Part shown: positions 1 through 64,000 of the stretch, one piece after another
Numbering within the stretch: the first letter of the stretch is position 1
Layout: every line of letters begins with the position of its first letter
Assembly: GCA_016933155.1 (NCBI GenBank)
Contig: JAFGBM010000005.1
Location: 186,001-250,000, forward strand
Reading direction: 5' to 3'
Source: Demequinaceae bacterium
GTDB taxonomy: Bacteria; Actinomycetota; Actinomycetes; Actinomycetales; Demequinaceae
DNA length: 64,000 nucleotides
Made by a program: the position numbers and the translations under genes
Notes under the pieces: generated by a model
Database searches by the model: none
Told to the model about the DNA's origin: nothing
What the model saw: only the letters and a program-made list of their open reading frames with translations

Positions 1-1319
1 CTTTCCACATCGCGACGACGGGGCGTCCCGGTCCCGTCCTCATCGACATCACGAAATCCGCCCTTGTCGCGAATACGACGTTTTCCTGGCCTCAGCAGTT
101 CGAACTCCGGGGGTATCACCCCGTGCTCAAGCCGCACTCGAAGTCGATTCAGGAGGCGGCCAGGTTGCTCGCGACCGCCCGGCGCCCCGTCCTCTACGTC
201 GGAGGCGGCGTCATCCGGTCGGGGGCGTGGGACGGGCTACGCAAGCTCGTGGACGCCTCCGGAGCGGCCGTCGTCAGCACGCTCATGGCCCGAGGCGCCG
301 TCCCTGACTCGCACCCCCAGTACCTCGGGATGCCGGGCATGCATGGGACTGTGCCCGCGGTGACCGCCCTCCAAAGGTCGGACCTCATCGTCGCCCTTGG
401 CGCCCGGTTTGACGACCGCGTGACCGGCAAACTCGATTCCTTCGCTCCGCATGCGACGGTCGTCCACGCCGACATCGACCCAGCCGAGATCGGGAAGAAC
501 CGCGAGGCCGACGTCCCCATCGTCGGCGACCTCAAGGACGTGTTCGCCGAACTCGTTCCCGCCCTCGCGGAGGAACACCGCAAGCACGGCAAGCCGGACC
601 TCGAGGGATGGTGGCGTCAGCTCAATGAGTTGCGGGAAACCTACCCGCTGGGCTACACGCCCACCGACGATGGCCACATGGCTCCCCAACACGTCATTCA
701 GCGGATCGGCGAGATCACCGGTCCGGAGGCGATATTCGTCGCGGGGGTTGGCCAACATCAGATGTGGGCGAGCCAGTTCCTCCCCCTGGAGCGACCCCGG
801 TCGTTCTTCACGTCCGGCGGTCTTGCGACGATGGGCTATGGCCTGCCAGCCGCGATGGGGGCCAAGGTTGGGGTTCCGGACCGCACGGTGTGGAACATCG
901 ACGGTGACGGCTGCTTCCAGATGACCAACCAGGAGTTGACCACCTGCGTCCTCAACGAGATCCCCATCAAGGTGGGGATCATCAACAACTCCTCCCTCGG
1001 GATGGTCCGCCAGTGGCAGGCGCTGTTTTTCAACGAGCGCTACTCTCACACGGATCTCAACACCGGCCACGGCACCCGCCGCATCCCCGATTTCGTCCGG
1101 CTCGCCGAGGCCATGGGCTGCGTGGGGCTCCGGTGCGAATCCGAGGACGAACTCGACGCGACCATCACCAAGGCCAATGAGATCGACGATCAGCCGGTGG
1201 TCGTGGACTTCACCGTCTCGCGCAACGCGATGGTGTGGCCCATGGTCGCGGCCGGGGTCAGCAACGACGAGATCCAGTACGCACGGGGCGTCGCCCCCGT
1301 CTTCGAGCGGGAGGACTGA
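1..1319 (+). CDS. ilvB: Acetolactate synthase large subunit, 5' truncated by window edge
   Basis: Catalytic subunit of acetohydroxyacid synthase, which condenses pyruvate with pyruvate or 2-ketobutyrate in the first common step of valine, leucine and isoleucine synthesis. The frame is open from base 3 to the TGA at 1317-1319 and gives 438 residues. About the first quarter of a normal ~600-residue protein lies upstream of the window. Visible signatures are the [10 protein letters not shown] segment that ends the N-terminal pyrimidine-binding domain, and the C-terminal thiamine-diphosphate/Mg motif, [11 protein letters not shown] followed by [12 protein letters not shown]. The stop is one base before the ilvN start, so the two subunits are almost certainly translationally coupled. 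Confidence 0.97.
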
Positions 1320-1320
1320 A

Positions 1321-3985
<2,665 letters not shown>

Positions 3986-4028
3986 TCCGGAGGTAGGCGG
4001 TACCTTACTGGGAAGGAAGGATGCACAC

Positions 4029-5132
4029 ATGAGCGACCTGAACTCGTCGGCCGAGTCCTTCGCTGTCCACCTGAGCGCGAACCCGGCTACCGACGCCCAG
4101 CGCGCTGCCCTCCTTGAGGATCTCAACTTCGGTACGGCCTTCTCCGACCACATGGCCCGGATCACGTGGACCAAGAAGGACGGCTGGATCGATCGGAGGG
4201 TGGAGGCCTACGGCCCCCTCACGCTCGACCCGGCCGCGGCCGTGCTCCACTATGCCCAGGAGGTTTTCGAGGGCCTCAAGGCCTATCGTCACGAGGACGG
4301 ATCGATCTGGCTCTTTCGGCCCGAGGCGAATGCCGAACGCTTCCAAGCGTCGGCCAGGCGACTGGCGCTGCCGGAGCTTCCGGTCGAGGATTTCATCGGC
4401 TCGATCGAGGCGCTTCTCGCCCTTGACCATGAATGGGTGCCCAGCGTCCCCGAGTCCAGCCTGTACCTCCGGCCGTACATGTTCGCCTCGGAGGCCTTCA
4501 TCGGCGTGCGGCCGGCGAACGTCGTCGACTACCTGCTGATCGCGGGGCCCGTCGGCCCGTACTTCCCCGGGGGGGTCAAGCCGGTCTCCATCTGGGTCGC
4601 GGAGGGCTTCCACCGCGCGGGGCCGGGTGGCACGGGGTCGGCCAAGTGCGGCGGCAACTACGCGGCCTCGCTCCTTCCGCAGATGCAGGCGTACGAGCAC
4701 GGCTGCCAACAGGTTCTCTTCACCGATGCCGCCACGGGTCTATATCTCGAGGAATTGGGCGGCATGAACCTGTGCGTCGTCCGGAAGGACGGCACGATCG
4801 AGACGCCGCGCCTGACCGGCACGATCCTCGAGGGCATCACCCGCTACTCTGTGCTCCAGCTCCTCGAGGACGACCACATCAAGTTGATCGAGAGGGACAT
4901 CTCCCTCGCGGAGGTGCGCGAGGGCGTGGCCGATGGAGACATCACGGAGGTCTTCGCCTGCGGCACGGCGGCGGTCGTGACGCCCGTGGGGCGGCTCGCC
5001 GGGGCGGACTTCGACGTGACGGTCGGGGACGGCTCGGCGGGCGAGGTCACGATGGCGATCCGCAAGGAGCTAACGGACATCCAGTACGGCCGCGTGCCCG
5101 ACCCGTATGGGTGGATGCACCGGGTTCGTTAG
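4029..5132 (+). CDS. ilvE: Branched-chain amino acid aminotransferase
   Basis: A 367-residue class IV PLP-dependent aminotransferase that makes valine, leucine and isoleucine from their keto acids with glutamate. The PLP lysine lies in GTGSAKCGGNYAAS, as in other IlvE proteins (AAKAGGNY in E. coli). EVFEGLKAYR and LEELGGMNLCVV are further family segments. A 43-nt gap after leuB contains a purine-rich GGAAGGAAGG ribosome site and a TACCTT hexamer that could be a secondary -10 box. Its last 4 bases overlap the end of the convergent HNH gene. Confidence 0.96.
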   Translation: MSDLNSSAESFAVHLSANPATDAQRAALLEDLNFGTAFSDHMARITWTKKDGWIDRRVEAYGPLTLDPAAAVLHYAQEVFEGLKAYRHEDGSIWLFRPEANAERFQASARRLALPELPVEDFIGSIEALLALDHEWVPSVPESSLYLRPYMFASEAFIGVRPANVVDYLLIAGPVGPYFPGGVKPVSIWVAEGFHRAGPGGTGSAKCGGNYAASLLPQMQAYEHGCQQVLFTDAATGLYLEELGGMNLCVVRKDGTIETPRLTGTILEGITRYSVLQLLEDDHIKLIERDISLAEVREGVADGDITEVFACGTAAVVTPVGRLAGADFDVTVGDGSAGEVTMAIRKELTDIQYGRVPDPYGWMHRVR

Positions 5133-6010
5133 GCGTTCTGGAACTCGCGAAAGCGTCGTGCAAGTCGTTGAGGACTGGGATGCTCGGAGGGGTTCTTCGG
5201 AGTCCAAATGGTCTGCCCGTGGATGCCCTTGAGTGCATGTTCGAGCATTGGACCATCGTCGGCATTCCGGATCGAAGGCCTCGTACGCACAACATATTCG
5301 GGCGTGATACCGATTAGGTTCGCGTCGTATGCCGCGTGGTGGAGCTTGCACAAGGCTAGGCCGTTTTCGATCACCGGCTCTCCCTCGTCGCTCTTGTCTC
5401 GGTCGATATGGGCGGCGTCTAGGAGTGACTCGTACTGTAAGCGGCAGACTGCGCATGAAGTCTCATACGCGCGCATAACGGTCTTGTGGAAGCCATCTTG
5501 GTGCAGCCGCCTCAAGATCATGGTCTCCGCATATCGTCGGAGAGAAGGCTGCACTCCCTCCCTCCAATTGATGCGTTGCAGATCCTTGGCCGCAAGGATG
5601 ACCAGCCTTTCGTCAGGGCGACTGTCGACGATACGCACGGGGTAGATGGGCTCATACCGTCCGTCCTCAAGCCCACGGAAGTAGATCACGTCCACTCCGA
5701 GCTGGTAAGCCCGACGGAGTTTGACGTTGTCGCCGGCGGTAGAGCCCTTGTGGTATTTGTATTCCCAGACGCCTTCACCGAGTTCGCGGTCGCCGTATGG
5801 GTTCCCAAATGTTGTGAGTACCGAGAGTGTGGCGTCAAGCCATGCAGGATTCCAAATGCCCTTCTGTCGGTCTGCGAGGTGGATCACTTCGCCATTCAAA
5901 TCCACGTTGCGAAACTCAGATCGTGAAAGCGTTGGGCCAAGCAGGTCGACGATCTCATCAAGGCGCGCAAGCGCTAGCGCCCGTGTGATGCTGTCGGGTC
6001 CGGAGGGCAT
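5129..6010 (-). CDS. HNH endonuclease (restriction-like), lower GC
   Basis: A 293-residue protein with a C-terminal HNH nuclease domain of the HNH_2 type. C186 and C189 (CAVC) form a zinc knuckle with C221 and H224. The catalytic His is H201 (LDAAHI), followed by the NGLALCKLHHAAYD core (about residues 216-229). The N-terminal ~170 residues carry a GVWEYKYHKGSTAGDN segment and FRGLEDGRYEPIYP. This resembles the target-recognition half of Mrr/McrA-like modification-dependent nucleases, but I cannot assign the domain. No methylase is adjacent. Base composition looks clearly lower in GC than the neighbours, which suggests transfer. It overlaps ilvE tail to tail by 4 bp. Confidence 0.8.
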   Translation of the reverse strand: MPSGPDSITRALALARLDEIVDLLGPTLSRSEFRNVDLNGEVIHLADRQKGIWNPAWLDATLSVLTTFGNPYGDRELGEGVWEYKYHKGSTAGDNVKLRRAYQLGVDVIYFRGLEDGRYEPIYPVRIVDSRPDERLVILAAKDLQRINWREGVQPSLRRYAETMILRRLHQDGFHKTVMRAYETSCAVCRLQYESLLDAAHIDRDKSDEGEPVIENGLALCKLHHAAYDANLIGITPEYVVRTRPSIRNADDGPMLEHALKGIHGQTIWTPKNPSEHPSPQRLARRFREFQNA

Positions 6011-6098
6011 GTCTGAAGCTTCTCAGCTAGGCAACGATTGCACCAGGGGGAGAGCGGGCCAGCAACGACTGGAAGGGTAGTGTCCAATCCCCACCTAG

Positions 6099-6119
6099 GT
6101 GATACCAAAGTGATACCAT
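6099..6119 (+). promoter_or_regulatory. Promoter and tandem operator of the RHH/Doc-like pair
   Basis: Two copies of GTGATACCA lie at 6099-6107 and 6110-6118, one helical turn (11 bp) apart. Each contains a GGT-NNN-ACC-like half-palindrome. The hexamer TACCAT at 6114-6119 fits a -10 box and lies 6 nt before the ATG at 6126, which implies a leaderless mRNA. RHH antitoxins usually bind tandem repeats over their own promoter, so autorepression is the natural reading. This is inference from position and repeat structure. Confidence 0.55.
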
Positions 6120-6125
6120 GACCTC

Positions 6126-6332
6126 ATGGCCATGACGCTTCGCACCGACAGCGCGGTCGAGGCAGCACTCGAGCGCCTCGCCGCCGAGCAGGGCGTCTCG
6201 AAGCACGAGGCCGCCCTCCGCGCGATCCTCAAGGACGACGCCGAGCGCGCGCTCGACGCCGACGCGGCCGCCTCCTACGAGCGGATGAGCGCCAAGTACC
6301 GCGACGCCCTCAACCGGCTCGGGACGGCCTAG
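6126..6332 (+). CDS. Ribbon-helix-helix antitoxin-like protein
   Basis: A 68-residue protein. Its N-terminal ~45 residues (MAMTLRTDSAVEAALERLAA, then EQGVSKHEAALRAIL) fit the beta-helix-helix of small RHH DNA-binding antitoxins found before actinobacterial Doc-type toxins. The C terminus is acidic and helical and could contact a toxin. No Shine-Dalgarno site is present; a TACCAT box 6 nt before the ATG suggests leaderless translation. The stop codon shares its last base with the GTG of the next gene, as in toxin-antitoxin operons. An alternative start is the second ATG at 6132. Confidence 0.75.
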   Translation: MAMTLRTDSAVEAALERLAAEQGVSKHEAALRAILKDDAERALDADAAASYERMSAKYRDALNRLGTA

Positions 6333-6709
6333 TGGCGGAGCCCGCACGACGCCTGCCCCTGCGCGTCGTGCTCGCCATCGTCGAGGCCGAGGGGCTCGGA
6401 CCCGTCCGTGACCTGGGCCTCCTGGAGTCGGCCCTCGAACGACCGATGACGACCCTCATGGGCGCCGACGCCTACCCGGCCCTCGAGACGAAGGCCGCCG
6501 CCCTCCTCCACTCCGTCTGCCTCAACCGCGCTCTCATCGATGGCAACACGAGGCTCGCCGCCCTCGTGGCGATGATGTTCCTCGACATCAACGGCTGCGA
6601 GCCGACGCTCACCAATGACGAGCTGTTCGATCTGACGATGACGGTGGCGTCGGGGAGACTCCGAGACGCCGACGACATCGCCGCGCGGTTGACGACGCGG
6701 ACGCGCTAG
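6332..6709 (+). CDS. Doc-like protein of the Fic family with degenerate active site
   Basis: A 125-residue protein of the size and layout of P1 Doc (126 residues). The Fic/Doc motif HxFx(D/E)(A/G)NKR reads R66-A-L-I-D70-G-N72-T73-R74. The catalytic His is therefore Arg (codon CGC at 6527-6529), and the Lys that defines Doc kinases is Thr. The remaining fold signatures (LLHSVCLN before the motif and FLDING after it) are kept, and the frame is intact. It is translationally coupled to the RHH gene (TAGTG junction). It may be a non-catalytic or altered-chemistry toxin, or a decayed toxin kept as a co-repressor. Its stop overlaps the convergent mltG stop by 4 bp. Confidence 0.8.
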   Translation: MAEPARRLPLRVVLAIVEAEGLGPVRDLGLLESALERPMTTLMGADAYPALETKAAALLHSVCLNRALIDGNTRLAALVAMMFLDINGCEPTLTNDELFDLTMTVASGRLRDADDIAARLTTRTR

Positions 6710-7686
6710 TCGGGGTTCGCCGCCATCCACTCGCGAAGGAGTTCGATGTTGGCCTCGTGCTCATCGAGCGTCGCTGCGAAGGCGGTCTCTCCGGTGTCGA
6801 GATTGATGGCTACGAAGAACAGCCATGTCCCATCGGCCGGGCTCAGGGCCGCGTCAATGGCGGGCAGGCCGGGCGAGCAAATCGCCCCCGGCGGCAGGCC
6901 CTTGTACAGATAGGTGTTGTAGGGACTGTCGACGGCGCGATCGGCTGCCGTCGTGAAGACGCTGTCCGCCCCGACGACGTAGTGCACAGTCGAGTCGAAC
7001 TGCAGCTTCATGCCGTCGGCCAACCGATTCTCGATGACGCGGGCGACCTTGGGGCGGTCCTCGTCGCGGTTGACCTCCTTCTCGATGAGCGAGGCCTTGG
7101 TCAGGACCTCCAGCCGATCCTCGGGCGCGACCCCTCGGTTGTCGAGGTGCATCAACGTGGCATCGATCATCTCGGCGAGGATGTCCTCGGGCAAGGCAGT
7201 TTCGGGGATCTGGTAGGTGAAGGCTCCGAGCCATCCCTCGAGTTGACCATTGGCCTCGGGGGGCAGTCCGATCAACTCTGGGTGCGTGGCAGTGGCCTCG
7301 AAATCCTCGACGGGAATCCCCAGGGTCTCCGAGGCCCTCTCGAATATCTGCTCAACGGTGAAGCCCTCGGGAATGGTCAGGCGCGTCGTTTCGATGAAGG
7401 GTTCCGGGGAGTCCATCGGGGTTGCGGACGGGGAGGGCGAGGGTGAGGGTGACGAGAAGAGGCCCAACATCTGCGGTCCAAACGCACCGAACGCCACCCC
7501 AGCACCGAGGCCGACGAGGGCGACGAGCACCCCCGTTCCCCACCCGAAACGGCCGCCCTTCTCGCCGGGTGGGGGAGGGCCGACGGGTGGGGTGGATGGA
7601 GCGTCGGCCGGAGGGGAGGCCGGAAGGGAGGCCGGGGGTGCGGTCGGAGGCGTGTTGGCCCGAGGCGTTTTACCGGGGGACGACAC
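6706..7686 (-). CDS. mltG: Endolytic murein transglycosylase MltG (YceG-like)
   Basis: Membrane-anchored lytic transglycosylase that cleaves nascent peptidoglycan and ends glycan strand growth. A Pro/Ala-rich cytoplasmic region precedes a transmembrane helix (GVLVALVGLGAGVAFGAFG) and a Ser/Pro linker. The external YceG domain has the catalytic Glu in ASLIEKE, then LQFDSTVHYV and DSPYNTYLYKGLPPG. I chose the GTG at 7684-7686, with GAGGGGGA 7 nt upstream, because the first ATG (7830) would overlap the start of the divergent peptidase gene. The longer form would add 48 residues. In many actinobacteria mltG sits elsewhere, next to ruvX/aroE. Confidence 0.88.
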   Translation of the reverse strand: MSSPGKTPRANTPPTAPPASLPASPPADAPSTPPVGPPPPGEKGGRFGWGTGVLVALVGLGAGVAFGAFGPQMLGLFSSPSPSPSPSATPMDSPEPFIETTRLTIPEGFTVEQIFERASETLGIPVEDFEATATHPELIGLPPEANGQLEGWLGAFTYQIPETALPEDILAEMIDATLMHLDNRGVAPEDRLEVLTKASLIEKEVNRDEDRPKVARVIENRLADGMKLQFDSTVHYVVGADSVFTTAADRAVDSPYNTYLYKGLPPGAICSPGLPAIDAALSPADGTWLFFVAINLDTGETAFAATLDEHEANIELLREWMAANPD

Positions 7687-7828
7687 GGGGCGGTCCCCCT
7701 CTGTGTTTTGGCCGGTGCGGCCTGAGGGTGGGTTTGCGATGCTTCCAGTGTTGCCTATTCCGGTCTTCTTGGCACGACGGGCGCGCAGAATGTCAGCCCC
7801 GACCCCCACCCCGTCGTACGCTCTCTCC

Positions 7829-8374
7829 ATGACCGGCCCCGACCTCGACTACATCGTCACCCGGAAGCGGGTGAAAAACGTCCGACTCACCGTCAAGGCG
7901 CCGTCGGGCGAGGTCAGGGTCACGGCTCCGCCCCACGTCCCCGACCGGGAGATCGCCGCCTTCGTCGCGAGCAAGGCAAAATGGATCGTCAAGCACCGGG
8001 ACCGGATCGCCCGTCAGCCTGCCCCGCTTTCCCCCGGCCCCGAGGCCAACCGACTCCGTCGGGAACTCCGTCGGGCCATCCCACCCCTCCTCGACAAGTG
8101 GGCCCCGCGCCTCGGCGTGCCCGTCCCGGACTTCACCATCCGTCGCATGACCACCCGCTGGGGCACATGCAACGTCCAGGCCCGTCGCATCACCCTCAGC
8201 CTCGAACTCGCCCGCCGCGAGGTAGAGCTTCTCGAGTACGTCGTCGTCCATGAGCTCGCCCACCTCATCGAACGGGGCCACGGGCCGGCGTTTCACGCCA
8301 TCATGAGCCAAGCCCTGCCCGAGTGGCGTCTGCTCCGCAAGGCACTCAACGAGGGTGGCCTCGCCGAGGATTGA
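7829..8374 (+). CDS. YgjP/DUF45-type zinc metallopeptidase
   Basis: A 181-residue protein of the YgjP-like (M48-related, DUF45) family. It shows the two hallmark motifs: RWGTCNVQARRITLSLEL, and the zinc-binding VVHELAHLIERGHGPAF with HExxH-like HELAH plus a downstream His. Family members are putative cytoplasmic metalloproteases of unproven substrate, sometimes linked to restriction systems. The ATG at 7829 lies 6 nt after TACGCT (7817-7822) and has no ribosome site, so leaderless translation is likely. Nothing in the neighbourhood indicates a partner. Confidence 0.88.
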   Translation: MTGPDLDYIVTRKRVKNVRLTVKAPSGEVRVTAPPHVPDREIAAFVASKAKWIVKHRDRIARQPAPLSPGPEANRLRRELRRAIPPLLDKWAPRLGVPVPDFTIRRMTTRWGTCNVQARRITLSLELARREVELLEYVVVHELAHLIERGHGPAFHAIMSQALPEWRLLRKALNEGGLAED

Positions 8375-8386
8375 CGGACCGTGAGG

Positions 8387-10024
8387 CTAGGCCGTCGCGC
8401 TCACGTTCGGAGACGGCGACGGCGAGGGCGAAGGCGTCGGCGATGGCTCGGGCTCGGCCGGGGGCTCGCCGACCTGATCGTGCACCACCCAGATGGCGAC
8501 GAACTGGGTCGATTCGGGGTTCGAAGGGGCGACGACGATGGACAGACCGGCCGGGGGGATGTACTCACCGGCGCGGAAGGCGGGGAGGATGGGGTCGAAC
8601 TCTGAGAGTTCACCGATGATCGACATCGCCCGCCTCCACTCCTCGATCATCTCCGGCGTCGCTTCGAACTCGGGATCCTCGATCATCCGCTCGAACGTGC
8701 TGTCTCCGATGATCCGGGTGCTGAAGGTAATGGCCAATTCCTCCCCGGGTGCGAGGATGACGGTGTCATTGGACGCCACGGCGATGAAGTCCAGCGAGGG
8801 GGCATTCAGGGAGGATCCGGTCAGGTAGATCTGGGTGTCGCGCGAAGACTGGATATACGACAGTGCCCCCCAGGGCAATTCGAAGTACAGGCCGATCGAG
8901 TCGCGAAGGATGGCGATCGAATGGTCGCCCGTATTGGTTAGAGTCACGAGCGCTCGGACACTGGTCCGTCCAGACGTGCCGGTGATCGGGACGATCGTGG
9001 CCGATACGGATGCGGCCTCCGTCTGGCGTTGCTTGCAGGTGCCCATCAGGACATTCATCTCGAGAGAGTTGCGATCGCTGCCGAAGTCGTCGCTGGTGAC
9101 GGGAATGCCGCCGTCGTCGACGACGCCGTTCGGATCCCAGGGTGCGCCCTCGCAGACGAGGAGCCTCTGGGCGCCAGTGTCGGTATACCAGGATTCGGAG
9201 TCGGCCAGCAGATTGTCGCTCGCCAGGACTCCCATCCCGTAGGGGCTGGAGGGCGACGGGGAGGGGGCGACCGCCTCGACGGATGGGACGAAGGCCTGGA
9301 CGGCGGTCCAGCCCCCGATACCCAGGGAGCCGATCGCCGACACCGTGAGGGCGGCGACGGCCCAGGCCCGTCCGCGTCGTGGCCGGGTCGCGGCCTTGAC
9401 CAAGGGCTTGGAGCCGGCGTCGCCCAAAGCCTGGCCGTATCCGGCCAAGGCCAACGAATCGACATGGGTGAAGCCGATGGAAAGAGTGTCAGTGGGGACC
9501 TCCTGGGGGACGCCTGAGTCCCCATTGCCGGGGGTCCAGCCGCCGAAGTGGAGTTGTTGCTCGGTCAGGCCCAGGTCGGAGAGCGGGCGCCCGAGCCGCT
9601 CGACGGCCGAGGAGAGGTAGCGACGGATCGTGGTCGGGAGGACGTCGAGGTCCTTGGCGATCGCGGCACAACTGAGGCCTTCATAGAACCGCATGACGAT
9701 GCAGAGCCGCTGCTGGGCGTCGAGAGCGGAGAGGGCGGTGAGGAACGGATCGGCGTCTGCTGCGGGCGCCCGGTGGGACTTGCGGTGGCCGGGCTTGCGC
9801 TTGCTCGCCTCAAGGAAGGCGGAGTACACCGCCCGACGGGCGTAGACGGTGACGTCCTCGTGGGCGGTCTTCTTGGTCGCGGCCGTGAAGGCCTTGCCGA
9901 GGCTCTCGTGAAGAAGGCTCCTGGCGGAGGGGTGCGCCCCCGTGAGGGCGAAGGCGAGGCAGTACAGTTCCCGGCCCCGTTCCCCGAGCAGGCGGTCGGC
10001 CTTGGCAGCCCAGCCCTCGGCCAT
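8387..10024 (-). CDS. ECF-like sigma factor fused to transmembrane helix and external domain
   Basis: A 545-residue fusion. Residues ~16-80 resemble sigma region 2 (RELYCLAFALTGAHPSARS onward). Residues ~95-150 are a clear sigma region 4 helix-turn-helix (LDAQQRLCIVMRFYEGLSCA, then IAKDLDVLPTTIRRYLSSA). A Gly/Pro-rich linker leads to basic RPRRGRA and one transmembrane helix (about 220-245), which gives N-in, C-out topology. The outer ~300 residues form an unassigned beta-rich domain ending in a Ser/Pro/Glu tail. GAGAGGAG precedes the ATG. No separate anti-sigma gene is adjacent. Membrane tethering suggests release by proteolysis or direct membrane-proximal activation, which is inference. Confidence 0.82.
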   Translation of the reverse strand: MAEGWAAKADRLLGERGRELYCLAFALTGAHPSARSLLHESLGKAFTAATKKTAHEDVTVYARRAVYSAFLEASKRKPGHRKSHRAPAADADPFLTALSALDAQQRLCIVMRFYEGLSCAAIAKDLDVLPTTIRRYLSSAVERLGRPLSDLGLTEQQLHFGGWTPGNGDSGVPQEVPTDTLSIGFTHVDSLALAGYGQALGDAGSKPLVKAATRPRRGRAWAVAALTVSAIGSLGIGGWTAVQAFVPSVEAVAPSPSPSSPYGMGVLASDNLLADSESWYTDTGAQRLLVCEGAPWDPNGVVDDGGIPVTSDDFGSDRNSLEMNVLMGTCKQRQTEAASVSATIVPITGTSGRTSVRALVTLTNTGDHSIAILRDSIGLYFELPWGALSYIQSSRDTQIYLTGSSLNAPSLDFIAVASNDTVILAPGEELAITFSTRIIGDSTFERMIEDPEFEATPEMIEEWRRAMSIIGELSEFDPILPAFRAGEYIPPAGLSIVVAPSNPESTQFVAIWVVHDQVGEPPAEPEPSPTPSPSPSPSPNVSATA

Positions 10025-10172
10025 CCCGACTCCTCTCGGTCCTACCCCATTCCGGCCGGGGGGCGGACGACTCCCGTCAGGTTACTCCGAAGCAGCGACT
10101 GTGGATGCCAGGCAAGATGCGGGGGGATCGTCTTGATTGCCCTATCCCAGCGCCTGTGCCAGAATGAACCCG

Positions 10173-10199
10173 ATGCACACCACGATCATTATTCCGTAG
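10173..10199 (+). CDS. cimA leader peptide MHTTIIIP
   Basis: Eight codons (Met-His-Thr-Thr-Ile-Ile-Ile-Pro, then TAG) with three consecutive Ile codons (ATC ATT ATT). ATT is a rare choice in this GC-rich genome, which makes chance occurrence less likely. The stop codon abuts the first attenuator stem. The ORF probably starts at or very near the transcription start and lacks a ribosome site. Role inferred: a ribosome stalling at the Ile codons when isoleucyl-tRNA is scarce would alter folding of the downstream terminator. Confidence 0.68.
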   Translation: MHTTIIIP

Positions 10200-10221
10200 C
10201 GCGTCGGACCCCCGACGCGCG

Positions 10222-10248
10222 ACCTCCCGTACCTTGGGGGGTTTTTTT
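10222..10248 (+). terminator. Intrinsic terminator (attenuator) upstream of cimA
   Basis: Stem ACCTCCC / GGGGGGT (one G-U pair, 7-nt loop) followed directly by seven T. It lies 42 nt before the cimA ATG and after the leader ORF, so it serves as an attenuator and not as the end of an upstream gene; the upstream gene is on the opposite strand. Confidence 0.82.
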
Positions 10249-10290
10249 GTTGGTGGGGATACGGTGGCGGAGAAGAGAGAGAAGGCGACC

Positions 10291-11886
10291 ATGGCGGTTC
10301 AGATCGAGGTCTACGACACGACGTTGCGCGACGGCGCCCAGCAGGAAGGGATGAACCTTTCTGTCGCGGACAAGATGGCGATCGCGCCCCTGCTCGACGA
10401 ACTGGGGGTCGCCGTCATCGAGGGTGGCTGGCCGGGCGCCATCCCCAAGGACACGGAGTTCTTCGCCCTCGCCCATAAGGAACTCGAGCTCACCAATGCC
10501 GTCCTCGCGGCCTTCGGCGCGACCCGCAAGGCCGGCACGACGGCGGCCAAGGATGCCCAGGTGAAGGCGCTCCTCGACTCCGAGGCCCCCATCGTCACGC
10601 TCGTCGCCAAGTCCGACATCCGTCACGTCGAGCGAGCCCTCAAGACAACCGGAGACGAGAACCTGGAGATGGTGCGTGATACGGTTTCCTACCTGGTCGG
10701 GGAGGGGCGCCGGGTGATTCTCGACGCCGAGCATTTCTTCAACGGCTACGAGGTCGATCCCGCCTACGCGCTCTCCGTCCTTCGGGCGGCGGCCGAGGCC
10801 GGGGCGGACACCATCGTTCCCTGCGACACCAACGGCGGCATGCTGCCCGACGACGTCGCCCGGATCGTCACGGAGGTGAGGGAGGCCAACCTCGGGGCCG
10901 CGATCGGGATGCACGCCCACAACGATTCCGGCTGCGCCGTCGCGAACACCATGGCCGCTGTCGCCGCGGGGGCAACCCAGGTCCAGGGCTGCATCAACGG
11001 CTACGGGGAGCGGACGGGTAACGCCGACATCATCACCGTCGCCGCCAACCTCGAGATCAAGCGGGGGGCGACCGCCCTCAGGGCCGGCGGGTTGCTGGAG
11101 GCGGCCCGCATCGCCCACGCCGTTGCCGAGATCACCAACATCGCCCCCTTCGCCCGTCAGCCGTACGTCGGGATGTCCGCCTTCGCCCACAAAGGCGGGC
11201 TTCACGCGTCGGCCATCCGCGTCGACCCCGACCTCTACCAGCACACCCGGCCCGAGTATGTGGGCAATGACATGCGCATGGTCGTCTCCGAGATGGCCGG
11301 GCGTGCCTCGATCGAGCTCAAGGGAAAGGAGTTGGGGTTCGACCTCGCCGGGCAGGCTGAACTGCTCGGCCGGGTGACCGACCGGGTCAAGACCCTCGAG
11401 GCGGAGGGCTACACCTTCGACGCCGCCGACGCGTCGTTCGAGCTCCTCCTGCTCAACGAGATGGGTCAGGCGCCCCAATACTGGACGACGGACGGCTGGC
11501 GCGTCGCGGTGGAGACCTCCCCCGAGGATCCGACGGAGGCGGCCGCCGAGGCCACCGTCACCCTGACAGCCGGGGGCACCAAGGTGGACGCGAAGGGCGC
11601 CGGGAACGGCCCGGTCAACGCCCTCGACCACGCGCTCCGGACCGCCGTCCAGGGCCTCTACCCCGAAATCGCGAAATTCGAGCTCACGGACTACAAGGTC
11701 CGAATCCTCGAGGCGAGCCACGGGACCGACGCCATCACCCGCGTCCTCATCACGACCGTGGACACCGGGACGGGCCAGACCTGGCGGACCGTCGGGGTGG
11801 GCCCCAACGTCATCGAGGCCTCGTGGGAGGCGCTGACGGAGGCGTTGACGTATGGCCTGCACCACGCGGGGGTCGAGGCGAAGTAG
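10291..11886 (+). CDS. cimA: Citramalate synthase (or homologous 2-isopropylmalate synthase-like enzyme)
   Basis: A 531-residue Claisen-type enzyme that condenses pyruvate and acetyl-CoA to (R)-citramalate and opens a threonine-independent route to 2-ketobutyrate and isoleucine. The catalytic barrel starts with YDTTLRDGAQQEGMNLS. It contains HAHNDSGCAVANTMAAV and GCINGYGERTGNAD, and the C-terminal ~130 residues form the LeuA-type regulatory dimer domain. ATG 10291, preceded by GAGAAGG, was preferred to upstream in-frame starts that would fall in the terminator. The Ile-codon attenuator in front supports an isoleucine role. LeuCD and LeuB in this window can carry out the following steps. Confidence 0.94.
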   Translation: MAVQIEVYDTTLRDGAQQEGMNLSVADKMAIAPLLDELGVAVIEGGWPGAIPKDTEFFALAHKELELTNAVLAAFGATRKAGTTAAKDAQVKALLDSEAPIVTLVAKSDIRHVERALKTTGDENLEMVRDTVSYLVGEGRRVILDAEHFFNGYEVDPAYALSVLRAAAEAGADTIVPCDTNGGMLPDDVARIVTEVREANLGAAIGMHAHNDSGCAVANTMAAVAAGATQVQGCINGYGERTGNADIITVAANLEIKRGATALRAGGLLEAARIAHAVAEITNIAPFARQPYVGMSAFAHKGGLHASAIRVDPDLYQHTRPEYVGNDMRMVVSEMAGRASIELKGKELGFDLAGQAELLGRVTDRVKTLEAEGYTFDAADASFELLLLNEMGQAPQYWTTDGWRVAVETSPEDPTEAAAEATVTLTAGGTKVDAKGAGNGPVNALDHALRTAVQGLYPEIAKFELTDYKVRILEASHGTDAITRVLITTVDTGTGQTWRTVGVGPNVIEASWEALTEALTYGLHHAGVEAK

Positions 11887-11973
11887 CGCCGGATCGCTCG
11901 AAGACCGCGGGCTAGGTCTAGTTCGCGGGTCGCGGCACACTGCGTGAGGATCGCGGAGACGGAGAGGGATCAC

Positions 11974-13350
11974 ATGGTCAAGAATTCGAGAGACGATGAA
12001 GAGGCTGGCATCCCGGAGGACGAGGTTGTCCCTGAAGGGGTGGAGGTCACGAAGGCCCCGGAACGCAGGTGGTGGCTGCGCGCGGCTATTGGTGCGGTCG
12101 GGGCTGTAGCCGTCATCGTTGGAGTGTGGGTAGTGGGACCCTGGTCGAGTGGCGGGGAGCCAGGCCCCCCAGGGCAATCGGGTTCTGCCGACGCTTCGCT
12201 TGAACCGTCATCGTCGCCCACCATGGCTGCTCGACCGTCGCCGAGCATCGCCGAATCGACAGCCGGACATGAGGCGGTCACGGTCGACCCTAGGGCCGCA
12301 TCGGAGGTTCCTTGGGGCGACGTGGGGCCGGGGTGGTTCCTGTTGGGATTCGACCCTGAACAGTCCACTCCGAACGGCAATTGGGACGATGGATGGCTCC
12401 TCGGGAGTGGCGAGACGTGGCTCCTGAGCCCGGAGGGCGAGGCATTCCTGGGACCGCAACCCCCGGCGGAATCCGAGGTGATCTCTTTCTGGTCGGGTGC
12501 CGTTGCCTGGTTCGCGACTCCAGACCGAGTTGACCCATCGTGCGGCGAGTTCACCTGCGGAGAGGTCGTCTCGGTCGATGCCCGGACCGGCGCCCAGGGG
12601 CATCCCTGGGCCAGCGTTGTGCCCTGGCCCGGCAGGCTTGAATCCACGGCCACCGGCTCGTTGCTTTGGTCTGACGGTTGCTGTGGATCGTGGTTTGCGT
12701 ACTTGGTCGATGCCGAAGGAGTCTCGACTCCCGTGGCAGACGGGGGTCTTCCGGGTGGAGGCATTTTGACACCCGATGGCACCGCCCTTTTCTGGTCGGA
12801 GGAGATCCGCGATGCGGACGGGGAGTCGGGCTCCATGGTTTTGCGTACCAAGGTTCTGTATGGGGGCGAGGAGGTCGTCGCGTCAATCGCCGACCCCATG
12901 AGAATCGCAGGCTGGACTGACGCGTCCACGGTCCTCTTGGATACGGTCTGGTATGGAGACGCCGATCACGATTTCAGTACTCTGGATCTCGCCGATGGGG
13001 CAATCTCTCCTTGGGACTCGCCCGTCAAGGTATTCGACGGCATGCGATACCTGGGTCCGGGTATGTGGCTGTGGGGGCTTCCGGACTCATCCGACTCGGT
13101 CGTGACCAACAACGACGGCTCCCTGAGGATCGACCTCGAATGTGCTGGGCTCTGCTACCCCGTCGTCTCGGGTGATCGCCTGATCTGGAGTGAGGAGACC
13201 AGCACGAAGGTGGGCGATACGTGGGTCGACCTCACGCAGCGGCTTACGCTCGTCAACCTGACGACCGGCGAGCAGACGATCGTCTTCGACGGTGAGCCAT
13301 CCCAGGGGAGGATCGTGGCCATCGCACCCCACGCCAATGCTTACGACTAG
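11974..13350 (+). CDS. Membrane-anchored hypothetical protein, possible beta-propeller
   Basis: A 458-residue protein of unknown function. It has an acidic cytoplasmic N terminus of ~30 residues, then RRWWLRAAIGAVGAVAVIVG leading into one transmembrane helix, then a Ser/Pro-rich linker. The external region of ~370 residues is rich in Trp, Gly and Asp, with repeating strands such as GWFLLGFDP, LLWSDGCCGSW and ALFWSEE. This looks like a beta-propeller or other beta-rich sensor domain. GGAGAGGG precedes the ATG at 11974; a GTG at 11944 is also in frame. It follows cimA but shares no obvious function with it. Confidence 0.72.
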   Translation: MVKNSRDDEEAGIPEDEVVPEGVEVTKAPERRWWLRAAIGAVGAVAVIVGVWVVGPWSSGGEPGPPGQSGSADASLEPSSSPTMAARPSPSIAESTAGHEAVTVDPRAASEVPWGDVGPGWFLLGFDPEQSTPNGNWDDGWLLGSGETWLLSPEGEAFLGPQPPAESEVISFWSGAVAWFATPDRVDPSCGEFTCGEVVSVDARTGAQGHPWASVVPWPGRLESTATGSLLWSDGCCGSWFAYLVDAEGVSTPVADGGLPGGGILTPDGTALFWSEEIRDADGESGSMVLRTKVLYGGEEVVASIADPMRIAGWTDASTVLLDTVWYGDADHDFSTLDLADGAISPWDSPVKVFDGMRYLGPGMWLWGLPDSSDSVVTNNDGSLRIDLECAGLCYPVVSGDRLIWSEETSTKVGDTWVDLTQRLTLVNLTTGEQTIVFDGEPSQGRIVAIAPHANAYD

Positions 13351-13397
13351 GGACACTGACAGTTGAGAAGGGTCTGGTGCTGAGGCCGCCGGAACGG

Positions 13398-14144
13398 CTA
13401 GACGGCCGTTCCGACGAGGCCGCCGATCCCGTAGGTGATTGCCATCGCGAGAGAGCCTCCGATGACGTTCCGGGCGATGGCCCTCGGGTAGCGAGCCCGG
13501 GCCGCGCGGGCGGAAAGGAATCCCGTACCGGCGAGCGCGACGACGACCACCCCGAACGTCAGAGGGATCCGGACCGACTCCGAGGCACAGAGGATGCTGA
13601 GGATCGGAGCGGTACCCCCGATCGTGAAAGCGATGAGCGAGGCGAGGCCTGCCTGCACGGGGCTGACGAGTTCGTCGGGATCGATTCCCAGGTGCGCTCT
13701 CGCGTGAGCGGCGAGGGGATCGTGGGCGGTTTGTTCCTTCGCGGCCTTCCGGGCGGTGGCCTTCGACATCCCGCTCTCGGTGTGGAGGCGGGTCAGTTGA
13801 TCGAGCTCCCAGTCGGGCCGAGCCTGGTGCCAGTGTCGTTCCCGCTCGAGCTGAGCCTCCTCGGCGTCCCGCTGGGAATGGACGGAGATGTACTCGCCCA
13901 CGGCCATGGATAGGGCTCCAGCCGCCAGGCCGGCGAATCCCGCCGTGGCGATGACGGAGAACTCGGGCTTCGCAGCCGCGACACCGACGACAAGGGCGGC
14001 GATGCTGACGATGCCATCGTTCGCCCCTAGGACAGCCGCCCGAAGGGCGTTGAGGCGGCGGGAGATGCGCTTTTCCTCTTCTTCCACTTCCTCGATGTCG
14101 GGAGAGGGTGTAGCTCGCTTCGTCGGCTTGGGGTCAGAGGACAT
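13398..14144 (-). CDS. VIT1/CCC1 family membrane transporter
   Basis: A 248-residue protein of the vacuolar iron transporter (VIT1/CCC1) family, predicted to move Fe2+ or Mn2+ across the membrane. It shows the family N-terminal helix LRAAVLGANDGIVSIAALVVG and the GALSMAVGEYISVHSQRDAEE segment with the conserved acidic metal-binding region. A cytosolic helical hairpin and three hydrophobic C-terminal segments follow. The start ATG lies 6 nt after TAGCCT on the minus strand (plus 14151-14156), with an ATGACA 17 bp further upstream, so the mRNA is probably leaderless. Confidence 0.9.
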   Translation of the reverse strand: MSSDPKPTKRATPSPDIEEVEEEEKRISRRLNALRAAVLGANDGIVSIAALVVGVAAAKPEFSVIATAGFAGLAAGALSMAVGEYISVHSQRDAEEAQLERERHWHQARPDWELDQLTRLHTESGMSKATARKAAKEQTAHDPLAAHARAHLGIDPDELVSPVQAGLASLIAFTIGGTAPILSILCASESVRIPLTFGVVVVALAGTGFLSARAARARYPRAIARNVIGGSLAMAITYGIGGLVGTAV

Positions 14145-14239
14145 GCGCCAAGGCTAGTCGTGCCGTGGGGGCCTGTCATCGAAGGCGGGCCTCACCTGCG
14201 GAAGGGGCAAAGTCTGATGCGAGGCGGCCAAGTCGCGCA

Positions 14240-15343
14240 CTACTTGGGTCTTCGCGCCAGCCCTGTGCCGCCCTTGGAGCTCGTCAGGGCAAGAACGTCC
14301 ACTTTCTCGATGTCGTCGGCCAGGCTTTCAAATGATCGAAGGGTTGCGAGAACGCGGGCGGTGGCGAAGGGTGAGGGGGTCTTCTTCTGCCCGAACGAGA
14401 AGCCCTCGAACCCGCGGTAGCACGAGCGTGGAGTGACGCGACCGTCCGGCCCCAGGTTGTAGGCGATGAGGCAGGCGGCGAGCTCGGCGACGGCTTGGCG
14501 GTCCCCGGGTTCGGCCGCGGGAGGCTCCCAGAGCCCAGGGTAGCCTCCAACGGCATCCATGAACCCCAGGGAGTGGTACCAGAAGGGTGGCCACTTGACG
14601 GTCTTGAAGCGGCTCCCGTGGCCGAACATGTAGGGCTGCTCGGCGCCGCGGCTCGTCCAAACACCAAGGAGGGTTCGCGCGGCGGTCATCAGATCGGTCG
14701 CGGCCAGGGGGCGTCGATCGGGCGGAATCAGCGTGAAGGTCCGAAGGGCCTCCACGGTGACCTGCGGACAGGCGTCGCCCTTGCGACCCGGCCCCCGGAA
14801 GCCAGCGCTCGGGAGGCAGGGCCAGGCCCGGCCCTGCGCGGTCTCGGCGAGGTCGGCCCCCATCCGTTCGAGGGCTCGACGGGTCGCCGGGTGTTCGGCC
14901 TGGCCGAACCTGACCAGGGTCTCCACGATGACGTGGTTGTCGCAGAGCAGGGCGCTGAGCACGGGCTCTGGGCCGATGCGGCCGATGACGGCGGGAGTGG
15001 CGAGCCGCCCCGCCTCGTCTGTGTGGTGGGTCAGGGATTCGACAGCTGCGTCGACCCGAGGCTCATCTCCAGGGCCGACGCCCATGTCGGCCAGGAGGCC
15101 GAGGAGGTTGGGGGCGTAGGCGGCGCTGTTGTGGCCGCTCAGCGGACCCGGGTTGTCCCAGTCGCGGAGCCGGCCTATCAGGTCAAGGGTGCCTGGATCG
15201 GCCAGGACGGCGTGATGTGCGGCCGCCACATCAGGGTCGTCCGGGGGCCGATCGAGCAGCCCGGTCAAGGCGATCCATCGGGCCGCAGGCTCGTCGTTTG
15301 TGAGTAGCCACTCCACCGTGGCCGCAGGGATCAGGGTTGCCAT
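14240..15343 (-). CDS. Conserved hypothetical, alpha/alpha-repeat protein
   Basis: A 367-residue soluble protein I do not recognise beyond a helical-repeat look. Motifs include EWLLTNDEPAARWIALTGLL near the N terminus, HNSAAYAPNLLGLLADMG, and late aromatic segments KWPPFWYHSLGFMDAVGGYP and CYRGFEGFSFGQKK. These recall alpha/alpha-toroid proteins of the prenyltransferase/squalene-cyclase fold class, but no catalytic DxDD motif is present. I chose the ATG at 15343, 8 nt after TATTCT. An in-frame start at 15376 would add 11 residues. It is transcribed in the same direction as the VIT gene, with a 95-nt gap. Confidence 0.65.
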   Translation of the reverse strand: MATLIPAATVEWLLTNDEPAARWIALTGLLDRPPDDPDVAAAHHAVLADPGTLDLIGRLRDWDNPGPLSGHNSAAYAPNLLGLLADMGVGPGDEPRVDAAVESLTHHTDEAGRLATPAVIGRIGPEPVLSALLCDNHVIVETLVRFGQAEHPATRRALERMGADLAETAQGRAWPCLPSAGFRGPGRKGDACPQVTVEALRTFTLIPPDRRPLAATDLMTAARTLLGVWTSRGAEQPYMFGHGSRFKTVKWPPFWYHSLGFMDAVGGYPGLWEPPAAEPGDRQAVAELAACLIAYNLGPDGRVTPRSCYRGFEGFSFGQKKTPSPFATARVLATLRSFESLADDIEKVDVLALTSSKGGTGLARRPK

Positions 15344-15403
15344 TGCGACGCCAGAATAGTCGACGAGCTCAGGCAAGGCCAGGCCTACCTAGGCAAGGGT
15401 CGT

Positions 15404-15820
15404 CTAGCCGCGCCTGGTCTGCAGGATGAAGCTGGCTACACCGACGAGGACTCCCATGGCGATGACGGAGCCGGCGACCGCGAGGGCGGGCATGCCGTAG
15501 AGGGTGCCCACTTCGCACCCGGCTGCCGTGAGGAGCATCGCGACGGCCGAGTGGGCGAGCGCCTGGTTCTTGATGGCGAGTTCCCGTTCGTCGATCTGGC
15601 CCGAGAAGACCCGTATAGCGGTAGGTCCGCGCCTGCCAATCACCAGCGCAAGCACGACCAGGGCGATCGCGACGCCTCCGCCGATGAAGACCCCGCGGGC
15701 GAAGCTCGGCCGGTCGGAGGCGTACCCCGCCCATGCGATGAGGTCGATCAAGATGAGGGCGATCAGGATCCAACAAACGCGCCGAATGATCTGCTGTTTA
15801 CGGGTGGCGGGCTTCTTCAT
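15404..15820 (-). CDS. Small integral membrane protein partnered with XRE regulator
   Basis: A 138-residue protein with four hydrophobic segments: a first pair around VCWILIALILIDLIAWAGYA and GVFIGGGVAIALVVLALVIG, then two more after the RVFSGQIDERELAIKNQALA cytosolic segment. The DERELAIKNQA motif resembles the DUF2178/DUF3796-like membrane proteins that usually sit next to small XRE regulators. The ATG at 15820 has a near-perfect GAGGAGGT and lies inside the 3' end of the XRE gene (23-bp overlap), so the two are coupled. The function is unknown. Confidence 0.75.
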   Translation of the reverse strand: MKKPATRKQQIIRRVCWILIALILIDLIAWAGYASDRPSFARGVFIGGGVAIALVVLALVIGRRGPTAIRVFSGQIDERELAIKNQALAHSAVAMLLTAAGCEVGTLYGMPALAVAGSVIAMGVLVGVASFILQTRRG

Positions 15821-16001
15821 GAAAGACCTCCTCGATGGTGGTGTGAAAGTGGCGGGCGATGGCGAAGGCGAGGGGCAGGGACGGATCGTAGCGGCCTGTC
15901 TCGATGGAGTTGATGGTCTGTCGGGAGACGTGAAGGGCCTCACCGAGGGCCGCCTGCGACAGTCCCGCGGCCTCGCGTCTCTCCCGGATGTCGTTGTCCA
16001 T
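15798..16001 (-). CDS. XRE family transcriptional regulator (YozG-like)
   Basis: A 67-residue protein consisting of a single helix-turn-helix domain (ERREAAGLSQAALGEALHVS, then RQTINSIETGRYDPSLPLA), ending EEVFHEEARHP as in the YozG/YgzD group. The ATG at 16001 has GAGGAGG upstream; a longer in-frame start at 16034 lacks one. It probably represses its own operon through the TGTCA-containing repeats just upstream. It is coupled to the downstream membrane protein, a common pairing in Firmicutes and Actinobacteria. Confidence 0.87.
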   Translation of the reverse strand: MDNDIRERREAAGLSQAALGEALHVSRQTINSIETGRYDPSLPLAFAIARHFHTTIEEVFHEEARHP

Positions 16002-16028
16002 GCATCCTCCTCGGCTTCTCTCGACCAA

Positions 16029-16092
16029 TGTCAAGCGACCTTGTCATGACAAGGATGCTTGACAGGAAGGGACATGTCAAGTCCCCTTGTCA
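16029..16092 (-). promoter_or_regulatory. Promoter and multi-half-site operator of the XRE/membrane-protein operon
   Basis: A perfect 16-bp palindrome CCTTGTCATGACAAGG lies at 16039-16054. Further TGTCAAG/CTTGACA half-sites lie at 16029-16035, 16058-16064 and 16075-16081, and CTTGTCA at 16086-16092. On the minus strand a TTGACA (plus 16074-16079) is followed 17 bp later by CATCCT, so the palindrome sits just downstream of a candidate -10 box. This is a likely autoregulatory site for the adjacent XRE protein. Confidence 0.6.
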
Positions 16093-16121
16093 CCTGGAGT
16101 GGGATCGGGCTGGGAGCGGCA

Positions 16122-16859
16122 TCAGGAATAGTGGCGGGGGCCCATGACGGCCGTGCCCAGCCGGACGATCGTCGCCCCCTCGGCGACGGCCCACTCGAGG
16201 TCGCCCGACATCCCCATGGACAACTCCCGGGCGCTGGCCAGGTCGTCTCCCCCCGCCGTAACGTCGTCCCGGATGTCCCTCAGCCGGGCGTAGCCGGCCC
16301 GGACCGCCACCTCGTCCGAGGAATTCAGCCCGACCGTCATGAATCCCGTCACCGTGATCGCGGGTAGGGGGACAATGGATGCCGCCAGGGTAGGGGCCTC
16401 GTCGGGGGCCACCCCGTGCTTGGACTCCTCACCGGAGACGTTCACCTGGATCATGACGTCCAGCTCCCGGCCGGCCTCGACACTGAATCGCGACAGGCGT
16501 TCGGCTAGGGCGAAGGAATCGACGGTCTGGACGCAGGCGGCCCACCGGACGGCCACTCCCGCCTTGTTCCGCTGAAGTGGCCCGATGACGTGCACCTCGA
16601 CCCCCGCATCGGCGAAGGCGGGACCCTTGACCGCGAGCTCCTGCATGCGATTCTCCCCAACTAGGCGTACGCCCCCCGCGCAGGCCGCCTCGACGGCCTC
16701 GGTGCCGAACGACTTCGTCGCCACCAGGATGCGGACCCCGTCGCTCTCCCTCCCGCAGGCCGCCTCGGCCGCACGAACCCTGGCCTCGGCGTCGGCGTAC
16801 CGGGCGGAATAGTCCCAGCCGGGGGTCGGAGAGGTGAGGCTGTCCGGTGATGGGGTCAT
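16122..16859 (-). CDS. yggS: YggS-type pyridoxal phosphate homeostasis protein
   Basis: A 245-residue PLP-binding protein of the alanine-racemase-like fold type III, involved in vitamin B6 homeostasis and with no known catalytic turnover. The PLP lysine is K49 in ILVATKSFG. GENRMQEL, HVIGPLQRNK, VNVSGEESKHG and the late ELSMGMSGDLEWAVAEGAT segment are all present. The ATG at 16859 lies 6 nt after TACCCT on the minus strand and has no ribosome site. The frame extends 38 codons further upstream, but that part looks non-coding. In actinobacteria this gene more often neighbours sepF/ftsZ. Confidence 0.93.
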   Translation of the reverse strand: MTPSPDSLTSPTPGWDYSARYADAEARVRAAEAACGRESDGVRILVATKSFGTEAVEAACAGGVRLVGENRMQELAVKGPAFADAGVEVHVIGPLQRNKAGVAVRWAACVQTVDSFALAERLSRFSVEAGRELDVMIQVNVSGEESKHGVAPDEAPTLAASIVPLPAITVTGFMTVGLNSSDEVAVRAGYARLRDIRDDVTAGGDDLASARELSMGMSGDLEWAVAEGATIVRLGTAVMGPRHYS

Positions 16860-16990
16860 GGCACGAGGGTATCGCCCACATTCGGCGCTGATGTTGGCTA
16901 TGGGGCGATCCACCTCGATTCCTAACCCAGATCGGGGCCGATCACCCCATAGCGCTATCGGGGAGGACGTCACCGGATAGCCTTGGGGTC

Positions 16991-17776
16991 ATGCGCATCG
17001 CACGATTCACCACGGGAGGTGACCCCGCCTACGCCTTCGTCGAGGGGGATCCGGGCGAGGAGGAACTCGTCGTCCTCACCGGCGATCCCCTCTTCCTGCC
17101 GGGGGCGCCGACGGGGGAGCGGATCCCGCTCGCGCGCGAGGACGTCCGACTCCTCACACCCGTCATCCCCCGCTCCAAGGCCGTCTGCGCCGGACGGAAC
17201 TACGCCGATCACGCCGCCGAACTGGGGACCCTCGCCGAGAGCGAACTCCCCCTCCTCTTCCTCAAGCCCAACACCGCCGTCATCGGCCCGGACGACCCCA
17301 TCGTGCTGCCCGACTACAGCTCCCAGGTGCAACTCGAGGCCGAACTCGCCATCGTCATCGGCCGGGTCACGAAGGACGTCTCCCCGGAGGCTGCGTCGGC
17401 AGCCGTCGCCGGCTACACCTGCGCGAACGACGTGACGGCGCGGGACCTCCAGCGCCAGGAAAACCAGTGGTTCCGGGCCAAGGCCTTCGACACCTCCCTC
17501 CCTCTCGGCCCGTGGATCGAGACCGAACTCGACACTTCCGACCTCGCCATCTCCTCCCGCGTCAACGGCGAGACCCGCCAGAAGGCGACGACGGCCGACA
17601 TGCTCTGGGACGTGCCGACCCTCGTGTCCATGGTCTCCTCCGTGCTCACCCTGCTTCCCGGAGACGTGATCCTGACGGGCACGCCCGCGGGGATCTCGGA
17701 CATCCTCCATGGCGATAGGGTCGAGGTCGAGATCGAAGGGATCGGGACGCTGATGAATCCGGTGGTGCGGCGATGA
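16991..17776 (+). CDS. Fumarylacetoacetate hydrolase family protein
   Basis: A 261-residue FAH-domain protein. The core starts after a ~60-residue N-terminal lobe with [14 protein letters not shown]. It carries the metal-binding acidic residues in [11 protein letters not shown] and NDVTARDLQ, and the [15 protein letters not shown] loop. Family members act on 2-oxo acids (hydrolase, decarboxylase or isomerase), so the substrate is open. It lies directly before gltX (13-nt gap), an order conserved in actinobacteria. TAGCCT 7 nt before the ATG and the absence of a ribosome site suggest a leaderless mRNA starting here. Confidence 0.92.
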
Positions 17777-17789
17777 GGGAGGTGCGGAG

Positions 17790-19274
17790 ATGAGCAAGGT
17801 TCGCGTCCGCTTCTGCCCGTCCCCGACCGGTACACCTCATGTCGGACTCATCCGGACGGCCCTCTTCAACTGGGCCTACGCCCGCCACACGGGAGGGGAT
17901 TTCGTCTTCCGCATCGAGGACACGGACGCCGAGCGGGACAGCCAGGAATCCTACGACCAACTCCTCGACGCCCTCCGCTGGCTGGGCCTCGATTGGGATG
18001 AAGGGCCGGATGTTGGCGGCCCCTACGCCCCCTATCGTCAGAGCGAGCGGCGGGAGGTCTATGCCAACGTCGCCCGGAGGTTGCTCGACGAGGGCTTCGC
18101 CTACGAGTCCTTCTCCACGCCGGCAGAGGTCGAGGAGCGCCACCACAAAGCCGGGCGGTCGACCCAACTCGGCTACGACAATTTCGACCGCGACCTCACC
18201 GAGGAACAGAAGGCCGCCTTCCTGGCCGAGGGGCGGGAGCCCGTCATCCGCCTCCGCATGCCCGACGAGGACATCGCCTTTACCGATCTCATCCGGGGCG
18301 AAGTCTCGTTCAAGGCGGGGACCGTCCCCGACTACGTCATCGTCCGGGGCAACGGCGAGCCCCTCTACACCCTCGTCAATCCCGTCGACGATGCCCTCAT
18401 GAAGATCACGCACGTCCTTCGCGGGGAGGACCTCCTTTCCTCCACCCCGCGGCAGATCGCCCTCTACCGGGCGCTCGCAGAGTTGGGCCTGGCCGACGCC
18501 GTGCCGACCTTCGCGCACCTTCCGATGGTGACGGGGGAGGGGAGCAAGAAACTCTCCAAGCGGGCACCGGAGTCGAACCTCTTCCTCCACCGCGACCGGG
18601 GCTTCCTCCCTGAGGGACTCCTCAACTACCTGGGTCTCTTGGGCTGGTCGATCGCCCCCGACCGCGACCTCTTCACGCTCGCCGAGATGGTCGAGGCCTT
18701 CGACGTCGCCGACGTCAACCCCAACCCCGCACGATTCGACCTCAAGAAGGCCGAGGCCATCAACGCCGAGCACATCCGGAAACTCCCCGTCGGCGACCTC
18801 GTGACCCGGATCGTGCCCTACCTGCACGCGGCCGGGGTGATCGGGGCCGCCGAGGTCCGAGACCTCACCCCCCACGAGGAGGGCACCCTCGCCCTCGCCG
18901 TCCCGCTCATCCAGGAGCGGATCACCCTCCTCGGGGAGGCGCCGGGGATGCTCGGGTTCTTCTTCGTTCTGGACGACGCCGTGGCGATTGAGGAGGAGGC
19001 GCGGGCGGGCCTCGGGGAGGATGCTTGCCGGATTCTCGACGCTGCGATTGGGGTGCTCGAGGGGCTAGAGGGCTTCTCGGCGGGCACCCAGCAGGAGGCC
19101 CTGCGCGCGGCGCTTGTCGAGGGGCTCGGCCTCAAGCCGCGGGACGCCTTCGCGCCGCTTCGGGTGGCCGTGACGGGGCGCCGGGTGTCCCCGCCGCTCT
19201 TCGAGTCGATGGAGATCCTGGGCAAGGATCAGTCGTTGACGAGGCTTCGAGCGCTGAAGGCGGCGATCGGGTGA
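17790..19274 (+). CDS. gltX: Glutamyl-tRNA synthetase
   Basis: A 494-residue class I aminoacyl-tRNA synthetase that charges tRNA-Glu, and probably tRNA-Gln for GatCAB amidation, since no glutaminyl synthetase is seen here. The HIGH-type signature is P-HVGL at residues 16-20 (actinobacterial variant) and the KMSKS-type loop is KKLSKR at about residues 253-258. Rossmann, stem-contact and C-terminal anticodon-binding helical domains are of normal length. GGGAGGTGCGGAG precedes the ATG. tRNA-Gln and tRNA-Glu lie a few kilobases downstream. Confidence 0.97.
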
Positions 19275-20008
19275 TCGATCGACCCATTTCTGGAGTCCTC
19301 GTCGACATCGACGATACCCTCCTCGACAACAAGTCGGCCGTGCGCCACGCGATCTCCCGCATCGCTGCTGCCTACCTCCCGAGCCACACGGACATCGACG
19401 AGGCGGCTGCCTTCTTCCGCGCCGACCGGAACGGCCACTACCGGGCCTTCTCCCGCGGCGAGATCGACTCTCGCACCCAGCGACGGCTCCGCGCCGAGGA
19501 CCTCCACGCCCACTTCGGGGGCCCGGTCTTCGAGGACGAGGACGCCGTCGTCGCCTGGATCACAGCCTTCGACGACGCCTATCGGGAGGGGTGGGCGCTC
19601 CACGACGACGCCCTGCCATTCCTCGCCGCCCTCGACGATCTGGGCCTGCCCTACGGCGTGCTGAGCAACGCCCGCCGTGCCCAGCAGGTCGCCAAGCTCG
19701 CCGCCGTCGGACTCTCCCATGTGCCGCTCCTCGTCTGCGTCGACGACTTCGGCTTCGGAAAACCCGACCCCAGAGTCTTCGAGGAGGCCTGCCGTCTCCT
19801 CGGCACCGCACCGGGGGAGACCCTCTACGTCGGGGACGAGTTCGACATCGATGCGGCCGCAGCGGTCCGGGCGAGCCTCGTCGGGGTGTGGTGCGACCGA
19901 CCGGGGGCCTGGGAGCGCCGGACCGACGAGGAGGTGGCGGAAGCGGGGGTCGTTCGGGTGGGCTCGCTCACCGAATTGGCGGGCTTGCTCAGGTCACCGT
20001 CGACCTAG
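19271..20008 (+). CDS. HAD superfamily hydrolase
   Basis: A 245-residue phosphatase-like HAD protein. Motif I is [10 protein letters not shown], with nucleophile Asp and general acid/base two residues later. Motif II is [13 protein letters not shown], motif III has Lys in [15 protein letters not shown], and motif IV is [18 protein letters not shown]. The insert between motifs I and II is a helical cap (C1 type). The GTG at 19271 overlaps the gltX TGA, so it is coupled to gltX. The substrate is unknown. Its stop overlaps the end of the convergent thioredoxin-like gene. Confidence 0.9.
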
Positions 20009-20247
20009 CTCGAGTGGGTCGCCAGCAGTTCCTTGATCTCCCCCACTGTGGGAACCCGACCCGACATCACGACCTCGCCGTCGATGACGAGCCCCGGCGT
20101 GGCCATGATTCCATAGGCCGCGATGTCGGCGTAGTCGGTGACCTTGGTGATGTCGGCGGCGAGGCCGAGGTCGGCAACGGCCTCCCGGGTGCGCTGCTCG
20201 AGGGTGACGCAGTTGTGGCATCCGGGGCCGAGGAGGGCGATGTCCAT
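20005..20247 (-). CDS. Small thioredoxin-fold redox protein (TIGR00412-like)
   Basis: An 80-residue single thioredoxin-fold protein with the redox pair CHNC (residues 10-13 region, GPGCHNCVTLEQ) and the cis-Pro segment IMATPGLVIDGE, ending SGRVPTVGEIKELL. These match the small redox-active disulfide proteins that accompany DUF318 permeases and ArsR regulators. It is the last gene of an ArsR-permease-thioredoxin operon (21-nt gap). It may reduce a metalloid or a permease cysteine; that is inference from context. Confidence 0.87.
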   Translation of the reverse strand: MDIALLGPGCHNCVTLEQRTREAVADLGLAADITKVTDYADIAAYGIMATPGLVIDGEVVMSGRVPTVGEIKELLATHSS

Positions 20248-20268
20248 GAGGAGCCTTTCTATGGGGGG

Positions 20269-21324
20269 TTAGGAAACCCAGTTGAAGATGTAGCCGATCG
20301 TCATGATGCCGACGCCGACGATGCCGAAGAAGATGACGAGGAGACGCGGCTTGAGCACCCGCCGAAGCATGACGGCCTCCGGGAGGGAGAGGGCGACGGT
20401 TGCCATCATGAATGAGAACACCGTCCCGAGGGCAACCCCCTTGGCGTAGAGGGCCTCGCCGATGGGGATGGCGGCGGCGGCGTTCGAATAGAGGGGAATC
20501 CCCACGATGGTCGCGATGGGGACGGCCGCCGGATTGTCCGCCCCCGCATGCTCCACGAAGAAGGCCTCGGGTACCCATCCGTGAATGACGGCCCCGATCC
20601 CCACGCCGATGAGCACCCACACCCAGACCCGCCCGACGATGTCCCGGACCTCGATCCGGGCGGCCTTCACCCGGTCGGCGAGCGTCGGCTTCGCACCGTC
20701 GAGATGGAGTTTGGAGATGGGGGTGGCGAAGACGAAGGCCTCGACCTGATCGCGGAGGTCGAAGCGGGAGAGAAGGAGCCCCGCGAGAATAGCGAGGATC
20801 AGTCCGGCGGCGACGTATGCCCCGGTCACCCCCCAGCCGAAGGTGTCTCCGAGCACGACGACGGCGACCTCGTTGACGAGCGGCGAGGCGATGAGGAAGG
20901 TCAGCGTGACGCCGAGTGGGATGCCGGCGGCGACGAATCCGATGAACAGGGGGATGGAGGAGCACGAGCAGAACGGCGTGACGGCCCCCAGGATCGCCGC
21001 GAGGACGAGGGCGAGCAGCAGGGGACGTCCCTCGAGGGCGGCCCGGACCCGCTCGGGGTTGATGGTGCTCCGGAGCAGCCCGATCGCGAAGATCATGCCG
21101 ACCAGCAGGAGGAGGAGCTTGGCCGAGTCGTAAAGGAAGTAATGTGCGGCTTCGGTGGCTCGGCTGTGGGGATCCAGGCTCATGCCGCTGACGGCGGCGT
21201 CCCAGACCCATTCGTTGAAGGCGAAGACGATCGCCCAGGTCACGCCGAGGAGGACGAGGCGGGCTGCGGTGACCCCCGTCGGCGTCGGCTGACGGAGAGT
21301 CGGAGTGGGGAGCGGAGTTGGCAT
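20269..21324 (-). CDS. Permease of the DUF318 (ArsP/SO_0444) family
   Basis: A 351-residue membrane protein with about eight to ten hydrophobic helices. It carries the family motif AVTPFCSCSSIPLFIGF and the paired IASPLVNEVAVVVLG segment. A second conserved block (GIPLYSNAAAAIPIGEAL) lies in the C-terminal half. Relatives export trivalent or organic arsenicals or belong to uncharacterised metalloid exporters. I chose the ATG at 21324, 14 nt after the arsR stop; a longer frame upstream overlaps arsR and is rich in Pro/Arg. Cotranscription with arsR and the thioredoxin-like gene is likely. Confidence 0.9.
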   Translation of the reverse strand: MPTPLPTPTLRQPTPTGVTAARLVLLGVTWAIVFAFNEWVWDAAVSGMSLDPHSRATEAAHYFLYDSAKLLLLLVGMIFAIGLLRSTINPERVRAALEGRPLLLALVLAAILGAVTPFCSCSSIPLFIGFVAAGIPLGVTLTFLIASPLVNEVAVVVLGDTFGWGVTGAYVAAGLILAILAGLLLSRFDLRDQVEAFVFATPISKLHLDGAKPTLADRVKAARIEVRDIVGRVWVWVLIGVGIGAVIHGWVPEAFFVEHAGADNPAAVPIATIVGIPLYSNAAAAIPIGEALYAKGVALGTVFSFMMATVALSLPEAVMLRRVLKPRLLVIFFGIVGVGIMTIGYIFNWVS

Positions 21325-21338
21325 GGGTTGAGGTCGTC

Positions 21339-21629
21339 CTAGTGGCGGGGGAGGGCGGCGTGGAGGCGATCGAGGGCGTCGGCCGTGAGGGCGTAGTCGA
21401 TCCGACGGCCTCGGCGGGTGGTCTCGACGAGGCCCGCGTCTCTCAGGACTTTGAGGTGGTAACTCAGGAGGTTGGGGGGAATGGTAGGGCCCACGGAGAG
21501 TTCGCACACGCAAGTGGGTGTGGTTGCGGTGAGTTGGCGGAGGATCGCGAGGCGAGTGGGGTCGGCGACCGCGGCCAGCAGGGAGGCGTCGACCTCGATC
21601 GACTGTTCAAGCGAAATTGATTCAATCAC
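21339..21629 (-). CDS. ArsR/SmtB family metalloregulator
   Basis: A 96-residue winged-helix repressor (GTG start). The CxC thiol pair is at C40 and C42 (TPTCVCEL) in the position used by ArsR proteins to bind As(III)/Sb(III). It is followed by the recognition region NLLSYHLKVLRDAGLVETTR and the wing RRGRRIDYALT. It heads the operon with the permease and thioredoxin-like gene and probably represses it through the AT-rich site just upstream. Confidence 0.92.
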   Translation of the reverse strand: MIESISLEQSIEVDASLLAAVADPTRLAILRQLTATTPTCVCELSVGPTIPPNLLSYHLKVLRDAGLVETTRRGRRIDYALTADALDRLHAALPRH

Positions 21630-21641
21630 TATTGATATATA
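21612..21641 (-). promoter_or_regulatory. AT-rich operator/promoter at the arsR start
   Basis: A strikingly AT-rich patch in GC-rich DNA, spanning the GTG of arsR. It contains the palindrome TTGATTCAA (21617-21625), and TTGATATATAG follows at 21632. On the minus strand TATATC lies just before the start codon. ArsR repressors bind imperfect AT-rich inverted repeats over the promoter, so this is the expected operator. Confidence 0.5.
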
Positions 21642-21698
21642 GCACCGGGTGGGGCGTTCCGCAAGGGACCATTGCTGGGGGTTGAATGGGAGCCTGCG

Positions 21699-21728
21699 TT
21701 ATGGTTGCCCGCGTCGACCCGGTACAGT
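21699..21728 (+). promoter_or_regulatory. Probable tRNA-Gln promoter
   Basis: TTATGG (21699-21704) and TACAGT (21723-21728) with an 18-bp spacer place the transcription start near 21735, 20 nt before the mature tRNA 5' end. The -10 is good; the -35 is weak. Confidence 0.5.
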
Positions 21729-21754
21729 AGTGGACCGGTTCGGTGATGAACCAT

Positions 21755-21826
21755 TGGGGTATGGTGTAACTGGCAGCACGACTGGTTCTGGTCCAGTTAG
21801 TCGAGGTTCGAATCCTTGTACCCCAG
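21755..21826 (+). tRNA. tRNA-Gln(CTG)
   Basis: A 72-nt cloverleaf. The acceptor TGGGGTA pairs with TACCCCA with discriminator G. The anticodon arm ACTGG-TTCTGGT-CCAGT carries anticodon CTG. The T arm is GAGG-TTCGAAT-CCTT. CCA is not encoded. It lies between gltX and the second tRNA, a conserved actinobacterial arrangement. Confidence 0.96.
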
Positions 21827-21832
21827 CTGCGG

Positions 21833-21860
21833 GGCCCGCTTCGGCGGGCCTTCGTCGTTT
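21833..21860 (+). terminator. Terminator after tRNA-Gln
   Basis: A perfect 7-bp stem GGCCCGC/GCGGGCC with a TTCG tetraloop (21833-21850), followed by a T-rich tail (TTCGTCGTTT). A stable GC hairpin with a UUCG loop directly behind the tRNA fits an intrinsic terminator. Confidence 0.75.
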
Positions 21861-21930
21861 CCGGGGCCATGTCGGTCAGGGGCGATATCGTCGGGTGTCG
21901 CGTCCATCCAGCCCGTGAGGAACCGAGCCC

Positions 21931-22089
21931 ATGAACCACGTCAACAAAGACTGGCACCTCGAGAACAAGATGCCGGACAAGCCCACCCGCGAGCAACGGG
22001 CCAAGTGGCACATCGAGCACCTCAAGAACTGCACCTGTAGGGTGCCGACCCCCGCCATCCAGGCGCTCATCGATGAGTACGAGGAGTAG
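21931..22089 (+). CDS. Small conserved hypothetical protein (52 aa)
   Basis: An ATG at 21931, with AGGA 10 nt upstream, opens a 52-residue frame: Met-Asn-His-Val-Asn-Lys, then WHLENKMPDKPTREQRAKWH, then IEHLKNCTCR, ending EYEE. The pattern WH-x4-MP-x2-PT-x-EQR-x2-WH-x2-H-x3-C-x-CR matches a widespread family of tiny uncharacterised proteins. The His and CxC residues suggest a small zinc site. The high motif conservation makes it more than a chance ORF. Confidence 0.7.
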   Translation: MNHVNKDWHLENKMPDKPTREQRAKWHIEHLKNCTCRVPTPAIQALIDEYEE

Positions 22090-22115
22090 CGAAGGGATAC
22101 CTGTGAGGGGTCCGG

Positions 22116-22349
22116 TCAGCGCTGCCGAGGGTCGATTGTGGGGAATGCCTCGAGGGAGAAGATCGTCTCGATCGGGAGATCGAAAAACCGGGCGATACTC
22201 AACGCAAGGAAAAGGCTAGGGGAGTATTCCCCCCGCTCTAGGTAGCCCACCGTCTGGTAGTGGATGCCGAGCGTGTCGGCGAGATCGCGACGTGACACAC
22301 CTCGCTCCATGCGGAGCATTCGCAACCTGTTGTGGATCAGCTCCGGCAC
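22116..22349 (-). CDS. XRE family transcriptional regulator
   Basis: A 77-residue single helix-turn-helix protein (RMLRMERGVSRRDLADTLGI, then HYQTVGYLERGEYSPSLFLA) with a C-terminal PIETIFSLEAFP tail. It is the same YozG-like type as the regulator at 15798. GTG start with GGGAG upstream. It is the last gene of the ABC transporter operon (48-nt gap after the permease) and probably regulates it. Confidence 0.88.
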   Translation of the reverse strand: MPELIHNRLRMLRMERGVSRRDLADTLGIHYQTVGYLERGEYSPSLFLALSIARFFDLPIETIFSLEAFPTIDPRQR

Positions 22350-22397
22350 GAGGCTCCCTTCACCGCTTCCGTTTCTGAATACCCCGTGCCGACCCCG

Positions 22398-23252
22398 TTA
22401 CCGTACCCACTGGGCGGCCTGCTCCCGGGCCGCGCCTACGCTTGAGCCCGACTGGCGGCGGGCCATCCGTCGGAGCAGGATCGGAGCGAGCACCAGGCCG
22501 AGGATCGCCCAGATGCTCAGGACGGTGATCATCTGTCCGGTCTGCCACGACTCCTGGAGCTCAAGGCTCGCCGCCTCATCGGGAAGGAATGCCGAGCGCA
22601 TCCCGAGGCCCATCCAGTACATGGGAAACGCCTGAGCGACGCCTTGGAGCCAGCCCCACAGGGCCTGAATGGGATAGAAAATGCCGGAGATGCCCGCGAG
22701 GATCATCATGGGAAAAAGACCCCAGGTGTTCACCTTCTGGAGGCTCGGCACGAGGGACCCAATGATGATACCGATCGGCAGTATGGCGACGATGCCCAGA
22801 AGCATTACCCAGAGCAGCCGTATCCAGCCAGCGCCTCCCGAGGGCATGAGGTCATCGAAGAGGAAGGCGCCGGGGAGGAGGACGATGAGCAGCATGGGCA
22901 CGAGCGAGCCAGACATCGTGACGATCTGCCCCATGACGTATCCAAGGATCCCGCCGGGGACGGCCTTCGCACGCAGCAGGGTGCCGTCCTCGCGGTCCAT
23001 CGCGAGTTGACCTGCGGGTCCCATAACGAGTCCGAAGACCATCAGGCTTCCGAGGAGAGACGGCATGGCAAGCGTGGGGAAGCTGAGGTCCGTCCCTTCG
23101 ACGATGGTGTCTCGACGAAGGTAGAGGTAGCCAAGCGCGATAAGCGCCATCAGAATGTAGAAGCTGAGGTCCTGGGTGCTCTTGAGGCTGAGCATCAGTT
23201 CGGTGCCGCCCCGTCGCAGGCCGACGCGAATGGCGTGAAGGGTGGTGGTCAT
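22398..23252 (-). CDS. ABC-2 type transporter permease
   Basis: A 284-residue integral membrane protein with six hydrophobic segments: the first near FYILMALIALGYLYLRRD, then paired helices in the middle and a last one near VLSIWAILGLVLAPILL. The ABC-2 layout includes the cytosolic DREDGTLLRAKAVPG loop. It is coupled to the ATPase by an ATGA overlap. The exported substrate is unknown; the DrrAB-like size suggests a drug, lipid or peptide exporter. Confidence 0.88.
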   Translation of the reverse strand: MTTTLHAIRVGLRRGGTELMLSLKSTQDLSFYILMALIALGYLYLRRDTIVEGTDLSFPTLAMPSLLGSLMVFGLVMGPAGQLAMDREDGTLLRAKAVPGGILGYVMGQIVTMSGSLVPMLLIVLLPGAFLFDDLMPSGGAGWIRLLWVMLLGIVAILPIGIIIGSLVPSLQKVNTWGLFPMMILAGISGIFYPIQALWGWLQGVAQAFPMYWMGLGMRSAFLPDEAASLELQESWQTGQMITVLSIWAILGLVLAPILLRRMARRQSGSSVGAAREQAAQWVR

Positions 23253-24181
23253 CGGGACGCCTCCTCGAGGGCGGTCGGGGTCTCGGTCTGGTAGCCGGAC
23301 TCGTACTTCTGGACGAGGGCGATGTAGGTGTCCTCGAGGGACGCCCGACGGACCTCGAGGTTCGAGATTCCCGTTGCGTGCTGGCGGAACAGGTCCCGCA
23401 CATACTCCGTCGCGTCGCTGGTCGCGTGGACGTGGGCCTTACCTTTGTGCGTCCAGCGAACCTCGGTTTTCGCCTCGATCTCGTTGGCGAGGGCGTCCGC
23501 GCTTCCGTCGGCGATGATGCGTCCGGCCGCGAGGATGAGGATGCGGTCGGCGAGTTTCTCCGCCTCGGCGAGGTCGTGGGTCGTCAGGAGAATCGTGGTG
23601 TCCTCGAGATCCACGAGGGCGTGGATGAGTTCGTGGAACTCGCGTTTTCCGTGGGGGTCGAGCCCGGCCGTGGGCTCGTCGAGGAAGAGAAGTTCGGGTC
23701 GACCGATGATGCCGACCGCGACATCGAGGCGGCGGCGCTGCCCGCCCGACAGGGTTCGGATCTTCTGGTCGGCTTGGTCCTGGAGCCCGACGAGACGGAT
23801 GAGGTCCTCGGTATCCCGGGGTCGAACCATTTCATCGGTGGAGTAGGGGAGGTAGTACCTGCCGAGGAGCCGGAGGAGTTGTCGCGGGGTCCAGCGGGCG
23901 TGATCCCTCCAGGACTGAAGGACGACGCCGGTCCGGGCCCGCCACGCCTCGTCTCCGTGGGCGGGGTCGGCGTCGAGCACGCGGACATCGCCTCCGGACC
24001 TCAGGCGAAAGCCCTCGAGGATCTCGATCGTGGTCGTCTTGCCGGCGCCGTTCGGCCCGAGGAGGGTGACGACCTCGCCCCGCTTGACCGTGAAGGACAC
24101 GCCGTCGAGGACGTCCTTGTCGCCGTATCTCATGCGCAGGTCACGCACGTCAACGGCCACCTCCGACTGGGTCGCTTCCAT
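23249..24181 (-). CDS. ABC transporter ATP-binding protein (DrrA-like)
   Basis: A 310-residue ATPase. Walker A is GPNGAGKTT, the Q-loop region is TGVVLQSWRDHARW, the signature is LSGGQRRRLDVAVG, Walker B is LLFLDEPTAGLD, and the switch is TTHDLAEAEKLAD. The ~80-residue C-terminal extension is typical of DrrA-type exporters. The ATG at 24181 has GAGGAG upstream. The frame is open 16 codons earlier, inside the promoter. It heads an ATPase-permease-XRE operon. Confidence 0.92.
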   Translation of the reverse strand: MEATQSEVAVDVRDLRMRYGDKDVLDGVSFTVKRGEVVTLLGPNGAGKTTTIEILEGFRLRSGGDVRVLDADPAHGDEAWRARTGVVLQSWRDHARWTPRQLLRLLGRYYLPYSTDEMVRPRDTEDLIRLVGLQDQADQKIRTLSGGQRRRLDVAVGIIGRPELLFLDEPTAGLDPHGKREFHELIHALVDLEDTTILLTTHDLAEAEKLADRILILAAGRIIADGSADALANEIEAKTEVRWTHKGKAHVHATSDATEYVRDLFRQHATGISNLEVRRASLEDTYIALVQKYESGYQTETPTALEEASR

Positions 24182-24217
24182 GGGGCTCTCCTCATCGCTG
24201 GGCTGTCTGACGAGGAG

Positions 24218-24245
24218 AATGTAGCACAACTACTACATTTGTAAA
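24218..24245 (-). promoter_or_regulatory. Promoter with embedded palindromic operator of the ABC operon
   Basis: On the minus strand TTTACA (plus 24240-24245) and TACATT (plus 24218-24223) are separated by 16 bp. The perfect inverted repeat AATGTAG-N8-CTACATT (24218-24239) fills the spacer and the -10 box. A third half-site CTACAT lies at 24253-24258, over the clpB stop codon. A repressor here would block RNA polymerase directly. The XRE protein of the operon is the obvious candidate, although the arrangement also resembles GntR/YtrA sites. Confidence 0.68.
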
Positions 24246-24252
24246 GAGATTG

Positions 24253-26400
24253 CTACATCGGTTCCAGGGCTACGGATCCCAGTCTCCACGAGGCTCTGAC
24301 CCTGTCGCCCTCCCCGAGGCGTCCGTCGACGATGTCCTTCGCGAGTTCATTGAGGAGCCGCGTCTGGATGAGGCGCTTGAGCGGTCGCGCCCCGAACTGC
24401 GGGTCGTAGCCGTCCTCGGCGAGGGAGGCCGCGAGGGAGGCGTCGACGACAAGCTCGATGCCCTTGGATTCCCGGAGTCGGGCCGTGGTCTTGGCGAGTT
24501 CGGTCGCGACGATGCCCCGCATGGAGTCCTGGTCGATCCGGTCGAAGACGACGATGTCGTCGAGGCGGTTGAGGAACTCCGGGCGGAAGGCCTGCTTGAG
24601 TGCGGCCAGAAGCTCCTCTTCGAGGGCGTCCCGGTGGACGCCATCCCAGGCGAGGACGATGTCAGAGCCGAGGTTGGACGTCAGGACGATGACGGTGTTC
24701 GCGAAGTTGACCGTCCGGCCTTGCCCATCGGTGAGCCGGCCGTCGTCGAGCACCTGGAGGAGGACGTTCCAGACGTCCGGGTGGGCCTTCTCGATCTCGT
24801 CGAACAGGATGATCGAATACGGGCGGCGACGGATGGCCTCGGTCAGCTGACCGCCCTGGTCGTAGCCGACGTAGCCGGGGGGTGCCCCGATCAGTCGCGC
24901 GACCGTGTGGCTCTCCATGTACTCGGACATGTCGATGCGTACCATGGCGCGTTCGTCGTCGAAGAGTTGCTCGGCGAGGGCGCGGGCGAGTTCGGTCTTG
25001 CCGACCCCGGTGGGGCCGAGGAAGAGGAACGAGCCGATGGGGCGGTGGGCGTCGGAGACGCCGGCCCGGGCGCGGCGGATGGCGTCCGAGACGATGGTGA
25101 CGGCCCGGTCCTGGCCCACGACCCGCTCGTGGAGGTGCTCCTCGAGGTGGGACAGTTTGGACGATTCCTCAGTCAGCAGCCTTTCGACGGGCACCCCCGT
25201 CCACTTTGCGACGACCGCCGCGATGTCCTGGCTTGTGACCTCCTCACGGAGGAGGCGCTCCGTCGCGGGGATGGCGTCGAGTTCGGCCTTGGCCGATGTG
25301 ATCTCCTTCTCAGCCTCGGGGATGTCCCCGTAGCGGATGCGGCCGGCGAGGTTGAGGTCGGCGACGCGCTCGGCCCGCTCGAGATCACCCCGGAGTGACT
25401 CGAGCCGTTCGGAGGCCTCGTTGAGCCGGGAGATCAGGGCCTTCTCGTTCTCCCAGCGCTTCTCGAGCGCCGTGGACTGCTTCTTCATCTCGGCGATGTC
25501 GGCGTCGATCTCGTCGCGGCGCTCCTTGGCGGAGGGAGACTTGTCCTTCGCTACCTGGGTGCGCTCGATCTCGAGCTGCATGGTGCGCCGACGAAGCCGG
25601 TCGAGGTCGGTCGGAAGGGAGTCGAGTTGGATCTTGAGGGCGGAGGTCGCCTCGTCGATGAGGTCGACGGCCTTGTCGGGGAGGAGCCGATCGGTGATGT
25701 ACCGGTCGGACAGCTTCGCGGCGGCGACGATCGCCTCGTCCGTGATCTTGACCCCGTGGTGGACCTCGTACTTCTCCTGAAGCCCACGAAGGATGGCCAC
25801 CGTGTCATCGAGGCTGGGCTCACCTACGTACACGGGCTGGAAGCGCCGTTCCAGGGCGCTGTCCTTCTCGATGCGCTCCCGGTACTCGGCGAGCGTCGTC
25901 GCCCCGATCATGCGCAGCTTCCCTCGGGCGAGCATGGGCTTGAGGAGGTTGCCGGCGTCCACGGCACCCTCGGCCCCTCCCGCGCCGACGATGGTGTGGA
26001 TTTCGTCGACGAAGAGGACGATGCGGCCCTCGGACTTCTCGACCTCCTCGAGGACCCCCTTGAGGCGCTCCTCGAACTGTCCCCGAAAGGCGGCCCCCGC
26101 GACGAGCGAGCCCATGGAGACGCTGACGATCCGTCGATCCTTGAGCGACTGGGGTACGTCGCCGGCGACGATGCGCTGGGCAAGGCCCTCGACGATGGCG
26201 GTCTTCCCGACCCCGGGGTCGCCGATGAGGACGGCGTTGTTCTTCGTCCGGCGGGAGAGGACCTGCATGATGCGCCGGATTTCCTCATCCCGACCAATGA
26301 CGGGGTCGAGTGCGCCTTGTTCCGCGAGCGTGGTGAAGTCCTGCCCGAACTGTTCGAGCGCGCTCTTCTGCTCGTCGGACACCTGTGGGTTGGTGGTCAT
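24253..26400 (-). CDS. clpB: ATP-dependent chaperone ClpB, lacking the N-terminal domain
   Basis: A 715-residue Hsp100 disaggregase that works with DnaK. Nucleotide domain 1 has Walker A GDPGVGKT (60-67) and [11 protein letters not shown]. The ClpB-specific coiled-coil middle domain (about 270-400) is present. Domain 2 has [19 protein letters not shown], and GPPGYVGY-like substrate-pore residues are seen as [13 protein letters not shown]. The usual ~140-residue double-Clp N domain is absent: the protein begins ~20 residues before the first AAA+ domain, and upstream DNA is promoter. The ATG at 26400 has GGGAGGGG. An HspR operator lies directly upstream. Confidence 0.94.
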
Positions 26401-26414
26401 CCGCCCCTCCCAAA

Positions 26415-26462
26415 CTTGAGTCAACTACACTCAAGATTACGCACTTGCGCCAGGCACCGCAA
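26415..26462 (-). promoter_or_regulatory. clpB promoter with HAIR (HspR) operator
   Basis: The sequence CTTGAGT-N7-ACTCAAG at 26415-26435 is a perfect match to the HAIR element bound by the actinobacterial heat-shock repressor HspR. On the minus strand TTGCGG (plus 26457-26462) and TAATCT (plus 26434-26439) are 17 bp apart, so HAIR overlaps the end of the -10 box and the start site. Heat induction by HspR release is expected. No hspR or dnaK gene lies in this window. Confidence 0.88.
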
Positions 26463-26625
26463 CCACATCGTCGGCCCCACCGTCCGCACGGGTCTTGGGG
26501 AGCGTGCGGCGGAAGTGGCGCAAACCCGCTCTGTCCAGTTCCACTCAGCCCCATCCGTCACCGCATCCGTGCGGACGGCAGAGAGGGTGGGCGGGGAATC
26601 AGATGGGGTGCGAGCGGGGACAGGG

Positions 26626-26655
26626 TTCGCCTGCTTCAGGGCGATGCGCTAATCT
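26626..26655 (+). promoter_or_regulatory. Probable tRNA-Glu promoter; flanking DNA is non-coding
   Basis: TTCGCC (26626-26631) and TAATCT (26650-26655) with an 18-bp spacer put the start about 34 nt before the tRNA. The ~230 bases between the clpB promoter and the tRNA contain no gene that I can support; the open frames there lack start signals and family resemblance. Confidence 0.45.
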
Positions 26656-26695
26656 TGGTAGTCGCATTCAGGGGAATCGCTCCCTGGACAGCTAG

Positions 26696-26768
26696 GGCCC
26701 CGTTGTGTAGCGGCCTAGCACGCCGCCCTCTCACGGCGGTAGCGCCGGTTCGAATCCGGTCGGGGCTA
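26696..26768 (+). tRNA. tRNA-Glu(CTC)
   Basis: A 73-nt cloverleaf. The acceptor GGCCCCG pairs with CGGGGCT (a G-U pair at 1-72), with discriminator A. The anticodon arm CCGCC-CTCTCAC-GGCGG carries anticodon CTC. The T arm is GCCGG-TTCGAAT-CCGGT. CCA is not encoded. The D arm, with TAGCGGCCTAGCA, is typical of tRNA-Glu. It is followed by a T-rich stretch without a clear stem. Confidence 0.96.
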
Positions 26769-26853
26769 CTTTTGATCGGTTCTTTCTTTCACGAGGGTTG
26801 TCTCCCGGGAGTCAGGCCTATCCTCCGGACCCTGATTGGGATACAAAGGCCTT

Positions 26854-27375
26854 GTGATCGCTGTTGTGGTGTACGAATCGATCTGGGGCACGACCGCAAA
26901 CCTGGCGCGCGCCATCGGTCACGGACTGGGTTCCGATACTCGGGTTGAGTCGACGTTTGAGGCGAGCCCCGGCGCGATCGGAGATGTCGATCTCTTGGTG
27001 CTGGGTGCCCCGATCCATTCCTTCGGGCTGCCCTCGATGGCCGCCATCGAGGCCGTGCGCATTCAGGGCTATGGCGCGAAACCATCGCGGATCGAGGGTC
27101 CGCTCATGCATGACTGGCTCCAGGGACTGCTGTCGGCCGACGTCCCCGCTGCCGCCTTCGAGACCCGAATCGACGATCTCGTCGGCGAAGGGGGAGCCCT
27201 GGAGATCGTTGAAGCGCTCGAGACGCGCGGCTATCGGTTGATCGCGCCCGCGGAGTGCTTCCAGGTCGAACGCCTTCCCGTCTCCCCGGGACCCGGGGGT
27301 TGGGTCCGGCCGGAGGAATTGGATCGCGCTGAAACCTGGGGCGCGCACTTGGCCGGTCTCCTCGATCAAGGCTAG
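26854..27375 (+). CDS. Flavodoxin-like protein 1
   Basis: A 173-residue single flavodoxin-fold protein. The FMN phosphate loop is VVVYESIWGTTANLARAIG and the second loop is DLLVLGAPIHSFGLPS. The late AETWGAHLAGLL helix is family-like. It is a paralogue of the next gene and shares the inserted helix (L)MHDWLQGL. The GTG at 26854 aligns with the start of the paralogue; a TTG 18 bases upstream is also possible. No ribosome site is evident. The electron partner is unknown; these actinobacterial flavodoxins may also act in heme or quinone redox. Confidence 0.8.
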   Translation: MIAVVVYESIWGTTANLARAIGHGLGSDTRVESTFEASPGAIGDVDLLVLGAPIHSFGLPSMAAIEAVRIQGYGAKPSRIEGPLMHDWLQGLLSADVPAAAFETRIDDLVGEGGALEIVEALETRGYRLIAPAECFQVERLPVSPGPGGWVRPEELDRAETWGAHLAGLLDQG

Positions 27376-27466
27376 AGTCCCTCAACGTCGCCGGAGAAAG
27401 GCCGTGGGAGTGGTGTATCTTCGCGCATAGGAAGGACTCACTCGGCACAGGAAAAGGGAGACCATT

Positions 27467-27991
27467 GTGAAAGCCATCGTCGTATACCAATCGCTCTGGG
27501 GGAGCACCGCAGCCGTCGCACAGGCCATCGCCGAGGGTCTCGGGAAGGGCGCCAAGGCGCTCTCCACGACCGAAGCGACACCGGAAGCCCTCAGGGGGGT
27601 TGATCTTGTCGTGGCCGGAGCCCCCATTCACGCTTTCAATCTCCCCACGAAAGAGTCAGTGGAGTCGAGTCTGGATCGAGCGGTCAAGAAGGGCGACCCT
27701 TCTCCCGACGTCTCCCAGATGCTCATGCGCGATTGGCTCGGGGGTTTGCCCGGAGGTATCGGCGCGGCCGCGGCGGCATTCGACACCAGGGTCCCCGGCC
27801 CCCTCGGTCATGGGGGTGCATCCAAGATCCTCAAGAGGATGGATCGAGCCGGCCTCACCCCCGTCGCCAAGCCGCGGGGCTTTCAGGTGGCCATGCGTAC
27901 GACCGAGTCGATCAAGACAGGGGAGCTTCTGGACGGCGAACTCGACCGGGCGCGGGAGTGGGGCAGGGAACTCGCGGCGGCCGTCGCCTAG
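27467..27991 (+). CDS. Flavodoxin-like protein 2
   Basis: A 174-residue paralogue of the preceding gene. The phosphate loop VVYQSLWGSTAAVAQAIAEG and GAPIHAFNLPTKESVE are at matching positions, followed by the shared MRDWLGGL segment. GTG start with GGGAG 7 nt upstream. It lies 91 nt after the first copy, with its own possible -10, so it may be independently expressed. The two copies have clearly diverged, so the duplication is old. Confidence 0.85.
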   Translation: MKAIVVYQSLWGSTAAVAQAIAEGLGKGAKALSTTEATPEALRGVDLVVAGAPIHAFNLPTKESVESSLDRAVKKGDPSPDVSQMLMRDWLGGLPGGIGAAAAAFDTRVPGPLGHGGASKILKRMDRAGLTPVAKPRGFQVAMRTTESIKTGELLDGELDRAREWGRELAAAVA

Positions 27992-28036
27992 CCCCGCCGC
28001 CCTGGGTTCCCCCACCGTTGACGTACAGTGCTGAGC

Positions 28037-28591
28037 ATGACGCTCGGTGAGGCTTTCGAGCCCGCCCTCTCGGCCGCCAAGGTCGGGGAGGAATGGGCCT
28101 GGTCGGTGCTCTACCGGCACCTCGCCGGCCCCGTCACGGGGTACCTCAGGGGGCACGGGGCGCCCGACTATGAGGATCTCGCCTCGGAGACCTTCCTTCA
28201 AGTGGCGAAGGGGATCCACTCCTTCGAGGGCGACGAGGCGGCCTTCCGGTCGTGGGTGTTCGTCATCGCCCACCGGAGGCTCATCGACGCCCGTCGCAAG
28301 ACCTTCAGGCGTCCAGCCATGGCGGGATCGTTGGCGGACGAGGCCGATCCCGATCGCCTCCAGGGGGGCGATGTCGAGGAGGACGCCATGGCCCGTCTCA
28401 ATTCGGAGGGGGTCCAGGCGGCCCTCGCCCCTTTGACGGGCGACCAGCGGGACGTGATCCTGCTCCGGGTGATCGCCGGCCAATCGGTCGCGGAAACAGC
28501 GAAGATCCTGGGTAAGTCGGACGGCGCGGTGCGGGTTCTCCAGCACCGGGCGATCGAGGCGCTCAGGCGAGGCGCGGAAGGACAGGCGTAA
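28037..28591 (+). CDS. ECF-type RNA polymerase sigma factor
   Basis: A 184-residue group IV sigma factor. Region 2 (about 12-80) includes APDYEDLASETFLQVAKGIH and the AFRSWVFVIAHRRLIDARRK segment. Region 4 (about 120-175) contains LTGDQRDVILLRVIAGQSVA and a helix-turn-helix ETAKILGKSDGAVRVLQHRA. The ATG at 28037 lies 7 nt after TACAGT (28024-28029) without a ribosome site, so the mRNA is likely leaderless. It is followed after 34 nt by its probable anti-sigma gene. Confidence 0.93.
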   Translation: MTLGEAFEPALSAAKVGEEWAWSVLYRHLAGPVTGYLRGHGAPDYEDLASETFLQVAKGIHSFEGDEAAFRSWVFVIAHRRLIDARRKTFRRPAMAGSLADEADPDRLQGGDVEEDAMARLNSEGVQAALAPLTGDQRDVILLRVIAGQSVAETAKILGKSDGAVRVLQHRAIEALRRGAEGQA

Positions 28592-28625
28592 CCTCCGGGG
28601 GCGCCCTAGCGATGACGAGGATGAG

Positions 28626-29417
28626 ATGAGAAACCAGCCATGGTCCGATAGGGACCTCGAGAACCTGTTCGCCGGCCGAGGGCCGACCGAGGGCGAACTG
28701 GCGCGTCTCGTTCCGCTGGTCGAAGCCGTGAGGGGAGTCCCCGTGTCCCCCTCCGAGGAGCGTGCGGACAGCATGGCGAGGGTACTTGCCCGGGTCGCGA
28801 GGGAGGGGGCCTCCCAGGCGCCAGCCCGGCTGGTCGTCAAGGCCGCGGGTACCTGGAAGCGGCGTCTCGTCACCATCGGAGGGGTGGCGGCCCTAGCGAC
28901 CGTCGGTGTCGGCGGCGCCGCCGTCGCATCGAACGGCGCCGCGCCAGGGGACGTGCTCTACTCCATCGACCAGGCGTTCGAAGCGATCGGCATCGGAAAC
29001 GGCGGGACGGCGGAGAGGATGGACGAGGCGGCTCGGCTATGCGATCGGGGGGATGTCGATCAGGCCTTGGAGCACGCCGCCAACGCGCTTGAAAGGGAGG
29101 GCGACGAGCAGAGCGCCAGGGCGCTCGTCCAGGCGGCGATGGAGGTGCAGAACCAGGGGGCCGAGCAGTCGGTCGAGGTGCGTGCCCAGGTCTCGGAGAT
29201 GCTTCAGTGGATGGGGTCGACGGACGCCAAGGGCAAGGATTTCGGGCAAGGGGTTTCGGAACGGGCCCAGGCAGTCAAGGACACGGCGTCACACGGAAAG
29301 TCCGGGGACGCCCCGGGGCAGAACAAGGACGACGATGGGGCACTCGGCGACTCGGATGGAACGGATGTCCCGGGAAATCGCCCCTCGGAGAATCCTGGCA
29401 AGGGGCCGAAGAGCTGA
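28626..29417 (+). CDS. Membrane-anchored anti-sigma-like protein with DUF5667 domain
   Basis: A 263-residue protein. The cytoplasmic N terminus (about 1-78) could bind the sigma factor encoded just upstream. One transmembrane helix follows (about 81-102, RLVTIGGVAALATVGVGGAA). The external region starts with APGDVLYSIDQAFEAIGIG, the start of a DUF5667-like helical domain, and ends in a Lys/Asp/Gly-rich low-complexity tail. No zinc-binding HxxxCxxC motif of classical ZAS anti-sigma factors is present. The sigma assignment rests on context. Confidence 0.78.
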   Translation: MRNQPWSDRDLENLFAGRGPTEGELARLVPLVEAVRGVPVSPSEERADSMARVLARVAREGASQAPARLVVKAAGTWKRRLVTIGGVAALATVGVGGAAVASNGAAPGDVLYSIDQAFEAIGIGNGGTAERMDEAARLCDRGDVDQALEHAANALEREGDEQSARALVQAAMEVQNQGAEQSVEVRAQVSEMLQWMGSTDAKGKDFGQGVSERAQAVKDTASHGKSGDAPGQNKDDDGALGDSDGTDVPGNRPSENPGKGPKS

Positions 29418-29459
29418 AGCCTGCAGCGTCCCGACGGACGGCACCGGGCTGACGGATTG

Positions 29460-30179
29460 CTAGATTTCGCTCTGGCGAAGGACGTCGCTCAGACGCCGCG
29501 CGGCATCCATGACATCGAGGGCGTGCCGTTCGGCCGGGTGCCCGGTAAGGCGGGCGATGGGGCCCGAGATGGAGACCGCCGCCACAACCCGTCCGGACGA
29601 ACCCCATATGGGGGCGGAGACACCTGCGACCCCTGCCTCGCGCTCCCCGGCGCTCTCCGCGAATCCCTGCTCCCTGACCTTGGCGAGGTCGGCGGCGGTG
29701 TATCGGGCGCCCTCGAGGATTTCATGCATCCTGTCCGACTCCTCCCAGGCGAGCAGCACCTGGGCGGCCGAGCCCGCACTCATGGTCATGGTCGTCCCTA
29801 CGGGGATGGAGTCCCTGAGCCCCATGGGTCGATCGGCGGCGGCGATGCAGATGCGGTGCTCCCCGTGGGCCCGGAAGAGCTGAGACGACTCGCCGGTGCG
29901 GTCGCGCAACGCCTCCAGGATGGGCTGGGCGGCGCTCACGAGCCGGTCTTCGCCGACGGCCGCGGCGAGTTGGAGGAATCGTCGCCCGAGGATGAAGGCG
30001 CCCCGGGCGTCCCGGGAGACGAGGTGGTGGTGTTCGAGCGCAAGGGCGAGCCGGTGGACTGTCGGCCGGGCCAGGTGGGTGGCCGTGACGAGTTGGGCCA
30101 GGGTGGCCGGCCCCTTCTCGAGGACGGAAAGTATCGCCGAGGTCTTGTCAACGACGCCAACTCCGCTACTATTGTCCAT
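29460..30179 (-). CDS. ndgR: IclR family regulator NdgR
   Basis: A 239-residue IclR-type regulator. The N terminus MDNSSGVGVVDKTSAILSVL and the winged helix TLAQLVTATHLARPTVHRLA, followed by LEHHHLVSRD, are near-identical to NdgR/LtbR proteins, which control leuCD and amino acid metabolism in Streptomyces and Corynebacterium. The C-terminal ~170 residues are the effector domain. Divergent from leuCD, as in those genomes. TAGTAT lies 6 nt before the ATG (leaderless), with TTGTGT 17 bp upstream overlapping the intergenic palindrome, which suggests autoregulation. Confidence 0.95.
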   Translation of the reverse strand: MDNSSGVGVVDKTSAILSVLEKGPATLAQLVTATHLARPTVHRLALALEHHHLVSRDARGAFILGRRFLQLAAAVGEDRLVSAAQPILEALRDRTGESSQLFRAHGEHRICIAAADRPMGLRDSIPVGTTMTMSAGSAAQVLLAWEESDRMHEILEGARYTAADLAKVREQGFAESAGEREAGVAGVSAPIWGSSGRVVAAVSISGPIARLTGHPAERHALDVMDAARRLSDVLRQSEI

Positions 30180-30186
30180 AGAACGA

Positions 30187-30214
30187 TACTAGCATCCCAC
30201 ATTGTGAGACACAA
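30187..30214. promoter_or_regulatory. ndgR-leuC divergent control region with palindrome
   Basis: TTGTG-AGA-CACAA (30202-30214) is a perfect inverted repeat. It overlaps the minus-strand -35 (ACACAA complement) of ndgR and lies 45 nt before the leuC start. On the same DNA the plus strand reads TAGCAT (30190-30195), a possible -10 box for leuCD. NdgR-family regulators bind such palindromes between ndgR and leuC, so this is the likely operator. Confidence 0.6.
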
Positions 30215-30258
30215 GTTAGATGGACGACGCGGGATGGAGAGGAACGAGGGAGAGATTC

Positions 30259-31668
30259 ATGGGCACGACGCTAGCCGAGAAGTTATGGCAGAACCATGTG
30301 GTGAAGAAGGGGGAGGACGGCGCTCCGGACCTTCTGTATATCGACCTCCACATGATCCACGAGGTGACGAGCCCCCAAGCCTTTGAGGGCCTGAGGCTGG
30401 CCAGCCGTACCGTCAGACGGCCCGACCTCACTATCGCTACGGAGGACCACAACACCCCGACCCTCGACATCGACAAGCCCATCGCCGACCTCACGAGCCG
30501 CACCCAGATCGACACCCTGCGCGCCAATGCCCAGGAGTTCGGCATCCGGCTCCACAGCCTCGGGGACGCCGACCAGGGCGTCGTCCACGTCGTCGGGCCG
30601 CAGCTCGGGCTGACCCAGCCCGGGATGACCGTCGTCTGCGGAGACTCCCACACCTCGACCCACGGCGCCTTCGGCGCCCTGGCCTTCGGGATCGGAACCT
30701 CCGAGGTCGAGCACGTCCTCGCCACCCAGACCCTTCCCCTCAAGCCCTTCAAGACCATGGCCGTCACCGTCAACGGGACACTTCCCGAGGGCACGACAGC
30801 CAAGGACATCATCCTCGCGGTCATCGCCAAGATCGGCACGGGAGGAGGCCAGGGATACGTCCTCGAATACCGCGGCGAGGCCATCACGACCCTGTCGATG
30901 GAAGCCCGGATGACGGTGTGCAACATGTCCATCGAGGCGGGGGCCCGCGCCGGGCTCATCGCCCCCGACGAAACGACGTTCGCCTACGTTGAGGGCCGCC
31001 CCCACGCGCCCTCGGGCAAGGACTGGGATGAGGCCCTCGCCTACTGGCGGACCCTCGTCACGGACGACGACGCCGTCTTCGACGCGGAGGTTGTCCTCGA
31101 GGCTTCCGACCTGGAGCCGTTCGCCACCTGGGGGACGAACCCGGGCCAGGGACTGCCGCTCAGCGCGTCCGTTCCCGACCCCGCGGGCATGGTCGACGAG
31201 AACGAACGGCTCGCGGCGGAGAAGGCCCTCGCCTACATGGGCCTCACTCCCGGCACACGGCTGAAGGACATCTCGGTCGACACGGTCTTCCTTGGGAGTT
31301 GCACGAACGGCAGGATCGAGGACCTCAGGGCCGCGGCCGCCGTCCTCAAGGGTCGGACCAAGGCCGAGGGTGTGCGGATGCTCGTCGTCCCGGGGAGCGC
31401 CCGGGTCCGTCTGCAAGCCGAAGCCGAGGGCCTCGACAAGGTCTTCACGGAATTCGGCGCCGAATGGCGCAACGCCGGATGCTCTATGTGCCTCGGGATG
31501 AACCCCGACCAATTGGCCCCTGAGGAGCGAAGCGCGTCCACCTCGAACCGGAACTTCGAGGGACGCCAGGGGAAGGGTGGGCGCACCCACCTGGTCTCCC
31601 CCCTCGTCGCGGCGGCCACGGCCGTGCGCGGAACCCTCTCCAGCCCCGCAGACCTCGACAAGGACTAG
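30259..31668 (+). CDS. leuC: 3-isopropylmalate/citramalate dehydratase large subunit
   Basis: A 469-residue aconitase-family subunit that isomerises 2- to 3-isopropylmalate with LeuD, and also processes citramalate towards isoleucine. The [4Fe-4S] ligands are C348 ([10 protein letters not shown]), C408 and C411 ([12 protein letters not shown]). DHNTPT and [14 protein letters not shown] are present. The ATG at 30259 has GAGGGAGAG upstream; the in-frame ATG at 30220 lies in the regulatory region. leuD follows after 2 nt. Confidence 0.97.
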
Positions 31669-31670
31669 AC

Positions 31671-32309
31671 ATGGACAAGTTCACCACCCACACCGGCGTC
31701 GCCGTCCCTCTCCCGCGCTCCAACGTTGACACCGACCAGATCATCCCCGCCGTCTACCTCAAGCGCGTCACCCGGACCGGCTTCGAGGATGCCCTCTTTG
31801 CGGCCTGGCGTTCCGACCCGGATTTCGTCCTCAACAAGGATCAGTACCGGAACGGGTCGATCCTCGTCGCCGGGCCCGATTTCGGGACCGGCTCGAGCCG
31901 CGAGCACGCGGTGTGGGCGCTCAAGGACTACGGGTTCAAAGTCGTCATCGCCAGCCGATTCGCCGACATCTTCCGGGGGAACTCCGGCAAGCAGGGACTC
32001 CTCACGGCGGAGGTCGCCCAAGGCGACGTGGAACTCCTCTGGAAGGTGCTCGAGGAAGAGCCCGGGCGCACCCTGACGGTCTCGCTTGAGGACAGGACCG
32101 TCTCCTGTGGCGACGTCACCGTGCCCTTCGAGATCGACGACTACACCCGTTGGCGCCTCATGGAGGGGCTGGACGACATCGGGCTGACCCTGAAGGATGA
32201 GGCCGCCATCACGGCGTTCGAGTCCACCCGGGAGGCCTGGCGCCCCACGACCCTGCCGGCCAAGCACCTGCCGCCTGTGGAAATCGAGAGCGCGCGCCCT
32301 TCTAGGTAG
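31671..32309 (+). CDS. leuD: 3-isopropylmalate/citramalate dehydratase small subunit
   Basis: A 212-residue swivelling-domain partner of LeuC. Signatures are [20 protein letters not shown], the substrate loop [14 protein letters not shown] and the [18 protein letters not shown] block. Length is slightly above the usual ~200 residues. The start is 2 nt after the leuC stop, so it is coupled. murA follows after 54 nt. Confidence 0.97.
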
Positions 32310-32363
32310 AGCGGGCCAGGGGCATAGGTGCTGTCGGCGCCCGTCATAGGGCACGATAGGACC

Positions 32364-33674
32364 ATGAGCGACTCCCTCCGCATCACGGGCGGCAAGCCCC
32401 TCACAGGTGAGATCACCGTCCGAGGCGCGAAGAACTTCGTCCCCAAGGCCATGGTCGCCGCCCTTTTGGGCGACACCCCGTCGACCCTCCGCAACGTTCC
32501 CGAGATCCGGGACGTCCAAGTGGTCACCGACCTGCTCGAACTCCATGGGGCCTCGGTTGCCTACAACGCCACGAGCGGGGACCTGACCGTCGATCCTGCC
32601 GGGCTCGTCCCGGCCGAGATCGGAGACGTCTCCGTCCACGCCGGATCGAGCCGCATCCCCATCCTCTTCTGCGGCCCCCTGCTCCACCGACTCGGAGAGG
32701 CCGTCATCCCCGATGTCGGCGGCTGCAAGATCGGGGAGCGTCCCGTCGACTTCCACCTCGAGATCCTGGAGAGGTTCGGCGCCATCGTCGAGGTCGTCGG
32801 CGACGGACTCCGCCTGACGGCCCCCGACGGGCTCGCGGGGATCAAATACCGCCTGAACTACCCGAGCGTCGGCGCGACCGAACAACTCCTCCTCACGGCC
32901 GTCAAGGCCAAGGGAATAACCCGGCTCGAGAACGCCGCGGTCGAGCCGGAGATCAAGGACCTCATCGACACCCTGCAGAAGATGGGGGCGATCATCTCCG
33001 TCGACACCGATCGCTCCATCACGATCGAGGGTGTCACGAAGATGCACGGCTTCGACCACACCTCGCTCGCCGATCGGATCGAGGCAGCCTCATGGGCATG
33101 CGCCGCCCTCGCCACGCGCGGGGACGTCTTCATCCATGGGGCTCAGCAACGCACCATGGGGATGTTCCTCAACGTCTTCCGCAAGGTCGGGGGAGAGTTC
33201 GATGTCGTCTCGGACGGCATACGCTTCTACCATCCGGGCGGGGATATCAGGTCGATCGCCCTCCAGACGGACGTCCACCCCGGCTTCATGACCGACTGGC
33301 AGCAACCCATGGTCGTCGCGCTCACTCAGGCGAAGGGCCTCAGCATCGTCCACGAAACCGTGTACGAGAAGAGGTTCGGCTTCACGGAGGCCCTGATCCA
33401 GATGGGGGCATCCATCCAGTTGTATCGAGAATGCCTGGGGGACACGGCCTGCCGGTTCGGCCAGAGGAACTTCCTCCACTCGGCGGCGATCTCCGGCCCC
33501 ACCCCCCTCAAGGCCGCGAACATCGAGGTGCCCGACCTCAGGGGAGGATTCAGCCACCTCATCGCCGCCCTCGTCGCAGAAGGAGCCTCAACGGTGTCCG
33601 GGGTGGGGGTCATCGATCGGGGATACGAGGGGTTCCGGGCCAAGCTCACGGCCCTGGGGGCCGACTTTGCGTAG
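32364..33674 (+). CDS. murA: UDP-N-acetylglucosamine 1-carboxyvinyltransferase
   Basis: A 436-residue EPSP-synthase-fold enzyme that transfers enolpyruvate from PEP to UDP-GlcNAc, the first committed step of peptidoglycan synthesis. Catalytic Lys K23 lies in RGAKN. The PEP-reactive Cys is C121 in GGCKIGERPVDFH, so fosfomycin sensitivity would be expected. A DLRGGFSHLIAALVAEGAST segment ends the family fold. I chose the ATG at 32364, with AGGA just upstream; the frame opens 12 codons earlier. In Streptomyces too, a murA-type gene sits between leuCD and gpsA-ddl. Confidence 0.93.
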   Translation: MSDSLRITGGKPLTGEITVRGAKNFVPKAMVAALLGDTPSTLRNVPEIRDVQVVTDLLELHGASVAYNATSGDLTVDPAGLVPAEIGDVSVHAGSSRIPILFCGPLLHRLGEAVIPDVGGCKIGERPVDFHLEILERFGAIVEVVGDGLRLTAPDGLAGIKYRLNYPSVGATEQLLLTAVKAKGITRLENAAVEPEIKDLIDTLQKMGAIISVDTDRSITIEGVTKMHGFDHTSLADRIEAASWACAALATRGDVFIHGAQQRTMGMFLNVFRKVGGEFDVVSDGIRFYHPGGDIRSIALQTDVHPGFMTDWQQPMVVALTQAKGLSIVHETVYEKRFGFTEALIQMGASIQLYRECLGDTACRFGQRNFLHSAAISGPTPLKAANIEVPDLRGGFSHLIAALVAEGASTVSGVGVIDRGYEGFRAKLTALGADFA

Positions 33675-34410
33675 GGCTCCCCTTCGTGGCCCCGTGCCGC
33701 GCGGCTACAAGTTCGCCGGGGCTCTCATTCGCGGCCTGGTATGGACGATGACCAAGAAGGACTGGCACGGGGCCGAAAACCTTCCCGCCACGGGGGGATT
33801 CATCGCGGTCTCCAACCACGTGACCTATGCGGACCCCCTCACCTTCGCCCACTACCTGTACAACAACGGATGCCCCCCTCGGTTCCTGGCCAAGGAAGGG
33901 TTGTTCCGGGCCCCCATCGTCGGGTGGCTTCTCAGGGCGCTCGACCAGGTGGAGGTCCATCGGGGGACGGCGCAGGCCAAGGAGGCCGTCGTCGCGGGTC
34001 TTGACTTCCTCGCCCGGGGGGACATGATCGCCATGTTCCCCGAAGGAACCCTGACCAGGGATCCCGACCTCTGGCCCATGGTCGCCCGGACCGGTGCCGC
34101 CAGGATGGCCCTTGAATCCGGAGTGCCCGTCATCCCCGTCGCCCAATGGGGGGCTCAGCGACTCCTGGGACGCTACAAGAAACTCCTCAAACCCATCCCC
34201 AGGAAGAAGGTGACCGTCGTGGCCGGCCCCCCCATAGACCTGGACGACCTGAAGGGGCTCCCCCTGACGAAGAAGGTGCTGAGGGAGGCGACCGACCGAA
34301 TCATGGCTACCCTGACAGTCATGGTCGAAGAACTACGAGGCGAGAAGGCACCCGCGGTCCCCTACGACATGCGCCGAGCGAAGTCGGACATCCGCAAGGC
34401 GAAGTCATGA
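33667..34410 (+). CDS. plsC: 1-acyl-sn-glycerol-3-phosphate acyltransferase
   Basis: A ~247-residue acyltransferase of phosphatidic acid synthesis. The catalytic HX4D is NHVTYADPLT, the G3P-binding motif is FPEGTLTRDP, and VPVIPVAQWGAQ is also present. The start is uncertain: TTG at 33667 overlaps the murA stop, and GTG at 33694 would remove 9 residues. Both leave the conserved domain intact. It ends in an ATGA overlap with gpsA, fitting coupled phospholipid precursor genes. Confidence 0.92.
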   Translation: MRRAPLRGPVPRGYKFAGALIRGLVWTMTKKDWHGAENLPATGGFIAVSNHVTYADPLTFAHYLYNNGCPPRFLAKEGLFRAPIVGWLLRALDQVEVHRGTAQAKEAVVAGLDFLARGDMIAMFPEGTLTRDPDLWPMVARTGAARMALESGVPVIPVAQWGAQRLLGRYKKLLKPIPRKKVTVVAGPPIDLDDLKGLPLTKKVLREATDRIMATLTVMVEELRGEKAPAVPYDMRRAKSDIRKAKS

Positions 34411-35408
34411 GCACGGTCGCCGTCCTCGGGACCGGCGCCTGGGGAACCACCTTCGCCGGGGTGCTGGCCGACGCCGACAACGAGGTCCTCATGTGGGGCA
34501 TCGATGCCGATGCCATCGAGGAGATCAACACCCTTCACACGAACTCGGCCTTCATCGGAGAGCGAGACCTTCCCGAGACCATCACGGCGACGGAGGATGC
34601 CGAAGAGGCCCTGGCGGACGCGGAACTGGTCTTCCTCGCCCTCCCCGCCCAAAGCATGCGGACGATCATCGCGGACTTCGCCGGTCTCCTCTCCCCGGAG
34701 GCGATCGTGACCTCACTCACGAAGGGGATCGAGGTCGGCACCCACCTCCGGATGAGCGAGGTCCTCGGGGAGGCGTGGGGGATCGACGACGACCATCTCA
34801 CGGTCGTCTCCGGCCCCAACCTCGCCAAGGAGATCGCCCTGAGGCAGCCGACGGCCACCGTCGTCGCCTCCCGATCCGAGGTGGCCGCACAGGCCGTGGC
34901 GGACGCCGTGGCCTCGTGGTACTTCCGGCCGTACACCAACTCCGACGTGGTGGGTGTGGAACTGTGCGGTGCCTACAAGAACGTCATCGCCGTCGGGGCG
35001 GGCATCGCCGACGGGCGTGGCTTCGGGAACAACACGACTGCGACGATCATCACCCGGGGGCTTGCCGAGATTCAGCGATTGGGGCTCGCCATCGGCGCCG
35101 CGCCCGACACCTTCGCCGGCCTCGCAGGCGTTGGGGATCTCATCGCCACCTGTGCCTCCCCTCTGTCCAGGAACCACGCCCTCGGCGGACTCATCGGAAG
35201 GGGCATTCCGGTCAGCGAGGCGATCACCCAGATCGAGGGGACGGCGGAGGGGGCTCAGACCTCCCTCTCGATCCAGCAGTTGGCCCGGATGGTCGAGGTC
35301 GAGGTCCCGATCTGTGACGCCGTCGTGGCGATGCTCCACGAGGGCAAGGACCCCGAGAAGGTCATGGCCGCGCTCCTCGCGCGCCCGAGGAAGGCGGAGG
35401 GCGAATAG
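34407..35408 (+). CDS. gpsA: NAD(P)H-dependent glycerol-3-phosphate dehydrogenase
   Basis: A 333-residue enzyme that reduces dihydroxyacetone phosphate to sn-glycerol-3-phosphate for phospholipids. The Rossmann motif is VLGTGAWGTTFAGVLAD. The catalytic Lys lies in LCGAYKNVIAVGAGIADG. GNNTTATIITRGLAEI and GLAGVGDLIATC complete the signature. The start overlaps the plsC stop (ATGA), and ddl follows after 2 nt. Confidence 0.97.
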   Translation: MSTVAVLGTGAWGTTFAGVLADADNEVLMWGIDADAIEEINTLHTNSAFIGERDLPETITATEDAEEALADAELVFLALPAQSMRTIIADFAGLLSPEAIVTSLTKGIEVGTHLRMSEVLGEAWGIDDDHLTVVSGPNLAKEIALRQPTATVVASRSEVAAQAVADAVASWYFRPYTNSDVVGVELCGAYKNVIAVGAGIADGRGFGNNTTATIITRGLAEIQRLGLAIGAAPDTFAGLAGVGDLIATCASPLSRNHALGGLIGRGIPVSEAITQIEGTAEGAQTSLSIQQLARMVEVEVPICDAVVAMLHEGKDPEKVMAALLARPRKAEGE

Positions 35409-35410
35409 CC

Positions 35411-36502
35411 ATGTCCCGACCGACCGTCGCCGTGCTTTTCGGCGGAAGATCGACCGAGCACGGCGTTTCCTGCGTGACGGCCCAGGGGGTCCTAGACGCG
35501 ATCGATCGTGAGGCCTGGAACGTCGTCGCCGTCGGCATCGCGCCGGACGGACGATGGACCCTGGCGAGCGACAACCCGGAGGACTGGCGGATCGTCGATG
35601 GCGTCCTCCCGCAGGTTCGGGACGACGGGGATACGGTCCTTCCCCCAGTCCGGGCGGGGGAGAGGACCTGGAGGGTCGAACGGGCCGGGGGCCAAGTCGA
35701 GGATCTCGCCGAGATCGATGTCGCCTTTCCCCTTCTCCACGGCCCCTGGGGGGAGGACGGGACGCTCCAGGGCGCCCTGGACCTGGTCGATGTGCGCTAC
35801 GTCGGGGCGGGCGTTCTGGCGAGCGCCCTGGGGATGGACAAGCAGTTCTCCAAGATCGTCTTCGAGGCGGCAGGGCTGCCCGTGGCCCGGACGGTCGTCC
35901 TGCGAAGCATCGAGGAGGCGAGAAGCCGTCGCGCGGAGATCGAGGCCCTGTCCCTCCCCGCCTTTGTCAAGCCGTCGAGGGCCGGATCGTCGATGGGGGT
36001 GTCCCGGATCGCGTCATGGGAAGCCCTCGACTCCGCTCTCGCGGATGCCTTCAAGCACGACGCCAAGGTCCTCGTCGAGGAAGGGATCCCCGGGCGTGAG
36101 GTCGAATGTGCGGTGCTGGAAACCCCCGAGGGGATCCGGGTCTCTCCGCCCGGCGAAATCGTGACGGCAGGCGGACACGACTTCTATGACTATGAGGCCA
36201 AGTATTTCGACGAGGAGGCGGTCACCCTCTCCTGTCCGGTCGACCTTCCCCAGGACGTCATCGGCACCATACGGGACTACGCCCGACGAGCGTTCATCGC
36301 CATCGGCGGGGAGGGGATCTCCCGGGTCGACACCTTCGTCCTGGCGGATGGTTCAGTGATCCTCAACGAGATCAACACGATGCCGGGATTCACGCCCTTC
36401 TCCATGTATCCCCGGATGTGGCAGGCCGACGGTCTGGAATACCCGGCTCTCGTGGACACCCTGCTCCGAACCGCCCTGGATCGCCCGGTCGGGCTTCGCT
36501 AG
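35411..36502 (+). CDS. ddl: D-alanine--D-alanine ligase
   Basis: A 363-residue ATP-grasp ligase making the D-Ala-D-Ala dipeptide for peptidoglycan. It shows VLFGGRSTEHGVSCVTAQGV, HGPWGEDGTLQGALDLV, KPSRAGSSMGVSRI and the terminal metal-binding NEINTMPGFTPFSMYP. Its position next to gpsA and near murA groups envelope precursor genes. The start is 2 nt after the gpsA stop, and its end overlaps the convergent gene by 4 bp. Confidence 0.96.
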   Translation: MSRPTVAVLFGGRSTEHGVSCVTAQGVLDAIDREAWNVVAVGIAPDGRWTLASDNPEDWRIVDGVLPQVRDDGDTVLPPVRAGERTWRVERAGGQVEDLAEIDVAFPLLHGPWGEDGTLQGALDLVDVRYVGAGVLASALGMDKQFSKIVFEAAGLPVARTVVLRSIEEARSRRAEIEALSLPAFVKPSRAGSSMGVSRIASWEALDSALADAFKHDAKVLVEEGIPGREVECAVLETPEGIRVSPPGEIVTAGGHDFYDYEAKYFDEEAVTLSCPVDLPQDVIGTIRDYARRAFIAIGGEGISRVDTFVLADGSVILNEINTMPGFTPFSMYPRMWQADGLEYPALVDTLLRTALDRPVGLR

Positions 36503-37176
36503 GCAGTCTGTTTCTGGAGGGTCTTCCTGCCCGTGTGCACCACCCGATGCCCGGTTCCCACGGCCGATGGTCGGGCCTCCCGCGGGGGTTTGGCTTTGCT
36601 CGTTCCCCGTGAATCCGGGGTCTCCTTGGCGGTTGAGTCGGACTTCGGGGTTGCCTTGGCTTGGGCCCGAGCCTTCGGTGTGGCCTTGGGGGCGGCCTTG
36701 GGTTTAGCCTTCGCGGCCGTCGTGCGTTTGGGCGACCGGGGATGAGTGCGGGTGGGCCAGACGCGACGATCCGTACGACGGGCCTCCATGTCGCCGTAGG
36801 CGAAAGTCCCGAAGTCGCCTCGGGTGTAGGGCAACGCGATCATCAAGGAGGATCCTTCGGCGTGCTCGAGTTCGATCCGCACGGCATCGTCCTCGCTGGA
36901 GGTGAGCGCCATCGCGGCCACCCCATAGGCCCGAAGGGAATCACGGGATGACCTGACGTCGGCCAGGATGGCGTCGACAACGTCGTGGGCGGTGGGTCGA
37001 TCGCCCTCGGGGACGGGGGTGACAAGTGTGAACTTGCCTCGCTTCCCGATGCTTGCCCCGAAGGGGAAGAACTCACCGTTGCGGATGAGCAGGGCCTTAG
37101 CCAGGGTGGCCAATTGGCCGAGAAGCTCGTCGAGGTCCTGTTGGATCCTCTCCTGGCCACTGGGACGTGACGGCAT
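36499..37176 (-). CDS. Hypothetical protein with H1-like Lys/Ala/Pro tail
   Basis: A 225-residue protein. Residues ~1-130 form a folded domain I cannot name (RIQQDLDELLGQLATLAKAL, then IRNGEFFPFGASIGKRGKF, then HDVVDAILADVRSSRDSLRA). The C-terminal ~85 residues are a low-complexity basic tail of repeated KP, KA and TP steps (AKPKAAPKATPKARAQAKAT), like histone H1 and mycobacterial HupB tails. Such a tail suggests binding to nucleic acid or anionic cell-wall polymer. The ATG at 37176 has GAGG upstream; a longer frame reaches 37347. Confidence 0.75.
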   Translation of the reverse strand: MPSRPSGQERIQQDLDELLGQLATLAKALLIRNGEFFPFGASIGKRGKFTLVTPVPEGDRPTAHDVVDAILADVRSSRDSLRAYGVAAMALTSSEDDAVRIELEHAEGSSLMIALPYTRGDFGTFAYGDMEARRTDRRVWPTRTHPRSPKRTTAAKAKPKAAPKATPKARAQAKATPKSDSTAKETPDSRGTSKAKPPREARPSAVGTGHRVVHTGRKTLQKQTA

Positions 37177-37338
37177 GGAGACCTCGCCTTCATCGATCGT
37201 CCCGTCCACCGTATCCCGGGGTACCGTTCGTTCGCGGTAGGCCACGCCAGGGGGTCTGTCAGCCGGGACACGAGCCTCATTCCCCAGGTGTGACGAGGTC
37301 AACATGCGCAATCCCGCCGACCGTTCTACTCTTGTCCT

Positions 37339-38283
37339 GTGCCTCACATAGGCGATCTGGGCGAAGATGCCCTTATCGAGCGGATGAGCCTCCGCCTGCC
37401 TTCGAGTCCCTCTGCGGTCCTCGGCCCGGGGGACGATGCCGCTGTGATCAGTTTGAAGGGCGACCTAGTCGTTTCCAGCGATGTCCTGATCGAGGGAAGG
37501 CATTTCAGGTGCGAATGGTCGACGGCCAGCGATGTCGGCTTTCGGGCCGCCATTCAGAATCTCGCAGACATCGACGCCATGGGGGCCGTGCCGGTGGCCC
37601 TGCAGGTGACCCTGGCGGCGCCCCCGACGACCGAGGTGGAGTGGGTATTGGACTTCGCCGACGGGTTGCGTGAGGCGTGCGAACCCCTCGGTGTCGGGGT
37701 CGTGGGAGGCGACCTTTCGGGGGCGAAGGAGATCGCGATCAGTGTCACCGCGATCGGGGACACGATGGGGTTCCAACCCGTGCGACGTGGGGGGGCTCAC
37801 CATGCCGACATCCTCGCCGTCTCCGGCCCGCTCGGCGCGGCGATGGCCGGCTATCACCAACTCGACAACCTCCTCGACTTCGACCAGGAGGCCATCGACC
37901 TGTTCCTCCGGCCCCGTCCGAGGATCGGGGCAGGGGTGAAGGCCGCCCGGGCGGGGGCCACGTCGATGATGGACATATCCGACGGGCTCGTGACCGACCT
38001 CGCCCGCATGGCCAGGGCGTCAGCCCTCGCGATGTCCATCGATTCTCGGTTGGTTCCCGTGCATCCCGCGGCCGTGGCCGTCGCCGCCGCTGTCGTGGGG
38101 AATGCCGACGAATGGGCACTCACCGGCGGGGAGGACCATCACCTGGTGGCGTCCTTCCCCCCCAACGCGAAACTCCCGGACGGATGGATGGAAATCGGAG
38201 TGGTCACGAGGGACCGTCAGGGAGTGCTGGTGAACGGAGAAGTGCCCTCACGGTGGGGCTGGGACCACTTCGCGCGAATCTGA
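37339..38283 (+). CDS. thiL: Thiamine-monophosphate kinase
   Basis: A 314-residue PurM/ThiL-fold kinase that makes thiamine diphosphate, the cofactor of the acetolactate synthase encoded at the start of the window. It shows LGPGDDAAV, the LVVSSDVLIEGRHF metal segment, NLADIDAMGAVPVAL, and MMDISDGLVTDLAR. GTG start 6 nt after TACTCT (37327-37332) with no ribosome site, so it is likely leaderless. Confidence 0.95.
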   Translation: MPHIGDLGEDALIERMSLRLPSSPSAVLGPGDDAAVISLKGDLVVSSDVLIEGRHFRCEWSTASDVGFRAAIQNLADIDAMGAVPVALQVTLAAPPTTEVEWVLDFADGLREACEPLGVGVVGGDLSGAKEIAISVTAIGDTMGFQPVRRGGAHHADILAVSGPLGAAMAGYHQLDNLLDFDQEAIDLFLRPRPRIGAGVKAARAGATSMMDISDGLVTDLARMARASALAMSIDSRLVPVHPAAVAVAAAVVGNADEWALTGGEDHHLVASFPPNAKLPDGWMEIGVVTRDRQGVLVNGEVPSRWGWDHFARI

Positions 38284-38315
38284 CGTGGCACCTCGCCGTC
38301 GGGTGTAGCCCCGCG

Positions 38316-38507
38316 CTAAACAGCCCTGGTGACCTTCCCCGCCTTGAGGCAGGAGGTGCATACGTTCAAACGCTTCGGGGTGCCGCCGATGACGGTGCGC
38401 ACGCGCTGGATGTTCGGATCCCAGCGACGCTTGGTGCGTCGGTGCGAGTGCGAGACGGCGTAACCCCAGACGGGGCCCTTGCCGCAGACGTCGCAGGTGG
38501 CTGCCAC
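38316..38507 (-). CDS. rpmB: 50S ribosomal protein L28
   Basis: A 63-residue bL28. [20 protein letters not shown] starts the family pattern, followed by [13 protein letters not shown] and [13 protein letters not shown]. Two CxxC pairs mark the zinc-binding (C+) form. GTG start with GGGAGAA upstream. It is encoded on the strand opposite to thiL and the DAK2 gene, as in Streptomyces. A C+ L28 can be paired with a zinc-free paralogue elsewhere in such genomes. Confidence 0.95.
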
Positions 38508-38566
38508 GGTGTTCTCCCAGGTCGATGGAATCGTTCGGTCTGCCCACGAAAGCGGGTAACCGCGCA

Positions 38567-38596
38567 AGGATACCCGACGGCGGCCCCTGACCACAA
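38567..38596 (-). promoter_or_regulatory. rpmB promoter
   Basis: On the minus strand TTGTGG (plus 38591-38596) and TATCCT (plus 38567-38572) have an 18-bp spacer, placing the start about 50 nt before the rpmB GTG. No other signals are clear in this ~200-nt divergent region. Confidence 0.5.
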
Positions 38597-38709
38597 ACCC
38601 TCGAACCGGACGGAAGGGGATCGCTTTCGCGGACGGGCGGTTTCGTGCCACGATGGTGCGTCGACGCATGGGAGCGCGGCGTGGGCCGAACATGCATCGA
38701 GGAGGTGTC

Positions 38710-40242
38710 GTGGCAGCGGAATCCGAGAAGTTGAGGCGATGGCTCGAATCTGGAGCGAGGGCTGTCATGCGGGCTCGGGCCCGGCTCAACGCCATCAACG
38801 TCTTTCCCGTTGCGGATTCCGACACCGGAACCAACCTCTACCTCACCCTTAGGGAGGGCAATCGGGCCGTCGCCTACCTTCCAGAGTCCGCGTCCCATCG
38901 CGAGGTCGTCGCGGCTTTCGCCCGGGGATGCCTCATGGGAGCCAGGGGTAACTCCGGAGTCATCGTGTCCCAGTACCTCACCGCATTCCTGGCCTCGGTC
39001 GACGAGGCGGGGGGCCTGGCGAAGGCCACAGGAGAATCCGTGTCTTCCGCGCTCGAGACCGCCGCTGACGCTGCGTATGAGGCTGTCGGCGAGCCGGTCG
39101 AGGGCACCATCCTGACCGTGGCCAAGGCGGCCGCAACGGGGGCGCGGGGCGCCGTCGAGGCGGGGGCGGGCATCGAGGCCGTCATGGTCGCCGCCATCGT
39201 GTCCGCCCGAGCGGAACTCGCCCGGACGAGCGAGATTCTTCCAGAGGCCCGAGAAGCCGGGGTCGTCGACGCCGGCGCAGCTGGCCTCCTCCTCCAACTC
39301 GAAGTCCTCGCCGAGATGATCGCCGGGCCCGAGGCCCTCGCCGCGATCGACGAGGTCGAATGGGAGATGCGCGAACGCGTCGGCGGACTGACCCCCGCCC
39401 AGGGGGCCGCAGCTCACGAGCACGAGCCGGGGGGTGGGGCATACGAGGTCATGTTCGTCGCGAGGGCCAATCGGATCTCGGATGACACGGGGGACGTGTC
39501 CCTCAAGGGAGCCCTTCGCGAGGTCGGGGACTCCGTCGCCGTTACGGGGATCGTCGGGCTCTGGCAAGCCCACGTCCACACGGACCATCCCGAACGGGCC
39601 ATCGATCTCGCCCGGGCGGTATCGGCCACGCAGATCGTCGTGAGGGATGTGCTGAACCTGGGATGCGACGGCCCGACGGGGATCGTCGCCCTGACGACCT
39701 GCCCCGGGTTGGCCTCCGCTCTGGCCGGGGCGGGGGCGGCCGTGTTGGTCTCCCTCGATCCCGAGGCGGTCGCCGTCTGGGACCTCGAACGAATCCTCGC
39801 CGACGCGGGTACGGATCGGGTGATCGTCGTAGCGGGTGCCCCGGCGCTCAGGGACGCGGCACGGGCGCTGGCCGAGGAGGAAAGGGAGCCCGCACTCGTC
39901 GTGCTCGACTCCTCAAGCGAACCTCAACTCGTGGCCGCCCTCATCGCGGCGGCCCTCGCGTCACCCGACGAAGACGCGGAGGCGGCCATGGCTGCCGCCG
40001 TGGCTCGCTGCACCGCGACACGGGCCAGGGTCGATTCGATCGCCGAGGACCTCGGCCGGATGATCACCGCCGAAACCGAAGTCGCCACGATCATCCTGGG
40101 GGACGGCATCCCCGAATCCCTAGCGACGGAAGCCGTCAAGGCGCTCGCGGTTTCTGCTCCCGGTGTCGAGGTACAGGTTTACGCGGGCGGCCAGGCGGTT
40201 CCGGCCGTCATCGTCGGGGTCGAGACCTCCGCTCCTCGATGA
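38710..40242 (+). CDS. DAK2 domain protein (YloV/FakA-like kinase)
   Basis: A 510-residue protein. The N-terminal DhaL/DAK2 domain has [20 protein letters not shown] (Mg-ATP-binding Asp cluster), [16 protein letters not shown] and [13 protein letters not shown] middle linker and a C-terminal DegV-like region follow. FakA relatives phosphorylate fatty acids bound to FakB. The GTG at 38710 was chosen for the GGAGGT just upstream; an ATG at 38692 is also in frame. It sits directly before recG with an ATGA overlap, a conserved order in many Gram-positives. Confidence 0.9.
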
Positions 40243-42512
40243 CCGGAGAGGAACCGAGGCCGCGTCTCGCCGAGCCTTTGGCGAGGGTCCTGGGGACGCG
40301 AACGGCCGGGGCGCTTGCCAAATTGGGACTCACGACCGTCGGAGAACTCCTTCGACACTATCCCCGGCGTTACGGCCGACCGGGCGAGTCCACCGACCTC
40401 GACACGCTCCGCACCGGGGAATATGTGGCCGTCCTCGCCGAGGTCAGATCCGTGACGATGCGGCCGATGCGCGCCAGGGGAGGGGCGATCCTGGAGGCGG
40501 TCGTCACCGACGGACGGGGATCGCTCGGCCTGACCTTCTTCGCGAAACGCCCGGGGATCCTCAGGATTCATGAGGACCGGTTGCGTCCCGGGCGGACCGG
40601 GATCTTCACAGGGACCGTGCGCGAGTACCGGGGGCGTCGCCAACTGACCCACCCCGACTACCTCGTCGTCGGCCTGGACACCGAATCCGAGGAGGAAGCC
40701 CTCACGGAGGCTTCCCGCCTCATCCCCCTCTACCCGGCCACGGCCGGGGTCCCCACCTGGAGGATCGGCCGGTCCGTCCGAACCGTGCTCGATCCCATCA
40801 CGGAGGTGGACGTCCCCGATCCCGTCCCCGCTCCTTTGCTCGCCAAGCGCGGCCATGTCGGCCTTCTCGAGGCCCTCCGGGGTGTTCACGTCCCAGCAGA
40901 TGGCGAGGCGTGGGCGCGGGGCCGGGCGAGGCTTCGGTACGAGGAGGCCCTGATTCTCCAGGTCGCCCTGGCGAGGCGCCGGGCCACTGCCCGAAGCATG
41001 CGCTCGGTTGCCCGGCCCCGAATCGCGGGCGGGCTCGTCGAGGCCCTGGACGCTTGCTTGCCCTTCACGCTGACAGTGGGGCAACGCAAGGTGGGGATCG
41101 ATCTTGCCTCCGATCTCGCCGGCGACGTGCCCATGAGGCGGCTCCTCCAGGGGGACGTCGGCTCGGGGAAGACCGTCGTCGCCCTCCGTGCGATGCTCCA
41201 GGTGATCGACGCCGGGGGTCAGGCGGCTCTTCTCGCCCCGACCGAGGTGCTCGCCTGGCAGCACTTCAAGACCCTCCGAGGACTCCTCGGGCCGCTCGCG
41301 GATGCGGGGACCCTGGGTGCGCCAGAGATCGCGACGAGAGTTGCCCTCCTGACCGGTTCCCTCGGAGCGGAGGAACGCCGGTCGGCACTCGCCGATGCCG
41401 AGTCCGGCGGCGCCGGAATCGTCATCGGGACGCACGCACTCCTCGGGGAGGGGGTGCGTTTCGCCGACCTCGGGCTCGTCGTCGTCGACGAGCAGCACCG
41501 ATTCGGGGTGGAACAGAGGGACGTGCTCAGAACCCGCACCGAACACGAACCCCACATGCTCGTCATGACCGCGACCCCCATCCCCCGAACCGTCGCCATG
41601 ACCGTCTTCGGCGACCTGGACACCTCGACCCTCACGGAGAAGCCGACCGGACGGGCCCCCGTCGTCACCCACATCGTCCCGGCGGACAATCGCGCCTGGC
41701 TCGACCGGACCTGGGCGAGGGTCGGGGAAGAGGTCGCCGCAGGACGACGGGCTTTCGTCGTCTGCGCGAGGATCACGGGAGACGAGGCCGAGGAGGGGGA
41801 CATCGGGGAGGGGGTTATCCAGGAGCAAATCGAGGGCGTTGATTTGACCGCCGACGGCGAGCTTCCCCTTGAGGAGGTCAGACCTCATCCCAGGACACCC
41901 CTGCACGCCGTCGGAGACGTCGCGGAGGAGTTGCGAGCCAGACCCGAGTTAGACGGTGTCCCGATCGGTGTCCTCCACGGGAGGCTTCGCCCAGAGGATA
42001 AGGACCTGGCCATGGCTCACTTCGCCTCGGGTGAGGCGCCCGTCCTGGTCTCGACGACCGTCATCGAGGTGGGGGTCGACGTGCCCGAGGCCTCCGTCAT
42101 GGTCGTTCTCGACGCCGACCATTTCGGCATCTCCCAGCTCCACCAGCTCCGGGGTCGAATCGGACGGGCCGACACCCCGGGGGTCTGCCTCCTGGTGTCG
42201 GCGGCGGGGGAGGGGACGCTTGCTCGCGACCGGCTCGAGGCGCTCGTTGAGACGACGGACGGCTTCGCGCTCGCCGAGAAGGACGTAGAGCTTCGCCGGG
42301 AGGGCGATGTCCTCGGCTCGGCCCAGTCCGGCGGCCGGAACTCGCTTCGCCTGCTCAGGGTCATCCGGGACAAGGACATCATCGAGGAGGCCCGGATGGA
42401 TGCCCGTGACATCGTGGAGGCGGACCCGACCCTGGAGTCGTTTCCGGCGCTCGCGGCCGCCATCGAGGAGTGGCTCGAGCCCGAACGCGAGGAGTTCCTC
42501 GAGAGGTCGTGA
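40239..42512 (+). CDS. recG: ATP-dependent DNA helicase RecG
   Basis: A 757-residue branch-migration helicase acting on stalled forks and Holliday junctions. The N-terminal wedge/OB domain (about 1-200) is present. Helicase motif I is LQGDVGSGKTVVALRAMLQV, motif II is DEQH (VVDEQHRFGVEQRD), motif III is MTATPIPRT and motif VI is QLRGRIGRAD. Length is normal. ATGA overlap with the DAK2 gene. Confidence 0.97.
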   Translation: MTGEEPRPRLAEPLARVLGTRTAGALAKLGLTTVGELLRHYPRRYGRPGESTDLDTLRTGEYVAVLAEVRSVTMRPMRARGGAILEAVVTDGRGSLGLTFFAKRPGILRIHEDRLRPGRTGIFTGTVREYRGRRQLTHPDYLVVGLDTESEEEALTEASRLIPLYPATAGVPTWRIGRSVRTVLDPITEVDVPDPVPAPLLAKRGHVGLLEALRGVHVPADGEAWARGRARLRYEEALILQVALARRRATARSMRSVARPRIAGGLVEALDACLPFTLTVGQRKVGIDLASDLAGDVPMRRLLQGDVGSGKTVVALRAMLQVIDAGGQAALLAPTEVLAWQHFKTLRGLLGPLADAGTLGAPEIATRVALLTGSLGAEERRSALADAESGGAGIVIGTHALLGEGVRFADLGLVVVDEQHRFGVEQRDVLRTRTEHEPHMLVMTATPIPRTVAMTVFGDLDTSTLTEKPTGRAPVVTHIVPADNRAWLDRTWARVGEEVAAGRRAFVVCARITGDEAEEGDIGEGVIQEQIEGVDLTADGELPLEEVRPHPRTPLHAVGDVAEELRARPELDGVPIGVLHGRLRPEDKDLAMAHFASGEAPVLVSTTVIEVGVDVPEASVMVVLDADHFGISQLHQLRGRIGRADTPGVCLLVSAAGEGTLARDRLEALVETTDGFALAEKDVELRREGDVLGSAQSGGRNSLRLLRVIRDKDIIEEARMDARDIVEADPTLESFPALAAAIEEWLEPEREEFLERS

Positions 42513-42524
42513 TCGTTGCCCGAT

Positions 42525-43613
42525 CTACTCGACCGCTTTCGCCGCCATCTGTGCCGCTTCCCCCGCCTCCTCGTTCCTGCCGCAATCTGAGAGGAAGACT
42601 GCGAGATTGGAGTAGGCCATCGCGACGTCTTCCCGGTAGGTCGAGGGATTGGCTTTGGCCAGTTCGACGTAGAGGTCGGCGGCGCGCCGGGCGGGTTCGA
42701 TCGCCTCCTCGTTCCGGCCGAGTCCGGAGAGCACGATCGCCAGGTTGTTGAGCGCCATGGCCAGGTGAGGCTTGTTCTCGACCGGGTCGCTCGCGACGAG
42801 TTCCTCGAACACGGCCACGCTGCGGGTCGCCGGGTCGACGGCCTCGTCCTCGCGGTCCAGTTCGCACAGGCGGTTGGCGATGTTCGTGAGCGAGCCCGCA
42901 TAGTACGGGCGATGGGCCTCCGGGTTCGATTCCGTCGCCAGCCGGAAGAAGTCGGAGGCGCGCCGGGCAACCTCGAGGGCCTCCTCGTATTCGCCCACCT
43001 CGGACAGGTGGTTGCCCAGGTTGTTGACGGCGCTGCCGAGGTTGAAGTGGTAGGCCACGGGATTGGCCACCGCGAGGCTCTCGTACATCGCGACGGATCG
43101 TTGCGCCACCTCGATGGCCTCCTCATGGTCGCCGTCGGCGCCGAGCGCGTTCCCCAGGTGGTTGAGCGCGCTCGCGAGATCCGGGGCGTAGGTCGGGTCT
43201 TCGGCGGCAAGCTCCTCATAGCTTCGGACCGATCGCCGCGCAGCCGCCAGTGCCTCACCGTTCCGCCCCACCTTGGCGAGCGTGAGCGATAGAAGATCCA
43301 GGGAGGCTGCGAGGTCCGCCTCGTGGGAGGTTGGAGAGTCCTTCGCCAGTTGTTCCCAGAGTCGGACGGCGCGTTCGACGGGCTCGACGGCCTCCTCATG
43401 GCGTTCGATCTCGGGAAGCAGGGTGGCCAGGAGATGGTACGCGGCGGCGAGATCGGCGCGGTAGGCCGGGTCGTCCGCAACGATCTTCTTGTACGTGCGG
43501 ATGGCACGATTCGCGGGATCGAGGGCCTCCTCGTGGCGACCGAGCCCGGCCAGACGGTTGGCCGTATTGGCCAGGTCGAGGGCCTCTTCCGGGGCCCCGC
43601 GTCGTATACCCAT
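42525..43613 (-). CDS. Tetratricopeptide repeat protein
   Basis: A 362-residue protein made almost entirely of about eight TPR units of ~42-43 residues. Each carries an A-x-LNNLGN-like helix and a GRxEEA-(I/V)EPARRA helix, for example NNLAIVLSGLGRNEEAIEPA. There is no signal peptide, membrane segment or enzymatic domain, so it is probably a cytoplasmic scaffold. The ATG at 43613 has GGGAGGCGG upstream; an ATG at 43682 would add 23 Gly/Arg-rich residues. It lies convergent to recG (12-nt gap), in an insertion relative to the usual recG-rsmD order. Confidence 0.85.
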   Translation of the reverse strand: MGIRRGAPEEALDLANTANRLAGLGRHEEALDPANRAIRTYKKIVADDPAYRADLAAAYHLLATLLPEIERHEEAVEPVERAVRLWEQLAKDSPTSHEADLAASLDLLSLTLAKVGRNGEALAAARRSVRSYEELAAEDPTYAPDLASALNHLGNALGADGDHEEAIEVAQRSVAMYESLAVANPVAYHFNLGSAVNNLGNHLSEVGEYEEALEVARRASDFFRLATESNPEAHRPYYAGSLTNIANRLCELDREDEAVDPATRSVAVFEELVASDPVENKPHLAMALNNLAIVLSGLGRNEEAIEPARRAADLYVELAKANPSTYREDVAMAYSNLAVFLSDCGRNEEAGEAAQMAAKAVE

Positions 43614-43717
43614 GCCGCCGCCTCCCTCACCGGCCCCACGGCCGTTCCCCTCATCCTGGCACGGGGTGAGGGACGGGGCCATGCGCGACTGGTCTTCCAG
43701 CCCGGTACCGTGGTCCC

Positions 43718-44956
43718 ATGTCCGACTCCACTCCGGATCCCCTGCTCGCCCGGCTTCGCACGGCCGCCGATGCGGAACTCCACGGTGACATCCTGCCGTT
43801 TTGGGAGAAGCACGTCTTCGATCAGAAGGGTTGGATGGTCGGAGCGGTGACGGACGATCTCCAGATCCTCGATGACGTCCCCCGGCATTCCGTCATCGAC
43901 TCCCGGATCCTCTGGACCTTCGCAGCGGCGGCGCGGGCCGAGACCGACCCTGTCCTCAAGGAGCGATGGCTTGCCGTCGGGGAGAAGGCCCTGCGGATGC
44001 TGGTCAAGCGCTGTTGGGATGCCGAGAACGGGGGCGTGTTCTGGAGCCTCGCCCCCGGCAAGAAACCCCTCGAGGACCGCAAACAGGTCTATGCGCAGGC
44101 GTTCGCCGTCTATGGGCTTGCGGAGTGGCACAAGGCGACGGGAGAGAAGGCCGCGATAGTGCTCGCCTGGCGCCTCTTCGACCTGATGGAGACCCACGCG
44201 CGGGATAGGGAGAGGGGCGGATACCTGGAGGCCTTCTCCCGCGAGTGGGGGGCTCTCGAAGACATGACCTTGTCCGAGCATGACCTGAACGTCCCGAAAT
44301 CCATGAACACCAACCTCCACGTGCTTGAGGCGTACACGTGTCTCGTCCAGGTGACGGGAAACGGCCGGGCGCGAGAGGCGCTCGCCGATCTTCTGGCCGT
44401 GTGCCTCGACCACATCGTCGGCCAGGAGCCGTGGGCACATTGCCGGTTGTTCTTCGACCTGGAGTGGAACCCCCAAGACCAGGGCATATCGTGGGGTCAC
44501 GACATCGAGGCGAGCTGGCTCCTGTGGGAGGCGGCTGAGGCGGTCGGAGATCCCGTGCTGTCGGCATGGACGAGGAAGGCGACGCTCGGCCTCGCCGATG
44601 CCGTCCTCGACCATGGGGTCGATCCCGACGGTTCGGTCCTGTACAGCGGCACCCCGGACGAGGTGGTCGAGCCAGAGAAGCACTGGTGGCCCCAGGCCGA
44701 AGGCGTCGTCGGGTGGCTGAATGCCTATGCGATGACGGGAGAGACCCGCTACAGGGACGCGGCCCTCGCGGCCTGGGCCTACATCGAGGACCACGTCGTC
44801 GACCACGATCACGGGGAATGGTTCTCCGTGCTGTCGCGGGAGGGCGAACCCCTGCCCAATCATCCGGCGAGCAGGAAGATGGGCCCCTGGAAATGCCCCT
44901 ACCACAACGCCCGCGCCTGTCTTGAGGTCATGAGGAGGATCGTGGAGGCCCCGTGA
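43718..44956 (+). CDS. AGE-family sugar 2-epimerase (cellobiose 2-epimerase-like)
   Basis: A 412-residue (alpha/alpha)6-barrel of the N-acylglucosamine/cellobiose 2-epimerase family. It shows KQVYAQAFAVYGLAEW, MNTNLHVLEAYT, the catalytic-type WGHDIEASWLLWEAA, WWPQAEGVVGWLNAY and GPWKCPYHNARACLE. The motif set favours cellobiose 2-epimerase or mannose isomerase-like chemistry over AGE. TACCGT lies 6 nt before the ATG (leaderless). It is coupled to rsmD by a GTGA overlap. Confidence 0.9.
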   Translation: MSDSTPDPLLARLRTAADAELHGDILPFWEKHVFDQKGWMVGAVTDDLQILDDVPRHSVIDSRILWTFAAAARAETDPVLKERWLAVGEKALRMLVKRCWDAENGGVFWSLAPGKKPLEDRKQVYAQAFAVYGLAEWHKATGEKAAIVLAWRLFDLMETHARDRERGGYLEAFSREWGALEDMTLSEHDLNVPKSMNTNLHVLEAYTCLVQVTGNGRAREALADLLAVCLDHIVGQEPWAHCRLFFDLEWNPQDQGISWGHDIEASWLLWEAAEAVGDPVLSAWTRKATLGLADAVLDHGVDPDGSVLYSGTPDEVVEPEKHWWPQAEGVVGWLNAYAMTGETRYRDAALAAWAYIEDHVVDHDHGEWFSVLSREGEPLPNHPASRKMGPWKCPYHNARACLEVMRRIVEAP

Positions 44957-45555
44957 CCCGCATCATCGCCGGAAGCCTCAGAGGGCGGCGCATCAAGGTG
45001 CCGACGCGCGGGACCCGTCCGACCACCGACCGCGTCCGCGAGGCCGTCTTCGGACGACTCGACGCCCAGGACACGATCAGGGGGGCACGCGTGCTGGACG
45101 CCTTCGCCGGCTCCGGGGCGCTTGGGATCGAGGCCCTGTCCCGCGGTGCGGCTCAGGCGGTCTTCGTCGAGTCCTCGCCCGCCGCCGCCCGGGTGATCGA
45201 GGCCAACCTTCGGGACCTGGCCCTCGGGGACCGGGCCCAGGTGGTGCGTACTCCGGTGAAGGCGTTTCTCGCGTCCGGCGACGGGGTCTTCGACCTCGCG
45301 CTCCTCGACCCGCCCTACGACCTTCCCGCAGGCGAACTCTCGGCCACCCTCGCAACCCTGGGGACACGCCTCGCCCCGTCGGCCGTCGTCGTCCTGGAGT
45401 GGTCCTCCCGGAGGCGTCCACCGGAATGGCCGGAAGGCCTCGTGCCCGAGGACGTGCGCAAGTACGGCGAGACCTCCGTCCACTACGCCAGCGCCATTCA
45501 CCATGAGCCCGCGGATGGCGGCGGCCTCCCTTCGGGGGGTAGCGTCGAGCCATGA
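44953..45555 (+). CDS. rsmD: 16S rRNA (guanine(966)-N2)-methyltransferase
   Basis: A 200-residue SAM-dependent methyltransferase. The N terminus is MTRIIAGSLRGRRIKVPTRG, motif I is VLDAFAGSGALGIEALSRGA, and the catalytic motif is LLDPPYDLP. GTG start overlaps the upstream epimerase stop; the stop overlaps the coaD start (ATGA). The rsmD-coaD pairing is nearly universal in bacteria. Confidence 0.96.
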   Translation: MTRIIAGSLRGRRIKVPTRGTRPTTDRVREAVFGRLDAQDTIRGARVLDAFAGSGALGIEALSRGAAQAVFVESSPAAARVIEANLRDLALGDRAQVVRTPVKAFLASGDGVFDLALLDPPYDLPAGELSATLATLGTRLAPSAVVVLEWSSRRRPPEWPEGLVPEDVRKYGETSVHYASAIHHEPADGGGLPSGGSVEP

Positions 45556-46040
45556 CGATCGCCGTCTTTCCGGGAACCTTCGACCCCATCACCCTGGGGC
45601 ACCTCGACATCACCATCCGAGCCAAGGGCTTGTTCGACCACGTCATCCTCGGCATCGCGAAGAACTCCCTCAAGGAGCCGCTTCTCGACCTTGAGACCCG
45701 GCACGGGCTGGCGACGGCCGCCACGGCCCACCTTCCCGGGGTGGCGGTCGCCGTCGTGGATGGGCTCCTCGTGGATTTCTGCAAAGAGGCGGGGGCGACG
45801 ACGATCATCAAAGGCCTTCGCGGGGGCGCCGACTATGACATCGAGCGTCCGATGGCCCTGATGAACAGGGCCCTGACCGGGATCGAGACGGTCTTCATCT
45901 CCGGGGATCCGAGCCTTCAACACATCGCGTCCAGCCTCGTCAGGGATGTTGCCCGCAACGGAGGGTCCATCTCCGGGCTCGTCCCCCCCGGCGTCGAACC
46001 CGTCGTCGTCGAGGCCCTGGCCAAGGAGACGGACCGCTAG
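45552..46040 (+). CDS. coaD: Phosphopantetheine adenylyltransferase
   Basis: A 162-residue nucleotidyltransferase of CoA synthesis (4'-phosphopantetheine + ATP to dephospho-CoA). The T/HxGH motif is GTFDPITLGHLD; KGLRGGADYDIERPMALMNR and the ISGDPSLQHIASSLVRDVAR block follow. ATGA overlap with rsmD. A TAGCGT box 6 nt before the ATG could also give a leaderless transcript. Confidence 0.97.
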   Translation: MTIAVFPGTFDPITLGHLDITIRAKGLFDHVILGIAKNSLKEPLLDLETRHGLATAATAHLPGVAVAVVDGLLVDFCKEAGATTIIKGLRGGADYDIERPMALMNRALTGIETVFISGDPSLQHIASSLVRDVARNGGSISGLVPPGVEPVVVEALAKETDR

Positions 46041-46075
46041 GGCATTCGGAGGGGGCCGACGACCCCGTCGCTGGC

Positions 46076-46104
46076 TTGAGGCGGGTCCCGCCATCGCGTA
46101 GACT
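46076..46104 (+). promoter_or_regulatory. Promoter of the DUF177-rpmF-rnc operon
   Basis: TTGAGG (46076-46081) and TAGACT (46099-46104) with a 17-bp spacer. The start near 46111 would give a ~60-nt leader ending in a strong CAGGAGGG ribosome site before 46172. Confidence 0.7.
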
Positions 46105-46171
46105 CGTGCGCTGGTCCGGCCGAAGCGGCACGGGTCGAGGTCCATGAGGACCGGAGGATGCAGGAGGGCCG

Positions 46172-46744
46172 ATGCCCAAGGCAGAAAGCCCCAGGGATCA
46201 GGCGTTCATGGTTTCCGTGCGAGACATCGCCCGGAAGCCGGGGGCGCACAAACCCCACGCCCGCACCCTCCCGGCCCCTGCGGTCCTGGGCACCGAGGTC
46301 ATCGGCGTGCCGGAGGGTTCCGACCTAGTGCTCAATCTGAGCCTGGAGTCGGTCTCCGAAGGCATATGGGTCTCCGGAACCGTCACGGCCGAAGCCGTGG
46401 GGGAATGCGCCCGATGCCTGGACGAGGTGACCGAGCAGGTGGTCGCCCCCGTCCAGGGGCTGTTCGTCTATCCCGACGCGAGGGCGGGTGACTCCGGAGA
46501 CGAGGCGGACGTGTATGACTTCGATGGAGAGAATCTCGACCTCGAAGAGGCGATACGGGACGCGCTGGTGACTGCTCTGCCGTTCGTTCCGCTGTGTGAC
46601 CCGGATTGTCCGGGGCTGTGCGACCAATGCGGCGCCCGGCTGGCGGACGATCCGAAGCATCATCACGACGTGGTCGACCCCCGATGGGCCGCCCTAGATG
46701 CCCTGATTGACAAGGAAGCCTTGACCGACAAGAAGGAGAACTAG
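46172..46744 (+). CDS. DUF177 (YceD) family protein
   Basis: A 190-residue protein of the DUF177 family, encoded directly before rpmF as in most bacteria and implicated in 23S rRNA/ribosome biogenesis. It shows a GECARCLDEVTEQV segment with CxxC. A C-terminal DPDCPGLCDQCGARL segment with three cysteines suggests a zinc site. AGGAGGG 5 nt before the ATG. rpmF starts 2 nt after its stop. Confidence 0.92.
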   Translation: MPKAESPRDQAFMVSVRDIARKPGAHKPHARTLPAPAVLGTEVIGVPEGSDLVLNLSLESVSEGIWVSGTVTAEAVGECARCLDEVTEQVVAPVQGLFVYPDARAGDSGDEADVYDFDGENLDLEEAIRDALVTALPFVPLCDPDCPGLCDQCGARLADDPKHHHDVVDPRWAALDALIDKEALTDKKEN

Positions 46745-46746
46745 CC

Positions 46747-46941
46747 GTGGCAGTTCCGAAGCGCAAGATGTCGCGCAGCAACACCCGCGCGCGTCGCTCG
46801 CAGTGGAAGACCCGAGCGGCGACGCTCACGACGTGCCCGGAGTGCAAGGCGGACAAGCTGCCGCACGTCGCCTGCCCCTCGTGCGGCGCCTATGACGGCC
46901 GCACCTATCCCGAGGCCGTGCGCACCGAGAACGAGCGCTAG
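46747..46941 (+). CDS. rpmF: 50S ribosomal protein L32
   Basis: A 64-residue bL32. MAVPKRKMSRSNTRARRSQW is the hallmark N terminus. The CPEC and CPSCG pairs form the zinc ribbon (C+ form). GTG start. Followed after 11 nt by rnc. Confidence 0.97.
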   Translation: MAVPKRKMSRSNTRARRSQWKTRAATLTTCPECKADKLPHVACPSCGAYDGRTYPEAVRTENER

Positions 46942-46952
46942 ACCTCGCCTCG

Positions 46953-47726
46953 ATGAGGCACGCCGCCCCCGGCCGAGTGTCGGCCCTGGTGAAACGGCTC
47001 GGAGTCGAGATCGACCCCGAGATGCTCGTCCTCGCCCTGACGCATCGGTCCTTCGCGTACGAGGCGGGGGGCATCCCGACGAACGAGCGCCTGGAATTCT
47101 TGGGAGACTCCGTCCTCGGAGTCGTCGTCACCGATCGGCTCTATCGCGACCATCCCGAATCACCCGAGGGTGAGCTCGCGAAAATGCGAGCCTCCTGTGT
47201 GTCTCAGCGGGCCCTCGCCGAAGTCGCCAGGGAGATCGGCCTCGGAGACTACGTGCTCCTGGGAAAGGGGGAGGTGACGACGGGGGGTGCGGAGAAGGAT
47301 TCCATCCTCTGCGATGCCCTCGAGGCGATCATCGGGGGGGTGTACCTGAGCCTGGGGCTCGACTCCGCCCGCGACCTCATCCTCAGACTCGTCGGGCCCA
47401 GCCTGAAGCGGGCCGCCGGCTCCGGTGCCGGGCTGGACTGGAAGACCTCACTCCAGGAGGCCTGCGCGGAACGAGGGTTGGGGAATCCGCGATACGAGGT
47501 TTCGGGGGACGGCCCGGACCACGCCCGCAGCTTCAGTGCGACCGTCGTCATCGATGAGGAGCCCCGTGGGACGGGTTCGGGGACGGCCAAGAAGCATGCG
47601 GAGCAGGACGCCGCCCGCATGGCCTACGAGGCAATCGTCGGGATCGAATCGGAGCAGGCCTCCGTCGACGACCCGTCTCCCGCTTTGACAGACCCGTCCC
47701 ATCCGTCAGACTGTTCGCATGGGTAA
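46953..47726 (+). CDS. rnc: Ribonuclease III
   Basis: A 257-residue dsRNA endonuclease for rRNA and mRNA processing. The signature is NERLEFLGDSVLGVVVTDRL, and the second metal site is the DALEAIIGGVYL glutamate. A C-terminal dsRNA-binding domain starts near DWKTSLQEACAERG. The variable C-terminal tail contains the -35 box of the next gene and its stop lies 8 bases inside that gene. Confidence 0.96.
   Translation: MRHAAPGRVSALVKRLGVEIDPEMLVLALTHRSFAYEAGGIPTNERLEFLGDSVLGVVVTDRLYRDHPESPEGELAKMRASCVSQRALAEVAREIGLGDYVLLGKGEVTTGGAEKDSILCDALEAIIGGVYLSLGLDSARDLILRLVGPSLKRAAGSGAGLDWKTSLQEACAERGLGNPRYEVSGDGPDHARSFSATVVIDEEPRGTGSGTAKKHAEQDAARMAYEAIVGIESEQASVDDPSPALTDPSHPSDCSHG
47685..47712 (+). promoter_or_regulatory. 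Promoter of first DUF4015 gene, inside the end of rnc
   Basis: Consensus TTGACA (47685-47690), 16-bp spacer, CAGACT (47707-47712), then GTTCGC and the ATG at 47719. The block ATCCGTCAGACTGTTCGC up to the ATG is repeated base for base before the next gene. Confidence 0.75.
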
Positions 47727-49041
47727 GGGTGGTCGCGCGCTGCTCGCGCTGGGGAGCGTCCTCTCCCTCGCCCTCGGGGCCTCGGGCGCCTACTTCTTCG
47801 GACCGACGCTGCTGGGGATGGGCGACGGCGACCACGCGCGCAAGGTGCCCCTGGCCGAGATCCGGGTTGAGCGCTCCGAGCGGGCTTTCCCGCTGTCCGG
47901 CGTCGTGATGGCGGATGGAATCCCCATGGATGATGCGACGGTCATGGCCGGCGGCCAGTCCGTCTACACCGACGCGACGGGGGCCTTCTCCTTCGAGCAC
48001 GCACCCCTGGGAACCGTCACCGTCGCGAGACCGGGTTTCGAGACCCTGGAGTACACCTTCGACGGCTCGGTCGAGGAGGTGGACCTCGTGATCGAGGAGC
48101 GGATCATCCGAGGCATCAGGGTGCCCCCCCTTGTCGCGAAGAGCGACACGGAGTTCCAGAAGATGATCGACATCGCGGACCAGACCTCGGTCAACGCCTT
48201 CGTGTTCGACACCAAGGGCGACTACGACTATGCCGGAGCCGAGGGCGTGGTCTTCTACGAGACGGAGGTCGAGGCCGCTCAGAAGCCCGGCCTCGTGGTG
48301 GTGTGGTACGACCCCGTTCAGCGCCTCCAGCAGGCCAAGGACGCCGGGATCTACACCATCACCAGAATCCCGGTTTTCATCAGCCAGAGTTATGTCGACG
48401 CCTATCCCCAGCACAAACTGGTCGGCCGGTACCTGGATCCAGGGAACAGGGACGCCTGGGAATACGCCCTCGACCTCGCGGTGGAGGCGTGCGAACTCGG
48501 CTTCGACGAGATCCAATTCGACTACATCCGCTACCCCGACGGTCAGGCCGCCACGACGGCCCGGAACCTCGGGCTGGTCCCGAACGAGGCGACCAGGGTT
48601 GCGACCATCCAGGCCTTCCTCGAGGAGGCTTCAGGCCGACTCCACCCCTTGGGGTGTGCCGTCTCAGCCGACATCTTCGGGATCGTCAACGTGGAGGACG
48701 ACGACGCGGGTCTGGGCCAGAAGGTCGAGGAGATATCCGTTCCACTGGATATTTACGTTCCGATGATCTACCCCAACCAGTGGCCATCCGGCTACTTCGG
48801 ACTGAACGATCCCAGCGACCATCCCTCGACGGTCGTCGGATCCGTCCTCGACACCGCGGCCCCGAGGCTGGCACCCGGGACGATCATGCGACCGCTGCTC
48901 CAGGGGTACTACTACTCGCCAAGCCAGATCCGGGCAGAGATCGACGCCGCCGAGTCGAGGGGATTTGGGTGGCAGATCTGGAACATGGACGGCATCTACA
49001 GCATCGACTCCTTCCCGGCCGGGACCACGGGGGCCGGGTGA
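47719..49041 (+). CDS. DUF4015 putative glycoside hydrolase, copy 1
   Basis: A 440-residue secreted or membrane-anchored protein. An N-terminal signal/anchor helix (ALLALGSVLSLALGASGAYF) is followed by a short beta domain resembling a carboxypeptidase-regulatory fold (LSGVVMADGIPMDDATVMAG). A DUF4015 TIM barrel follows, with TSVNAFVFDTKGDYDY, ELGFDEIQFDYIRYP and LDIYVPMIYPNQW. These acidic residues are the presumed catalytic Asp/Glu of this GH-like family; the substrate is unknown. Start 6 nt after CAGACT, no ribosome site. It is a tandem paralogue of the next gene. Confidence 0.87.
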   Translation: MGKGGRALLALGSVLSLALGASGAYFFGPTLLGMGDGDHARKVPLAEIRVERSERAFPLSGVVMADGIPMDDATVMAGGQSVYTDATGAFSFEHAPLGTVTVARPGFETLEYTFDGSVEEVDLVIEERIIRGIRVPPLVAKSDTEFQKMIDIADQTSVNAFVFDTKGDYDYAGAEGVVFYETEVEAAQKPGLVVVWYDPVQRLQQAKDAGIYTITRIPVFISQSYVDAYPQHKLVGRYLDPGNRDAWEYALDLAVEACELGFDEIQFDYIRYPDGQAATTARNLGLVPNEATRVATIQAFLEEASGRLHPLGCAVSADIFGIVNVEDDDAGLGQKVEEISVPLDIYVPMIYPNQWPSGYFGLNDPSDHPSTVVGSVLDTAAPRLAPGTIMRPLLQGYYYSPSQIRAEIDAAESRGFGWQIWNMDGIYSIDSFPAGTTGAG

Positions 49042-49080
49042 TCGATCCCGCCGCCCGGGGGCACCGTCCATTTGCGGATT

Positions 49081-49108
49081 TTGACACCCGTTTCCGATCC
49101 GTCAGACT
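49081..49108 (+). promoter_or_regulatory. Promoter of second DUF4015 gene
   Basis: TTGACA (49081-49086), 16-bp spacer, CAGACT (49103-49108), then GTTCGC and the ATG at 49115. The -35, spacing, -10 and start distance are the same as for copy 1, so the promoter was duplicated with the gene. Confidence 0.75.
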
Positions 49109-49114
49109 GTTCGC

Positions 49115-50422
49115 ATGGCACTAGGGCGACGCACGGTTCTTGCTCTTGGCGGGGCGGCCTCCCTCGCCCTGGGGGCCGGGGTCATGTTCGTCGTCGGGCC
49201 GACGATGGGGGCGGCCCCCGATACCGGTCACCCTCGCAAGGACCTCCCCGCCGAACTCCGGATCGAGCGTTCGGAGCGGGCCTTTCCGCTCTCCGGAACG
49301 GTGATGGCCGGCGACTTCCCCCTGGACTTCGCGACGATGACGGTGGGAACCGAGTCGTTCACCACGGATGAGACGGGGGCCTTCTCCTTCGACAACGTCC
49401 CCCTGGGGACGATCACGGTCTCGAGGCCGGGCTTCGACGACCTCGAGTATGAATTCGATGGGGCCGTCTCGGAGATGGATCTGATCCTCACGCCGAAGAT
49501 CGTCCGGGCCGTCCATATCTCCTCGAGTTGGGCGACCAGTGACGCCAAGTTCCAGGAGTTCATCGATCTGGCCGACGCGACGACCGTCAACGCCCTCCTT
49601 CTCGATGCCATGGGCGACGACGGCTTCATCGACTACGCCACGGAAGTGCAGGCCGCGGTCGATCACCACATGATCACCGAGACGCCCTACGACGTGAAGA
49701 AGAGGCTTCAGCAGATGGACGAGGCGGGGCTCTATTCGATCGTCCGGGTATCTGTGTTCGCGAATCCCCTGGCCGTCCAGGCCTTTCCCCAATACAAACT
49801 CGGTGGAGGGTTCCTCGACCCGGGGAATCCCGGTTCGTGGGAGTACCCCCTCGACTTGGCGGTCGAGGCCTGCACCCTTGGGTTCGATGAGATCAACTTC
49901 GACTACATCCGCTACCCGAGCTACACCTATTCGAAGACCCCCAAGACGATGGAAGGCCGGGTGGCCAACATCAGCGCCTTCCTCGAGGAGGCAGGCCAAC
50001 GCCTCCACCCCCTCGGCTGCGCCGTTTCGGCCAACTCCTTCGGCGGCCCGACCATGGAGGACCGCGACTACGGCATCGGGCAGCACGTCGAGGAATTCTC
50101 GGCCGCCATCGACGTCTACTCGCCCATGACGTATCCGGAGCTGTGGGCGGACTCGCCGATCTTCGGGATATCCAAGCCGCAGTACCACCCGAAGGAGGTG
50201 GTGGCGGCGCAACTGGACGCCGCGTTGCCCCGGGTCGCCGACGGGACCGTCCTCAGGCCCTGGTTGCAGTCGTCGTTCTACTACCCTCAGACGGATTGGG
50301 TCATGGAGCAGATTCAGGTCGCCGAAGACCGCGGCCTCGGGTGGATCATGTGGAACTCATACGACGATCCAGAGGCCAGCGCGATCGGGATGTTCCCCGC
50401 CGGAACGACCGGCGAGGGATAG
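49115..50422 (+). CDS. DUF4015 putative glycoside hydrolase, copy 2
   Basis: A 435-residue paralogue of the preceding gene with the same layout: signal/anchor (VLALGGAASLALGAGVMFVV), N-terminal beta domain (PLSGTVMAGDFPLDF), and barrel with TLGFDEINFDYIRYP and AIDVYSPMTYPELW. It differs in the first barrel strand, where VNALLLDAMGDDGFIDYA replaces the VFDTKGDYDY stretch, so one of the acidic positions is shifted. Both copies end FPAGTTG-x-G. It precedes the response regulator by 9 nt. Confidence 0.87.
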   Translation: MALGRRTVLALGGAASLALGAGVMFVVGPTMGAAPDTGHPRKDLPAELRIERSERAFPLSGTVMAGDFPLDFATMTVGTESFTTDETGAFSFDNVPLGTITVSRPGFDDLEYEFDGAVSEMDLILTPKIVRAVHISSSWATSDAKFQEFIDLADATTVNALLLDAMGDDGFIDYATEVQAAVDHHMITETPYDVKKRLQQMDEAGLYSIVRVSVFANPLAVQAFPQYKLGGGFLDPGNPGSWEYPLDLAVEACTLGFDEINFDYIRYPSYTYSKTPKTMEGRVANISAFLEEAGQRLHPLGCAVSANSFGGPTMEDRDYGIGQHVEEFSAAIDVYSPMTYPELWADSPIFGISKPQYHPKEVVAAQLDAALPRVADGTVLRPWLQSSFYYPQTDWVMEQIQVAEDRGLGWIMWNSYDDPEASAIGMFPAGTTGEG

Positions 50423-50431
50423 CATCGTCGT

Positions 50432-51049
50432 ATGGCCGACATCACCGTTCTCGTCCTCGACGACCATGAGGTCGTGCGCCGTGGCATCTGCGACGTCCTG
50501 GACCGGGCCGACGGGGTGACGGTCGTCGCCGAGGCCGGCAGCGTTCAGCAGGCGATCCGTCGAGCCGACGCCGTGAAGCCCAATGTTCTCCTGACCGACC
50601 TGCGCCTGCCCGATGGGACCGGCCTCGACGTCATCGCCCACGTCGTCGAGCACCTGCCCGACACCCGTATCGTCGTGTTGACCTCCTACGACGACGACGA
50701 CGCCCGGGCGGCGGCCAGGGCGGCAGGGGCGCATGGATTCGTCCCGAAGACCGCGCGTTCGGCCGATGTGCTTCAGGCGATCAGGGACGCGGCGGCGGGG
50801 AGGACGACCGCGACACGGATCAAGGTCGAGGAGGACGCCGTCATCTCCAAGCTCACTCCCATGGAGCAGAGGGTTCTCGAACTGGTGGGTCAGTCGAAGT
50901 CGAACCGGGAGATCGCCGATGATCTCGGCATCGCGGAGAAGACCGTCAAGAACCATGTGACGGCCGTCCTGGCGAAGATGGGGCTTCAGAGGAGGACCCA
51001 GGTTGTCGCCTGGGCCACGGCTCGCCGCGCGGGCTCCTTCAGGGGCTAG
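50432..51049 (+). CDS. NarL/FixJ (DosR-like) response regulator
   Basis: A 205-residue two-component regulator. The receiver domain has acidic D10-D11, phospho-acceptor D56 (LLTDLRLPDG) and conserved Lys in GFVPKTARS. The C-terminal LuxR-type helix-turn-helix is LTPMEQRVLELVGQSKSNRE, then IADDLGIAEKTVKNHVTAVL. TAGCAT lies 6 nt before the ATG (leaderless). It is convergent with the histidine kinase gene (4-bp overlap), its likely partner. Confidence 0.93.
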   Translation: MADITVLVLDDHEVVRRGICDVLDRADGVTVVAEAGSVQQAIRRADAVKPNVLLTDLRLPDGTGLDVIAHVVEHLPDTRIVVLTSYDDDDARAAARAAGAHGFVPKTARSADVLQAIRDAAAGRTTATRIKVEEDAVISKLTPMEQRVLELVGQSKSNREIADDLGIAEKTVKNHVTAVLAKMGLQRRTQVVAWATARRAGSFRG

Positions 51050-52665
51050 ACCCCCGAGTCCTCCTGAGGACGCGCCATTCTCCACCTGACGGTCCACAGC
51101 ATGACGCTTCCCGGCCGGGGCTTGTCAGGCTTGGCCGGTTGGAGTGAGAACGATCCCGCCCGCCTGAGCGCGCGGTTGGCCAGGTTGGACGTGCCGGAGT
51201 GGCGCGAGAATTCCTGGGGGGGGCCGACCCCGTTGTCGGTGACCGAGACCTCGAGTTGGTCTCCCTCGACCGAGATGCGGATCTTGACTTTGGAGGCCTT
51301 GGCGTGCTGGGCGACATTGGACAGGCTCTCCCTGACGACCGCGACCAGGTCGTCGACGAGGGAGGTGTCGGCGCAGAGCTCGGGAGGCAGGGCGTCCCAG
51401 TCGACTCGGACGGTCGGGGCGAAACCCAGGACGTTCTGGGAGAGCACGATCTCGCGCCGAACCCTTTCGGATAGCGGCTCGGAGGAGCGTTCCCGGTCGA
51501 GCGTGGAGACGACGCCTCGGACCTCCTTCTGGGCTCGGATGACGTTGTGCCGGAGGTTCTCCAGGGTCTGCCGGAACTCCTCTGGGACCTGCTCGGCGAG
51601 CGACTCCAACTGGATGGCCGCCGCGAAGAGTTCCTGGGACACGAGGTCGTGGAGGTCGTCCGCGATGCGCTGACGGTTCTCCAGGAGGGCGGACACGTCC
51701 TTGACGTGCCGGAGTTCGGCGACGGACAGGGCGAGGGCGGCCTGATCGGCGAAGCGTTGGGCCATGTCCAGGTCGCTTGCGCCGAAGCCGGGCTGGCCCT
51801 TCTCCCGGTAGAGCATGAGCAGTCCGACGGTCCTTCCCTCGGCCCGGAGTGGGGCGTAGAGGGCCGGGCCGAAGTCTCGGATGGGTTCCAGGATGACCTC
51901 ACCGGGGGGTTCGAGGGCGTAGGTTCCCACCCCGGAGCGGATGGTCTTGAGGGCGTAGCCGCCCTCCGGCAGGATGAGGCCCAGCATCTCGTCCGCCTTG
52001 GCCCCGACGGTGAACTCCAGGACCCAGTTCTCGTCCATGCCGGGGAGGACGAGGGTGGCGGCGGCCGCCTGGCCCAGTTCTTTCGCCGCCTCGACCAGTT
52101 GGGCGAGGGCGCCCTCATCGCCGGGGTCGGCCAGCAACCGCGTCGTGACCTCCTGGGAGGCCGTGAGCCACCTCTCCCGTTCCAGGGCTTCCTGGTAGAG
52201 GGTGGAATTGTCGATCGCCACGGACGCGGCGGCGGCGAGGGCGCGGACGATCGTCTCGTCCTGGGCCGTGAAGCCGCCGTCCTTGCTCGCGAGGTACAGG
52301 TAGCCGAAGACGCGGTCACGCACCCGAAGGGCCGTTCCCAGGAAGGAGCCGAGGGTCGGATGACCCTCGGGGAAACCCTCGAATGCCGGGTGTGCCGTCA
52401 CCTCGTCGACGACGAGCGTGCCGTAGGCGGGGATTCTCCCGAGGACCCCGACGGCCCGTGGACCCCGGCCTATCGCATCCCACATCGAGCGATCCATGCC
52501 CTTGAAGTAGAAGTCGACCGATTGGCCGTCCGGACCCAGGACGTTGATGGCGGCGTGTTTGGCCCCCGTATGGGCGAGCGAGACCTCCAGGAACCGGTTG
52601 AGGACGGCCGGCAGGTCAAGGTCGGCGTTGAGAGCGATGATGGCACCGCTGAGCGAGTCCGGCAC
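51046..52665 (-). CDS. Soluble GAF-domain sensor histidine kinase (DosS/DosT-like)
   Basis: A 539-residue cytoplasmic kinase without membrane helices. It has two GAF domains (about 14-165 and 185-318), then a HisKA_3 dimerisation helix with phospho-acceptor H339 (RIADDLHDLVSQELF) and a C-terminal HATPase with SVTDNGVGPP. GAF-A carries the AHPAFEGFPEGHP-TLGSFLG segment typical of the DosS/DosT type. H92 or H102 could be heme ligands, which I cannot confirm. GTG start directly abutting the cydC TAG, so it is the fifth gene of the cyd operon. Likely partner: the convergent NarL-type regulator. Confidence 0.9.
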   Translation of the reverse strand: MPDSLSGAIIALNADLDLPAVLNRFLEVSLAHTGAKHAAINVLGPDGQSVDFYFKGMDRSMWDAIGRGPRAVGVLGRIPAYGTLVVDEVTAHPAFEGFPEGHPTLGSFLGTALRVRDRVFGYLYLASKDGGFTAQDETIVRALAAAASVAIDNSTLYQEALERERWLTASQEVTTRLLADPGDEGALAQLVEAAKELGQAAAATLVLPGMDENWVLEFTVGAKADEMLGLILPEGGYALKTIRSGVGTYALEPPGEVILEPIRDFGPALYAPLRAEGRTVGLLMLYREKGQPGFGASDLDMAQRFADQAALALSVAELRHVKDVSALLENRQRIADDLHDLVSQELFAAAIQLESLAEQVPEEFRQTLENLRHNVIRAQKEVRGVVSTLDRERSSEPLSERVRREIVLSQNVLGFAPTVRVDWDALPPELCADTSLVDDLVAVVRESLSNVAQHAKASKVKIRISVEGDQLEVSVTDNGVGPPQEFSRHSGTSNLANRALRRAGSFSLQPAKPDKPRPGSVMLWTVRWRMARPQEDSGV

Positions 52666-54357
52666 CTATCCCACCTTTCCTAGATCCACCACCGTGTCTA
52701 CCACCTTCAGGAGAGCATGATCGTGCGTGACGATGACGAGGCTCCTGCCCGCGGCCCTCGACTCCTCGACGATAGCCTGAACGATATCCGTTCCCGCCTC
52801 ATCGAGGTGCTCACCGGGTTCGTCGATGAGGTGGATGGGGGCCGGGTGGAGAAGGACTCGGGCCAGGAGGAGGCGTCGACGCTCCCCACCCGAGACGCTG
52901 AGCCCTCCACTGCCGAGGATGGTGTCGAGGCCCTCCGGCTGCCGGGCGAGCCAGGGCCCCAGCCCGACGAGCGCGAGCACCCGGTCGGCCTCCTCATGCG
53001 TCACGTCCCCCCGGGCGACCCGGAGGTTCTCGATGATGGATGTGCCGAATACGTGGGCGTCCTCGGCCGTCATGGCGATGCGTATCCCGGTGTCGGCGGG
53101 CGTCACCCGTCGACCCGAGATCCGGGCCTCCCCGCTGACCGGGGGGAGGGCACCGCACATCGTCAGGAGCAGGGTCGTCTTCCCAATCCCGGAGGGTCCG
53201 ATGATCCCGATGACCTGCCCGGGTGCGAGGCGGGCGTCCACCGGACTCGTGGGGGTGCCCCCTGGCCAGGCTGCCCGGACCCGATCGAGTTCGAGGGGGA
53301 ACGCGGCGCGAGGATCGGGGTCGTCTGCGGGGGCAGGCGATGGCCTGAGGGAGGGCTCGGAACGGTTCAGACCTGCGGACTCGAAGAGGCCTCGGACCCG
53401 GGCGGCCGCGGCTCGGGACCGGGAAGCTTGGGCAGAGGCGGCAGGCAAGGCACCAACAGCCTCAAAGGCGGCTAGGGGGGTCAGGGCGACGACCGCGGCG
53501 GCGGGTCCCGTCAGGTCGCCCGAGGTGACCGCCGCGATCCCGATGAGGACGGCCGTCACGAGCGCGACGCCCGCCGCAAGCACGTGGATGGCGGCCGCGA
53601 GCGCCGCCGGTCTCGCCGCCGATTCCCGTGCCTGCTCTTGGCGGGCATTCGCGTCATCGAGGAGGCTCGCGGCCTCGGCGGTCGTTCCCCAGACCCGGTG
53701 TTCCGTGGCCCCTTCGAGGGCCGAGAGGGCGGCGACGGAGACCGCGGCGTCCGTCTGGGCCCCCTCCTCCTGCGAGATGCGGGTGGCTCTGGCGGTGAGA
53801 ACGGCGGGCAGGATCGCCGCGACTACGAGGCAGGCGGCCAGGCAGGCCGCCGCTCCCGGGTGCTGGCTCCCGACGATCCCCACGGCCGTGGCCGAGACGA
53901 CGACGGCCACCCCCAACGGCACGAGGGCCCGGACGACGACATCGCCGATGGCGTCCAGGTCCGCTCCGATCCGAGCCATGATCTCCCCCTTGGGGAGGGT
54001 CATCACCTGCGCGGTCCTACCGGCCTCCAGGCGTTCGTAGGCTCGGGTGCGGAGGGAGGCGACACCCCTGAGGGACGTGTCGTGGGAGCGCAGCCGTTCG
54101 GCGTATCGGAGGGCGCCCCGCCCGATGCCGAGGGTGCGGACGAGGACCGCCGCGATGGCAAGGTCGGCGGGGGAAGGCATCTCCGCCGCCCTGGCGATGA
54201 GCCAGGCGGAGGTGGCGGTCAATCCGACAGCTGAACCGAGGGCTCCGCTCCCGGCGAGGATGGCCGCTGCGACCCGCATCCATCGGAGGTCAAGGTCACC
54301 CCACAGTCCGGACCCCCTCGGTCGTCGATCCCCGGCCGTTCGCGCTTTGCCCCTCAT
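52666..54357 (-). CDS. cydC: Heterodimeric ABC exporter subunit CydC
   Basis: A 563-residue half-transporter (six helices plus ATPase) that with CydD exports cysteine/glutathione-type thiols and is needed to assemble cytochrome bd. Walker A is IGPSGIGKTTLLLTMCG, the signature is LSVSGGERRRLLLARVL, and Walker B is IHLIDEPGEHLD. ATGA overlap with cydD. As in other actinobacteria the order is cydABDC. The histidine kinase gene follows with no gap. Confidence 0.93.
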   Translation of the reverse strand: MRGKARTAGDRRPRGSGLWGDLDLRWMRVAAAILAGSGALGSAVGLTATSAWLIARAAEMPSPADLAIAAVLVRTLGIGRGALRYAERLRSHDTSLRGVASLRTRAYERLEAGRTAQVMTLPKGEIMARIGADLDAIGDVVVRALVPLGVAVVVSATAVGIVGSQHPGAAACLAACLVVAAILPAVLTARATRISQEEGAQTDAAVSVAALSALEGATEHRVWGTTAEAASLLDDANARQEQARESAARPAALAAAIHVLAAGVALVTAVLIGIAAVTSGDLTGPAAAVVALTPLAAFEAVGALPAASAQASRSRAAAARVRGLFESAGLNRSEPSLRPSPAPADDPDPRAAFPLELDRVRAAWPGGTPTSPVDARLAPGQVIGIIGPSGIGKTTLLLTMCGALPPVSGEARISGRRVTPADTGIRIAMTAEDAHVFGTSIIENLRVARGDVTHEEADRVLALVGLGPWLARQPEGLDTILGSGGLSVSGGERRRLLLARVLLHPAPIHLIDEPGEHLDEAGTDIVQAIVEESRAAGRSLVIVTHDHALLKVVDTVVDLGKVG

Positions 54358-55967
54358 GGCCGGGTCCCCCCCGCCGCCCTATCCAGGGCTCTGGCCTCGA
54401 CCACGAGGTCGGCGGCGGCCATGAGTTCGTCGTCGTGGGTTGCGACGACGACGACGGCTCCGCGGAGGGCGGCGTCACGGATCGCGGAGATGACCTCCTG
54501 CCTGGCCTGGCCGTCGAGGTGGGCCGTCGGCTCGTCGAGGAGGAGGATCGCCCGACCGGATTCGCAGGCCCTCCCGACGGCCAGCCGTTCCCTCTGCCCG
54601 AGGCTCAGGGAGCGGCCCTCCGGTCCGAGGTCGGGCCGTTGAGGGACCCACGCGCATTGCCGACTCCAGGTCTCCGGCTCGACGCCGTTGGTGTCGTCGT
54701 CCGAGAGGAGGTGGGTGGTCCCGTCGGGGGCGACGGCCGTCACCGTGCCCGAGGTGGGGTAGACGAGGCCCGCGAGGACAAGCAGGGCCGTCGACTTCCC
54801 CTCGCCATTCGGGCCGACCAGGGCGGAGACGGTCCCCGGGTGGGCCTCGAGGGTCAGATCAGCAGGGGCGAGGAGGGATCCGTCAGGGGTCGCGATGGAT
54901 AGGGCATCCAGCCGAAGGGTGAGGCCCGCGAGGTTCGGGGCTGGTTCTGAGCCCCGCCGTCCGGGTGTCGGAATGTCGAGGAGGGCGAAGGCGGCCTCCG
55001 CGGCGGCGATCCCGTTTGTCGAGGCATGGAAGTGGAGGCCGATGTTCCGGAGGGGGAGGTAGGCCTCCGGCGCCAGCACGAGGACCGCGAGGGCGGTCTC
55101 GATGGTGATGCTTCCCCCCGCGAGCCGGAAGCCCATCGAAACGGCCACGAGCGCGACGGACAGGGTGGTGAGGAGTTCGAGGACCAACCCCGAGAGGAAG
55201 GCGATCCGGAGCGACCCCATCGTCGCCTTTCGATGGGCCTCCCCCAGGCCGTGAATCCGTCCCGCAGGGCCTTGGGAGCGCCCGAGCGAGCGGAGCGTGG
55301 GAAGCCCCACGATCAGGTCGAGTGTCTGCGAGCCGAGCCGGACCATGCTGGCCAGGTGGCGTTCGGAATGGGTCTGGGTCAGGCGCCCGACGAGCCACAT
55401 GAAGAGAGGCACCAGGGGAAGGGTGACCAGCACGATCGCGGCCGAGGTCAGGTCCAGGCCGGTGACCATGACGACGGCGAGGGGGGTCACCATGGCAGCC
55501 GTGAGGAGGGAGGGCAGGAAGCGGGTGAAGTAAGGGAGGAGCCCCTCAAGCCCCTGGGTGACCAGCACGTTCACTCCGGGGGCGGACCCGGAGGCCAGCC
55601 ACCTCGGTCCGAGCGAACCGACATGGCCGATCACACGCGACCGGAGGTTCGAGACCACCCGAGCTCCCGCCCGATGGGCGATCCGCTCCGAGGCCCAAGC
55701 GAGCACGGCCCTCCCCACGACGACGGCTGACAGAAGGGTGAGGCCGAAGCGGACCTCCCTCGCGGACGTGGGGACGAGCGCGCCGAGGGCACCCAGCCCG
55801 TCCGATTCGAGGGGGGTGGGGGAGAGGACGGGCGCGAGGAGTCGGGCGAGGAGGAGCGCCTGAAGGAGGACAAGGGCCGCACTGGCGGCATGGAGGGTCG
55901 CGAGGATCAGAAGAAGGGGGCGGGTAGGCCCGACCCGCGTCACCAGTCGCGGATCGAAGGGCGCCAC
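54354..55967 (-). CDS. cydD: Heterodimeric ABC exporter subunit CydD
   Basis: A 537-residue half-transporter partner of CydC. The transmembrane part is residues ~1-310, and FMWLVGRLTQTHSERHLASM is a family coupling-helix region. Walker A is VGPNGEGKSTALLVLAG, the signature is SLSLGQRERLAVGRAC, and Walker B is ILLLDEPTAHLD. GTG start, one base after the cydB stop, so tightly coupled. Confidence 0.93.
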   Translation of the reverse strand: MAPFDPRLVTRVGPTRPLLLILATLHAASAALVLLQALLLARLLAPVLSPTPLESDGLGALGALVPTSAREVRFGLTLLSAVVVGRAVLAWASERIAHRAGARVVSNLRSRVIGHVGSLGPRWLASGSAPGVNVLVTQGLEGLLPYFTRFLPSLLTAAMVTPLAVVMVTGLDLTSAAIVLVTLPLVPLFMWLVGRLTQTHSERHLASMVRLGSQTLDLIVGLPTLRSLGRSQGPAGRIHGLGEAHRKATMGSLRIAFLSGLVLELLTTLSVALVAVSMGFRLAGGSITIETALAVLVLAPEAYLPLRNIGLHFHASTNGIAAAEAAFALLDIPTPGRRGSEPAPNLAGLTLRLDALSIATPDGSLLAPADLTLEAHPGTVSALVGPNGEGKSTALLVLAGLVYPTSGTVTAVAPDGTTHLLSDDDTNGVEPETWSRQCAWVPQRPDLGPEGRSLSLGQRERLAVGRACESGRAILLLDEPTAHLDGQARQEVISAIRDAALRGAVVVVATHDDELMAAADLVVEARALDRAAGGTRP

Positions 55968-55968
55968 G

Positions 55969-56991
55969 CTAACTCCGTCGAAGGGTGGGCTCGCGATGGG
56001 CGGGCATGTCCTCCACCCGGAGCCGTCGACGGAAGACCCAGTACGTCCATGCCTGGTAGGCCATGACCACCGGGGTGAGGAAGACGGCCACCCACGTCAT
56101 CACCCCCAATGTGTAGTCGGTCGAGGACGCATTGTGGACGGTGAGGGAGAAGGCGGGGTCGGTGGTCGATGGCATGACATCGGGGTACATGGAGCCGAAG
56201 ACGAGGACGACGAAGGAGGCGATGACGAGGGCGTTGAGGGCGAATGCCCACCCGAATCGCTTGAATTCGGCGAGGACGTGGGTCCCGAGGAGCCCGGTGA
56301 GGGCGACCGCGACGACCGCCCAGGTCCAGGTGACGGAGTAGGCGAGTTGAGCCCACACCGCCCAGGCCCCGGCCACGGCGACGGACAGGGAGGTGAAGAC
56401 CTTCGCGAGGAAGTGTGATCGTTCCCGGATCGGGCCATCGGTCTTGAGCGACAAGAAGATCGCACCGTGGGCCAGGAAGAGGATCAGGGTGACAACCCCC
56501 CCGAGGAGCGCGAAGGGGGAGAGGAGGGTGAAGAAGTCGCCCGTGTAGGAGGCCGTTTCGTCGATGGGCACCCCCCTCATGAGGTTGGCGAACGCAATCC
56601 CCCACAGGATGGACGGGACCCAAGCCGTGACGATGATGGCCCAATCCCATCGGCGTCGCCAAGCCGTGTCGTTGATCTTGCTCCGATATTCGATGGAGAC
56701 GGCCCTCACGATGAGTGCGAGCAGGATGGCGAGCAGGGGTAGGTAGAAGCCGCTGAAGAGGGTCGCATACCACTCGGGGAAGGCCGCGAAGGTTGCGCCC
56801 CCCGCCGTGAGCAGCCACACCTCGTTGCCGTCCCACACCGGGCCGATGGTGTTGATGGCCACCCGGCGTTCCGAGTCGGATCGTGCCCCGATCCCGAGGA
56901 GCATCCCCACCCCGAAGTCGAAGCCCTCGAGGACGAAATAGCCCGTCCAGAGGACGGCGATGACGACGAACCAGACGATGGCAAGGTCCAT
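55969..56991 (-). CDS. cydB: Cytochrome bd ubiquinol/menaquinol oxidase subunit II
   Basis: A 340-residue membrane subunit with about eight to nine helices. The family N terminus is MDLAIVWFVVIAVLWTGYFV, then LEGFDFGVGMLLG. PVWDGNEVWLLTAGGATFAA and the DVMPSTTDPAFSLTVHNASS block are also present. GGAGGCGATC precedes the ATG. The gap after cydA is 9 nt. Confidence 0.96.
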   Translation of the reverse strand: MDLAIVWFVVIAVLWTGYFVLEGFDFGVGMLLGIGARSDSERRVAINTIGPVWDGNEVWLLTAGGATFAAFPEWYATLFSGFYLPLLAILLALIVRAVSIEYRSKINDTAWRRRWDWAIIVTAWVPSILWGIAFANLMRGVPIDETASYTGDFFTLLSPFALLGGVVTLILFLAHGAIFLSLKTDGPIRERSHFLAKVFTSLSVAVAGAWAVWAQLAYSVTWTWAVVAVALTGLLGTHVLAEFKRFGWAFALNALVIASFVVLVFGSMYPDVMPSTTDPAFSLTVHNASSTDYTLGVMTWVAVFLTPVVMAYQAWTYWVFRRRLRVEDMPAHREPTLRRS

Positions 56992-57000
56992 GATCGCCTC

Positions 57001-58467
57001 CTAGTACGCGAAGGAAAGGGGTTGGTCGGATGGATCGCCCGAGGGTTCGGGAGCGATGTCGGGCGCGCCCTCGGCCGCGTACCGCCGCATGAGCCGGTAC
57101 CAGAAGACCCCGAGGATGAGGTACACCACCGTGAAGACGATCATCGACGTCAGGACCTCGCCCGCACTCACGGACGTGGAGACGCCGAAGAGGGTCTGGA
57201 GGTGGACGGGATCCGTCCCGGTCAGGTTGGGGTAGACGACCCAGGGTTGCCTCCCCATCTCCGTGAAGATCCATCCGAAGGAGGCCGCCAGGAACGGGGT
57301 GGGGATCGCCCAGAGGGAGAGCCTCCTGAACCACTCCTGGCTCGGTGACCGTCCCTTGCGGGTGAGGAACAGGGCCGCGAGGGCGAGTGCGGCGCTCCCC
57401 GCTCCGAGGTAGATCATGAGCCGGAAACTCCAATAGGCGACCGGGACGTTGGGAGAGTAGTCTCCCGGCCCGAACATCTGCTCGTACTCCGCCTGCAGAT
57501 CGTTGATTCCCCGAATCTCGCCGTCGAACCTCCCCGTGAAGAGGAAGGAGGCGAGCTTGGGCACCACTATGGCATCGGTCAGGCTGTCACAACTCTCGCC
57601 CCATCCGGGGAGGGCGAAGACGGAGAAGCCCACCCCCTCGTCCGTATCGCAGATGCCCTCGGCCGCCGCCATCTTCATCGGCTGTTCCTCGACCATGAGC
57701 TTCCCTTGGTGGTCGCCCGTGCCGACGACGGCTACACCGGAGATGAGCATGACGACCGCCCCGAACCTCAGGGCGGTCCGGTAGAGGGCCCGATCACCGT
57801 CCCTGCCCTCGGCGGTTTCGTTCGAGGCGGCCTCCCGTTGCCCCTTGACGAGCCATGCCCCCGCGATCCCGGCGACGACGGTCCCGGCGACCAGGAAGGC
57901 GGAGGCGATGACGTGGGGGAAGGCCGCCAGGGTCGTGCTGTTCGTCAGCACGGCTCCAATGTCGGTCATCTCGGCCCGTCCCGTTTCGGGATTGTAGGTG
58001 GCGCCGACGGGGTGCTGCATCCACGAGTTCGCCGCGATGATGAAGTACGCACTCAGGATCGTGCCGATGGAGAACAGCCAGAGGCAGGCCAGGTGGAGCC
58101 TTTTGGACAGGCGGTCCCATCCGAAGATCCACAGTCCGAGGAAGGTCGACTCCAAGAAAAACGCGGCCAGCGCCTCCATCGCCAGCGGTGCGCCGAAGAC
58201 GTCTCCGACGTATCGCGAGTACTCGGACCAGTTCATGCCGAACTGGAATTCCTGGACGATCCCGGTCGCCACCCCCAGGGCGAAGTTGATCATGAGCAGT
58301 TTGCCGTAGAACTTAGTCAGGCGCAGCCACATCGGGTTTCCCGTGCGGACCCAGGCGGTCTGCAAGATGGCCACGAGGACGGAGAGCCCGATCGTCAAGG
58401 GAACCAGGAAAAAGTGGTACACCGTCGTGATCCCAAATTGCCAGCGGGCCAATTCCAGAACGTCCAT
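57001..58467 (-). CDS. cydA: Cytochrome bd oxidase subunit I
   Basis: A 488-residue heme-bearing subunit of the high-affinity terminal oxidase. Heme b595 ligand H18 (VYHFFLVPLTIG), the second His in AAFPHVIASAFLVAG, and the quinol region KLMVEEQPMKMAAAEG are visible, as is the invariant TEMGRQPWVVYPNL. The ATG is preceded by AAAGGAGACCGC. It heads the cydA-B-D-C-kinase operon; a DtxR/IdeR-like box lies in its 5' region. Confidence 0.97.
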   Translation of the reverse strand: MDVLELARWQFGITTVYHFFLVPLTIGLSVLVAILQTAWVRTGNPMWLRLTKFYGKLLMINFALGVATGIVQEFQFGMNWSEYSRYVGDVFGAPLAMEALAAFFLESTFLGLWIFGWDRLSKRLHLACLWLFSIGTILSAYFIIAANSWMQHPVGATYNPETGRAEMTDIGAVLTNSTTLAAFPHVIASAFLVAGTVVAGIAGAWLVKGQREAASNETAEGRDGDRALYRTALRFGAVVMLISGVAVVGTGDHQGKLMVEEQPMKMAAAEGICDTDEGVGFSVFALPGWGESCDSLTDAIVVPKLASFLFTGRFDGEIRGINDLQAEYEQMFGPGDYSPNVPVAYWSFRLMIYLGAGSAALALAALFLTRKGRSPSQEWFRRLSLWAIPTPFLAASFGWIFTEMGRQPWVVYPNLTGTDPVHLQTLFGVSTSVSAGEVLTSMIVFTVVYLILGVFWYRLMRRYAAEGAPDIAPEPSGDPSDQPLSFAY

Positions 58468-58501
58468 GCGGTCTCCTTTGGAGATCGGCGATCGAAAGAA
58501 C

Positions 58502-58520
58502 TAAGGCAAAACTAACCTAT
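58502..58520 (-). promoter_or_regulatory. Possible DtxR/IdeR-like iron box upstream of cydA
   Basis: A 19-bp imperfect palindrome 35 nt before cydA. Read on the minus strand it matches about 13 of 19 positions of the TTAGGTTAG-S-CTAACCTAA consensus, with the left half (TAGGTTAG) nearly perfect. It would link the heme-rich oxidase to iron supply. Such AT-rich repeats can also be plain promoter DNA, so this is a weak call. Confidence 0.35.
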
Positions 58521-58648
58521 CTCGGGCCGCCTCTGCGAGGGCCTCGCGCATTCCCGGGAGGGATGTGCCACAATGGGGCAAGGTCCGCACACGGCCACAC
58601 CGTGTGCCCACCGTGCGACAGACGCAGCGACTCGTGGTTGGCCGTCTG

Positions 58649-58750
58649 GGCCGGATAGCGGAGATTTCCGCTTCGGCCGGGGGCGGGTCACCACCGTTTC
58701 AGGCGCCGCTGTCCGCCGCGACCGCGAAGCTTCCGCGGCCCTGGGCCGCG
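58649..58750 (+). promoter_or_regulatory. rne 5' leader with two stable hairpins
   Basis: The 334 bases between cydA and rne hold no gene. A CACAAT hexamer at 58569-58574 could be the rne -10 box. The leader then contains a hairpin at 58649-58678 (outer GGCCG/CGGCC, inner AGCGGA/TCCGCT with GATT loop). A perfect hairpin follows at 58734-58750 (CGCGGCC/GGCCGCG, CTG loop). RNase E genes are often autoregulated through a structured 5' leader; the role here is inference. Confidence 0.45.
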
Positions 58751-58801
58751 ACCGACACCTGTCGGGTGGGGTGTGGCCCACCCTGACGAGAGGTACCCGC
58801 C

Positions 58802-60919
58802 ATGAGCGAGGACAACGCTTTACCCGAGGGCGCCACCGGCGCCGTCATCTTCCAGGCGCCCCAGCCGGCCACCGTGCCCCGTCGCGCCTCTGCATCGGCC
58901 GGGGAGCCCGTCGTGACTCCCGCCAAGAGCTCCACCGCCAGGAAGGGGTCGTCCGCCAAGGGGAGTCAGGCGACGAAGACCGCCCAGGCGGCCAAGGCGT
59001 CGAAGTCGGGCCAGGGCGCCAAAACTTCCAAGTCCGGCACGGCGTCCCAGGCGTCCGAATCCGAGAAGAAGGCCGAGGACGCCCCCGACGCGGTCTCCTT
59101 GGACAAAGCCGAGGCCGCATCATCGGGGGAATCGGGAGACGGCGCCGTGACCCGCCGCCGCCGCAGGGGCAGCAGGGGAAGGGGCGGGCGTTCGTCGGGC
59201 TCCGGTGACGGCTCCAAGTCTGAGGCCGAGGGCGGGGAGGAGGGTTCGTCGAGCGGAACCCGTCGACGTCGCAGCCGGGGCAGCGGCCAGGGCCGTTCGG
59301 GGTCCGGTGACGACGCGCTGGCGGGATCGACACGTCTTCAGGCGAAGCGTCAACGTCGGCGAGAGGGCCGCGAGACACGGCGACCGATCCTGTCCGAGGC
59401 CGAGTTCCTGGCCCGCCGGGAGAGCGTCAAGCGGTCGATGGTCGTCCGCGAGAAGGACGGACGGGTCCAGATCGCCGTGCTCGAGGATGACATCCTGGTC
59501 GAGCACTACGTCTCCCATCAGGCGGATCAATCGATAGCGGGAAACGTCTACCTCGCGCGGGTCCAGAACGTGCTTCCGGGGATGGAGGCGGCCTTCGTCG
59601 ACATCGGTCCGGGTCGCAACGCCGTCTTATATGCGGGTGAGGTCAACTGGGACGCCGCCAGCCTCGAGGGGAAGCCGCGCCGCATCGAACTCGCCCTCAA
59701 GCCGGGCGACACAATCATGGTGCAGGTGACCAAGGACCCCATCGGCCACAAGGGGGCTCGGGTCACCTCGCAGATCTCCCTCGCCGGTCGATACCTCGTC
59801 TACCTGCCAGGGGGCGGCGTCACGGGAATCTCCCGGAGGCTCCCCGACACCGAACGGAACCGGCTGAAGAAGCTGCTCAGGGAGGTCATCCCGTCGGACG
59901 CCGGGGTCATCGTCCGGACGGCCGCCGAGGGAGCGAGCGAGGATGAGCTCCGGGCCGACGTCGAGCGGCTCAAGCGTCAGTGGACGGGCATCGAAGAGTC
60001 CGTCACGAGCGGGAAGGCCCCTCAACTGCTCCGAGGCGAGCCCGACATGGCCATCCGCGTGGTCCGCGACATCTTCAACGAGGACTTCGACTCGCTGACC
60101 ATACAGGGTGAGGACACCTGGAACTCCCTCAGCGCCTACATCGGCCAGGTCGCCCCCGATCTTCAGGAGCGCCTCCATCGCTTCCTCGGGGACAAGGACG
60201 TGTTCCAGGAGGCCCGGATCGACGAACAGCTCGCCAAGGGCATGGCCAGGAAGGTGTGGCTGCCTTCGGGAGGCTCGCTTGTCATCGACCGGACGGAGGC
60301 GATGACGGTCATCGATGTCAACACCGGGAAGTTCATCGGGAAGGGCGGGACCCTCGAGGAGACGATGACCCTCAACAACCTTGAGGCTGCCGAGGAGATC
60401 GTCCGTCAGCTCCGACTGAGGGACATCGGGGGCATCATCGTCATCGACTTCGTCGACATGCTCCTCGAGGCGAACCGCGATCGCGTTCTTCGACGGCTCA
60501 TCGAGTGCCTGGGGCGGGATCGAACCAAGCATCAGGTGGCCGAGGTCACCACGCTCGGATTGGTTCAGATGACCCGGAAGCGGGTCGGACAGGGTCTCGT
60601 CGAGGCGTTTTCGGAAACCTGCGAGCACTGCAAGGGCCGGGGCTTCCTCGTCCACGGCGAGCCGGTGTCCGACGGCGGTGAGCAGCCCGGCGAGAAGGGC
60701 GGCCGTCGAAGCCAGAAGAAGTCCGAGGATCGGCACGAGACCCATTCGCTCGACGAGAGGTCCGAGTCCAGGGAGTCCGTCAAGACGACCCTGGCGAGCA
60801 TTGCCGCCGCGGCCGAGAAGGCGCATCATCAGGGGACTCCCGATCCGGGGGGATCCTCGCAGGCGTCGGAGTCCGACGGGGGTGAGGCGGACGAGGCCGG
60901 GGAGGCGCCGGTCGTTTGA
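58802..60919 (+). CDS. rne: Ribonuclease E/G
   Basis: A 705-residue endoribonuclease of mRNA decay and rRNA processing. The N-terminal ~190 residues are low-complexity and rich in Ser, Lys, Ala and Gly ([28 protein letters not shown]), typical of actinobacterial RNase E arms. The S1/catalytic region follows: metal-binding D505 (VIDVNTGKF) and D549 (IVIDFVDML), and zinc-link C607 and C610 (CEHCKGRGF). A short acidic C-terminal tail follows. GAGAGGTA precedes the ATG. Confidence 0.95.
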
Positions 60920-60945
60920 CCCGCGACCCAGCCACCGGGTATCGT
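60916..60945 (+). promoter_or_regulatory. rplU-rpmA-obgE promoter overlapping the rne stop
   Basis: TTGACC (60916-60921), which includes the rne TGA, and TATCGT (60940-60945) with an 18-bp spacer. This gives a leader of about 85 nt before rplU. Confidence 0.6.
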
Positions 60946-61037
60946 TGTCCGCTGGCGTAAATGCCCGTGCCCGACTGTGCCCGTCGATCGGTTCGTCCGG
61001 GTGGCAGCGGGGATCCATCGAGAGTCGAGGAAGCACC

Positions 61038-61346
61038 ATGGTGTACGCGATCGTCAAGGCCGGGGGCCGGCAGGAAAAGGTCTCCGTCGGCGACATCGTC
61101 GTCGTCGACCGGTTGAAGGCTGACGCCGGCGAGACGATTCACCTGCCTGCCCTCCTGGTGGTCGACGGCGAGAAGGTCACAACGGACGCCAAGGCCCTGT
61201 CCGAGGTGAAGGTGGCCTGCGAGGTCGTCCGCGACGAACGCGGCCCCAAGATCGTCATTTTCAAGTACAAGAACAAGACCGGCTACCGGAAGCGCCAGGG
61301 TCACCGACAGGACCTCACGCGGCTGAAGGTCACGAGCATCACCTAA
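61038..61346 (+). CDS. rplU: 50S ribosomal protein L21
   Basis: A 102-residue bL21. [20 protein letters not shown] is the family N terminus, and [20 protein letters not shown] the C-terminal rRNA-binding segment. GAGGAAGC precedes the ATG. It is the first gene of rplU-rpmA-obgE-proB, the usual actinobacterial order after rne. Confidence 0.97.
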
Positions 61347-61359
61347 GCGAGGGGACGCC

Positions 61360-61611
61360 ATGGCACACAAGAAAGGCGCGAGTGCCTCGCGCAACGGTCG
61401 GGACTCGAGCCCGCAGTACCTCGGGGTCAAGCGATTCGGCGGTGAGGTCGTCGGAGCCGGCGAGATCATCGTGCGTCAGCGCGGCACTCACTTCCACCCC
61501 GGGCTCGGGGTGGGGCGAGGGAAGGACGACACCCTCTTCGCCCTGAAGCAAGGCGCGGTGCAGTTCGGCACCCGTCGGGGCCGGCGCGTCGTCGACATCG
61601 TCGCCCCGTAG
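61360..61611 (+). CDS. rpmA: 50S ribosomal protein L27
   Basis: An 83-residue bL27. [20 protein letters not shown] and [20 protein letters not shown] are diagnostic. It begins directly with the mature AHKKG-type N terminus near the peptidyl transferase centre, with no cleavable Firmicutes-type extension. 13 nt after rplU. Confidence 0.97.
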
Positions 61612-61680
61612 GGGCGGCAGACTCGCCTCGACAGCCCCCGCGGGAGGTCTCCCGCCTGGATGGGTTGGTGAGGAGGACTC

Positions 61681-63231
61681 ATGGCGACATTCATCGATCG
61701 GGTCACTCTCCATGCCGTCGCGGGCAACGGGGGCCGCGGTGTCGCATCGGTGCACCGGGAGAAGTTCAAACCCCTCGGGGGTCCGGACGGCGGCAACGGG
61801 GGCAGCGGCGGATCGGTGATCCTTCGGGTCGATCCTCAGATGACGACGCTCCTCGACTATCACTATTCCCCTCATCGGCAAGCGTCGAACGGCTCGCCGG
61901 GGGGCGGGGACCGCAAGGACGGCGCCTCGGCCAAGGATCTCGTCCTCAGCGTTCCCAGCGGGACGGTCGTCGTGGCCGACGACGGGGAGACCCTTGCGGA
62001 TCTCGTCGCTCCCGGCGAGGAATACGTCGTCGCCAAGGGAGGAAAGGGCGGCCTGGGAAATGCGGCCCTCGCCACGAGGCGCCGCAAGGCCCCCGGCTTC
62101 GCCCTCTTGGGCGAGCCCGGGGAGGAGGCCTCGGTCGTCCTCGAGTTGAAGACCATCGCCGATGTCGCCCTCGTCGGGTATCCCAGTTCGGGGAAGTCCT
62201 CCCTCATCGCGGCTATGTCGTCCGTGCGGCCCAAGATCGCCGACTATCCCTTCACGACCCTCGTCCCCAACCTGGGGGTCGTATCGGCGGGAAAGACCCG
62301 GTTCACGATGGCGGATGTCCCCGGCCTCATCCCCGGCGCCTCCGAGGGGAAGGGGCTCGGGCTCGATTTCCTTCGGCACATCGAACGTTCGGGAGTCATC
62401 GTCCACGTGATCGACGCCGCCGCGCTTGAGGCCGATCGCGACCCCGTGAGGGACCTCGACACGATCGAGGAGGAGTTGTCGAAGTATGACGCGGCTCTCG
62501 CGGATGGCCCCGCCCTCTCCGAAAGGACGAGGGTGGTGGTCCTGAACAAGATCGACGATCCCGACGGTCGTCGGATCGCCGAGATGACCCGGGGGGACAT
62601 CGAGGCGAGGGGGCTCCGGGTCTTCGAGGTCAGCGCGCTCACGCACGAGGGCCTTCCCGAGTTGGGGTACGCCTTGGCCGCCCTCGTGGAGGGGGCCCGC
62701 ACCCGGGTGGCGGAGCCCCCGAGGATCGTTCTCCGGCCTCGGCCTGTTGACGATTCGGGATTCACCGTGACCAAGATCGAGACCCCCGACGGCCCCGCCT
62801 TCCAGGTCAGGGGATCCAAGCCGGAGAGATGGGTCCACCAGACCGACTTCACGAACGACGAGGCGATCGGGTACCTGGCCGAGCGATTGGCTCTGCTCGG
62901 GGTGGAGGAGGAGTTATTCGGGGCGGGGGCTACGCCCGGGCAGACGGTCGTCATCGGCGATCGAGAACGCGGTGTGGTATTCGACTGGGAACCGAGCATG
63001 GTCGCCGGGGCGGAGCTCCTGGGCGCGAGGGGGACGGACATCAGGGTCGAGGAGTGGGAGGGGGCGGCGAGGGCGTCGAGGGGTGAGCGTCGGGCCTCTC
63101 ATCGGGATCGCATGGATGCGAAGGCGGCGGCGCGTGAGGAACTCAGAATCGAGAAGGAAGCGGGACACTGGGTGTCGTCGGATCCTCAAGGCCTGGACGA
63201 GTCGGATGGAAAGGAAGGCAACACCACATGA
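61681..63231 (+). CDS. obgE: GTPase Obg/CgtA
   Basis: A 516-residue ribosome-associated GTPase in 50S assembly and stress control. The N-terminal Gly-rich Obg fold (about 1-158) contains [12 protein letters not shown]. The G domain has G1 [11 protein letters not shown]3 [12 protein letters not shown] and G4 NKID. The C-terminal OCT domain (about 340-440) is the actinobacterial/Firmicutes type, followed by a charged tail. GAGGAGG lies just before the ATG. It ends in an ATGA overlap with proB. Confidence 0.96.
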
Positions 63232-64000
63232 CCGATGTGCGCCAGCGCTTCGTGCGAGCGGGACGCATGGTCGTCAAGATCGGGTCCTCCTCCCTGACGG
63301 GGGAGGACGGATTCTTGGACGAAGACGCCTTGGTTGCGCTGGTGGATGTGCTCGCCGAGATGCATCGGAGGGGCAAGCACGTCCTCCTGGTGACGTCCGG
63401 CTCGATCGCCTCGGGGCTCGCCCCTCTCGGACTCAAGGAGCGGCCCAGGGACCTGGCCACGGCACAGGCGACGGCTTCGGTTGGGCAGGGATTGCTCATC
63501 GCCTCCTATACCAAGGCCTTCGCCCGGCATGGAATCAGGGTCGGGCAGGTCCTTCTCACCTCCGACGACCTGGTCCGGCGTACGCACTACGGGAATGCCC
63601 GACGGGCTCTCGAGCGGCTTCTCAAACTGGATGTGGTTCCCATCGTCAACGAGAACGACACTGTCGCGACGGATGAGATTCGATTCGGTGACAACGATCG
63701 GCTCGCTGCCCTCGTCACGACCGTCGTCCATGCCGAGGCCCTCCTCCTCCTGACGGACGTGGACGCCCTTCACAGTGCGGCGCCGGGGACGCCGGGGGCG
63801 CGCCGGATCGAACGGGTCGACTCCCCCAAGGACCTCGAAGGCATCGACATCTCCCATCGGGGCCACGTCCTCGGGACGGGGGGGATGGTCACCAAGCTGG
63901 AGGCGGCTCAGATCGCGACAGGGGCGGGGGCGGTCGTCCTCCTGACGAGTGCTCGGAACGCCCTCCGGGCCGTCGACGGCGAGGACGTCGGCACCCTTTT
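63228..64000 (+). CDS. proB: Glutamate 5-kinase, 3' truncated by window edge
   Basis: The first 257 residues of the proline-pathway kinase. The amino-acid-kinase fold shows [52 protein letters not shown] and the LLTDVDALH segment, with [12 protein letters not shown] near the window end. The ATG at 63228 overlaps the obgE TGA. The C terminus (possible PUA domain) lies beyond base 64000. Confidence 0.96.

Follow-up and report, generated by a model that had tools for sequence, protein, structure and literature searches.

A putative isoleucine-sensing leader-peptide attenuator upstream of the citramalate synthase gene cimA in the class Actinomycetes

Our in silico analysis indicates that the citramalate synthase gene cimA of a Demequinaceae bacterium is preceded by a putative ribosome-controlled transcription attenuator that would sense the charging of isoleucine tRNA, a reading to which we assign a probability of roughly 0.85 on sequence grounds. 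The element is located in a stretch of 64,000 nucleotides (contig JAFGBM010000005.1, positions 186,001 to 250,000; hereafter the window), to which all coordinates of the leader given below refer. This reading draws on an ORF of end-product codons that is conserved in relatives, an intrinsic terminator between this ORF and the gene, and an RNA structure that, by prediction only, depends on the position of the ribosome. The original prediction had proposed a leader-peptide attenuator at this site. Its Ile-codon ORF and its terminator proved to be conserved and matched to the downstream gene throughout the class, whereas the classical type of attenuator was not borne out, since no conserved antiterminator was found.

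All parts of the leader are encoded on the plus strand. A -10-like box, CAGAAT (10160-10165), lies inside TGTGCCAGAAT, a sequence of the extended -10 type; as originally described, it ends 7 nt 5' of the leader ATG. A -35-like hexamer, TTGCCC (10137-10142), is found at a distance of 17 bp and is assigned by sequence only; a strict sigma-70 consensus promoter scan made no call near the leader. The leader ORF, MHTTIIIP* (10173-10199), reads ATG (10173-10175), CAC, ACC, ACG, ATC (10185-10187), ATT (10188-10190), ATT (10191-10193), CCG and TAG (10197-10199), and the earlier description of eight codons with three adjacent Ile codons, two of them ATT, was exact to the base. Another ATG of this frame, at 10164, coincides in part with the -10 box, and the relatives favour 10173 as the start. 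The ATT codon is indeed rare here: nine genes of the window together contain 179 Ile codons, of which 16 are ATT. The 64 kb hold a single motif of three adjacent Ile codons followed by one further codon and a stop-like TRR, against 0.08 expected occurrences, and the chance doubt left by this figure is removed by the comparative conservation reported below.

The ORF ends, as predicted, at a 9-bp hairpin (stem A, 10199-10220) whose first base is the last G of the TAG stop codon; positions 10199-10207 pair with 10212-10220 around the loop ACCC. Stem A is directly abutted by the intrinsic terminator (10221-10248), in which approximately 10221-10229 pair with 10235-10243 and the U7 tract occupies 10242-10248. 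Both hairpins are supported by folding and by covariation; the minimum-energy structure contains the two of them, and the 59-nt fold has a z-score of -4.45, with 0 shuffles folding equally well. Downstream of the U tract follow GTTG (10249-10252), which is nearly invariant in the alignment of close relatives, the hexamer AGAAGG (10280-10285), by its sequence the likely Shine-Dalgarno site of cimA, and cimA itself (10291-11886; 531 aa). The cimA product matches the citramalate synthase model TIGR00977 with 604.1 bits (cutoff 450), so the hairpin with its U7 tract had rightly been placed in front of this gene. The gene upstream of the leader (8387-10024) is encoded on the minus strand and is divergent from cimA, which rules out a gene-end terminator. 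Judged by eye, the product of this divergent gene resembles a helix-turn-helix protein of the sigma-factor type that is considerably extended at its C terminus.

To describe conservation at close range, we aligned cimA leaders of Demequinaceae, Cellulomonadaceae and their relatives, 86 distinct sequences in all. The element was present in the cimA upstream region of every relative with sufficient reach, two loci ending at contig ends. All 86 leaders retain the ORF, the TAG, the stem, the terminator and one to three Ile codons (three in 42 leaders, two in 33 and one in 11); the alignment proposed as a check on the original prediction therefore came out strongly in its favour, and leaders that keep the terminator while losing the Ile codons were not seen among them. 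TAGCGC and GCGC are invariant across the aligned sequences. In the two stems, 95.2% of the alignment cells are paired, compared to at most 54.2% in slid controls, and both sides have changed in 10 of 20 column pairs; six of the ten column pairs of stem A covary, and its GCGC/GCGC core is invariant. The rare ATT makes up 74 of the 203 leader Ile codons versus 43 of 1689 in the cimA genes that follow them (Fisher 2e-47), a 22-fold enrichment in odds, with the variation between ATC and ATT being synonymous. Because a [TC]ANNNT box is positioned 5-8 nt 5' of an in-frame start in 83 of the 86 relatives, the leader ORF is probably leaderless, as had been suspected. The accompanying view that such a start is unusual did not hold, since most leader peptides of S. 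lividans are transcribed leaderless (PMC8079986). In the Actinotalea and Cellulomonas loci (L064-L081), we also observed the C-rich sequence GGCACCACCCCCGCC repeated in the 130-240 nt spacer between the terminator and cimA; these repeats are perhaps a second control element.

A covariance model built from the element was run against the genome of origin and a class-wide sample of 297 genomes. Matches were obtained in 180 of the 297, representing 84 of 115 genera, while cimA is present in 237. Element and gene occur together in 173 genomes, the element without the gene in 7, the gene without the element in 64, and neither in 53 (Fisher 2e-18). Some of the 64 genomes with cimA only are misses of the model rather than losses; when five genomes of group f37 were inspected by eye, four turned out to have the leader ORF VLSFATIIGSRRAGPQ* or one much like it, and the fifth to have the terminator. 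Other cases are real losses, namely f44 (27 small genomes, four of which were inspected, L213-L216) and L221. In the inspected f44 genomes and in L221, cimA is found directly 3' of ilvE and lacks a leader, the element having been lost as cimA joined the ilvE operon. Among 75 cimA loci sampled class-wide, 74 have kept the leader ORF. Of two credible matches in the genome of origin, the stronger lies at cimA (E = 4e-18). The other (E = 0.0025; L113 1501-1612, corresponding to G000:C7:185327-185438) is located 674 bp before the window, 5' of ilvB, and carries the leaderless-looking ORF MQENLVVVPGRADR*.

The codons of the leader follow the gene that stands behind it. In the loci we examined, the element is followed nearly always by cimA, about a dozen times by ilvB, three times by leuS, and in two loci each by a threonine ammonia-lyase-like gene or by an ORF resembling an ACT-domain protein. 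The codons near the stem are 174 Ile, 41 Val and 25 Leu in the cimA leaders (e.g., MHTTIIIP, VLHHVIIIR and MSFQMIIIGARRH), and 23 Val, 20 Leu and 9 Ile in the ilvB leaders, which carry ILVL, LVV or VVV, while the leuS leaders possess Leu codons only, in the form of LLL. The three leuS loci (L161, L162 and L163) have MRRTLLLT*-type leaders, an identical two-hairpin architecture and a CCGCGT stem. The leaders in front of the threonine ammonia-lyase-like gene (L147 and L156, f36) end in Ile-Thr (MAIT*), and the copy before the short ACT-domain-like ORF (L146 and L158, f38) is an additional one with Ile codons, with cimA and ilvB copies also being present. In each of the 74 class-wide cimA leaders that we scored, one or more Ile codons end 3-12 nt 5' of stem A, and 68 of these leaders carry two or three. 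The stop codon, in turn, ranges from -5 to +23 relative to stem A and, depending on the lineage, falls at the stem base or within the loop. The constant feature is the distance between the regulatory codons and stem A, not the position of the stop; this is in keeping with a stalled ribosome that must spare stem A and a finishing ribosome that must cover it.

These data bear on two other explanations. The tandem hairpins might be read in trans by an RNA-binding protein or an RNA polymerase factor, with the Ile peptide serving as a minor or second input; the invariant GCGC/GCGC core of stem A is of a kind often seen in protein sites, and for the LEU element of leuA the involvement of a protein was suggested by Seliverstov et al. 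(PMC1262725). Yet a protein alone explains neither that codon identity tracks the downstream gene (Ile, Val/Leu or Leu) nor that the stem A loops vary from 4 to more than 50 nt, and we regard this explanation as quite improbable. Much the least likely is a constitutive leaderless small protein, or a small RNA with its own terminator, followed by a cimA promoter further downstream. The strict promoter scan mentioned above would agree with such an arrangement, and a terminator located 5' of a gene is able to close a small transcript of its own. However, conservation covers the Ile codons and their spacing from the stem but does not extend to the rest of the peptide, and the element accompanies cimA, ilvB or leuS.

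For attenuation of cimA by a ribosome on the Ile codons, the structures of the leader were evaluated by folding with ribosome masks. The mean probability of stem A was 0.98 without a ribosome, 0.78 with a stalled ribosome and 0.00 with the ribosome at the stop codon, while that of the terminator was about 0.97 at every ribosome position; it is thus predicted that the position of the ribosome can switch stem A but not the terminator. Masked folding of 86 relatives and of 74 class-wide leaders revealed no conserved antiterminator, and mutual information on the alignment gave no consistent third helix besides the two stems. These findings make stem A the switch and imply that it is linked to termination by something other than a conserved pairing. 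In a classical trp-type attenuator, the terminator would lose its 3' arm to pairing with the loop or the 3' arm of stem A. An antiterminator of this sort has been proposed for the Corynebacterium ilvB-II leader, where it is drawn as the P1 loop with the right side of P2 (PMC10272879). The stem A loops are indeed C-rich (52% C), and in the window ACCCCC can pair with GGGGGG, reaching 0.81 when the mask extends 6-9 nt beyond the first base of the stop codon. Among the sequences printed, however, only the window itself can form this pairing, which arises at the position of the fed ribosome and hence opposite to what an antiterminator needs; the mean probability of antiterminator-type pairing is at most 0.05 over the 86 sequences and approximately 0 over the 74 class-wide leaders. 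A classical attenuator with its mutually exclusive antiterminator therefore appears unlikely to us.

We also considered known RNA and DNA elements. No relevant Rfam family was found in the leader, either at the gathering score or with E up to 5, and this includes the covariance models of the T-box riboswitch. The Corynebacterium ilvB-II motif has a similar order of P1 and P2, but the gene here is cimA and the upstream ORF ends at the base of P1. A DNA operator is ruled out by stem A loops that differ in length while the base pairs covary, and a pause hairpin, with the RNA 3' end 11-12 nt past stem A, was set aside when inspection by eye revealed no conserved pause consensus.

The Ile-sensing attenuator could operate as follows. 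Transcription would start at or beside the ATG at 10173, and a ribosome would translate the leaderless 8-codon ORF. With plentiful Ile-tRNA, the ribosome would proceed to the stop codon and mask the 5' half of stem A, with RNA polymerase terminating at 10221-10248. When Ile-tRNA is short, the ribosome would stall at the codons at 10185-10193, 5' of stem A, which would then fold and raise read-through into cimA. Three points of this scheme are inferred, namely that the ORF is translated, that the response runs in this direction, and how stem A or the stalled ribosome comes to defeat the terminator. For this last step we hypothesize a steric effect: folded stem A, almost without linkers on both sides (its gap to the terminator is 0 nt in 71 of 74 leaders by alignment and 0-3 nt in all minimum-energy folds scored), may hold the stalled ribosome against RNA polymerase and hinder the terminator hairpin. 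The broader claim of an Ile-sensing cimA attenuator is independent of this steric step. That cimA, ilvB and leuS share a class-wide, antiterminator-free mechanism, in which folded stem A fixes a short ribosome-polymerase distance and sterically blocks the terminator, is a tentative and rather doubtful extension. The Ile-sensing reading itself has against it the uniformly high terminator probability, the lack of a third helix and the observation that codon changes in the S. coelicolor ilvB leader left regulation unaffected (as cited in PMC1262725); in its favour, the branched-chain amino acid leader of M. tuberculosis ilvB1 was experimentally found to be an attenuator (PMC13236596).

Leader peptides of this type are known, with published examples at ilvB, leuA, leuS and trp. 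In actinobacteria, leader peptides with terminators have been described before ilvB, leuS and trp genes (PMC1262725, PMC8079986, PMC10272879), and the eight leader peptides listed in a 5' leader survey of S. lividans include none at cimA (PMC8079986). Our literature search for an attenuator or leader peptide of cimA or citramalate synthase, which covered mainly freely available papers, found no report, in agreement with the original prediction; as far as such a search can tell, the cimA leader adds a case with class-wide reach to a known actinobacterial kind. The threonine-independent Ile route via CimA that had been linked to it is plausible, given the equivalog match of CimA and a domain search, blind to single-domain threonine lyases, that found no Thr_dehydrat_C domain in the genome. 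If the attenuator reading is correct, the citramalate route to isoleucine would be directly controlled by Ile-tRNA charging in most of the class Actinomycetes, including a Streptomyces-looking lineage whose ilvB leader, MRTRILVLGQRVG, is one residue off the published S. lividans IlvL. The cimA, ilvB, leuS and ilvA leaders, with different codons and two hairpins in common, form a large comparative set that makes an old puzzle testable, that of actinobacterial attenuators without an antiterminator.

Compared to known systems, the leuA LEU element and the ileS T-box of Actinobacteria share with the cimA leader the phylum, the amino acid family and the use of RNA for control, but they rely on a pseudoknot or on tRNA binding and act on translation. 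With the E. coli trp-type attenuator it shares the principle that stalling of a ribosome on the leader ORF decides terminator use; it differs in its leaderless start and in having no conserved antiterminator pairing. The Streptomyces leuS attenuators (Seliverstov 2005) likewise combine a leader ORF with a terminator, and the two hairpins of the leuS loci found here are identical in arrangement, but they use Leu codons, precede a tRNA ligase gene, and have an antiterminator drawn for the Streptomyces cases. The ilvB leaders (ilvB-II, Streptomyces ilvL and M. tuberculosis ilvB1) differ from the cimA leader, which has mainly Ile codons and a stop codon usually at the base of the first hairpin, and at cimA the pairing of loop with terminator that was put forward as the ilvB-II antiterminator lacks conservation. 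The ilvB leader of C. glutamicum lacks a ribosome binding site, as reported by Morbach (2000) according to PMC10272879. Like that of cimA, the ilvB leaders possess a short, often leaderless ORF of branched-chain codons, a first hairpin right after the regulatory codons, a terminator with a U tract and a branched-chain gene, and the covariance model based on cimA recovered the ilvB leader of the same genome.
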